A stretch of 37,911 nt of DNA from Candidatus Enterenecus stercoripullorum (lineage in GTDB: Bacteria > Bacillota > Clostridia > Oscillospirales > Oscillospiraceae), in contig DVKM01000063.1 of NCBI GenBank assembly GCA_018716015.1, forward strand, positions 1-37,911, in the 5' to 3' direction. A program made the translations under genes and the position numbers. How positions within the stretch are numbered: the stretch's first letter is position 1; each line of letters opens with the position of its first letter. Below the pieces are notes generated by a model. The model had not been told where the DNA came from and did not search any database. It was given only the letters and a program-made list of their open reading frames with translations. Below, piece by piece: positions 1-37,911 of this stretch.

Positions 1-2972
1 GCCTCCAGCACCGGCTCCTCCCCCAGCACCAGCCCCTGGCGGCGCAGGGTCCGGCTTCGGACAGCCTCCACCTGCTCCTGGGTCATATCCCGGTCCCCGT
101 CCACCAGAGGATTGCGGGCGGGGATATACAACACCCCCGCCGGCTGCACCCGCTGGGGTCCGAAGTGCTCGCCGTGGCGGGTCAGGGCAAAGAGGTAGAG
201 CAGCATCTGAAGCCCCCGGCCATCCTCCACATCGGTGAAGTCAAAGCTCTTTTTCCCCGTCTTATAGTCCACCACCCGCAGGTAGCGCACATCGTCGTTC
301 ACCCACTCATCCACCCGGTCCACAAAGCCGGTCAGGCGCAGGGTAACACCGTTGTCCACCTCCACGGCGGGCAGCTCCTTGCCCTGGCCGAAGCCCAGCT
401 CAAACCGGGTTGGGGTGAAGTCGGAGGCGGCCAGCTCCTGCACCACGCTCTGAGTCACCGAGAGCACCGCCCCCTTCATCCGGTCGAAGAGGTAGCGCAG
501 CCGGGCGGTCTCCCCCTCCAGCCCCGCCAGGGCCTCCCGCTCATAGCGGTCCGCCGCCTGGCGGGCCAGGCGCTGGCAGAGTTCAGGGTCCCGGGCCAGG
601 GCCGGTATACCCCCCTGCGCCCCGGCGTCCCGCAGCACCTCCTCCAGCACCGCGTGGGCGAAGGTGCCATAGTCCGAGGGGCGGAATTTGGCGCTCTTGC
701 GGGGCTTGGCCGCCAGGCCGAAACGGAGGAAGTACTGGAAGCGGCAGGAGTGATAGGTATCCAGCCGGGTGGCGGACATGGGCACCACCGGGCCATACAG
801 GGCCCGCACCCCCTGGGGGGACAGGCTGCCCCGACGCCACGCTCCCGCCGCCTCCAGCCGCTCTGCCCGGACGGCGGTCTCCGGGATCTGTTTCAGCATG
901 GCCGTCAAAGCCCCGCTGCGCCCGGCCAGCTCCAGGGCGGGCCGGGGAGCGGCCAGGCGGCTGAGCACCGGGTGGGCCAGGCCCTCTCCCTCCTCCGGGA
1001 ACAAAGCCTCCAGCCGCTGCCACAAAAAGCAGGGCGTGCGCTCCTGGGCGCAGCTGTCCAGCCGGGCATAGCTCAGGTACAGCCGCCGGGTGGGGACGGC
1101 GCACACCTCATATACCGTCGTGAGCTCGTGGGTGAGCTTCTCCTCCTGCCGCAGGCCCAGCTCCACCTCCAGCCCCGCCAGGGCCAGCCGGTCCTGGTCG
1201 GAGAACAGGCCGGGCTCCGGAGGGCAGCTGGGAATGGCGGCGCTGTCCATCCCCAGGTAGAACAGCACTGCCGCGTCCTTATTCACCATTCGGGAGGCCT
1301 CTCCCACCGTCACCCGGTCCAGGGACACAGGGATGGTGCCCACGTCGTACTGGGACAGCACCAGGGAAAACAGCCGGGAGAACTCCTCCAGCTCCATCTG
1401 GGTGTCCGAGAGCAGCAGGGCACACTGCTCCAGCCCCCCCACCAGGATGTCCCACAGCTGGCGGTACTGCCCCGCAGTGTTCAGATCGCCCCGTTCCTCC
1501 AGCGCCGCCGCCCGCTCCCCCAGCCGCCGGGGCAGATGGATGTCCTCCAGCAGGTCGTACAGGGTCAGGGCCCAGCCCCGGCCCGTCCTGTCCCTGTTTT
1601 TCCGCAGCTTCTCCAAAGGCGCGATGACCCGGCGGCGCAGTCTGTCCAGCCAGGCCACATGGTCCCGCTGCTCCTGGGTAAATTCCAGGCCGTAGCCCTC
1701 GGGGTGCATATCCCAGGGCTTCTCCCGCCGCCACTGGCTGCCCCGGAGGTTCCAGGTGAGGGCATAGTTTTCCAGCTCGTCCCGCTCGGCCAGAGTCAGC
1801 CCCGTGAGATCGGTCTTCAGATAGCGGAACAGCTCCTCGTAGGGGTAGTCCTCCGCCGCCGCAGCCAGGGCGGCGGTCACCAGGGCCAGCACCGGCTTTT
1901 GCAGCACGTCGTCCATCACGCTGTGAAATACCGGGATGCCGTACTGCTCAAACACCCCGCCGATAAGCTCCCCGTAGTCATCCATACTCCGGGCGCACAC
2001 GATGATGTCCCGGCAGCGCAGTCCCTCCTGCCGCAGCAGGCGCAAAATCTCCGCCGCCGCCCACTCCACCTCCTGCCGTGGGTCGGCGGAGGCCACCCGC
2101 TTCACCTCGCACGCCCCCTGCCAGGGCTGGGGCAGAGGGCCGAACAGATGCCGCTCCAAAAAAGCCAGAGAGGGGTGGGTCTGCCGGGGCCGGTCCAACC
2201 GCTCCTCCCGGGTGGGGATGCCCTCCTGCCGGGCGCGGCACAGCAGCCGGGCCCCGGCCCGCCGCCCGGGCTGGAATACCTGGGAGGACTCCTCCCCAGC
2301 GTCCCCCGTGAGGGCCACCGTCACATCTCCCTGGGCCGCCAGGGCCAGCAGAATGGACTCCTCCTGGGCGGCAAAGTCGGTAAAGCCAAAGACGCAGCTC
2401 TGCGCCCCCTGGGCCCAGCCGGTTTCCCTGAGCTGCTGGGCCAGCCGGTCCAGCCGGTCCCTGGGGTCCGCCGCGGCCTGGGCGGCCAGGGCCTGGTAGG
2501 CGGCGTAGATGAGCCCGATGTCCCGCCACTTGTCCCCCTGTTGGCCGCCCGCCTGTTCTCCCGCCTGGATGAGCCGCTCCGGCGGTACCTGGCAGGCCCG
2601 GCACTCGTCCACCGTGGCCAGCAGCCCGGTGAGGAAGGCGGGCTTTCGGGAAGGGGCACGGTACACCTTCAGTGTATCTGATACCCGGCGCAGGGCGGTG
2701 TACATCAACAGCATCCGTCCCCCCGCATCCAGCACGGGGGCCGCGCCGCCCCCCGCCACATCGGTGAGCCGCCCGGCCAGCCGGGTGAGGGAGAGCACCT
2801 CGCACCCCCGGGCCCCGGCGTTGCCCAACACCCGGCACATGGCCCGCTCACTCTCGTGGGAGTCGTTTTCCGGCACGATGAGCAGCCGCCGGGCCGCCCC
2901 GCTGCGGCCCAGCCGCTCCAACAGCTCCAGGCGTGTGTCCTGCCCCGCCCGGGCGTATAGGATGGTCAACAT
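1..2972 (-). CDS. addB: AddB, ATP-dependent helicase/nuclease subunit B (3' end outside window)
   Basis: This is the B subunit of the AddAB (RexAB-like) complex, which resects double-strand breaks for RecA. An open frame of about 990 codons runs off the left edge, so the last part of the usual roughly 1150 residues is missing. The N-terminus has the family pattern of a Rossmann-like start followed by LIVPENDSHESERA. Near 236-290 the nuclease motif DYKTGK of the PD-(D/E)XK fold is visible, and the SCRFQYFLRFG segment carries the first of the four cysteines expected for the iron-sulfur cluster. The other three would lie beyond the edge. The ATG at 2972 is chosen because GGGAGGG lies about 8 bases upstream. 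The N-terminal Walker A lysine and threonine (GxGKT) are not recognisable (ARAGQDTR instead). Assignment is confident; addA probably follows outside the window. Confidence 0.9.
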   Translation of the reverse strand, partial: MLTILYARAGQDTRLELLERLGRSGAARRLLIVPENDSHESERAMCRVLGNAGARGCEVLSLTRLAGRLTDVAGGGAAPVLDAGGRMLLMYTALRRVSDTLKVYRAPSRKPAFLTGLLATVDECRACQVPPERLIQAGEQAGGQQGDKWRDIGLIYAAYQALAAQAAADPRDRLDRLAQQLRETGWAQGAQSCVFGFTDFAAQEESILLALAAQGDVTVALTGDAGEESSQVFQPGRRAGARLLCRARQEGIPTREERLDRPRQTHPSLAFLERHLFGPLPQPWQGACEVKRVASADPRQEVEWAAAEILRLLRQEGLRCRDIIVCARSMDDYGELIGGVFEQYGIPVFHSVMDDVLQKPVLALVTAALAAAAEDYPYEELFRYLKTDLTGLTLAERDELENYALTWNLRGSQWRREKPWDMHPEGYGLEFTQEQRDHVAWLDRLRRRVIAPLEKLRKNRDRTGRGWALTLYDLLEDIHLPRRLGERAAALEERGDLNTAGQYRQLWDILVGGLEQCALLLSDTQMELEEFSRLFSLVLSQYDVGTIPVSLDRVTVGEASRMVNKDAAVLFYLGMDSAAIPSCPPEPGLFSDQDRLALAGLEVELGLRQEEKLTHELTTVYEVCAVPTRRLYLSYARLDSCAQERTPCFLWQRLEALFPEEGEGLAHPVLSRLAAPRPALELAGRSGALTAMLKQIPETAVRAERLEAAGAWRRGSLSPQGVRALYGPVVPMSATRLDTYHSCRFQYFLRFGLAAKPRKSAKFRPSDYGTFAHAVLEEVLRDAGAQGGIPALARDPELCQRLARQAADRYEREALAGLEGETARLRYLFDRMKGAVLSVTQSVVQELAASDFTPTRFELGFGQGKELPAVEVDNGVTLRLTGFVDRVDEWVNDDVRYLRVVDYKTGKKSFDFTDVEDGRGLQMLLYLFALTRHGEHFGPQRVQPAGVLYIPARNPLVDGDRDMTQEQVEAVRSRTLRRQGLVLGEEPVLE

Positions 2973-3008
2973 GGGACATCCCTCCCCGAATCTCATTTCA
3001 TCTATTGC

Positions 3009-3037
3009 ATTGTACCAGACTTTCCGGCCACGGACAA
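3009..3037 (-). promoter_or_regulatory. sigma-A promoter of addB
   Basis: Reading the minus strand, TTGTCC (3032-3037) and TACAAT (3009-3014) are separated by 17 bases and lie about 35 bases before the addB start. The match to TTGACA/TATAAT is good. This is a sequence match only. Confidence 0.6.
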
Positions 3038-3073
3038 CTGGGATATCCCGAAAACAGGCCGGGGGACAAAGCA

Positions 3074-3108
3074 ACAGCAGCCCCGCCGTTTCCCGGCAAA
3101 GCTGCTGT
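3074..3108 (-). terminator. Hairpin downstream of the guaB operon
   Basis: ACAGCAGC (3074-3081) pairs with GCTGCTGT (3101-3108), with an inner GCCG/CGGC that could extend the stem. It lies 3 bases after the stop of the small coiled-coil gene and before the addB promoter. The tail on the minus strand (TGCTTTG) is only weakly T-rich, so termination is plausible but not certain. Confidence 0.5.
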
Positions 3109-3111
3109 CTT

Positions 3112-3369
3112 TTACCGCACGCCGTAGGTTTCCCACAGCTGTAGCAGATTCTGAATGGTCAGTTTTTCACCGAAGGCCTCTCGAAACTGGGCGGTCTTCT
3201 GCTTTCCTTGGGCCTTGAGTTCCTCCATGCGCCCGGCCAGTTCCCACTGACGTTCCGTCAGGCGCTGGCGGGCAGTTTCGAAAGCGGCCAGCCGCTGGGC
3301 CGCCTCCATCTCCCGGCCTTCCGGGATGACCCAGGTCCCCTGGGGACCGGGCTGAGTGATACGGTTCAT
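3112..3369 (-). CDS. Small coiled-coil protein of unknown function, coupled to guaB
   Basis: An 85-residue protein beginning MNRITQPGPQGTW. No function is recognised. The N-terminal pattern (NRITQ, a Gly-Trp pair, then AAQRLAAFE) resembles short phage- or element-associated hypothetical proteins of Clostridia. The middle is rich in Glu, Gln, Arg and Lys and should form a helical coiled coil; the end (KLTIQNLLQLWETYGV) is a conserved-looking amphipathic helix. The frame opens directly at the guaB stop codon: a TTG at 3375 or the ATG at 3369 could start it. GGAG abuts the ATG, so translation may depend on coupling to guaB. A hairpin follows the stop. It looks real because of its position, but the call is modest. 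Confidence 0.6.
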   Translation of the reverse strand: MNRITQPGPQGTWVIPEGREMEAAQRLAAFETARQRLTERQWELAGRMEELKAQGKQKTAQFREAFGEKLTIQNLLQLWETYGVR

Positions 3370-3375
3370 CTCCAA

Positions 3376-4878
<1,503 letters not shown>

Positions 4879-4883
4879 TTACT

Positions 4884-4912
4884 ATTTTACGCTCTGCCCC
4901 AAATCCTGTCAA
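4884..4912 (-). promoter_or_regulatory. sigma-A promoter of guaB
   Basis: On the minus strand TTGACA (4907-4912) and TAAAAT (4884-4889) are separated by exactly 17 bases. The -35 hexamer overlaps the stop codon of gluQ, so the two genes are separate transcription units although they are only about 57 bases apart. Confidence 0.8.
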
Positions 4913-5835
4913 GGCGCTCCCACCACAATCTCCGTTTTCGGCACTTTTGCCCACGAGAACTGGGAAATGAGTTGGGCAGGTTCCACACTTTTTCCCTCAG
5001 GGTTCAGCCCCGCCAGCCAGGCCAGATAGCCCGTCAGCTCCCGGGGGGTATACTGTCCGCGCAGCGCGGACAGATCCAGATCCCGGTCCCGTTTGGCCAG
5101 CCTGCGCCCTGTCTTGTCCACCAGCAGAGGCAGGTGAAAGAACTGGGGCGGCCGGTAGCCCAGCACCCGGTGCAGCCATGCCTGCCGGGGGGCGGAAGGC
5201 AACAGGTCATCCCCCCGCACCACATGGTTGATCCCCATCAGGGCGTCGTCTACCACCACTGCCAGCTGGTAGGCCCACACCCCGTCGGACCGGCGCAGGA
5301 TGAAATCCCCGCAGTCCCGAGGCAGGTACTGGGTATAGGGGCCCAGGTGGCCGTCCACCACCGTCACCCACTCCTCCGGCACCCGCAAGCGCCAGGCCGG
5401 TCGCCGGCCCGCCCGCTCCAAGGCCTCCCGCTCCTCCAAGGTGAGGCGGGCGCACCGGCCGTCGTACACCACGCTGCCGTCGGCACGGTGGGGGGCGTTG
5501 GCCGCCAGCCGCTCCGCTCTGGAGCAGTAACAGGGGTAGACCAGCCCCATGTCCCGCAGCTTCTCAAAGGCCGCCTCATAATGGGCGCCCCGGTTGGACT
5601 GGCACCAGGCCGGCTCCACCCCGCCCTCGTCCCAATCCAGCCCCAACCAGCGCAGATCGTCGGCGATCTGTTCCGCCTTCTCCAGGCTGGTGCGCTGGGG
5701 ATCCAAGTCCTCGATGCGCAGCGTCATCACGCCCCCCTGGCTGCGCACATCTAGCCAGGCCAGCAAGGCCGCGAACAGATTTCCCAAATGCATGCGCCCG
5801 CTGGGGGTAGGGGCAAACCGTCCTTTCACTGCCAT
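4909..5835 (-). CDS. gluQ: Glutamyl-Q tRNA(Asp) synthetase
   Basis: A paralog of the glutamyl-tRNA synthetase catalytic domain that, in the characterised family, attaches glutamate to queuosine in tRNA(Asp). The 308 residues contain the catalytic domain only, with no anticodon-binding domain, as expected. Visible motifs are FAPTPSGRMHLGN (HIGH-type, residues 7-19), IEDLDPQR, a zinc site Cys102-x-Cys104 with Tyr124 and Cys128, and LAKRDRD (KMSKS-like, about 246-252). The ATG at 5835 is preferred because GGCGGAGG lies 9 bases upstream; an in-frame ATG at 5874 has no such site. Upstream is an AT-rich divergent region shared with the DUF1576 gene. Confidence 0.9.
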   Translation of the reverse strand: MAVKGRFAPTPSGRMHLGNLFAALLAWLDVRSQGGVMTLRIEDLDPQRTSLEKAEQIADDLRWLGLDWDEGGVEPAWCQSNRGAHYEAAFEKLRDMGLVYPCYCSRAERLAANAPHRADGSVVYDGRCARLTLEEREALERAGRRPAWRLRVPEEWVTVVDGHLGPYTQYLPRDCGDFILRRSDGVWAYQLAVVVDDALMGINHVVRGDDLLPSAPRQAWLHRVLGYRPPQFFHLPLLVDKTGRRLAKRDRDLDLSALRGQYTPRELTGYLAWLAGLNPEGKSVEPAQLISQFSWAKVPKTEIVVGAP

Positions 5836-5932
5836 GCTTCTCATCCTCCGCCGGAAGGGGCGCTCCAGCCCCATTCATATCAAAATCTTATGATATCATT
5901 TCAAATTTTTATTTAAAGTTTTAATTTTTTTG

Positions 5933-5961
5933 TTGCTATCGCCCAGATTTCCCTGTATCAT
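5933..5961 (+). promoter_or_regulatory. Likely promoter of the DUF1576 gene
   Basis: TTGCTA (5933-5938) and TATCAT (5956-5961) are 17 bases apart in the only strongly AT-rich stretch of this part (5875-5975). The same stretch contains a small ATGATATCAT palindrome near 5890-5899, and should also hold the gluQ promoter on the other strand, which I could not place. Confidence 0.5.
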
Positions 5962-6029
5962 AAAATATAGCAAAATAGAATATGCGCCGGGTGATCTTCC
6001 ATCTTCCCGGAGGCGAAAGGAGGCTGCCA

Positions 6030-7418
6030 TTGCACAATCGGTATGATAAGATTTTCCCGCTCACCCTTCTCCTGTCCGCCGCCCTGGCCCTTCTCGGCCT
6101 GCTGTTGGACGACCCGGGAAACATTCTGCCCGGGCTATACAGGATCATCACGATGCAGGATCTGCTGATCACCGACTATGTGTACATCGCCGGGCCGGGG
6201 GCCGCGCTGATCAACGCCGCCGCCGTCACCATCATCACCGTCTGCCTCATCAAATTTTCCCGCAACCATTTCAATGGGTTTTCCCTGGTGGAAATCGGGC
6301 TGATGGCCGGCTTCTCTCTGTTCGGGAAAAACTTTGTCAACATCTGGCCCATCATTTTCGGAACCTGGCTGTACGCCCGCTATCAAAAAGAGCCCTTTTC
6401 CAAACACGTCACGGTGGCGCTGCTGGCCACTTCCCTGGCTCCGCTGGTCAGCTACATGGGTCTGGGCAGCATCCACAAGAGCATCCCCCTGGGCGTTTTC
6501 TCCGGCATTGTGGTGGGCTTTCTCCTGCCCTCCCTGTCCGCCTATACCTATAAGGTGCAAAACGGCATGAATCTCTACAACATGGGGTTTGCCTGCGGCC
6601 TGCTGGCCATGATGATCGTCCCCATCCTCACCGCCTTCGGGGACACGCCGGACTCCGCCCTCTATTGGGCCCAGGGCTATAACCTCCCCTTCGGACTGGC
6701 CATCGGGGGCCTCTGCCTTGCCTTGATCATGCTGGGGCTCACTGCCACCGGAGTGCCCGCCTGGGCCGTCTGGGCCGGCTACCGCCGGCTGCTGCATACC
6801 ACAGGCCGATCTCCCAGCGACTACCTGCGCATGTTCGGCCCGGGCCCGGTGCTGGTCAATACCGGTGTCAACGGCATCGCCGGCATTCTCTATATCCTGA
6901 TTGTGGGGGGGAGCCTCAACGGCCCCACTCTGGGCGGCATTTTCACCATCATGGGCTTTTCCGCCTTTGGCAAACATCTGTGTAATATTGTCCCTGTGAT
7001 GATTGGCGTCGCCCTGGGCGCCTATGGCATGCATCAGACGCCGGACTACCCCTCCCTCCAGCTGGCAGGGCTGTTCGGCACCACCCTGGCCCCCATTGCC
7101 GGGCACTTTGGATGGCCCTACGGCATCCTGGCCGGCTTTATCCACTCGGCCCTGGTCTTGCAGACAGGCGGGCCTGTGGCAGGGCTGAACCTGTATAACA
7201 ACGGCTTTTCCGGCGGCCTGATCGCCATGGTGTTCTACCCCATCGTCACCGCCATCGGCAAGCATCGCCGCCCCTCCCTCCAAGACGAGGAGTACTATGA
7301 CCTGCTCTCTGAGGACGCCCCCATCAATCCTCCCCTTCAGCCCACCGGCCAGGCGGAGGACAGCCAGCAAGAGAAAGAGCCCAGCGGCGCACAGAACGCC
7401 GCGGCGGACCAGGAGTGA
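6030..7418 (+). CDS. DUF1576 family multi-pass membrane protein
   Basis: A hydrophobic protein of about 462 residues with many membrane segments, recognised as the uncharacterised DUF1576 family of Firmicutes. No transport activity is established. The sequence shows an internal duplication: FSLFGKNFVNIWPI resembles FSAFGKHLCNIVPV, and GMNLYNMGFACGLLAM resembles GLNLYNNGFSGGLIAM, so the protein has two similar halves, as in many transporters. The last 55 residues are polar and disordered-looking (Pro, Gln, Glu, Ala). The TTG at 6030 is chosen because AAAGGAGG lies just upstream; the in-frame ATG at 5982 has no ribosome site. The gene is monocistronic and points against its neighbours, ending at a two-way terminator. 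Confidence 0.85.
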   Translation: MHNRYDKIFPLTLLLSAALALLGLLLDDPGNILPGLYRIITMQDLLITDYVYIAGPGAALINAAAVTIITVCLIKFSRNHFNGFSLVEIGLMAGFSLFGKNFVNIWPIIFGTWLYARYQKEPFSKHVTVALLATSLAPLVSYMGLGSIHKSIPLGVFSGIVVGFLLPSLSAYTYKVQNGMNLYNMGFACGLLAMMIVPILTAFGDTPDSALYWAQGYNLPFGLAIGGLCLALIMLGLTATGVPAWAVWAGYRRLLHTTGRSPSDYLRMFGPGPVLVNTGVNGIAGILYILIVGGSLNGPTLGGIFTIMGFSAFGKHLCNIVPVMIGVALGAYGMHQTPDYPSLQLAGLFGTTLAPIAGHFGWPYGILAGFIHSALVLQTGGPVAGLNLYNNGFSGGLIAMVFYPIVTAIGKHRRPSLQDEEYYDLLSEDAPINPPLQPTGQAEDSQQEKEPSGAQNAAADQE

Positions 7419-7472
7419 GCCGATTGCCGCAGCGACCCTTCCCTGCGGGCGGCAATCCCATATTTGTAAGAG

Positions 7473-7509
7473 CAGCCAGCCCGCCGGAACGGTTCCAGCG
7501 GGCTGGCTG
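7473..7509. terminator. Two-way terminator between DUF1576 and hxlR-type genes
   Basis: A perfect 12-bp stem (CAGCCAGCCCGC at 7473-7484 with its complement at 7498-7509) closes a 13-base loop between two convergent genes. It is placed to stop transcripts from both sides. The T-tracts are weak (GTCCCTTG on plus). Confidence 0.65.
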
Positions 7510-7516
7510 TCCCTTG

Positions 7517-7849
7517 TCAGAGTTTGCTCTTGGCCTGGTATGCCTCTCCCCAATTCCACATCGCGTCCAGGATGGGCTTCAGGCTTTTCCCCAGCTCCGT
7601 CAGGGTGTATTCCACCCGGGGCGGCACCTCCGGGTACACCGTGCGGGTGAGCAGGCCGCTGGCCTCCATCTCCCGCAGCTGGGCGGTGAGCACCTTTTGG
7701 CTCACGCTCCCAATGGATCTTTTCAGTTCGCCAAACCGCTTTGTCCCCGGCATGAGATCTCTCAGAATCAGCACCTTCCACTTATCGCTGATCAACGTCA
7801 GGGTGGTCTCCACCGGACAGGCTGGAAGCTCTTTTGCAGCAGCCGTCAT
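7517..7849 (-). CDS. HxlR/YodB-family winged-helix transcriptional regulator
   Basis: A 110-residue DNA-binding protein with the HxlR family layout: CPVETTLTLISDKWKVLILRDL, then RFGELKRSI, the recognition helix SQKVLTAQLREMEASGLL, and the wing EVPPRVEYTLTELG. Members are dimeric repressors or activators; several (YodB, HypR) sense quinones, aldehydes or hypochlorite through an N-terminal cysteine. Cys11 here is at that position. The ATG at 7849 is chosen because GGAGGG lies 8 bases upstream; longer in-frame starts lack the family pattern. It is divergent from the SnoaL-like gene, and the shared 296-bp region has several repeats, so autoregulation and control of the neighbour are likely. The ligand cannot be read from sequence. 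Confidence 0.9.
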   Translation of the reverse strand: MTAAAKELPACPVETTLTLISDKWKVLILRDLMPGTKRFGELKRSIGSVSQKVLTAQLREMEASGLLTRTVYPEVPPRVEYTLTELGKSLKPILDAMWNWGEAYQAKSKL

Positions 7850-7898
7850 GGGTATATCCCTCCAAATCCCATTGTTTCCATTTAGACTGTACCCCATT

Positions 7899-7927
7899 AT
7901 TTTACTGTACCACTCAGACTGCGTCAA
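7899..7927 (-). promoter_or_regulatory. sigma-A promoter of the HxlR-type gene
   Basis: TTGACG (7922-7927) and TAAAAT (7899-7904) on the minus strand are separated by 17 bases. The octamer ACTGTACC (plus strand) occurs twice, at 7886-7893 and 7904-7911, directly repeated at 18 bp and flanking the -10 element, which is a good position for autorepression. Confidence 0.7.
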
Positions 7928-8003
7928 GGCAGAAAAACCGCCCCCTGAAAAATTTTTTTCGCACATGGGGCATCCCGCAATCCCTAAAACGGCCAAATGG
8001 TTT

Positions 8004-8058
8004 CCTCCTGGTAACCGGGTAATTGTTACCTCCTGGTACCCAGGGCACAATATTGTGC
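8004..8058. promoter_or_regulatory. Operator-like repeats in the divergent hxlR/SnoaL region
   Basis: Three overlapping signals are seen. CCTCCTGGTA occurs twice (8004-8013 and 8029-8038, 25 bp apart). GGTAAC and GTTACC form an inverted repeat with 9 bases between (8010-8030). GCACAATATTGTGC is a perfect 14-bp palindrome (8045-8058) that ends 4 bases before the -35 hexamer of the SnoaL-like gene. These are candidate sites for the adjacent HxlR-type regulator; the assignment is inference. Confidence 0.55.
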
Positions 8059-8062
8059 GTAC

Positions 8063-8091
8063 TTTTCAAGGCAATTTTCCTGATGTATGAT
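8063..8091 (+). promoter_or_regulatory. Promoter of the SnoaL-like gene
   Basis: TTTTCA (8063-8068) and TATGAT (8086-8091) are separated by 17 bases, about 55 bases before the start codon. The 14-bp palindrome sits immediately upstream of the -35 hexamer. Confidence 0.6.
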
Positions 8092-8145
8092 GCAGCCACA
8101 GGAACGGGAACACCCTGTACAGCTCATTTTCAGGAGGAAACGAAC

Positions 8146-8919
8146 ATGACAAACCTTGAGAAAGCCATTGCCCTGATCAACACCTTCGCCTCCGGCGATA
8201 CCGAAACGGCGGCCAGTCTGCTGGCCGAGGGGTACATCCAGCACAATCTCGCCTACGGCACCGGCCGGGACGCCTTTGTGGGCTCCGTGGCCTACCTGGC
8301 CTCCGCCCCGGTGAAAACCACTGTCCACAATATCCGGGCCTTTGAGGACGGGGACAAGGTCTTCCTGCACACGGTCTATAACTTTGCCGGGTCCGGCGAG
8401 CAGGTGGCCTTTGACATTTTCCGCTTTGGCCGGGACGGCAAAATCGCCGAGCACTGGGATAACCTGGCGGACAAGGCGGACCCTAACCCCTCCGGCCGGA
8501 CCCAGGTCGACGGAGCCACGGAGCCCACCGACCTGGGCAAGACCGAGGAGAACCGGGAGCTGGTGAAACACTTCCTGTATGACGTGATGCAGGGCCATAA
8601 CCCGGACAAGACCACCGGGTATTTTGAGGGGGACGCCTACCTTCAGCACAATACCGGCATCGCCGATGGGCTGTCCGGACTGGGCTCCGCGCTGGCAGCG
8701 CTGGCCCAGCAGGGCATACAGATGATTTACACCACTACCCATCAGGTGCTGGCCCAGGGCGATTTTGTGCTGGCGGTGAGCGAGGGCACCTTCGGCGGCG
8801 CGCCCACCAGCTACTATGATCTATGGCGGGTGGAGAACGGCAAAATCGCCGAGCACTGGGATGTGATGGAGACCATTGCCGAGCCCTCCACCTGGCAGAA
8901 CAGCAACGGAAAGTTCTGA
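8146..8919 (+). CDS. Tandem SnoaL-like (NTF2-fold) domain protein
   Basis: A 257-residue cytosolic protein of the 'predicted SnoaL-like aldol condensation-catalyzing enzyme' type. It contains two copies of the NTF2-like fold: residues about 1-115 and 130-257. YIQHNLAYGTG aligns with YLQHNTGIADG, and DGKIAEHWDNL with NGKIAEHWDVM. Single-domain relatives are about 125-140 residues, so this is a head-to-tail duplication. The conserved His and Asp near the pocket are present in both halves, but the substrate cannot be read. The ATG at 8146 has AGGAGG at the right distance. It is divergent from the HxlR-type regulator, a common arrangement for a regulator and its target. The macrodomain remnant starts about 17 bases after the stop codon. 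Confidence 0.85.
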   Translation: MTNLEKAIALINTFASGDTETAASLLAEGYIQHNLAYGTGRDAFVGSVAYLASAPVKTTVHNIRAFEDGDKVFLHTVYNFAGSGEQVAFDIFRFGRDGKIAEHWDNLADKADPNPSGRTQVDGATEPTDLGKTEENRELVKHFLYDVMQGHNPDKTTGYFEGDAYLQHNTGIADGLSGLGSALAALAQQGIQMIYTTTHQVLAQGDFVLAVSEGTFGGAPTSYYDLWRVENGKIAEHWDVMETIAEPSTWQNSNGKF

Positions 8920-8936
8920 CATTCAGGCCTGTCCGG

Positions 8937-9090
8937 GCCCTGCCCGTTACCGTCAGGGAACCCCGCATTTCCCTCTGGCAGGGCGACATCACCCGGCTGA
9001 AGGCGGACGACATCGTCAATGCCGCCAATTCCGCCCTGCTGGGCTGCTGTCCCCTGCCACGGCTGCATCGGCAACCCGATCCTGAGCTGA
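8937..9090 (+). pseudogene. Remnant of a zinc-macrodomain gene (frameshifted)
   Basis: The translation PRISLWQGDITRLKADDIVNAANSALLGC (split here: PRISLWQGDI / IVNAANSALLGC) closely matches residues 83-111 of the intact macrodomain gene downstream. At 9051 the frame breaks: the zinc-site pattern continues as PCHGCIGNPI in the next frame (9052-9081) and then hits a TGA. Comparing with GCFHPLHSCIDN in the intact copy, one codon is reduced to a single base, which means a 2-base deletion. The N-terminal 75 residues and everything after the zinc site are gone. It is not a simple copy of the downstream gene, since the DNA has diverged and is more GC-rich. Confidence 0.75.
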
Positions 9091-9155
9091 ATCACACCCC
9101 ATTTTATAACATCGCACAGGGCAAGTGCCTCTTTGTCGCTCCGGGGTTTGGGGGG

Positions 9156-9299
9156 CGCATCAAGGAGATCCGCGCTCCGCTGGGGCTTTCCCAACAGAAA
9201 TATGCCGATCTGCTGGGTGTTGGACGATGCGTGGTCAGCGTCTGGGAAATCGAGCAGCACAGGCCGTCCAGAAAAAACTATTTAAAAATTATGGAGAGC
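9156..9299 (+). pseudogene. Remnant of an XRE-type helix-turn-helix gene
   Basis: The frame reads RIKEIRAPLGLSQQKYADLLGV, then CVVSVWEIEQHRPSR and KNYLKIME, the pattern of an XRE/Cro helix-turn-helix domain with its second and third helices. There is no start codon or ribosome site of its own; it is open in frame with the first part of the macrodomain remnant. It appears to be the C-terminal part of a small regulator left between the two macrodomain copies. It is not expected to be functional. Confidence 0.55.
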
Positions 9300-9328
9300 A
9301 GAGCTTCCATAGGAAGGAGCCCACGGCA

Positions 9329-11020
9329 ATGACACATGAGGAACAACGGATCTATTTGATCCAGGAGCTGCTGGCGGAGGATGCCAGGTATCACAATATT
9401 TCCATCCCGTCCGATGAGCAGGGGCAAAAAGACTTGCTGCGCAGCTTGATGAATGTCCGCATGCCAAAGCCGATCAGCAGCAACTTTCTTGCAATACAGG
9501 ATGCGTACCTGCAAGAGGAGCGGGATATCCGGGGCGTCACAGATAGTGAGATGCTACCGTCCATTCCTGGGGACCCACGGATTGTATTGTGGCAGGGGGA
9601 CATCACCACCTTAAAAGTAGATACTATCGTCAATGCCGCAAACAGTGCTATGCTGGGCTGCTTCCACCCCCTCCACTCCTGCATCGACAACATCATCGGC
9701 ACGATGAGCGGCACCCAATTGCGGCTCTATTGCTACGATATCATGCGCAAGCAGGGGCACGAGGAGCCCACAGGGCAGGCAAAGATTACACCGGCGTTCA
9801 ATCTGCCCAGCAAGTATATCCTGCACACCGTGGGGCCGATCATCCGCGGCGCTGTCCGAAGGCAGGATTGCGACGCCCTCGCCTCCTGCTATCGCGCCTG
9901 CCTGGAACTGGCCGTGGAGAGCTGCTGCAAGAGCATTGCCTTCTGCTGCATTTCCACCGGGGCGTTTCGGTTCCCTCATGAAAAGGCTGCGAAAATTGCA
10001 GTCCAAACGGTGACGGACTTCCTGAATACCCAGAAACCGGACATTCGGATAATTTTCAATGTGTTTAAGGATGCAGATCTTTTGATTTATCAGAAACTCC
10101 TGGGGGGCATCAAAATGTTGAACACAGTAACGGGAGCCACGCAGAAGCAGGCCGAGTTCCAGGAGGAACTGCGGCAGGCCGTTGAGGAGGCGTCCGCCGT
10201 CCTCATCGGCGCCGGGGCAGGCCTGTCCACCGCCGCCGGCTTCACCTACGGCGGGGAGCGCTTCCGCCGCTACTTTGCCGACTTTGAGCGGAAATACGGC
10301 TTTCACGACATGTATTCCGGGGGCTTCTACCCCTTTGACACCCTGGAGGAGTTTTGGGCTTACTGGAGCCGGCAGATCTTCCTCAACCGGTACACCCCCG
10401 CCCCCAAACCGGTGTACCAGAACCTACTGGAGCTGATACGGAACAAGGACTATTTCGTGCTCACCACCAACGTGGACCACCAGTTCCAGAAGGCGGGCTT
10501 TGACAAACACCGGCTGTTCTACACCCAGGGGGACTACGGTCTATGGCAGTGCTCCCGGCCCTGCCACGACGCCACCTACGACAACGAGGACGTGGTTCGC
10601 CAAATGGTGGAGGCCCAGGGATACCGTATCATCGAGGGCGATCTGGAGCTGTCTGACGGCGCTGTCCCCAAGATGGTGGTTCCCACCCAGCTGGTCCCCC
10701 GCTGCCCTAAGTGCGGCCGGCCCATGACCACTAACCTGCGGGTGGACAACACCTTTGTTCAGGACGACGGCTGGTACGCCGCCGCCCGGCGATATGATCA
10801 GTTTATCCGCCGCCACCGGAAGGGGCCTGTCCTCTACCTGGAGCTGGGGGTGGGGATGAACACCCCAGGCATCGTCAAGTTCCCCTTCTGGCAGATGACT
10901 GCCCGGAATCCCCAGGCCAAGTATGTCTGTGTCAATCAGGGGCAGTCCCATGCGCCCAGGGAGATTGCTGACCGCAGCCTTTGCCTGGATGTGGATCTTG
11001 CGCAGATGCTGGCGAAGTAA
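9329..11020 (+). CDS. Zinc-macrodomain / class M sirtuin (SirTM) fusion protein
   Basis: A 563-residue predicted cytosolic enzyme. Residues about 75-258 are a zinc-containing macrodomain: VLWQGDI, IVNAANSAMLGC, and Cys111, His116 and Cys118 in CFHPLHSCIDN, followed by FNLPSKYILHTVGP. Such proteins remove ADP-ribose from proteins. Residues about 265-563 are a SirTM sirtuin: GAGAGLSTAAG (294-304), YGGERF, TTNVDHQ (379-385), Gln400 in YTQGDYG where canonical sirtuins have the catalytic His, and zinc cysteines 408, 412, 459 and 462. Class M sirtuins act as protein ADP-ribosyltransferases. The ATG at 9329 follows AAGGAG. In Staphylococcus and Streptococcus the two are separate genes beside gcvH-L and lplA2; here they are fused and those partners are absent. 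A Met at 263 with GGGGGG before it may be a relic start of the sirtuin gene. Substrate unknown. Confidence 0.9.
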   Translation: MTHEEQRIYLIQELLAEDARYHNISIPSDEQGQKDLLRSLMNVRMPKPISSNFLAIQDAYLQEERDIRGVTDSEMLPSIPGDPRIVLWQGDITTLKVDTIVNAANSAMLGCFHPLHSCIDNIIGTMSGTQLRLYCYDIMRKQGHEEPTGQAKITPAFNLPSKYILHTVGPIIRGAVRRQDCDALASCYRACLELAVESCCKSIAFCCISTGAFRFPHEKAAKIAVQTVTDFLNTQKPDIRIIFNVFKDADLLIYQKLLGGIKMLNTVTGATQKQAEFQEELRQAVEEASAVLIGAGAGLSTAAGFTYGGERFRRYFADFERKYGFHDMYSGGFYPFDTLEEFWAYWSRQIFLNRYTPAPKPVYQNLLELIRNKDYFVLTTNVDHQFQKAGFDKHRLFYTQGDYGLWQCSRPCHDATYDNEDVVRQMVEAQGYRIIEGDLELSDGAVPKMVVPTQLVPRCPKCGRPMTTNLRVDNTFVQDDGWYAAARRYDQFIRRHRKGPVLYLELGVGMNTPGIVKFPFWQMTARNPQAKYVCVNQGQSHAPREIADRSLCLDVDLAQMLAK

Positions 11021-11108
11021 GGGGTTGCATATTTGCATCTGAATCCTTGCTCCTAATACAACGAGAGCGCAAGGAGGAATGTAAAGGGAGAAACCGAAAG
11101 TTCAAACT

Positions 11109-11150
11109 CTACCTCTTTCTCAGCTGCTGAATCCGGTCCGCCAATGTCAT
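11109..11150 (-). pseudogene. Truncated start of an XRE-type regulator
   Basis: The minus strand reads MTLADRIQQLRKR and then TAG, preceded by AAAGGAG at the right distance. The start MTLADRIQ-LRK is the usual opening of clostridial XRE/Cro repressors (which continue with a G-L-S-Q-E helix), but no HTH continues in any frame before the hairpin-bounded end. I read it as the leftover 5' end of a deleted gene. The repeated AACC/GGTT motifs and TTGACA near 11215-11245 could be its former control region. A chance match is possible because it is only 13 residues. Confidence 0.4.
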
Positions 11151-11265
11151 GACCGTTCGCTCCTTTCCTTTTGGATGGCACCAGCATAGCAGAACAGCCG
11201 GTTGCCATGCCACCAACCTCGCCTGGAAGGTTGTCAACGGTTGGTTGCAGGACAAGTTTTCTCGC

Positions 11266-11300
11266 AAAAACAGCCCTATCCGCGCACGGATAGGGCTGTT
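11266..11300 (-). terminator. Terminator of ftsZ
   Basis: A perfect 14-bp stem (11269-11282 with 11287-11300) with a 4-base loop lies 10 bases after the ftsZ stop codon, followed on the minus strand by TTTTT. This is a clear intrinsic terminator. Confidence 0.9.
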
Positions 11301-11310
11301 TCAGCTTTTG

Positions 11311-12429
11311 TTACCGCTTGTTGAAAATCTTGAAAATATCGTCGAAGGGGTCGGTGTCCGGCTCGTCCTTCCCATTCTCGTCCAAGGGCGTGGGAGGCGC
11401 CACGCCGCCCACCCCCTCAGGCACGCAGTCGGGCTTGTCCTCCTTCTCCGGCTTGCCGGGCACGGGGTTGGCCACCTCGCCGAAGCCGGTGGCGATGACG
11501 GTGACCCGCAGTTCGTCCTCCAGCTCCTCGTCGAAGGCCGCGCCCATCATGAACAGCGCGTCGGGATCGGCCACGTCCTTGACCATCTCCGCGGCCTTCT
11601 CCACTTCCTCCAGCCCCATATCCATGGGGCCGGTGATGTTGACGATGATACCCCGGGCCCCGTCGATGGAGGTCTCCAGCAGGGGGCTGTTGATGGCGAT
11701 GCGGGTGGCCTCCTCCGCCTTGTTCTTACCGGCGGCGCGGCCCACGCCCATGTGGGCCAGCCCCGCATCCTTCATCACCGCGGTGACATCGGCAAAGTCC
11801 AGGTTGATGAGCCCTGTGGTGGTGATCAAATCGGAGATAGACTGCACCGCCTGGCGCAGCACATCGTCGGCAATGGCAAAGGCGTTGGCAAAGGTGATCT
11901 TCTCGTCGGTGGCGTACTGCAGCCGGTCGTTGGGGATGATGACCAGGGAGTCCACCTTCTGGCGCAGTTCCTCAATGCCCTTGAGGGCCTGCTCCATGCG
12001 CCGGCGGCCCTCGAAATTGAAGGGCTTGGTGACCACTCCCACGGTGAGGATGCCCTTCTCCTTGGCGATCTCGGCCACCACCGGTGCGGCTCCCGTACCG
12101 GTGCCGCCCCCCATGCCGGCAGTGACAAAGAGCATATCGGTGCCGTCCAGCAGGGCGGCGATCTGCTCCTTGCTCTCCTTGGCGGACTCCCGCCCCACTT
12201 CAGGATTGGCGCCGGCGCCCTTGCCCGCGGTGAGTTTCTCACCGATGGCCAGCTTTTGGGTGGCCTGGGATGCGTTCAGGCACTGGCGGTCGGTATTTAC
12301 CGCGATGAACTCCACACCCTGCATACCGGAGCGCACCATGCGGTTGACCACGTTGTTGCCGCCGCCGCCTATTCCAATCACCTTCAAAACATCCCCGTTC
12401 CCGGTGTTGGCATCCATCACAAACGCCAT
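11311..12429 (-). CDS. ftsZ: Cell division protein FtsZ
   Basis: The tubulin-like GTPase that forms the division ring. The 372-residue protein has the nucleotide-binding start [14 protein letters not shown], the tubulin signature GGGTGTG (107-113), the T7 synergy loop LINLDFADV, and an acidic proline-rich C-terminal linker. The extreme end is [13 protein letters not shown], an unusual variant of the conserved C-terminal peptide that binds FtsA, ZapA or SepF-type partners. The ATG at 12429 has GGAGGG 6 bases upstream; a GTG/ATG pair a few codons in (MDANTG) is an alternative. ftsZ follows divIB but is separated by a terminator and has its own promoter, so its level can be set independently of the dcw operon. 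Confidence 0.97.
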
Positions 12430-12517
12430 AAAAAGCCCTCCTGTGTCTAAGCATGTAAATCGTCGAAAAAACAAGCGCTGGTAACGCCCGAAAAGGTTGC
12501 AAACTACATCTTGTATT

Positions 12518-12546
12518 ATTGTATCTTTTTTTCTCCACGGGGTCAA
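12518..12546 (-). promoter_or_regulatory. sigma-A promoter of ftsZ
   Basis: On the minus strand TTGACC (12541-12546) and TACAAT (12518-12523) are separated by 17 bases. The leader to the start codon is about 80 bases. Confidence 0.75.
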
Positions 12547-12667
12547 TAGCGAAATCATGATTTTTACCAAAGATCACGCAAAAAAGCCGCCCCGGTCAGA
12601 GCAATTGCCCGTCCGGCGCACCCTTGCCCGCGCGCCGCCCTACTTTCCCCCGGTGAGCCCGCCCGGC

Positions 12668-12698
12668 AAAAGGCCCCGGCCTTGTGGCGGCCAGGGCC
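12668..12698 (-). terminator. Terminator after divIB, end of the dcw operon
   Basis: GGCCCTGGCC (minus strand, 12698-12689) pairs with GGCCGGGGCC (12681-12672) with one wobble pair and a 7-base loop, followed by TTTT. It starts directly after the divIB stop codon. The rest of the gap to the ftsZ promoter (12550-12660) is GC-rich and shows no gene. Confidence 0.7.
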
Positions 12699-13472
12699 TC
12701 ATTCCCCGTCGTGATCGGGCCGGAAATAAGCCCGGCCGTCCTGAACCGTGAGGTCAAAGGTCCCAGGCACGTTCTCCGGCAGTTCCTCGCTGGAGATCGC
12801 CGCCTGGAGCAGGGTCAGGTACTCGCTGTAATCCGTCCTTCTGGGCAGCTTTACCTGATAGATGCCGTAATTCAGGGTGATGGAGGCCGCCGCAGTGCAG
12901 TCCAGGGCGGTGCAATCGGCCAGCATCCCCCGGCCGGCCAGCTGCGTCAACAGCGCCAGTACATAGCTCAGGGTGGTTTCCTCCTCCTGGGCCACCTGTA
13001 CCGAGGCGCTGAGGATGGGGTCCTGGGCGGTCAGCCCTGTAATGGTCATCACCTGGCCCGGATCGGACACCCGCTCCAGCAGCTTGCCCTGCTCGGCCAA
13101 GTACCACCAGTTGCTGCCATCCGAAATCGCCGCGGCGGCCGTGTGCTCCGTCACTGTGATCAGCACTCTGTCGGGCAGCAGCCGGTCGATAGCCACCGAG
13201 CGCACATAGGGCAGTCTGGCGATGATATTGCCCGCCACCCGGCTTTTGGACAGGGCGATGAGGTTGTCGCCCGTGCGGATTCCAGAAGCCTCCACGATCT
13301 CTTCCGTACTGTACCGCTCATTGCCCGACACGCTTACGTCGTTGATCCGGAAGAATACCACGCAGGCCACAATCAGGGCAACGGCGACGGCCAGAATCGA
13401 GATCACCCGGTACAGCCCGCCAAACCGCCCCCGGCGCCGGCGGCGGGAGCTGTGTCTGCGCTGTCGTGCCAT
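12699..13472 (-). CDS. divIB: Cell division protein DivIB/FtsQ
   Basis: A bitopic membrane protein of the division complex that bridges FtsL/DivIC and the septal synthase. The 257 residues show a very basic cytoplasmic tail (RRHSSRRRRRGR), one membrane segment at about 21-42, and a POTRA domain beginning INDVSVSGNERYSTEEIVEASGI (first block INDVSVSGNERY), followed by the FtsQ/DivIB beta domain (LPYVRSVAIDRLLPDRVLI pattern). The ATG at 13472 has GAGGAGG 9 bases upstream. It is the last gene of the mraZ-to-divIB cluster, 26 bases from murA. Confidence 0.9.
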   Translation of the reverse strand: MARQRRHSSRRRRRGRFGGLYRVISILAVAVALIVACVVFFRINDVSVSGNERYSTEEIVEASGIRTGDNLIALSKSRVAGNIIARLPYVRSVAIDRLLPDRVLITVTEHTAAAAISDGSNWWYLAEQGKLLERVSDPGQVMTITGLTAQDPILSASVQVAQEEETTLSYVLALLTQLAGRGMLADCTALDCTAAASITLNYGIYQVKLPRRTDYSEYLTLLQAAISSEELPENVPGTFDLTVQDGRAYFRPDHDGE

Positions 13473-13498
13473 GGGGTATCGCCTCCTCTTTGGTCAAA

Positions 13499-14773
13499 TC
13501 ATGCCGGAACCCGGTCTCCCGTCTCCCGCCGGACGTCGGCCCCCAGCTGCTGGAGCGTTTCCTCCAGGCATTCATAGCCCCGGTCCACATGGTGCAGCCC
13601 GGACAGGACACTGTCCCCCCGGGCACCTAGGGCCGCCACCGCCAGCGCGCCGCCGCCCCGCAGATCTGTCGCCGCCACGGCTGCCCCATGAAGCCGCTCC
13701 ACCCCCCGCACCAGAGCCGCGCGGCCCCGCACAGTGATGTCCGCGCCCATGCGCAGCAGCTGCGGCACATGACGGTACCGGCTGTCAAACATATTTTCCT
13801 CGAACCAGGTGCTGCCCCGGCTGGCACACAGCGCTGCCATCACGGGGGCCTGGGCGTCTGTGGGAAACCCGGGGTACGGGGCGGTATGTATCTCGCTCAC
13901 CGCCCGCAGCGGGCAGTCCGCCTCTCGAACCAGCTCCACCCGGTCCTCCCAGCTGTTCACCCGGCACCCGGCCTGCTGGAACACCCCTAGTACCGTGGCC
14001 AGGTGGCGCCAGTCCACGCCTTTCAGCGCCACATGGCCCCCTGCGGCCGCCACCCCGGACAGAAGGGTCGCCGCCACGATGCGGTCCCCCATTATAGCAT
14101 AGCGTCCGCCGGACAGGGGCCGGCCGCCCTCCACCGTAATAACGCCGCTGCCCGCTCCCCGTATCCGGGCTCCCAGGGTGTTCAAAAACCGTTGGAGATC
14201 CACGATCTCCGGCTCCCGGGCGGCATTGGTGATGGTGGTCCAGCCGCTTGCTCCCACAGCGCACAGCATGGCGTTCTCCGTGGCGCCCACGCTGGGGATG
14301 GTCAAATACACCTCGCCCCCCACAGGCCGCCCCCGGCAGCGAATGCCCCCGCTATCCTCCGTCACCTGGCAACCCAGGGCCCGGATGGCGGCCAGGTGCA
14401 GGTCGATGGGCCTGGCTCCCAGCTCACACCCCCCCGGATAGGTGAGGTCGGCCTGGCCCGTCCGGGCCAGCAGCGGGCCCAGGAAAATGATGGACGAGCG
14501 CATGGAGTGCATCTGCTCCTCTGAAATGAAGCTGTCACAAGCGCCCGACGGGTCCACCGTAATGGTATGTCCCTCCTGGCAAACCTGGCAGCCCAGATGC
14601 CGCAGAATGCCCAGCGCCGCCGTCACGTCGGTCAGCCGCGGACAGTTGAAAAGCTCCACCGGCCCGCCCGCCAGCAGGCAGGCCGCCAGAATGGGCAGCA
14701 CGCTGTTCTTGGCCCCCTGGACGGTGAGCTCTCCCTCCAACGGCTTTCCCCCGCGGATGTGCAGTACGCTCAT
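13499..14773 (-). CDS. murA: UDP-N-acetylglucosamine 1-carboxyvinyltransferase
   Basis: Transfers enolpyruvate from PEP to UDP-GlcNAc, the first committed step of peptidoglycan synthesis, and is the fosfomycin target. The 424-residue protein has the family's paired features: Lys22-Asn23 in GAKNSVLPIL, and the catalytic Cys116 in YPGGCELGARP, so the fosfomycin-sensitive cysteine is retained. The ATG at 14773 has GGGAGG 7 bases upstream; the in-frame ATG at 14791 lacks one. In many Firmicutes there are two murA copies; the one placed between murG and divIB is typical of clostridial dcw clusters. Confidence 0.95.
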   Translation of the reverse strand: MSVLHIRGGKPLEGELTVQGAKNSVLPILAACLLAGGPVELFNCPRLTDVTAALGILRHLGCQVCQEGHTITVDPSGACDSFISEEQMHSMRSSIIFLGPLLARTGQADLTYPGGCELGARPIDLHLAAIRALGCQVTEDSGGIRCRGRPVGGEVYLTIPSVGATENAMLCAVGASGWTTITNAAREPEIVDLQRFLNTLGARIRGAGSGVITVEGGRPLSGGRYAIMGDRIVAATLLSGVAAAGGHVALKGVDWRHLATVLGVFQQAGCRVNSWEDRVELVREADCPLRAVSEIHTAPYPGFPTDAQAPVMAALCASRGSTWFEENMFDSRYRHVPQLLRMGADITVRGRAALVRGVERLHGAAVAATDLRGGGALAVAALGARGDSVLSGLHHVDRGYECLEETLQQLGADVRRETGDRVPA

Positions 14774-14861
14774 GGTAAAGCCTCCCCACATGGATGAAAT
14801 CGCTCCATCCTATGCGAAAAAGGCAGGCTGCGTTCCTTCTCCGCCACGGCCCCGGACCCGC

Positions 14862-15977
14862 TCACCCTTTCAGGATCCCGGTGAGGGCCTGATAGATGTC
14901 CTGGGCTGCGTGAGGGGCGGACAGCTCCTTCAGGGCCCGGCCCATGGCCGAGCGGCGGCTGCCGTCGGAGAGCAGCTCCAGGGCCGTGTGGTACAGCTTT
15001 TCCCCCGTGCAGTCCTTCTCCTCGATGAGCACCGCACCCCCCCGGTCGGAGAGTACCTTGGCGTTTTTATATTGGTGGTTGGCCGCCACAAAGGGGGAGG
15101 GCACCAGAATGGCCGGCTTACCCAGGGCAGTGAGCTCGCCCAGGGTGGACGCCCCCGCCCGGCAGATCGCCAGGTCAGAGGCGGCCATCACCACCGGCAT
15201 ATCGTCGATGTAGGGCCGTACCTCGCTGTCGGTCACCGCCACGCCCCGGCGCGCCAGCTCCTCCTTCATGTCCTCATAGTCCCGGCCCGCAGCATGGATA
15301 TAGTGAAACCGGCGTCCCTCCGACGCCCACAGTTCCACCAAATCCACCGTATGGGCGCTCATATGGCCCGCCCCCTGTGAGCCCCAGAAGGACACTACCA
15401 GGGGCTGGCTGTCTGGCAGGCCCAGCACCTGCCGGGCCTGGGCGCGGTCCAAGGTGAAGAACTCCCCCCGCACCGGGGTACCCGTCACCTCCACCCGCTT
15501 GGCCTTCTGATAATAGCCCGCCGCCTCGGGAAAGCCCACCATCACCAGATCCACCTTGTCCGCCAGGGCCCGGGTGGTCAGGCCGGGGTAGACATTGGAC
15601 TCGTGGATGGCGGTGGGAATGCCCAACCTGGCCGCCTCCCGCACTGCCGGGAAGGAGGCGTAGCCTCCGGTGCCCACCACCAGGTCGGGCCGGAAAGCGC
15701 GCAGGATGGAGGCCGCCTGCCGCCTGCCGATGGGCACCATAACGGCGCTTTTCACGTTGTGGCGCAGCACCTTCCAGCTCAAAGAACGCTCGAAGGTGGA
15801 CACCTTCACCGTCTGGATGGGATAGCCCGCCTGGCTCACCAGGCGCTGCTCCATCCCCCGCTCAGCCCCGATGAACAAGATCTCACAGCCGGGATTGCGG
15901 GCCTGAAATACCTGGGCCACTGCCAGGGCGGGGTTGATATGCCCTGCCGAACCGCCGCAGGTAAATACCACGCGCAT
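14862..15977 (-). CDS. murG: UDP-GlcNAc:lipid I GlcNAc transferase MurG
   Basis: Adds GlcNAc to lipid I on the inner face of the membrane to give lipid II. The 371-residue GT28 enzyme has the N-terminal glycine-rich loop TCGGSAGHINPALA (residues about 7-20), HESNVYPG in the acceptor domain, and the donor-site RAGASTLGELTALGKPAILVPSP region (CRAGASTLGEL visible). The ATG at 15977 has TAGGAG 10 bases upstream; the GTG at 15986 is too close to that site. It lies 13 bases after ftsW and 88 bases before murA, in one operon. Confidence 0.95.
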   Translation of the reverse strand: MRVVFTCGGSAGHINPALAVAQVFQARNPGCEILFIGAERGMEQRLVSQAGYPIQTVKVSTFERSLSWKVLRHNVKSAVMVPIGRRQAASILRAFRPDLVVGTGGYASFPAVREAARLGIPTAIHESNVYPGLTTRALADKVDLVMVGFPEAAGYYQKAKRVEVTGTPVRGEFFTLDRAQARQVLGLPDSQPLVVSFWGSQGAGHMSAHTVDLVELWASEGRRFHYIHAAGRDYEDMKEELARRGVAVTDSEVRPYIDDMPVVMAASDLAICRAGASTLGELTALGKPAILVPSPFVAANHQYKNAKVLSDRGGAVLIEEKDCTGEKLYHTALELLSDGSRRSAMGRALKELSAPHAAQDIYQALTGILKG

Positions 15978-15990
15978 CGCTCTCACGCTC

Positions 15991-17211
15991 CTACTCCGCC
16001 TTTGGGGCCACGATTTGCCGGGACACCCCCAAAATTACGCCCATAGAGGCCAGCTGCACCACCAGGGCAGTGCCGCCATAGCTGAAAAAGGGCAGCGAAA
16101 TGCCGGTGGTAGGCAGCGCTCCGGTGACCACGCCGATGTTCAGCAGCACCTGGGCTGCGGTCAGGGTGGTCAGCCCCACGATGAGCAGGGTGCCGAACCG
16201 GTCCCTGGCATGGAGGGCCAGCCAGTAGCCCCGGATGATGAGCAGGGCAAACAGGGCAATGATCAGGCAGGCCCCCACCAACCCCAGCTCCTCACAGACG
16301 ATGGCAAAGATAAAGTCATTGTGCTCCTCTGGCAGGAACATATACTTCTGCCGGCTGTTGCCCAGCCCCACCCCCAGCAGACCGCCGGAGCCAATGGCGA
16401 TCTGGGACTGCCAGAGCTGCCAGCCATCCCCCTTCAGGTCGCTGAGGGGGTTGAGCCAGGCGTCGATGCGGGCGGTCATATACTTTGTTTGGGTGATGAG
16501 GAACCACAGCGCGCCCCCCGCCAGAGACCCGGCCCCCAAAAACCAGTACAGCCGGATGCCTGAGGCAAACAGCACCGCTGCGGCGGAAATCAGCACCAGA
16601 ATCATGCCCGACATATGGGGCTGCTTATACAGCAAGAAGAGCACCACAAGCAGGATCGCCCCGTAGGGCACCAGCTCTAGAAAGCCGATCCGGTCCAGAA
16701 ATGCGCCGATGCGGCCCACCGGTGTGCGGCGGTTCCACTTCTTCGGTGGCCCCTTCAGTTGGTCGTTTCGTTTGGACAGCCGGGCGGCGAAGAACATGAT
16801 CACCGAGATTTTTGCCAGCTCCAGCGGCTGGAACCGGATGCCCAGGTTGAGCCAGCGCTGGGCGCCGCCACCAGAGCGGCCCAGAGGGGTGAGCACCAGC
16901 ACCAGCAGGAGGATGGACACAACAATGGCCGGTACCGACAGCAGCCGCAGCCACTGGTAGTCAATCTTCGTGATGATAAACATGGCCACCAGTCCGATGA
17001 CCGCAAACGCTAGCTGCCGCATGAAATAGTAGTAGGGATTGCCCCCCGTCTCCCCCTCCAGGTCATAGTAAGCCGAGGCATAGGAGGCGGACAGCAGCAT
17101 AACCAGCCCAATGATGGTCAATAACAGCACCAAGGCCAGGAAGGGCAGGTCGATGGGCCCCCGGGCCAGCTGCTGCTCGATGGTCAAATCCCGTTTAGCC
17201 CTTCTTCTCAT
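15991..17211 (-). CDS. ftsW: SEDS peptidoglycan polymerase FtsW
   Basis: A polytopic membrane glycosyltransferase that polymerises lipid II with a partner class B PBP. The 406 residues contain about 10 membrane segments, the SEDS signatures GGAQRWLNLG and FQPLELAKI, and the C-terminal NIGVVTGALPTTGISLPFFSYGG block, split as NIGVVTGALPTTG and LPFFSYGG. The putative catalytic Asp region lies in the large loop around NPLSDLKGDGWQL. A 20-residue charged insert (SKRNDQLKGPPKKWNRRTP) sits in a cytoplasmic loop. The ATG at 17211 has AAAGGAGG 9 bases upstream. Its natural partner is probably the PBP encoded upstream in the same cluster. Confidence 0.93.
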   Translation of the reverse strand: MRRRAKRDLTIEQQLARGPIDLPFLALVLLLTIIGLVMLLSASYASAYYDLEGETGGNPYYYFMRQLAFAVIGLVAMFIITKIDYQWLRLLSVPAIVVSILLLVLVLTPLGRSGGGAQRWLNLGIRFQPLELAKISVIMFFAARLSKRNDQLKGPPKKWNRRTPVGRIGAFLDRIGFLELVPYGAILLVVLFLLYKQPHMSGMILVLISAAAVLFASGIRLYWFLGAGSLAGGALWFLITQTKYMTARIDAWLNPLSDLKGDGWQLWQSQIAIGSGGLLGVGLGNSRQKYMFLPEEHNDFIFAIVCEELGLVGACLIIALFALLIIRGYWLALHARDRFGTLLIVGLTTLTAAQVLLNIGVVTGALPTTGISLPFFSYGGTALVVQLASMGVILGVSRQIVAPKAE

Positions 17212-17300
17212 AGGTATGGACCTCCTTTCCTGGCAGAGTCTGCCCCGACGGGACAATGGTCAGATTTTACCTGATGGTGAGTTTCCTTCTGCACCGCCTG

Positions 17301-18287
17301 TTACACGCTGTACCGGTACATAACTCCCACAAAGGCCAGCAGGCAAAAGGCCACAGTAATACCTGTGAACGTGAGTACGATGCGCACCTCGCTCCAGCCC
17401 CCCAGTTCCAAATGATGGTGCAGGGGTGCCATGCGGAAGATGCGCTTGCCGTGGGTCAGCTTGAAATAGCCCACCTGCAAAATGTCGCTCAGGGTCTCTA
17501 CGATGTAGATGACGCCCACCGGCACCAGTACCAGGGGCGCGTCCAGGGCAAAGGCCATGCCGCACACCGCCCCCCCCAAAAACAGAGAGCCGGTATCCCC
17601 CATAAACACCTTGGCAGGATAGAAGTTATAGACCAGAAAGCCCAGCAGGCCGCCGGCCAGGGCCCCGGCAAAGACACCCACCGCCCCCTTGTCCCACCAG
17701 GCGGACAGCACCGCAAAGAACACCGCCACCGGCAGCGTCACCGAACCGGCCAGGCCGTCCAGACCGTCGGTGAGGTTGACGGCGTTGACGCAGCCCACCA
17801 CCACGAAGGCGGCGAAGACCAGGTACACCACCCAGGGCAGGCTGACAGACACATTGAGAAAGGGGACATACAAGCTGGGAGAGAGGTGTCCCTCCAAGCG
17901 CAGCAGGGCCAAAAAGGCAATGGCCACCGCCAGCTGGAGCAGGAACTTCCACCCGGCAGTCAGCCCCGTGTTCTCCTTCTTTTTGATCTTGGCGTAATCG
18001 TCGAGAAAGCCGATGGCGCCGTACAGCAGGGCGAAGGCCAGCACAAACAGGGCCGAGCGGTCCCCGGCTGCAATATCCCGCCAGCCGAATGCCGCCACCG
18101 CCACCACGCAGGCCACCATGAACATGATCCCCCCCATGGTGGGCGTGCCCTGCTTGGACATGTGCCAGTTGGGTCCGATCTCCTTGATGGACTGACCTGC
18201 CTTCATGGCCCGCAGAGCGGGGATCAGAAACCGGCCCACCACCAGGGAAACCGCAAAAGCCAGTACACCTGCAAAGAGCATTGTCAT
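17301..18287 (-). CDS. mraY: Phospho-N-acetylmuramoyl-pentapeptide transferase
   Basis: Transfers phospho-MurNAc-pentapeptide to undecaprenyl phosphate to make lipid I, in the membrane. The 328-residue protein has the family motifs in order: GTPTMGG, FLDDYAKIKK, NAVNLTDGLDGLAG, PAKVFMGDTGSL and the C-terminal PLHHHLE, with about ten membrane segments between. The ATG at 18287 is chosen because GGAGG lies 8 bases upstream; an in-frame ATG five codons earlier overlaps that site. The order PBP - (MurE-like) - mraY - ftsW - murG matches other Firmicutes except that murF and murD are missing between these genes. Confidence 0.95.
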   Translation of the reverse strand: MTMLFAGVLAFAVSLVVGRFLIPALRAMKAGQSIKEIGPNWHMSKQGTPTMGGIMFMVACVVAVAAFGWRDIAAGDRSALFVLAFALLYGAIGFLDDYAKIKKKENTGLTAGWKFLLQLAVAIAFLALLRLEGHLSPSLYVPFLNVSVSLPWVVYLVFAAFVVVGCVNAVNLTDGLDGLAGSVTLPVAVFFAVLSAWWDKGAVGVFAGALAGGLLGFLVYNFYPAKVFMGDTGSLFLGGAVCGMAFALDAPLVLVPVGVIYIVETLSDILQVGYFKLTHGKRIFRMAPLHHHLELGGWSEVRIVLTFTGITVAFCLLAFVGVMYRYSV

Positions 18288-18316
18288 CGCGATGACCTCC
18301 ATCCACTCTCTTTTGT

Positions 18317-18832
18317 CTATTGCCCCCGGGACAGCAGTCCTACCGCCGTCTCCAGCGGCACGCCCACCGCCAGCGCCCCGGCCAAGGCGGCCAGGTGGTC
18401 GTACAGCCGGGGCCGGTCCCCCAGGGGGACCCGCACCCTCGTCAGCTCCCGGTCTGTCAGCGCTTCGAACTCCAGCCGGTTCGCCCACAGGCGCACATTC
18501 TTGGCCGTCAGGTCGGCCTGGGGCCGTCCGTCAGAATAGGCGTATACCCGGTGGGGCAGGGCGGCGGCCAGTCGGCGCCCCTCCAGATCGTCCAGCCCCA
18601 CCACCGTCACATCGGTGTAGGGCGCCAAGGCCCAGCGGGCCGCGGCGCACCCGGATAGTTCCCGCCGATCATGGGGCTCAAAATTCTCCACCACCACGGC
18701 GCGAAACCGCTTTCCCGCTTCCGCGGCCGCCACGGCCTGGCAGGGGGTGAGCTCCTCCACCGGGCAGCCGGTGAGGACTCTGAGCAGCCCCGCAGTAAGG
18801 GTGCCGCCGCCCCCCACCACCGCGATGGGCAC
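18317..18832 (-). CDS. Truncated MurE-like protein lacking the P-loop
   Basis: About 171 residues that match only the central ATPase domain of Mur ligases, most like MurE: the end pattern VVGLDDLEGRRLAAALPHRVYAYS with ADLTAKNVRL (fragments VVGLDDLEGRRL and ADLTAKNVRL) corresponds to the MurE stretch with DD-x2-G and D-x-x-A-x-N. The N-terminal UDP-binding domain and the C-terminal domain are absent. Where a ligase has GTNGKTTT there is VVGGGGTLTAGLL, so the ATP-binding lysine and threonines are gone. The gene sits exactly in the murE position between the PBP and mraY genes and is open without stops. The start is uncertain (GTG at 18832, or ATG at 18859 overlapping the PBP gene). It is either a decaying murE or a retained non-catalytic protein. 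Confidence 0.6.
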   Translation of the reverse strand: MPIAVVGGGGTLTAGLLRVLTGCPVEELTPCQAVAAAEAGKRFRAVVVENFEPHDRRELSGCAAARWALAPYTDVTVVGLDDLEGRRLAAALPHRVYAYSDGRPQADLTAKNVRLWANRLEFEALTDRELTRVRVPLGDRPRLYDHLAALAGALAVGVPLETAVGLLSRGQ

Positions 18833-18839
18833 AGTCCCG

Positions 18840-21284
18840 CTATGCGTCCTGGGGCGCATAGTCAATCACATTGCTGGCAAAGCGGACCTCTACCACGGTG
18901 CCCATGGAGACCATGGTGCCCGCTTCCATGGATTGGTTCACCGCCATCACAGAGGCATCGGTATAGTCCGACACGCCGGTGGAGCGCAGGAACAGCCCCA
19001 GATTTTCCAGCGTCTCTTTCGCCCGGGCAGGGGACATCCCGGACACATTGGGCACCTCCACCTGCTCCTCCGGCGCCTCGTCCCCCAGATACAGGATCAC
19101 GGTGGACCCGCCGGGAATGGTCACGCCGGCGGCGGGCACCTGGGCGGTCACAATATTTCCCGTACCCACGGTGCGCACGTTCAGCCCCCGGTCCTGCACC
19201 AGGCCCTTGGCCACAGTGAGTTCATAGCCGGTGGCCCGGATCATGGTGGTGTCGCTGCTGGCCAGCTCCTGGCTGGTATACTGTTTCTCCATGCCCAGAT
19301 AGTCCAGAATATCCGCGATGAGCTGGCCCGCCATGGGGGCGGTGATGTTGCCCCCGCTGATATAGGTGCCCGAGGGGGTGTATTGGGACGTGCCGTTGGC
19401 CCGCTCTGGCGAGTCATAGGCCAGCAACACCAGCACCTTGGGATTATCCACCGGAGCAAAGCCCATGAAGGAGCAGACTACGTCATTGGTGTCTTCTCCG
19501 ATCTTCTCCGAGGTGCCCGTCTTCCCGGCGATCTTATATCCCGCCATGTAGGCGTTGTGGCCCGAGCCGTTGGCTACCACGCTCTCCAGCATCCCCCGGA
19601 GAATCTCCGAGGTGGTCTCGCTGAGCACCTGGCGCGCTTCTTGCGTCTCACGGTAATACACGGTGCCACCCTCGTTGTCAGTAATGGACTGCACCACATA
19701 GGGAGTGAGCAGATGTCCGCCGTTGATGACACTGGCAAAGGCCCGGATCATCTGAATGGGGGTGACGCGGAAGGTCTGGCCAAAGGAGGCCACGGCCACA
19801 GACTGGGCCCCGTAAGGGCCTTTGAACTCGTCCTCCGGCCAGAAGTAACTGTCCACTTCGCCGGCTAGGTCGATGCCGGTGGTTTCCATCAGGCCGAAGT
19901 CCTCCCAGTACTGCCACATCAGCTCCGCGCCGATCTCCTCGCCGATGTCCATCAGGGCCACATTGCAGGAGTTCTCCAGGGCCTGGGTCACATTTTGATC
20001 CCCATGGCCGCGGCGCTGGTGACAGTGGATCGTCCGGCCGCCCACCACCTTGGAGCCGCCGCAGTAATAGTGGTCGTCGGGGTCGATGATACCCTCCTCC
20101 AGAGCCATGGCCACCGTGAGAGGCTTGAACACCGAGCCGGGCTCATAGGTAAAGCTTACCGCCTTGTTGAGCAGCTGCTCATTGTAGGCCGCGCTGCGGG
20201 CCTCACTGTATTCCTCGCTGTCCTCCCCATACTGCTGGGCCACTGACTCCAGCTCCTCCTGGAGGCTCTGGGTGATGATCTCGGCGTAGTGGTTGGGGTC
20301 GAACTCCGGAGAGCTGGCCATGGCCAGGATGGCCCCGGTGGAGGGGTCCATGACGATGCAGAATCCGCCTTCCTTCACATCATAGGTCTCGATGCCCTCG
20401 GCCAGGGTCTGCTCGGCCATGGCCTGGATCTTGGAGTCAATGGTCAGGTGAAGATCATATCCATCCTGCCCGTCGAAATATTCCTCATAGCTGGAGAGCA
20501 GCTCGCTGCCCAGGCCGGTCTTCCCGGTGACCACCCGGCCGGAGGTGCCGGTGAGCAGGTCCTGATAGGCGGCCTCCAGCCCCTGGGCGCCCACTCGCTC
20601 GCCGCCGCTGTTTTCATTCTCGGCGATAAAGCCCAGAATATGGGAGGCGATGGAGGATTGGGGATAGTAGCGCTGGGCGGTCTCCACCAGGTAGAGGATG
20701 GAGGACATGCCCATATTCCAGCCGCTTTCCTCCCGGTAACCGGCGATAAATTGGCGCACCTGTTCCGCCTCGCTTTCCTCCAGGTAGGTGGCCAGCTCTT
20801 CATAGTAGGAGCCGGTCCGCTCCAGCCGCTTCAGAAAGGTGTCCACATCCTGGTCCAGCAGCTGGGCCAGAAATTCTGCCACGTTCCGCCGGGTCTCGTC
20901 CAGGAGGGCCTGCACCTTGTCCTCATCCACCTCACCGGACTCATCCTGGAGTTCGGAGCTATTCTCGGCCAGGTTGTCGACGTTCCGGATCAGGTCTGCC
21001 GGGGAGAGAATCAGGTTATAGGTGGTGGCGGACATGGCCAGCACCTCCCCCTGGCTGTCGTAGATGGTGCCCCGGCCGGCGTTCACCGCCACGGACTGGA
21101 GCTGCTGGCCGGCAGCCCGCTCCTGCCAGTAGTCATGCTGGGTGATCTGCAGTTTCCACAGCTGGGCCACCATGGGGATGAAGAGCACCACGCCCAGGCA
21201 CACCATCAGGAAGATGGTGCGCCGGAACAGGCTGCGGTTATTTTTCCCGGCGGAGCGCCGGGGTTTGGAATCCTGTCTGCGCAT
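18840..21284 (-). CDS. Class B penicillin-binding protein with PASTA domains (SpoVD/FtsI type)
   Basis: A membrane-anchored transpeptidase that cross-links septal peptidoglycan. The 814 residues contain a basic cytoplasmic start, a membrane segment at about 22-42, the PBP dimer domain with an unusually acidic helical stretch (about 100-200), and the transpeptidase domain with SVFK (Ser384, Lys387), SCN (439-441) and KTGT (588-591). Two C-terminal PASTA-like repeats follow (about 690-750 and EVPNVSGMSP to the end), which bind cell wall or lipid II. The ATG at 21284 is 7 bases after AAAGGAG. It occupies the spoVD/pbpB position after ftsL; whether it serves vegetative division, spore cortex, or both cannot be told here. 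Confidence 0.93.
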   Translation of the reverse strand: MRRQDSKPRRSAGKNNRSLFRRTIFLMVCLGVVLFIPMVAQLWKLQITQHDYWQERAAGQQLQSVAVNAGRGTIYDSQGEVLAMSATTYNLILSPADLIRNVDNLAENSSELQDESGEVDEDKVQALLDETRRNVAEFLAQLLDQDVDTFLKRLERTGSYYEELATYLEESEAEQVRQFIAGYREESGWNMGMSSILYLVETAQRYYPQSSIASHILGFIAENENSGGERVGAQGLEAAYQDLLTGTSGRVVTGKTGLGSELLSSYEEYFDGQDGYDLHLTIDSKIQAMAEQTLAEGIETYDVKEGGFCIVMDPSTGAILAMASSPEFDPNHYAEIITQSLQEELESVAQQYGEDSEEYSEARSAAYNEQLLNKAVSFTYEPGSVFKPLTVAMALEEGIIDPDDHYYCGGSKVVGGRTIHCHQRRGHGDQNVTQALENSCNVALMDIGEEIGAELMWQYWEDFGLMETTGIDLAGEVDSYFWPEDEFKGPYGAQSVAVASFGQTFRVTPIQMIRAFASVINGGHLLTPYVVQSITDNEGGTVYYRETQEARQVLSETTSEILRGMLESVVANGSGHNAYMAGYKIAGKTGTSEKIGEDTNDVVCSFMGFAPVDNPKVLVLLAYDSPERANGTSQYTPSGTYISGGNITAPMAGQLIADILDYLGMEKQYTSQELASSDTTMIRATGYELTVAKGLVQDRGLNVRTVGTGNIVTAQVPAAGVTIPGGSTVILYLGDEAPEEQVEVPNVSGMSPARAKETLENLGLFLRSTGVSDYTDASVMAVNQSMEAGTMVSMGTVVEVRFASNVIDYAPQDA

Positions 21285-21428
21285 GATCATGCTCCTTTGA
21301 GAAAAGCGGTCCTTCACCGGGTATCACGCTGCGAAGGGGCGTAAGAACCCGGTATCTTCTTACGCCCCCCGTGTATTTCTCGTATTCAATGTCTTTGGCA
21401 GTACAGTGTATGACCGTTCTCCTGCCAG

Positions 21429-21986
21429 TTATGACAGCAGGCCGGAGAAAAACTCCTCCGCCCGCCGGATCAGTCCGGTCAGCCCCTGTTGGGCCGCTTC
21501 ATAGTAGACCACATTGTCTCCCTGGGACAGGTCCAGATATACCGTCTGGCTGGGGCTTGCCTTCACCATGGAACCGTCCGCGGTCAGCTGCCGCTCGATC
21601 TCCGTCAGGTCAAAAACCAGCTCATACTGCGTCTGCAAGGTCTTTTCCTCGTCCTGAAGCTCTGCCAGGGTGGAGCGCAGGTCCACTGTCTCGTCCCGGA
21701 CCACGGCAAGGCGGGCATTGGTCATCACCACCAACAGCGCGCACACCGCCACAGCCAGAAGGCCGAGGACGGCAAAGGGCGCCACCGCCCCCTGGGGCCG
21801 CACCTCTACCTGGGGCCGGGATACCGTCCGGGTACGGGGCTGCACCCTGGGACGGCGGATCCGCTCCGCTTCCCCACCGGCGCGCTGGACTGCCCGGCGG
21901 GTCACTTCAGGCTCGGCCTGCGCTTTGTAAGCCACATTGCCGTAGGTGCCGTATCGTCTTGTTCTGCGCTGCGTTGACGCTGCCAT
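21429..21986 (-). CDS. ftsL: FtsL-like division protein
   Basis: A 185-residue bitopic protein in the ftsL position between rsmH and the PBP gene. Residues 1-66 are a basic, Arg-rich cytoplasmic tail; a membrane segment spans about 68-88 (VAPFAVLGLLAVAVCALLVV); then a short coiled coil (RSTLAELQDEEKTLQTQYEL) follows, as in FtsL/DivIC, which pair with DivIB. The sequence of FtsL is poorly conserved, so the assignment rests on topology and place. The ATG at 21986 has GGAG 10 bases upstream. A gap of 144 bases separates it from the PBP gene, without a clear promoter or hairpin. Confidence 0.75.
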   Translation of the reverse strand: MAASTQRRTRRYGTYGNVAYKAQAEPEVTRRAVQRAGGEAERIRRPRVQPRTRTVSRPQVEVRPQGAVAPFAVLGLLAVAVCALLVVMTNARLAVVRDETVDLRSTLAELQDEEKTLQTQYELVFDLTEIERQLTADGSMVKASPSQTVYLDLSQGDNVVYYEAAQQGLTGLIRRAEEFFSGLLS

Positions 21987-22032
21987 GGTGTCTTCGCTCC
22001 TTTGAAGTAATTGCACCCGGCGGTCCGGGCAT

Positions 22033-22965
22033 CTATATCTTCTCCGCCACCCGCAGCTTAGCGCTGCGGGCGCGGGGATTTTCCTCCAGCTCGGCCTGCC
22101 CGGCCACAATGGGCCGCTTGCCGATCAGCTTCGCCCTGGGCTTCTTGCCGCATACGCACACCGGAAAATCCGGCGGGCAGGTGCAGCCCTTGGCCCACTG
22201 GGCAAAGGCCGTTTTTACCAGCCTGTCCTCCAGGGAGTGGAACGAGATGACCGCCAGCCTCCCCTGAGGCCTGAGCAGGTCCAGGGCGCTGTCCAGCATC
22301 CGCTCCACCTCGCCCAGCTCGTCGTTCACCGCGATGCGGATGGCCTGGAAGGACCGCTTGGCCGGGTGCTGCTTCTCCCGCTGGGCCCTGCCCGGCATGG
22401 CCGCCCGGATCACCTCCACCAGCTGCCCGGTGGTCTCAATGAGGGCCTTGCTTCGCTCCCGGATAATGGCCGCAGCGATGACCCCGGCATACCGTTCCTC
22501 CCCGTATTGCCACAAAATCCGTTTCAGCTCCTCCTGGCTCCAGCCGTTGACCACATCATGGGCTGTGAGGGGGGCGGTCTGGTCCATTCTCATGTCCAGG
22601 GGGGCGTCCTGCAGGTAGGAAAAGCCCCGGCTGCCGTCGTCCAGCTGGGGAGAGGAAACCCCCAAATCAAAGAGCATTCCGTCCACCGCCGGAATATTCA
22701 GCCCTTCCAGGATGGCTGCCACGTCTCCGAAGTTGCCGTGGACCAGGGTGACCTTGTCCAGGAATCCGGCCAGCCGCTGGGCTGCCGCGTCCAGGGCCGC
22801 CTGGTCTCGGTCAATGCAGATCAGCCGGCCTGCGGTCAGCCGCCGGGCAATCTCCCGGCTGTGGCCCGCCCGGCCCAGGGTGCCGTCCACATAGACGCCC
22901 TCCGGCCGGATGTTCAGCCCCTCCAGGCACTCCTGGAGCAGCACCGGTTTATGGGTGTATTCCAT
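22033..22965 (-). CDS. rsmH: 16S rRNA (cytosine1402-N4)-methyltransferase
   Basis: Methylates C1402 of 16S rRNA using SAM. The 310 residues match the MraW/RsmH family: HKPVLLQECLEGL at the start, the SAM-binding YVDGTLGRAGHS, DLGVSSPQLDDGSRGFSY (DLGVSSPQLD visible), and VISFHSLEDRLVK near the C-terminus. The stop codon of mraZ is followed by one base and then this ATG, so the two genes are translationally coupled. Standard second gene of the dcw cluster. Confidence 0.96.
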   Translation of the reverse strand: MEYTHKPVLLQECLEGLNIRPEGVYVDGTLGRAGHSREIARRLTAGRLICIDRDQAALDAAAQRLAGFLDKVTLVHGNFGDVAAILEGLNIPAVDGMLFDLGVSSPQLDDGSRGFSYLQDAPLDMRMDQTAPLTAHDVVNGWSQEELKRILWQYGEERYAGVIAAAIIRERSKALIETTGQLVEVIRAAMPGRAQREKQHPAKRSFQAIRIAVNDELGEVERMLDSALDLLRPQGRLAVISFHSLEDRLVKTAFAQWAKGCTCPPDFPVCVCGKKPRAKLIGKRPIVAGQAELEENPRARSAKLRVAEKI

Positions 22966-22966
22966 C

Positions 22967-23383
22967 TCAAATCCCCAGCCCTTCCAGCAGCGCGGAGATG
23001 GTCTCGGGATTGAGCTGCTGACGGGTCTTGGCCTTCCAGTTGTCCGCGCTCCAGATCTGGGCCCGGTCGTTGTTGCCGGTGATGACCACGTCCCGGTCGA
23101 TTTTGGCATAGTCCTTCAGGTAGCCGGGCACCTGGAAGCGCCACTGCTTGTCCGCCTCGCACAGCTGCGCCGAGGCGAAGAACACATCCATGGACGCAGC
23201 CTGGGCAGTGGTCAGGCCGGCCACCCGCTCCTGCAGCTTATTCCAGGCGGACATGGGGTAGAGGGTCAGGTTCTCCTTGACCCCCACAGCCAGATAGAAG
23301 GTGGAGCCCAACTCCTCCCGGAGCTTGGCGGGGACGATGAGACGGCCGGCGTTATCAATGCTGTGCTCATAGGTGCCGGTCAT
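22967..23383 (-). CDS. mraZ: Transcriptional regulator MraZ
   Basis: A 138-residue DNA-binding protein of the MraZ/AbrB-like swapped-hairpin fold that forms ring-shaped oligomers and controls the dcw operon. The two repeated DxxGR-type motifs are visible: SIDNAGRLIVPAKLRE near the start and KIDRDVVITGNNDRAQIW in the second half (degenerate). It is the first gene of the cluster and is preceded by four TGGAG boxes and a good promoter. The ATG at 23383 lies just after ATGGAGG. Confidence 0.95.
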   Translation of the reverse strand: MTGTYEHSIDNAGRLIVPAKLREELGSTFYLAVGVKENLTLYPMSAWNKLQERVAGLTTAQAASMDVFFASAQLCEADKQWRFQVPGYLKDYAKIDRDVVITGNNDRAQIWSADNWKAKTRQQLNPETISALLEGLGI

Positions 23384-23392
23384 CCATCATTC

Positions 23393-23437
23393 CTCCATTC
23401 TACTCCAATTGAAGTCTATATTACTCCATTTCACTCC
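23393..23437 (-). promoter_or_regulatory. MraZ operator: four TGGAG boxes
   Basis: On the minus strand the pentamer TGGAG occurs at 23433-23437, 23423-23427, 23403-23407 and 23393-23397. The spacing is 10, 20 and 10 bp, so all four lie on the same face of the helix. This is the arrangement of the known MraZ sites (direct repeats of TGGGN-type boxes with 5-bp gaps). They lie between the predicted transcription start and the start codon, and the last box doubles as the ribosome-binding site of mraZ. Confidence 0.8.
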
Positions 23438-23449
23438 AATCGTAGTTTT

Positions 23450-23478
23450 AGTATACAGCCTGCTTACCAAAAATGCAA
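23450..23478 (-). promoter_or_regulatory. sigma-A promoter of the dcw operon
   Basis: TTGCAT (23473-23478) and TATACT (23450-23455) on the minus strand with 17 bases between. The first MraZ box begins 12 bases after the -10 element. Confidence 0.75.
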
Positions 23479-23641
23479 GTACTTTTTTTGGGCAAAACAG
23501 CGGCAAATTCCAGTGTTTTTTGCCCTTTTATCACTCAAACACCCGTTCTACTTTTTGTATTTCGCTCGTGCGCAGCTACATTCTTCTGTGCTTTTACCGT
23601 GGTATCCACACCATATCTTGTGCCCGCCCAAACTGGGCAAG

Positions 23642-23675
23642 AAAAAGCGCCGGTACAGATGCCTCTGTACCGGCG
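23642..23675 (-). terminator. Terminator of the uvrC-rsmD-coaD-coiled-coil group
   Basis: A perfect 12-bp stem (23648-23659 with 23664-23675), 4-base loop, then C and TTTTT on the minus strand, 19 bases after the stop of the coiled-coil gene. The remaining 160 bases up to the mraZ promoter show no gene. Confidence 0.9.
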
Positions 23676-23694
23676 TTTCAGATCCCTTCCAGTT

Positions 23695-24216
23695 TTAAGT
23701 CTCGTCCGCCTCCGCGTCGTACATGCGGGGGTTGGCGGAGGATGTGCTCGCTCCGGCAGACCCCATGGCCGCACGAAAGCGGGTGTGTACCTGGCGCATC
23801 TCCGTATGGGCGTCGGCCAGCGCCTCTTCCGTGCGGCGCAGCACATCCTCACAGTACTCGTTGGCCGCCCGGCGTACCTGCTTGGCCTTCTCCTCCGCCT
23901 GGGCGATGAGTTCGTTGGCCTTTTGCCGGGCCTGGTTCATCACCTGGGCCTCGTTGACCCGCTGGCCGGCCTCCTCCTCCGCCCGCTTACGGATCTCCTC
24001 CGCCTCCCGCTTGGCGGCGGCCACATACTCGTTGCGGGCGTTGAGGACCTTTTTGGCCTCGGCCAGCTCCACCGGGAACTGGGCCTTGATGTCCTCGATC
24101 AGGTCCAGGGCCTTGTCCCGTTCAATGATGCACTTCTCGCTGCTCAAGGGCGCGTTTTTCGCCTCGTCAATCATATCGAACAGCATGTCCAGCAATTCGT
24201 CCACAGCCGTTGCCAT
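23695..24216 (-). CDS. Coiled-coil protein, ATPase subunit/DivIVA-like
   Basis: A 173-residue highly helical protein: a short N-terminal domain (MATAVDELLDMLFDMIDEAK), then a long Ala/Glu/Lys/Arg heptad region at about 45-150 and a short disordered tail. Clostridial homologs next to coaD are usually annotated as ATPase or ATP synthase subunit-like, but the resemblance is only of the coiled coil. A role in division or cell pole organisation like DivIVA is possible but not shown. It lies 6 bases after coaD and ends at a strong terminator. Confidence 0.8.
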   Translation of the reverse strand: MATAVDELLDMLFDMIDEAKNAPLSSEKCIIERDKALDLIEDIKAQFPVELAEAKKVLNARNEYVAAAKREAEEIRKRAEEEAGQRVNEAQVMNQARQKANELIAQAEEKAKQVRRAANEYCEDVLRRTEEALADAHTEMRQVHTRFRAAMGSAGASTSSANPRMYDAEADET

Positions 24217-24222
24217 CCCTTG

Positions 24223-24720
24223 TCACATCCTTTCCTGGGTGCCCCTGACCTTTTTCTCCACATCCTCAATGATCTGCCGGGGCACGAAATCAGATAGATC
24301 CGACCCATACCGGGCCATCTCTTTGACTACGGTGGAACTCAAATAGGCGTACTTCGGCCTGGTATACAGGAAAATGGTGTCCAGACGGGGGTATAACTTG
24401 GTATTGAGCATGGCCATCTGGATCTCCGACTCGTAGTCGGACACCGCCCGCAGCCCCTTCACCAGCACTCTGGCCTGATTGCGCCGGGCATACTCGGCCA
24501 CCAGCCCATCCCAGCAGTCCACCCGGACATTGGAAATTCCCTCCGTCACCCGGCGCAGCAGTTCTACCCGCTCCTTGGGGTGGAACAGTCCGGTGTGCTT
24601 ACTGGAGTTCACACTTACGCACACGATCAGCTCGTCAAACATGGCGGCGGCCCGTTTGATGATGTCCAGATGGCCCAGGGTAACCGGGTCAAAGCTGCCG
24701 GGATAAATCGCTCGTTTCAT
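24223..24720 (-). CDS. coaD: Phosphopantetheine adenylyltransferase
   Basis: Catalyses the fourth step of coenzyme A synthesis, joining ATP and 4'-phosphopantetheine to dephospho-CoA. The 165 residues show the nucleotidyltransferase motif GSFDPVTLGHLD (8-19), KGLRAVSDYESEIQMA and the ISSTVVKE-type motif as LSSTVVKEMA near residue 127. The ATG at 24720 lies 4 bases after the rsmD stop, with GTGAGG close to it. The rsmD-coaD pair is standard in Firmicutes. Confidence 0.96.
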   Translation of the reverse strand: MKRAIYPGSFDPVTLGHLDIIKRAAAMFDELIVCVSVNSSKHTGLFHPKERVELLRRVTEGISNVRVDCWDGLVAEYARRNQARVLVKGLRAVSDYESEIQMAMLNTKLYPRLDTIFLYTRPKYAYLSSTVVKEMARYGSDLSDFVPRQIIEDVEKKVRGTQERM

Positions 24721-24724
24721 GGCC

Positions 24725-25270
24725 TCACACGCTCCTGCGGTACAGGGTCAGCTTGATCTTCCCATACCGGTAGTCCCTGCCCTTCTCATAGGGCGCGGGC
24801 AGCTCCGGCAGCAGGCGGTCCACCGGACTTTCGCAGACTATTATACCATTTCCCGTCACAATGTCAATTGCCGCGATTTGTTCCAGCGCCCGCTCCAGAT
24901 TCCCGGACGCGTAGGGCGGGTCCAGGAAGATCAGCCCATACTTTTCCCCCGCCCCGGCCAGGAAGGCGGCAAAGTCCTTCTGATGGAAGGCCGCCCGGGC
25001 CGTCAAAGCGCAGGCGTCCACGTTAGAGCGGATGATTTTCATGGCCGCCGGGGCGCTGTCCACAAAATCGCAGAAGGCCGCACCCCGGCTGAGGGCCTCG
25101 ATGCCCAGCTGACCGGTGCCGGCAAACAGATCCAACACCCGCCGGCCCTCAATGTCGAACTGGATGGCGTTGAACATCCCCTCTTTCACCCGGTCGGTGG
25201 TGGGGCGGGTGTCCAGCCCGGGCAGTTCTCTTAGCCGTTTTCCCCGTGCGCTTCCTGTGATGACCCGCAT
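24725..25270 (-). CDS. rsmD: 16S rRNA (guanine966-N2)-methyltransferase
   Basis: A 181-residue SAM-dependent methyltransferase of the RsmD/YhhF family that modifies G966 of 16S rRNA. Motifs: MRVITGSARGKRL at the start, RPTTDRVKEGMFN, the SAM-binding VLDLFAGTGQLGIEALSRGA (VLDLFAGTGQLG visible), and the catalytic DPPYASG. The start lies inside the end of uvrC with a 40-base overlap in another frame, and GGAGG is 7 bases upstream of the ATG. Confidence 0.95.
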   Translation of the reverse strand: MRVITGSARGKRLRELPGLDTRPTTDRVKEGMFNAIQFDIEGRRVLDLFAGTGQLGIEALSRGAAFCDFVDSAPAAMKIIRSNVDACALTARAAFHQKDFAAFLAGAGEKYGLIFLDPPYASGNLERALEQIAAIDIVTGNGIIVCESPVDRLLPELPAPYEKGRDYRYGKIKLTLYRRSV

Positions 25271-27099
25271 GGCTCGTCCTCCCTCGTTGCGTGAAAATGA
25301 CCGTATACCGCCTGGGCGGCGTTCCTGGGCACCACCTCGGCCAAGGCCTCCAAAGACGCCTGACGCACCGCCCGGACGCTCTTAAAGTGCTTGAGCAACG
25401 CCGCCTTCCGGGTGCGGCCCACCCCGGGAATGCCGTCCAGGGCGGAACCCTTCAGATGACCTGCCTGCTGCTGGCGGTGAAACTCGATGGCAAAGCGGTG
25501 GGTCTCCTCCTGAATGCGGCCTACCAAGGCAAACAGCGCCTGGTTCTGCCTTAGGCCGATCTCTCTGCCGTCCGCCGCCTCCAGGGCCCGGGTGCGGTGC
25601 CGGTCGTCCTTCACCATGCCGTAGGCGGGCACGTGGACGCCCACCTCGTCCATGGCGGCCATGGCCGCCTTCACCTGGCCTGCCCCGCCGTCAATGAGCA
25701 GCAGGTCGGGCAGGTCGCCGAATTTCTCATCCCCGTCCAGGTACCGCTGGAACCGGCGGCGCACCACCTGGCTCATGGAGGCGTAGTCGTCGGCGTGGGG
25801 CATGTCCTTCAGTTTGAAATGGCGGTAATCCCGCTTCAAGGGCTTGCCGTCGATGTGCACCGTCATGGAAGCCACGATGTCCGAGCTGCCCGTGTTGGAG
25901 ATGTCGAAGGCCTCGATGCGGTGGGGGGGCTGGGACAGGCCCAGCAGGTTTCCCAGGGCCTCGGTGAGCTTGGAGCGGCGCTCCTCGGCGGTGGTGGCCC
26001 GGATGGTCTCCTCCCGGGCGTTCTCGTTGGCCATGCGCACCAGGTCCATCTTAGCTCCCCGCTGGGGGGTGAGCACCTCTACCTTGCGTCCCACCGCCTG
26101 GGTCAGCATCCGGGCCAGCTCAGCCCGCTCGTCGATGTCGCAGGGCAGCAGGATCTGTTTGGGCAGGCTGCCCCGGCCGCCGTAATACTGGGCCGTCAGG
26201 GTAGCCACGGTGGCCTGCTCGTCCTCCATAGGCACGGGCAGCAGCTCCCAGTCCTTGGCCGCCAGTTCTCCGCCCATATAGTGCAGTACCACAAAGCAGC
26301 TCTTGGCCTCCCCCCGCCAGTAGCCCACCACGTCGGTGTCCGCCAGGGAGCCGGCCACCGCCTTCTGCCGTTTAGATAGCAGCTGGATAGACCGGATGCG
26401 GTCCCGCAGCTGGGCGGCCCGCTCGAAGTTCAGCGCCTCGGCGGCCTGCTCCATCTCCGCCGTCAGTTCGTCCACCACATCGTCCAGCTTGCCCTCCAGC
26501 AGGCGCACCGCCTGGTCGATGGAGCGGCGGTACTGGCTCTGGTCCATCTCGGGGCGGCAGTAGCCCTCGCACACCCCCATGTGGTAATTCAGGCAGGGCC
26601 GCTCCTTGCCGATGTCCCGGGGAAATTTTCGGTGGCAGGAGGGCAGGCGCAGGGCCTGGCGCAAAGCGTCGATGATCCCCTGGCTGGCCCCCAGGCTGCC
26701 GTAGGGGCCAAAGTACCGGGCCCCGTCCTCCGCCGCTTTGGTGGCCAGGGAAAACCGGGGGTACTCCTCCCCCACGCTCAGGCGGATATAGGGATACCCC
26801 TTGGAGTCCTTCAGCAGAATATTGTACCGGGGCATGTGCCGCTTGATAAGGGCGCACTCCAGCACCAGGGCCTCAAATTCGGACTGAACCACAATGACGT
26901 CGAAGTGGTCGATCTGGGACACCATGGCCCGGGTTTTGGCGTTGTGCCGGGACTGATCCTGAAAGTATTGGCTCACCCGGTTTTTCAGCGCCTTTGCCTT
27001 GCCCACATAAATCACCTGGCTCTGAGCGTTCTGCATGATATACACCCCGGGTTTGAGGGGCAGGGCGTGGGCTTTGTCCCGCAACTCTTCAAAGGTCAT
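25231..27099 (-). CDS. uvrC: Excinuclease ABC subunit C
   Basis: Makes the two incisions of nucleotide excision repair with UvrB. The 622 residues contain the GIY-YIG nuclease start (KPGVYIMQNAQ with VIYVGKAKALKNR), the UVR domain that binds UvrB (about 200-235, EALNFERAAQLRDRI), the RNase H-like C-terminal nuclease (FDISNTGSSDIVASM and DLLLIDGGAGQVKAA), and helix-hairpin-helix motifs (LDGIPGVGRTRKAALLKHF). The ATG at 27099 has GAGGAGGG 7 bases upstream. About 230 bases of structured, non-coding DNA separate it from the hpr terminator. Confidence 0.96.
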   Translation of the reverse strand: MTFEELRDKAHALPLKPGVYIMQNAQSQVIYVGKAKALKNRVSQYFQDQSRHNAKTRAMVSQIDHFDVIVVQSEFEALVLECALIKRHMPRYNILLKDSKGYPYIRLSVGEEYPRFSLATKAAEDGARYFGPYGSLGASQGIIDALRQALRLPSCHRKFPRDIGKERPCLNYHMGVCEGYCRPEMDQSQYRRSIDQAVRLLEGKLDDVVDELTAEMEQAAEALNFERAAQLRDRIRSIQLLSKRQKAVAGSLADTDVVGYWRGEAKSCFVVLHYMGGELAAKDWELLPVPMEDEQATVATLTAQYYGGRGSLPKQILLPCDIDERAELARMLTQAVGRKVEVLTPQRGAKMDLVRMANENAREETIRATTAEERRSKLTEALGNLLGLSQPPHRIEAFDISNTGSSDIVASMTVHIDGKPLKRDYRHFKLKDMPHADDYASMSQVVRRRFQRYLDGDEKFGDLPDLLLIDGGAGQVKAAMAAMDEVGVHVPAYGMVKDDRHRTRALEAADGREIGLRQNQALFALVGRIQEETHRFAIEFHRQQQAGHLKGSALDGIPGVGRTRKAALLKHFKSVRAVRQASLEALAEVVPRNAAQAVYGHFHATREDEPCGSSQEAHGENG

Positions 27100-27144
27100 G
27101 GTGGTTCCCTCCTCTTTCAAGGTGTTTTCTGGGGTGTGCCCCCA

Positions 27145-27268
27145 AGCCCAGAAGGGCTGAGGTCGCCGGGTCTCGTCCCGGCATGCTTTCCGGTGTCACG
27201 CTGCGGCGGCTGCGCGGCGCGGCTCTAAGCCCTGCGACTATGCCAAAACCCATCCGGCCCTTTGGGCC
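27145..27268 (-). other. Structured non-coding leader between hpr and uvrC
   Basis: No gene is seen in 27100-27332. The stretch has three short perfect hairpins: AGCCC/GGGCT (27145-27158), GCCGGG/CCCGGC (27165-27182) and GGCCC/GGGCC (27256-27268). It lies between the hpr terminator and the uvrC start and would be transcribed as a long leader if uvrC is read from here. It could be a structured leader, a small RNA, or a dispersed intergenic repeat; I do not recognise a known riboswitch. Confidence 0.35.
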
Positions 27269-27332
27269 TCCTTAGGCTTTTGGCTCCGCTCGGGTCTTAG
27301 CCCGCTGCTCCCCACGCCTCCGCGCTTCTATG

Positions 27333-27361
27333 AAAAAAAGCGCCGCTTCCGCGGCGCTTTT
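27333..27361 (-). terminator. Terminator of hpr
   Basis: GCGCCGC/GCGGCGC stem extended by A-T pairs (27336-27361) with a 4-base loop and a run of seven T on the minus strand. A textbook intrinsic terminator. Confidence 0.92.
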
Positions 27362-27376
27362 CAGCGGGTTCGCTTT

Positions 27377-27640
27377 TTATTCAGAAAAATCAGAGTTGAT
27401 CAGTTCCACCAGGGCGTTCACCGCAGCCTCCTCGTCGGGGCCGTCGGCGATCAGGTTGATGGTAGTCCCTTTCACAATGCCCAGGGAGAGGACGCCCAGC
27501 AGGCTCTTGGCGTTGACGCGGCGTTCATCCTTTTCCACCCAGACAGAGCTCTTAAACTCATTGGCCTTCTGAATGAAGAAAGTGGCGGGACGGGCGTGCA
27601 GGCCAACCTGGTTATTGACAACGGTTTCTTTCATGAACAT
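27377..27640 (-). CDS. ptsH: Phosphocarrier protein HPr
   Basis: An 87-residue carrier of the sugar phosphotransferase system. GLHARPAT contains the His that accepts phosphate from enzyme I, and NAKSLLGVLSLG contains the regulatory Ser that HPr kinase phosphorylates in Firmicutes, so it is HPr rather than the His-less Crh. The ATG at 27640 is 9 bases after GGAGG; a second ATG two codons later is too far. It stands alone with its own promoter and terminator and without ptsI beside it, which is common in Clostridia. Confidence 0.92.
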   Translation of the reverse strand: MFMKETVVNNQVGLHARPATFFIQKANEFKSSVWVEKDERRVNAKSLLGVLSLGIVKGTTINLIADGPDEEAAVNALVELINSDFSE

Positions 27641-27715
27641 GAACGATTCCCTCCATCACAAATCTCGGCTTGGGGTACCGCGCTGCCACGCATATCCCCG
27701 AAACTTCACACTGAT

Positions 27716-27744
27716 AGCATATCAAATTTACCACTTATCGTCAA
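27716..27744 (-). promoter_or_regulatory. sigma-A promoter of the HPr gene
   Basis: TTGACG (27739-27744) and TATGCT (27716-27721) on the minus strand are 17 bases apart, giving a leader of about 70 bases. Confidence 0.75.
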
Positions 27745-27831
27745 CAGCATTTTACACAAATCGTAGCCGGGCCTTTCTACAAAAGCATGAGGCATTTATC
27801 TGGTATGAGCCGCTTTCCCACATGGTTTTCG

Positions 27832-30219
27832 TCACTTCAGTGTAACCACCGTCACGCCGTCCTCCCCCTCACCGTAAGCGCCGGGACGGAAGCTTTTGAC
27901 ATACCGGCTGCGCTTGAGGTGCTCCCGCACCGCTTTTCGCAGCGCCCCGGTGCCCTTGCCGTGGATGATGGTCACCGTCTCCAACTTGCCCATCAACGCG
28001 TTGTCCAAGAACAGGTCCACCGCCCCCAGGGCCTCGTCCGCCATCATCCCCCGCAGATCCAGCTCCGCCTTGGCGGCGCTGGCGCGAAACGCGTGCTTCA
28101 CCGAGGCGGTCTGGCGCTGTTTGCCCTTCTGGCTCTGCTTTTTTCGGGCCGTCACATCCTCCAGCACCCGCACCTCCTCCTGCTTGGCCTTGAGCTTGAG
28201 GATGCCCGCCTGGAGCTGGAGGGTGCCGTCCTTGTTGACCCCAACCACCTCTGCCTGGGTGCCGGTTTTCAAAAGCTCCACCGTGTCGCCAACCACTGCG
28301 TCCCGGGTGGGGGGCGGCGGGGGCAGGTCCTCTTTCCTGCCGCCCAGGGCTTCCTCCGCCTGGTTGAGCCGGTGGCGCAGGCCGGAGCGCTGCTCGTTGT
28401 CGTCCACCCACTCCCTGGCCTGCTCCTGGCGGCGGCGCATCTCGTTGAGCTCCTTGAAGGTCTGGTCGGCGGTGTCCCGGGCCTTCTGGAGGATGGCCCG
28501 GGCCTCCGCCTGGGCCTTTTCGGTGGCGCGCCGGCGCTCCTCCTCGATCCGGGCGCGGTACTCCTCCGCCTGGGCCCGGTCCCGCTCCGTCTCCCGGCGC
28601 AGCCGCTCGGCCTCCTCCCGCTCCTTCTCCATGGCCTGGCGCTGGACCTCCAGCTGGGACAGCACATCCTCAAAGCGGACATTCTCCGCGTCAATGCGAT
28701 CGGCAGCCTTCCGGATGATATAGTCGGGCAGCCCCAGCCGGCGGGAGATGGCAAAGGCGTTGGACTTACCCGGCACACCGATGAGCACCCGGTAGGTGGG
28801 GGCCAGAGTCTCCACGTCAAACTCGCAGGAGGCGTTTTCCACCCCGGGCGTGGACATGGCATACACTTTCAGTTCGGCATAGTGGGTGGTGGCGGCCACC
28901 AGGGCCCCCATGGCCCGGGTGGAGTCGATGATGGCGGCGGCCAGGGCCGCCCCCTCCACCGGGTCGGTGCCCGCCCCCAGCTCGTCAAAGAGGATCAGGC
29001 TCCGGTCGTCCGCCTGCTCCAAAATGGCCACAATATTTACCATGTGGGAGGAGAAGGTGGACAGGGACTGGTCGATGGACTGCTCGTCGCCGATATCCGC
29101 CAGCACCGCCGAGCACACCCGAATAACCGAGCCGTCACCGGTGGGGATGTGCAGGCCGCACTGGGCCATGAGGGTCAGAAGGCCCAGGGTTTTCAGGGTG
29201 ACGGTCTTGCCGCCGGTGTTAGGGCCCGTAATCACCAGGGTGTCAAAGTCGCCCCCCAGGTACAGGTCATTGCGTACCGCGGTTTTGGGGTCCAGCAGGG
29301 GGTGCCGGGCCATTCGCAGCTGGATGCAGTCCCCCAGGGCAGGCTCCATCCCCTCCATGAGGGAAGACAGCTTGGCCCGGGCGAAGATCACATCCAGGGC
29401 GACGAGGGTGCGGTAGTCCTCCTCAATGGTCTCACCCACGTTGGCGCAGTCGGCGCTCAGCTCGGCCAGAATGCGCTCAATCTCCTTCTGCTCCTTGCGT
29501 TCCAGTTCCTTGAGCTCGTTGTTGGCGTTGACCACTCCCATGGGCTCGATGAAAAAGGTGGAGCCCGAGCCGGACACGTCGTGGACCAGGCCGGGGATGT
29601 CGTTTTTGTGCTCGCTCTTCACCGGCACCACGTACCGGCCCCCCCGCATGGTGATGATGGACTCCCGCAGGTATTTGGACTGGTTGGAAGAGATGAGACG
29701 GCTGAGCACATCCCGCACCTTGCCCGCCGCCGCGCGCATATGCCGGCGGATATCCGCCAGCTCGGGGGAGGCGGCGTCGGCGATCTCCTCCTCGCTGAGG
29801 ATGGCCCCGGTGATCTTGTCCTCCAAAAAGCGGTTGGGGGTGAGGGACTGGAAATACCCGTCCAGCACCGTTTGGGCGGCGGATTCCCCTGTGCCGTACT
29901 CCCGCACCGACCGGGCGCAGCGCAGCACCTGGGCAATGTCCAGCAGCTCCCGGGTGTTCAGGCTGCCCCCCCGATCTGCCCGCTGAAGGGCGGCGGCCAC
30001 CGGGCGCACTCCAGAAAAGCCGGGGCTGCCCCCCTTCACCAGCATGGTAAAGGCCGCCGAGGTCTGGCTTTGCAGCCGCTGTACCTCAGCGCGATCCACA
30101 CTGGGCTGGGTCTTCAGGCACAGTTCCTTGCCCTCCTGGGTCACCGCCTCCTGGGCCAGCATGGCCAGCACCCGGGGCAGCTCCAGGGTATGAATGGATT
30201 TTTCAAACAGTTCCGTCAT
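27832..30219 (-). CDS. mutS2: Endonuclease MutS2
   Basis: A MutS paralog without the mismatch-binding domain, linked to suppression of recombination and, in Bacillus, to rescue of collided ribosomes. The 795 residues contain the MutS core, Walker A GPNTGGKTVTLK (about 335-346), Walker B LILFDELGAGTDP, a long coiled coil (about 520-640), a KOW-like stretch, and a C-terminal Smr nuclease domain (LDLRGMMADEAL with IIHGKGTGALRKAV). GGGAG lies 7 bases before the ATG at 30219. It follows recO after 50 bases, probably in the same transcript. Confidence 0.96.
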   Translation of the reverse strand: MTELFEKSIHTLELPRVLAMLAQEAVTQEGKELCLKTQPSVDRAEVQRLQSQTSAAFTMLVKGGSPGFSGVRPVAAALQRADRGGSLNTRELLDIAQVLRCARSVREYGTGESAAQTVLDGYFQSLTPNRFLEDKITGAILSEEEIADAASPELADIRRHMRAAAGKVRDVLSRLISSNQSKYLRESIITMRGGRYVVPVKSEHKNDIPGLVHDVSGSGSTFFIEPMGVVNANNELKELERKEQKEIERILAELSADCANVGETIEEDYRTLVALDVIFARAKLSSLMEGMEPALGDCIQLRMARHPLLDPKTAVRNDLYLGGDFDTLVITGPNTGGKTVTLKTLGLLTLMAQCGLHIPTGDGSVIRVCSAVLADIGDEQSIDQSLSTFSSHMVNIVAILEQADDRSLILFDELGAGTDPVEGAALAAAIIDSTRAMGALVAATTHYAELKVYAMSTPGVENASCEFDVETLAPTYRVLIGVPGKSNAFAISRRLGLPDYIIRKAADRIDAENVRFEDVLSQLEVQRQAMEKEREEAERLRRETERDRAQAEEYRARIEEERRRATEKAQAEARAILQKARDTADQTFKELNEMRRRQEQAREWVDDNEQRSGLRHRLNQAEEALGGRKEDLPPPPPTRDAVVGDTVELLKTGTQAEVVGVNKDGTLQLQAGILKLKAKQEEVRVLEDVTARKKQSQKGKQRQTASVKHAFRASAAKAELDLRGMMADEALGAVDLFLDNALMGKLETVTIIHGKGTGALRKAVREHLKRSRYVKSFRPGAYGEGEDGVTVVTLK

Positions 30220-30269
30220 GGCGTTTCTCCCGTGTTGTCATCGTGTTCACGCTTCCGCCGTCGCCAGCG

Positions 30270-31013
30270 TTATAGCGTTTTATAGAAGTCCAAGGTGCGG
30301 AAGCCCCGCTCCAGCTGGGTGATGAGGTAGGCCTCGGAAGCGGCGGACAGCCGCTCTAAGGATCTATCATCCACCTGAAAGGAGAACAGCCGCTTGGGGC
30401 TGCCCGTCACAATATGCCGCAGAGCGGCCAGGGCGGCGGGGGTCAGGGGCATGGCGGTCCCCTCCCCTGCCCCGCCCCGGCAGGCCTCACAGCAGACCAC
30501 CCCCTGGCTGAGCTGGAGATAGGGCCCCTCCGGGTCGGGCCTTCCGCACACGGCGCACCCCTCCGTCATGGGCTCGTACCCCGCCAGAGCCATGGCCTTC
30601 CACTCGAAGGCGGTCTTGACCTGCTTTTGGGGCAGGTCCATCTGATCCAGGGCGTGCAGGCAGTTGAGGATGAGGGACAGCAGTTCCGGCTCCGGCTGCC
30701 CCTCCTCCGCCAGAAGCTCGGTGACTTCGGCAAAATAGCTGGCCAGGGCTAACCTTTCCAAATCGGAGCGCACCGCGTCAAACCGCCGCTGGGTGGCCGC
30801 CTCCTTGACGGCCCAGCGGCCCCGGTATTCATACAGGGCCATTTCAGACCATACCAGCAGCTGGCAGGGGGCGGCGATGGCGCTGCCCTTCTTCCGGCAC
30901 CCCCGGGCGGACACGGTCAGCTTGCCCTCGTCGGCGGTGAGCACGGTGAGGATCTTATCCGATTCCTTGTAGTTTACTTCCCTCAGAACGAGGGCGTTGG
31001 TGGTCAGGTGCAT
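30270..31013 (-). CDS. recO: DNA repair protein RecO
   Basis: Loads RecA with RecF/RecR on SSB-coated DNA. The 247 residues have an N-terminal OB fold (LTTNALVLREVNYKESDKIL, seen as NALVLREVNYKESDKIL), a helical middle and a zinc motif CAVC / CCEAC at about 150-180. The order era, yqzL, recO is the same as in Bacillus and most Clostridia. An 11-bp hairpin lies between yqzL and this gene. Confidence 0.95.
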   Translation of the reverse strand: MHLTTNALVLREVNYKESDKILTVLTADEGKLTVSARGCRKKGSAIAAPCQLLVWSEMALYEYRGRWAVKEAATQRRFDAVRSDLERLALASYFAEVTELLAEEGQPEPELLSLILNCLHALDQMDLPQKQVKTAFEWKAMALAGYEPMTEGCAVCGRPDPEGPYLQLSQGVVCCEACRGGAGEGTAMPLTPAALAALRHIVTGSPKRLFSFQVDDRSLERLSAASEAYLITQLERGFRTLDFYKTL

Positions 31014-31055
31014 ATGTAGCCCTTCCTATCCCTAAGTATTCCGTACTATCCGCCG

Positions 31056-31085
31056 GGACAGGCGGGCCGTATAACCCGCCTGTCC
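31056..31085 (-). other. Strong hairpin between yqzL and recO
   Basis: A perfect 11-bp stem, GGACAGGCGGG with its complement (31056-31066 and 31075-31085) around an 8-base loop. On the minus strand no T-tract follows, so it may attenuate, stabilise or process the mRNA rather than end it. Confidence 0.5.
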
Positions 31086-31093
31086 ATCTTCTT

Positions 31094-31237
31094 TTATACG
31101 GCACCGGGCCAGGACGGCTCCTCCTCTTCCACTGAGGCTGCCGCCAGCGCCGCCACCGCCTCTTTTTCTCTCTCCCGGCTCAGCAGCCAGGCCTGGGGCA
31201 GGCCGGTGGCCCAAAACAGCGCCCAGTATCCCTCCAT
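31094..31237 (-). CDS. yqzL: YqzL-like small protein
   Basis: A 47-residue protein, MEGYWALFWATGLPQAWLLS at the start and an acidic tail ending EEEEPSWPGAV. YqzL-family proteins have the same length, the pattern W-x2-F-x2-TG-x4-YLL-x2-(K/R)E, and are encoded between era and recO in Bacillus and Clostridia, exactly as here. Function is unknown. AGGAGG lies 7 bases before the ATG at 31237. A longer reading frame at 31032-31289 in another frame has no ribosome site or family pattern. Confidence 0.75.
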   Translation of the reverse strand: MEGYWALFWATGLPQAWLLSREREKEAVAALAAASVEEEEPSWPGAV

Positions 31238-31322
31238 CCCCGCACCTCCTGATGTCTGATACGGTTAGGTTGGCTCTTGGCTTTTCCAATTATGAGCGGC
31301 AAATTTTGTGGGCCGGCGTCTG

Positions 31323-32219
31323 TCAGTCCTCTGTGTATCCGAAATTCTGCACGGCTCCCAGGTCATCCCGCCAGTTTTCCTTTACCTTCACCCAGGTCTC
31401 CAGGTACACCTTGGCCCCCATAAAGGCCTCCATGTCCTCCCGGGCCTGGGTGGAGATCTTCTTGAGCATGGCGCCCTTTTTGCCGATGATAATGCCCTTG
31501 TGGGACTCTTTCTCGCAGTAGATGGTCACATGACAGTCGATGATATCGTTGTCCCGCTGGGAAAATTTTGTCACCTCCACGGCGGTGCCGTGTGGGATCT
31601 CCTTGTCCAGGTTGCGCAGCAGCTTTTCCCGGACAATCTCCGCCATGATCTTTCGCTCGGGCTGGTCGGTGATCATATCGTCGGGGAAGAGCTGGGGCCC
31701 TTCAGGCAGCCAATGGGAGAGCACTTCCAGCAGCTCGTCCACACCCTCCCCGGTGCGGGCGCAGATGGGCACCACCGCGTCCCAGTCGTGGGCCTGGCCG
31801 TACAGGGCCATCACCGAAAGCAGCTCTTCCTTCTCCACCGTGTCGATCTTGTTGATCACCAGGGCGGCGGGGGCCCCCAAGGTCCGGATGCACCGGATCA
31901 GTTCTTCCTCGGCGGGGCCAATGTTGGCGATGGGCTCCACCAGCAGCATCACCCCATCCACATCGGCCACCGACTGCCGGGCCACCTTCACCATGTAGTC
32001 CCCCAGACGGGTGCGGGCTTTGTGCAGGCCCGGGGTATCCAGGAACACGAATTGGCTGTCCCCCCGGTTCAGGATGGCGCAGATCCGGTTGCGGGTGGTC
32101 TGGGGTTTGGAAGACACGATGGCCACCTTCTCCCCCACCAGGGTGTTGGTCAGGGTGGACTTGCCCACATTGGGCCGGCCCACAAGACTGATCACACCGC
32201 ATTTCTTGATTTCTGTCAT
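31323..32219 (-). CDS. era: GTPase Era
   Basis: A ribosome-assembly GTPase that binds the 3' end of 16S rRNA. The 298 residues contain the GTPase motifs GRPNVGKST (14-22), SSKPQTTRNR, DTPG, NKID, and a C-terminal KH domain with GIIIGKKGAMLKKI. Length and order are typical. It precedes yqzL and recO. Confidence 0.97.
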   Translation of the reverse strand: MTEIKKCGVISLVGRPNVGKSTLTNTLVGEKVAIVSSKPQTTRNRICAILNRGDSQFVFLDTPGLHKARTRLGDYMVKVARQSVADVDGVMLLVEPIANIGPAEEELIRCIRTLGAPAALVINKIDTVEKEELLSVMALYGQAHDWDAVVPICARTGEGVDELLEVLSHWLPEGPQLFPDDMITDQPERKIMAEIVREKLLRNLDKEIPHGTAVEVTKFSQRDNDIIDCHVTIYCEKESHKGIIIGKKGAMLKKISTQAREDMEAFMGAKVYLETWVKVKENWRDDLGAVQNFGYTED

Positions 32220-32291
32220 AGGATGATCCTCAACTTTCCTTTGTTTGACGGCATTGAGCCTCGCCGCCGGCTTCCGGGCCGCTTTTCGCGC

Positions 32292-32903
32292 TCAGCCAAC
32301 CCGGTCCAGCCAGATATAAAAGTCCCGCCGGCCATCCCCTTTTCCGTAATAACTCACGTCGTAGCTGCCGGTGCACTCCCCGGACTGAATCACCACCCGG
32401 AGGGTGGGATAGCCCTCGGGGACATCCTGCTGGAGGAGCACCGCGGCGGGCTGGCGCTGGCTGCGCCAGATCTCCTCCTCCCCAATCAGCCCCCCCTCCT
32501 GGTCATAGCTCAGCTGCTGGATGATCACGGTGCTGTCCGGCAGGCGGGGGACAATGAGCATCCGCTCCCCGTATTCCTGGGGTGGGAAGACCTCCTCCAC
32601 CTCTCCGGCCAAGGCCAGCTCCTCCTGGGTGGGCTCCAGCAAAAGCACCCCCATCACGCTGTCCCCCGCCAGGGCGGAGAATAGCCCCTCCTGATCCGGC
32701 TGGGGCGCCGGGGAGGGCATCTCTGACGGGGCCGCGGACGGCGTCTCCTGGGCCGGCTGCGTCTCTTCCACCTGCTGCGTCACAGGGCCTGTCCCCTGCG
32801 CCGGGCCCGTGGCCTGGGCCCCGTCCGGCCCGCCCGTGCAGCCGGACAGGAGCAACGCCGCTCCCAGGACGCATCCCGCCAGCAATTTCATCTGTTTATT
32901 CAT
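32292..32903 (-). CDS. Predicted lipoprotein of unknown function
   Basis: A 203-residue exported protein. The start MNKQMKLLAGCVLGAALLLS followed by GC is a signal peptide with a lipobox (lipidated Cys22). Next comes a low-complexity linker rich in Gly, Pro, Gln, Ala and Thr to about residue 70, then a folded domain ending in DFYIWLDRVG. I do not recognise the domain. The ATG at 32903 lies inside the end of ybeY and overlaps it by 8 bases, so the two are co-translated. It occupies the place where Bacillus has dgkA and cdd. Confidence 0.8.
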   Translation of the reverse strand: MNKQMKLLAGCVLGAALLLSGCTGGPDGAQATGPAQGTGPVTQQVEETQPAQETPSAAPSEMPSPAPQPDQEGLFSALAGDSVMGVLLLEPTQEELALAGEVEEVFPPQEYGERMLIVPRLPDSTVIIQQLSYDQEGGLIGEEEIWRSQRQPAAVLLQQDVPEGYPTLRVVIQSGECTGSYDVSYYGKGDGRRDFYIWLDRVG

Positions 32904-33417
32904 GTTCCACCTTCTCCTTTCCATTCATGCCACGGGACAGCCCCAGCGCACCCAGGATGGCCTCCTCCCGTTTCCTCATCTGGGCCTTCATGGGCCCTTC
33001 ATCCACATGGTCATACCCCAGCAGGTGGAGCACGGAGTGAACCGCCAGGTAGGCCACCTCCCGCTGTGTGCCGTGGCCGTACTCCTCCCCCTGGGCCTTT
33101 GCCCGCTCCAGGGAGATCACCATATCCCCCAGGGGCACCAGTCCCGTGCCAGGGTCCGCCTCCACCTCGTCCAGGGTGGGGGGCACGCCGGGCTGCAGCT
33201 GGAACATGGGGAAGGAGAGCACGTCGGTGGGGGCGTCCACCCCCCGCTGCTCCAAGTTGATGGCGCGGATGCCCGCATCGCCGGTGAACAGCACGTCCAC
33301 CTCCCAGGGGAAAGCCACCCCCTCCGCGGCCAGGGCGGCAGGGATGACCCCCTCCAGCAGCTGGGCGTAAGGCTCCACCCCGTCCACCTGGCTGTCCATG
33401 ATCAGTTGGTGTTCCAT
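32896..33417 (-). CDS. ybeY: Endoribonuclease YbeY
   Basis: A single-strand RNase for 16S rRNA 3' maturation and ribosome quality control. The 173 residues contain TDVLSFPM and the zinc motif HSVLHLLGYDH (127-137), whose three His bind the metal; the second position is Ser instead of the more usual Gly. The ATG at 33417 has GGGAGGG upstream, and a 24-bp palindrome ends about 12 bases before the start codon. phoH lies upstream; the yqfF/pgpH gene that separates them in Bacillus is missing. Confidence 0.93.
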   Translation of the reverse strand: MEHQLIMDSQVDGVEPYAQLLEGVIPAALAAEGVAFPWEVDVLFTGDAGIRAINLEQRGVDAPTDVLSFPMFQLQPGVPPTLDEVEADPGTGLVPLGDMVISLERAKAQGEEYGHGTQREVAYLAVHSVLHLLGYDHVDEGPMKAQMRKREEAILGALGLSRGMNGKEKVEHE

Positions 33418-33429
33418 TCCAGTCCCTCC

Positions 33430-33453
33430 CATGCAAATGCATGCATTTGCATG
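33430..33453. repeat. 24-bp perfect palindrome ahead of ybeY
   Basis: The sequence from 33430 to 33453 is its own reverse complement, built from alternating ATGCAAATGCA and its complement. It lies directly upstream of the ybeY ribosome-binding site, in the 181-bp gap after phoH. It has no loop, so in DNA it would be a symmetrical protein-binding site; in RNA it could form an 11-bp stem only with a distorted tip. Confidence 0.7.
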
Positions 33454-33534
33454 CAAACGATGCCAACTACAGCTACAAATACAAACACATCCCCAACACA
33501 GGACAGCACAGCTTCAAAAACAGCAGCAGCGGGC

Positions 33535-33559
33535 TGTGGAAGCCTGTGGAAGTGTGGAA
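33535..33559 (-). repeat. Three direct TTCCACA repeats downstream of phoH
   Basis: TTCCACA occurs three times on the minus strand (33535-33541, 33545-33551, 33553-33559), spaced 10 and 8 bp. The rest of the phoH-ybeY gap (33455-33530) is CA-rich on the plus strand with no gene. Together with the palindrome it suggests an internal control region for ybeY; no clear -35/-10 pair was found. Confidence 0.4.
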
Positions 33560-33598
33560 AACCTCGTCATGGTAAAGCGTCCGGTTTTCCCGGCGCTC

Positions 33599-34582
<984 letters not shown>

Positions 34583-34620
34583 GGGCAGTTTTCTCCTTTG
34601 CGGCGGCCTTTTCCGCCGTA

Positions 34621-35871
34621 TCATTCGTTTTCTTCGGGCGCTGAGCCCTCGCCGTAGATCCGGCCGGTCTCCCCCTCCCGCTCCACGGTCTTGCCGATCT
34701 CTTCCTCACACTCCGCCAGCAGCGTAACGGTGAGTGTTCCATCCTCCACCCGGGTGACAAAGTCGGTGCGCAGCACCTTCCCCTCTCCAGGCCCCAGAAT
34801 GGCCTCCAGCCGTTGAAGCAGCAGCTGGCGCAGCTGCTCCTCCGCCTGCGCCTCCTCCAGCGCCCCCTCCTCCAGGGTGTATTCCCGCAGGGTGGTGATA
34901 GTCAGGCCCACGGGAAGGGTGCGGCCGAACAAGGTGAGATCGTCTGTTTGTGTTATTTTATCATACATCCCGCCGGAAATGCTACTGTTTTCAAAAAAAT
35001 CAAACTGACCCCACAAAAAGCGCAGGGAATAGAGTTTTTTCTCCTGCCCGGTATAGCTTTTCTCCCGGGTGGTCAGGGGAATGGTCTCCTCCAGGGTGCG
35101 CCAGGTGCGGGCGGTAACGGTGCCGGCCGCGCGAACCATGAGATATCCCATGTCCACGCTGCTCCCCTCCGGTTCATATAGCTCCATCGCCCCGGAGATG
35201 AGCACCTCGCCCTTGGTCACAATGTCCCCGTCGGAGAACATGGCCCGGCCGGCGCTGGCATGGATGTCTAGGATGATTCCATCCACGTCGGCCACCACAT
35301 CGGCAGGGGTTTTCTCGTCCAGCAGCTGGGGCGCTTTCACCGCTTCCTCCACCAATACCTGCGCCCGGGTGCCATAGATGTTGATCGCCAGAAAGGACAG
35401 CTGGGGCAGATGGATCAACGCCTCGTTGGCCGTCTCCTTTTCGTCGATGCTGGGGCCGTAGGCCCCCGGGCGAACCCCCAGCCGACGCAGCTCGGAGAGG
35501 ATGACGGCGGTGGGCACCGTCTCGTTGCCTGTGACCTCCACCACCAGTAGAAAGCGGGAGAGCACGCTCACCGCCGCCAGGCAGATGGCAAGGCCCAGCA
35601 GGAACCCCCAGCGCTTTTTCAAATGCCCCGCCGCCGCGCCGCCCCCCCTTTGGGCCAGCACCTGGAGCTGGCACATGGCCCGGTCCGCCAGTTCCTCCAG
35701 CCGTTCCAGATCCCGCAGGCCGATCCGGAAGGTGAAGGTGGTCTCGTCCAGCCACTCCAAGCGCCAGAAGGGGAGCCGGTGCTGAGCGCACAGGTTCAAA
35801 AGCCGCTCGGGATAGGCGCCGGTCACCCGCACCTGTCCATAGCCCAGCAGCAGATTGATGAGTTTCTTCAT
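34621..35871 (-). CDS. yqfD: Sporulation protein YqfD
   Basis: A 416-residue membrane protein of the YqfD family, needed for sporulation in Bacillus and Clostridia and expressed in the mother cell there. It has an N-terminal cytoplasmic domain, one clear membrane segment at about 88-108 (RWGFLLGLAICLAAVSVLS), and a large extracytoplasmic domain with the family pattern VEVTGNETVPTAVIL, then DVVADVDGIILDI and the SGAMELYEPEG block. The ATG at 35871 comes one base after the yqfC stop. The pair strongly suggests an endospore former. Confidence 0.9.
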   Translation of the reverse strand: MKKLINLLLGYGQVRVTGAYPERLLNLCAQHRLPFWRLEWLDETTFTFRIGLRDLERLEELADRAMCQLQVLAQRGGGAAAGHLKKRWGFLLGLAICLAAVSVLSRFLLVVEVTGNETVPTAVILSELRRLGVRPGAYGPSIDEKETANEALIHLPQLSFLAINIYGTRAQVLVEEAVKAPQLLDEKTPADVVADVDGIILDIHASAGRAMFSDGDIVTKGEVLISGAMELYEPEGSSVDMGYLMVRAAGTVTARTWRTLEETIPLTTREKSYTGQEKKLYSLRFLWGQFDFFENSSISGGMYDKITQTDDLTLFGRTLPVGLTITTLREYTLEEGALEEAQAEEQLRQLLLQRLEAILGPGEGKVLRTDFVTRVEDGTLTVTLLAECEEEIGKTVEREGETGRIYGEGSAPEENE

Positions 35872-35872
35872 A

Positions 35873-36151
35873 TCACACCAGCTCCACCGACGAGATTTCC
35901 CCGGTGATGAGCAGTTGGGTGGGGTCCATGGCCCGCAGCTCCAGCCCGCTGCCCTTCACCCGCACCACCATGCCGCCGCCGGAGATATGGATCTCCTCCG
36001 GACCGTAGGCCAGAATCCCCCGGTGCTGCTCCATGCGCAGCTCCCCGTTGCCGATCAGCTCGATCCGGGGCAGCCCCGCCACCACATCGCCCGGGAGGTC
36101 CAGCATCCGGGAGGCCCGGGCCAGCCATCCTTCCTTTCCCGACACCGCCAT
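35873..36151 (-). CDS. yqfC: Sporulation protein YqfC
   Basis: About 92 residues matching the small YqfC family: ARASRMLDLPGDVVAGLPRI, ELIGNGELRMEQHRGILAY, and GGGMVVRVKGSGLELRAMDP (fragments ASRMLDLPGDVV, LIGNGELRMEQHRGIL). The frame is open further upstream, so the start is a choice: ATG at 36151, or GTG at 36145, which is better spaced from AGAGGTG. Bacillus yqfC is sigma-E dependent; I could not find a convincing sigma-E promoter here. It is followed directly by yqfD. Confidence 0.8.
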   Translation of the reverse strand: MAVSGKEGWLARASRMLDLPGDVVAGLPRIELIGNGELRMEQHRGILAYGPEEIHISGGGMVVRVKGSGLELRAMDPTQLLITGEISSVELV

Positions 36152-36286
36152 CACCTCTGGAAAGCCTATGAGCGCATCGGCCCGCACTTGCCTGTCCCAT
36201 CTACTTTTCCCATAGACTTTTCCCCTGCGCCGTGATAAACTGGAGGTGACAGATCTCCCGATTTTTTGAAAAAGGCGGTTTCCACC

Positions 36287-37186
36287 ATGGATCCTAGATC
36301 TTCCTCCCACTCCGGCAGGCGCCGGCCCAGGAGCTTTCCCGTGGAGCACGACACTGTGCTGCTCCCCTTCCTGCTCACCGTGCTCACAGATAAAAGCCGG
36401 AACAACGTCAAATCCCTGCTTACCCGAAAGCTGGTGGCCGTGGACGGGCGGCCCACTTCCCAGTTCGACACTCCCCTGTCCTCCGGCCAGGTGGTGACCA
36501 TTCTGGACGGCCCGGGCCCCCGGGGCGGGGCGCTGCCCTTCCCCCTGCTCTATGAAGACGAGCATCTCATCGTGGTCAACAAACCTGCCAAGCTGCTCAG
36601 CGTGGCCACGGAACAGGAGAAGCGGCGCACCGCTTACCATGCGGTGCGCGATTATGTGAAAAGCCAGCACATTGACAACCGGATCTTTGTGCTCCACCGG
36701 CTGGACCGGGACACCTCCGGGGTGCTGATGTTCGCCAAGGACGCCCAAACCAAGGAGTTGTTCCAGTCCCACTGGAACGAGATCATCCTGCGCCGGGGCT
36801 ACCAGGCGGTGGTGGAGGGCAGGCCGCCCCGGGACCGGGACACCATCCGTTCCTTCCTGGTGGAGACTAAGACTCACCTGAGCTTTTCCGGACAGCCCGG
36901 CCCCGGCGCCCGAGAGGCCATCACCAACTACGAGGTAAAACGCGCGGGCAACGGGTACTCCCTGCTGGACATCTCCATCGACACCGGTCGGAAAAACCAG
37001 ATCCGGGTACACATGAAGGATCTGGGCTGCCCCATCGCCGGGGACAGGCAGTACGGGGCAGCCACCAACCCCATCGGCAGGCTGTGTCTCCACGCCGGCG
37101 AGCTCTCCTTCCGCCATCCCGTCACCGGGCAGGAGGTGCGCTTCACCGCCAAAATGCCCCGGGATTTCAACCGGGTGTTCCGGTAA
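36287..37186 (+). CDS. RluA family pseudouridine synthase
   Basis: Isomerises uridine to pseudouridine in rRNA or tRNA. The 299 residues have an N-terminal S4-like RNA-binding part (KSRNNVKSLLTRKLVAVDG), then the RluA catalytic domain with HRLDRDTSG (137-145, catalytic Asp140), YEDEHLIVVNKPAKLL and GRKNQIRVHM near the C-terminus. The ATG at 36287 has AAGGCGG about 8 bases upstream; an in-frame TTG at 36266 is weaker. It is divergent from yqfC. The exact RNA target cannot be assigned. Confidence 0.92.
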   Translation: MDPRSSSHSGRRRPRSFPVEHDTVLLPFLLTVLTDKSRNNVKSLLTRKLVAVDGRPTSQFDTPLSSGQVVTILDGPGPRGGALPFPLLYEDEHLIVVNKPAKLLSVATEQEKRRTAYHAVRDYVKSQHIDNRIFVLHRLDRDTSGVLMFAKDAQTKELFQSHWNEIILRRGYQAVVEGRPPRDRDTIRSFLVETKTHLSFSGQPGPGAREAITNYEVKRAGNGYSLLDISIDTGRKNQIRVHMKDLGCPIAGDRQYGAATNPIGRLCLHAGELSFRHPVTGQEVRFTAKMPRDFNRVFR

Positions 37187-37316
37187 CCCCCCAGATGGGA
37201 TTGCGGCCGAAAACAGAATTCCTCTGACGCGCCTCTGGGCGCGCGCTGTGTGAGGCTGGGAAAGGGCCCTGCGGCTTTATGCAGCGTCCCATAAGGAAGT
37301 AAAAAGAAATTTGGCA

Positions 37317-37346
37317 GGAACCGGTGTGTTAAATCACGCCGGTTCC
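37317..37346. terminator. Hairpin overlapping the recombinase stop codon
   Basis: GGAACCGG (37317-37324) pairs with CCGGTTCC (37339-37346), extended by TGTG/CACG with one wobble pair, around TTAAAT. It includes the stop codon of the serine recombinase. No strong T-tract on either side. The gap 37187-37316 also has a short GC hairpin (37228-37243) and no gene. Confidence 0.45.
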
Positions 37347-37911
37347 GATTCGTTTAGGGACTCCCTTCCGATCTTTAAAGGGATGCGGATTTGCCCCACA
37401 TAGGTAAAGTATAAATCTATCTGCACATGCTTCCTCCCGTTCTCCCTTACCGGGCTGTGCACCACGATCTTGCTCACAAGCTCATTGAGAATGGCAGCGT
37501 CAAGTTCTGGAATATCCAGGTACTTGTCCACCAGCTTCAGAAACTCGTTCACATTGGAAACCTGCCCGGCCTGTGTTTCAATTTCCCGTTCCAGTACAGC
37601 GGCAAGCTGCTCAATCTCCGCCTGCTCCTTCTCGTATTGGCGGGATAATTTTAAGTACCGGCTATCAGACAGCTTGCCCAGCACATTGTCCTCATAGATG
37701 TGCTGGATAATCCTGTCCAAATCCTCCATCCGCTTTTTTGCTCCGGAGAGGGCTTTCTGCTTTTCCGTCAGTTCCGCCTTGCGGCTTTCTTCGTCCTGCG
37801 CCAGCATTTCCAGTTTGAAATCCTTCCGAAACATACGGACATAACTCAATGTCTGCCGTATGGTTTCCAGCACAATCCGGTAAAGCACCTGTTCCCGGAT
37901 ATAGTGGATTT
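37334..37911 (-). CDS. Large serine recombinase, C-terminal part (5' end outside window)
   Basis: The last 191 residues of a large serine (TnpX/Tn4451-type) site-specific recombinase. The visible part matches the C-terminal DUF4368-like region: HYIREQVLYRIVLETIRQ, a long coiled coil (about 25-120, LTEKQKALSGAKKRMEDLDR), LPELDAAILNELV-type segment seen as IPELDAAILNELVSKIVVHSP, and an end RKHVQIDLYFTYVGQI. The catalytic serine domain lies outside the window. Base composition is lower in GC than the neighbours. Such recombinases usually lie at one end of an integrative element, so an element border is expected in 37187-37333 or just beyond the gene's other end. Confidence 0.85.
   Translation of the reverse strand, partial: IHYIREQVLYRIVLETIRQTLSYVRMFRKDFKLEMLAQDEESRKAELTEKQKALSGAKKRMEDLDRIIQHIYEDNVLGKLSDSRYLKLSRQYEKEQAEIEQLAAVLEREIETQAGQVSNVNEFLKLVDKYLDIPELDAAILNELVSKIVVHSPVRENGRKHVQIDLYFTYVGQIRIPLKIGRESLNESEPA

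Follow-up and report, generated by a model that had tools for sequence, protein, structure and literature searches.

Can a single bacterial protein act as both writer and eraser of ADP-ribosylation? The question is raised by one frame in the stretch of 37,911 nucleotides analyzed here (the window), in which a zinc-dependent macrodomain (Zn-Macro) precedes a class M sirtuin (SirTM). Macrodomain-SirTM fusions have been described in fungi (Mfs1), as have pairs lacking the lipoylated GcvH-like protein GcvH-L in bacteria and archaea (portions of PMC4518038 and PMC11490716). The initial annotation saw here a self-contained switch with a different target or a partner in trans. Our comparisons favor another answer: we consider it probable, at about 0.7, that the frame represents a SirTM/Zn-Macro pair of the 'minimal operon' kind, independent of GcvH and standing behind a divergent HxlR-type and probably redox-responsive regulator. 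Pairs of this kind are known; what is unusual is the state of this one, in one frame and with Gly124 in its eraser, and it stands in an HxlR-linked operon. Features are listed in Table 1; G and L numbers designate genomes and loci, G000 being the draft genome of the window and G003 a congener.

Table 1. Features of the macrodomain-SirTM locus, in window coordinates
Feature	Position	Strand	Remarks
HxlR-type regulator, divergent from the operon	7517..7849	-	Pfam PF01638, 3.7e-35; CPVE cysteine
Perfect 14-bp palindrome GCACAATATTGTGC between HxlR and SnoaL genes	8045..8058		Candidate operator
Two-SnoaL-domain protein	8146..8919	+	First gene past the divergent promoter region; Pfam SnoaL_2, two stretches
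Remnant of an older GC-rich Zn-macrodomain gene	8920..9095	+	Ends at about the Zn loop; GC 65%
Remnant of an XRE regulator gene	9096..9316	+	Internal deletion; HTH_3 1.2e-05; GC 54%
Zn-macrodomain half, residues 1-262	9329..10114	+	GC 54% (window 62.9%)
Zn loop Cx4HxC, C111/H116/C118	9659..9682	+	Kept in 115/115 macrodomains, window included
Dyad site D120-x3-G124, Gly for the His of Dx3H	9686..9700	+	Gly in 3/115 and His in 112/115 macrodomains
G6 run joining both frames	10102..10107	+	G5 in 11/11 relatives with the same junction
Retained SirTM start ATG (10115-10117) overlapped by TGA (10119-10121)	10115..10121	+	TGA lies in the macrodomain's five-G frame
SirTM half, residues 263-563	10115..11020	+	N381, D383, Q400, R471
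Hairpin of 15 pairs with T tail	11268..11301		Predicted; likely terminator between the operon and convergent ftsZ

Two ADP-ribosylation domains in one open frame

The frame at 9329-11020 on the forward strand begins with ATG and runs for 563 amino acids without an internal stop, which confirms that both domains lie in a single frame. Its first half matches the Pfam macro domain (PF01661, 1.6e-35) and the NCBIfam model NF003163 for protein-ADP-ribose hydrolases (344 bits against a cut-off of 272). MorMacro, the Zn-Macro of Methanobrevibacter oralis (8rsi), aligns with residues 1-260 (E 3.8e-76), and by this alignment the half would comprise the N-terminal extension of Zn-Macros, a three-helix bundle, and a MacroD-type macrodomain. 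The Cx4HxC loop that replaces the Gly-rich catalytic loop in Zn-Macros is present as C111-x4-H116-x-C118.

The second half is matched by the SirTM of Streptococcus pyogenes (5a3a, 9.7e-71), and a Pfam scan of the 563-aa protein gave no sirtuin match there. The active site of SpySirTM consists of Asn118, Asp120, Gln137 and Arg192 (part of PMC4518038); in the 5a3a alignment all four have equivalents (Table 1), including the Gln in place of His. This position is a Gln in 126 of 126 SirTMs, the window included, and a Zn-ribbon is formed by four cysteines (408, 412, 459 and 462). The zinc pattern and Gln400 are thus where they had been annotated, and the SirTM is linked to a macrodomain of the Zn-Macro subclass.

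Both halves look as though they evolve under constraint when compared with L051, which has the nearest macrodomain: dN is 0.131 and dS 2.36 in the macrodomain, against 0.206 and 1.91 in the SirTM, values of dS near saturation, so that dN/dS ratios are rough.

A single G joins the two frames

The joint lies in a run of Gs immediately upstream of the SirTM start. Eleven relatives share this junction: the coupled pairs L051-L055, L059, L061, L066, L068 and L078, and L010, where the SirTM downstream survives only as an internally deleted remnant. In all eleven we read five Gs, seven bases and the SirTM ATG; the macrodomain stop overlaps this ATG in 10 of the 11 and lies just before it in L061. The window has six Gs, and neither the seven-base spacing nor the ATG after them differs. 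L010, from the congener G003, closely resembles the window in DNA immediately 5' of the joint and has five Gs. L012, of the same phase and also with five Gs, was excluded from this count, its SirTM lying about 270 bases further along, and L209, which is the same contig as L061, was not counted again. The extra G carries the macrodomain frame into the SirTM. The spacing common to the 11 relatives makes the G run the likely ribosome site of the SirTM. Since the two-gene ATG and TGA have been retained, the extra G is either young or not real.

The examined loci hold 115 distinct macrodomain genes, window included: 98 are followed by a SirTM, 15 come after one and 2 are alone in the sequence covered. 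Only the window has a macrodomain-then-SirTM pair in one frame (1/98; 0/97 of the others). Whole-genome searches point the same way. Matches occur in 61 of 99 relatives (E<=0.001), in 91 of 394 genomes of the order (E<=1e-60, among the matches listed) and in 20 of 398 genomes of the phylum (E<=1e-70), samples that overlap, and among them G000 alone reads through both halves without a stop. Matches of the order search were sorted by E-value, so that a full-length frame would rank first; in G082, G151 and G343 matches span both halves across a stop. The count concerns the genomes examined, and the supplementary lists of PMC4518038 and PMC11490716, outside its scope, may hold another one-frame bacterial pair. 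On plasmids, 50 records match the protein, 7 of them with at least 80% of the query covered, and among the best 15 of the 50 the matches that cover both halves and have named features (H1, H3, H4, H6 and H8) show two features each and hence no fusion, whereas H2, H5 and H7 list no feature. A missing SirTM start codon in overlapping pairs, which would point to programmed frameshifting, was considered and rejected, as none of the 98 pairs lacks a start codon and an ATG precedes the core in all 75 pairs with the commonest phase.

Is the sixth G real? The gene may truly have five Gs and specify two separate proteins as in the relatives, the extra base being an error of sequencing or assembly: it sits in a homopolymer, in a draft assembly of 114 contigs, beside an ATG that still overlaps a TGA as in a two-gene arrangement, and no other like-ordered pair is joined. 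However, a run of six is short for a consensus error, and G000 shows no obvious indel problem. Comparing 284,264 bases of G000 with 816,001 bases of G003 (about 45,900 aligned residues against G003 proteins, shadow ORFs included), we obtained 3 frameshift candidates in G000 and 5 in G003; the three in G000 were judged by eye to be shadow-frame or intergenic, none lying in a real gene, which does not in itself decide the site at 10102-10107. An error is thus possible, if on the whole unlikely, and we lean, roughly two to one, toward a real mutation in the sampled DNA.

Even a real base need not mean a fusion selected as a self-contained ADP-ribosylation switch in the manner of Mfs1. The domain order is indeed that of the fungal protein, Foc1Mfs1 (8rsn) aligns with residues 35-557 of the 563-aa protein, the frame is open, and both halves look constrained. 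Yet the single polypeptide that defines Mfs1 exists here as one frame in an assembly, with six Gs where 11 of 11 relatives have five; the two-gene start and stop are retained, no other genome searched shares the joined frame, and the eraser is without the histidine of its dyad (see below). An evolved fusion therefore seems improbable to us, and the self-contained switch first proposed is not supported on this evidence.

The eraser half has an altered dyad

Zn-Macros share a conserved Dx3H motif, and in MorMacro Asp116 and His120 coordinate the 2''-OH of the ribose (part of PMC11490716). In the window Asp120 and the Zn ligands are intact, and Gly124 aligns with His120 of MorMacro, so that the Asp of the Asp/His dyad is present and its His is not. 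Among 115 macrodomains this form is confined to the window, L051 and L010, with the codon GGC in all three. 'Zn-Macro-like domain with altered dyad' is consequently the label that we prefer. With the His replaced, eraser activity is in doubt, and to speak of a reversible switch in one protein is not safe for the window sequence. What stands of the writer-and-eraser proposal is the presence of both domains; the eraser lacks its dyad His and the joint is one G from the two-gene state. Judged by dN and dS against L051, the Gly form seems not to be a dead gene, and it may be a slow eraser or an ADP-ribose reader.

Gene remnants and a probable mosaic history upstream of the pair

Between the SnoaL gene and the pair lie two gene remnants. 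The first is from an older macrodomain gene (translated match at 8904-9050, 55% to residues 64-112); G018 and G023 have a similar truncated macrodomain, apparently with the same break as judged by eye. In the second, positions 9132-9293 are 59% identical over 54 aa to an XRE regulator gene that is 159 aa long and open in G018 and G023. An XRE gene is found at the break of the older macrodomain gene in the window (8920-9316), in L028 (10272-10748) and in L029, which suggests exchange of an XRE-macrodomain segment.

GC content is 54% in the macrodomain and in the XRE remnant, 62% in the SirTM and 65% in the older macrodomain remnant, the window averaging 62.9%. G041 shows synteny with the window (HxlR, SnoaL, DUF1576, FtsZ); its pair consists of two ordinary genes, with 54% identity to the window in the macrodomain and 69% in the SirTM. 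The nearest macrodomain, at 79%, is that of L051, from a Lachnospiraceae draft genome; the two are sisters in a quick tree (support 90, not starred), and the SirTM quick tree has no starred set containing the window. Our reading is that an incoming segment may have replaced the macrodomain part.

In G003 (L010, C2:231345-233330) we observed a SirTM, a hybrid macrodomain and an internally deleted SirTM remnant, in this order. The hybrid is 95% identical to the window over residues 125-190 and 41% over residues 1-60; tandem copies seem to have recombined in this genome.

An IMG/VR contig classed as viral (L199) carries part of a macrodomain-SirTM pair. It was the single weak lead (one of four pattern matches in viral_contigs encodes a relative) for a phage origin of the pair, which we did not retain.

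An HxlR-type regulator stands upstream of many pairs

The divergent regulator of the window is taken to start with the ATG at 7849 (the ORF as listed reaches 8050 from a TTG); the nearest NCBIfam models are the redox regulators RrpB/RrpA, which it matches below their cut-offs. Its homologues are present in 48 of 94 pair loci; of the 46 hits that could be placed relative to the macrodomain gene, 44 lie upstream and divergent and 2 downstream, counts that are upper limits of independent cases because some contigs were fetched twice (for example L030 and L057). None was found in 1.05 Mb of control DNA from G000 and G003, which represent one genus. Where a macrodomain could be placed (86 loci, the window among them), an HxlR gene is upstream in 45 and absent from that side in 41, of which 34 have at least 5 kb of upstream DNA and 7 less. 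The HxlR-type gene noted as a neighbor in the initial annotation is thus no incidental one; genes of this type frequently stand divergent beside such operons.

The cysteine of the CPVE motif is conserved in 48 of 48 HxlR hits at E<=1e-15, the window included. In YodB-type regulators such a cysteine is the sensor. Family resemblance and this conserved residue indicate that the regulator is probably redox-responsive.

Between the regulator and the pair, 104 mechanical ORFs from 45 loci were clustered, and families were assigned through one representative each. Of these loci, 23 have a PNPOx-like/ferredoxin protein, 13 a small PNPOx protein, 9 an ACGX-type radical SAM enzyme, 8 a nitroreductase, 6 a 263-aa protein without family, 5 an NAD(P)-binding protein, 5 a DUF1848 protein and 3 a SnoaL protein, two of the last being the same contig. 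By their representatives, the largest clusters are flavin, Fe-S, radical SAM and nitroreductase proteins, and this fits the link of SirTM systems to oxidative stress and oxidoreductases (parts of PMC4518038 and PMC11490716).

The window itself has, as annotated, a protein with two SnoaL-like domains, with a syntenic copy in G041 (L030/L057). Downstream of the pair, the hairpin in Table 1 is one of four terminator-like sites (shuffled sequences gave a mean of 3.5), and its 15 pairs compare with 5 or 6 in each of the remaining three. On the far side of the regulator is a DUF1576 protein (5982-7418), which in G041 too lies near the pair. Open PMC returned no paper on HxlR together with SirTM, and we did not find the HxlR-linked operon setting described in the literature searched.

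A macrodomain and an ADP-ribosyl writer side by side also recall DarTG, in which an ADP-ribosylating toxin is paired with a macrodomain antidote. Read in this way, the locus would be a toxin-antitoxin or anti-phage unit in which SirTM is the toxin and the macrodomain the antidote, together with an XRE regulator, which adjoins in G018 and G023 and is a remnant in the window; the signs of exchange between genomes would agree. The frequent regulator, however, is HxlR, the partners resemble oxidoreductases, and the 563-aa protein has no PADLOC match. Moreover, five loci (L070, L094, L111, L113 and L121, with 6 kb on both sides) have a SirTM and no macrodomain hit, so that SirTM is tolerated without a neighboring antidote. 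We regard a toxin-antitoxin role as very improbable.

GcvH-L is an unlikely target

Extended SirTM operons have GcvH-L and the lipoate ligase LplA2 in the operon or the genome. The initial annotation noted that both are missing from the neighborhood, and the genome-wide search that it called for extends this to the whole draft: neither G000 (87% complete) nor the congener G003 (99% complete) has a match to GCV_H or LplA-B_cat. Above cut-off, GCV_H is found in 4 and LplA-B_cat in 8 of 45 genomes, and in 3 and 2, respectively, of 28 genomes of the same genus. Fifteen own-genus genomes, G000 among them, have the pair or one half of it (E<=1e-60), and 13 of these are without a match to either family. 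As neither the draft genome nor most congeners searched have a match, GcvH-L is an unlikely target, with the reservation that absences from a genome only 87% complete are not proof. The missing GcvH-L agrees with published assays in which the Zn-Macros of the minimal operon and of fusions failed to demodify SpyGcvH-L but did demodify PARP1 E988Q (PMC11490716).

The pair might still modify a lipoylated GcvH-like protein encoded elsewhere in the genome, given that GcvH-L is the sole known SirTM target (PMC11490716) and that G000 is incomplete, but the lack of both families in the nearly complete G003, as in G000, and their location in G012 and G026 on contigs other than those of the macrodomain/SirTM matches make this the least credible of the alternatives. 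Of the two options originally offered, a different target or a partner in trans, we thus retain the first, as a target that would not be GcvH-L.

An ACGX peptide module accompanies related pairs

The ACGX radical SAM maturase (TIGR04340) was detected in 25 of 394 genomes of the order (E<=1e-80), 24 of them over the cut-off. Twenty-one of the 25 also match either half of the protein (E<=1e-60; 91 of 394 genomes, among the matches listed), where 5.8 would be expected (Fisher p 3.5e-11, uncorrected for kinship). By the matches listed, the maturase lies at most 3 kb upstream of a macrodomain or SirTM match and on the same strand in 13 of these 21 genomes (two of the 13, G135 and G429, have their best SirTM match on a different contig), adjoins the pair on the opposite strand in G337, and is on another contig in 7.

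Of the window and the 94 pair loci taken together, 17 have the maturase, 14 of them with a placed macrodomain as well. The macrodomain follows 1.2-2.2 kb downstream on the same strand in 13 of the 14 and at 7.6 kb in L062, and a frame of repeated ACG motifs precedes the maturase in all 14. A Cys-rich ACGX-repeat peptide and its radical SAM maturase (TIGR04340/TIGR04341) thus sit upstream of SirTM/Zn-Macro genes in L062, L073, L079, L086, L098, L102, L106, L110, L112, L114, L116, L117, L118 and L122, and, since L102 is from Treponema, the module crosses phyla. In the literature searched we found no paper on the maturase with a SirTM/macrodomain pair. G000 has no TIGR04340 match, and the ACGX partner was not found in this draft genome.

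Zn-Macros are described as the only known hydrolases of S-linked ADP-ribose (PMC11490716). Together with a known target that is a lipoyl (dithiol) carrier, this suggests the ACGX peptide as a candidate SirTM target. We may speculate, with considerable doubt, that GcvH-L-free pairs act on non-lipoyl thiol carriers: in many gut Clostridia and a Treponema, SirTM would ADP-ribosylate an ACGX-repeat peptide matured by the upstream radical SAM enzyme of the same operon, and the Zn-macrodomain would free it again. The window pair would then be a partnerless derivative with a weakened eraser, made one polypeptide by slippage.

A GcvH-independent pair and its known relatives

For the GcvH-independent pair behind an HxlR-type regulator, the following course may be envisaged. 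A macrodomain segment would have been acquired. Stress would relieve HxlR repression, and SirTM would then use NAD to place single ADP-ribose units on a target protein other than lipoylated GcvH-L. The Zn-macrodomain would bind the ADP-ribose of the target and remove it slowly or poorly, its dyad His being replaced by Gly. If the extra G is present in the living cell, the locus would yield the fused protein and, from the retained start and its G-rich ribosome site, free SirTM.

The closest known system is the minimal operon represented by MorMacro, which like the window has both domains, all Zn ligands and SirTM catalytic residues, and no GcvH-L or LplA found. The window differs in being one frame by an extra G and in having Gly for the dyad His; it also has a divergent HxlR gene upstream, the comparison with MorMacro being one of proteins. 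Mfs1 (Foc1Mfs1) shares the domain order, and its single polypeptide would be matched if the joined frame is real, whereas a single base separates the fusion of the window from the two-gene state, and it is seen in one bacterial draft genome only. The extended operon of Staphylococcus and Streptococcus (GcvH-L, LplA2, OYE, LLM) shows the same association of SirTM, Zn-Macro and oxidoreductases as here. In the window, in contrast, no GcvH-L or LplA2 is found, and its relatives have PNPOx/ferredoxin, nitroreductase, NAD(P)-binding or ACGX-peptide genes as partners.

The fused frame is a warning that a bacterial 'fusion' can hang on one homopolymer base, and it illustrates the ease of passing from a coupled pair to one polypeptide. 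The Gly124 form offers a natural test of the role of the dyad His in zinc macrodomains. Finally, the operon context, with HxlR, flavin and Fe-S proteins and, in many genomes, an ACGX peptide and its maturase, provides a short list of candidate targets and points to a possible inducing signal for these pairs.
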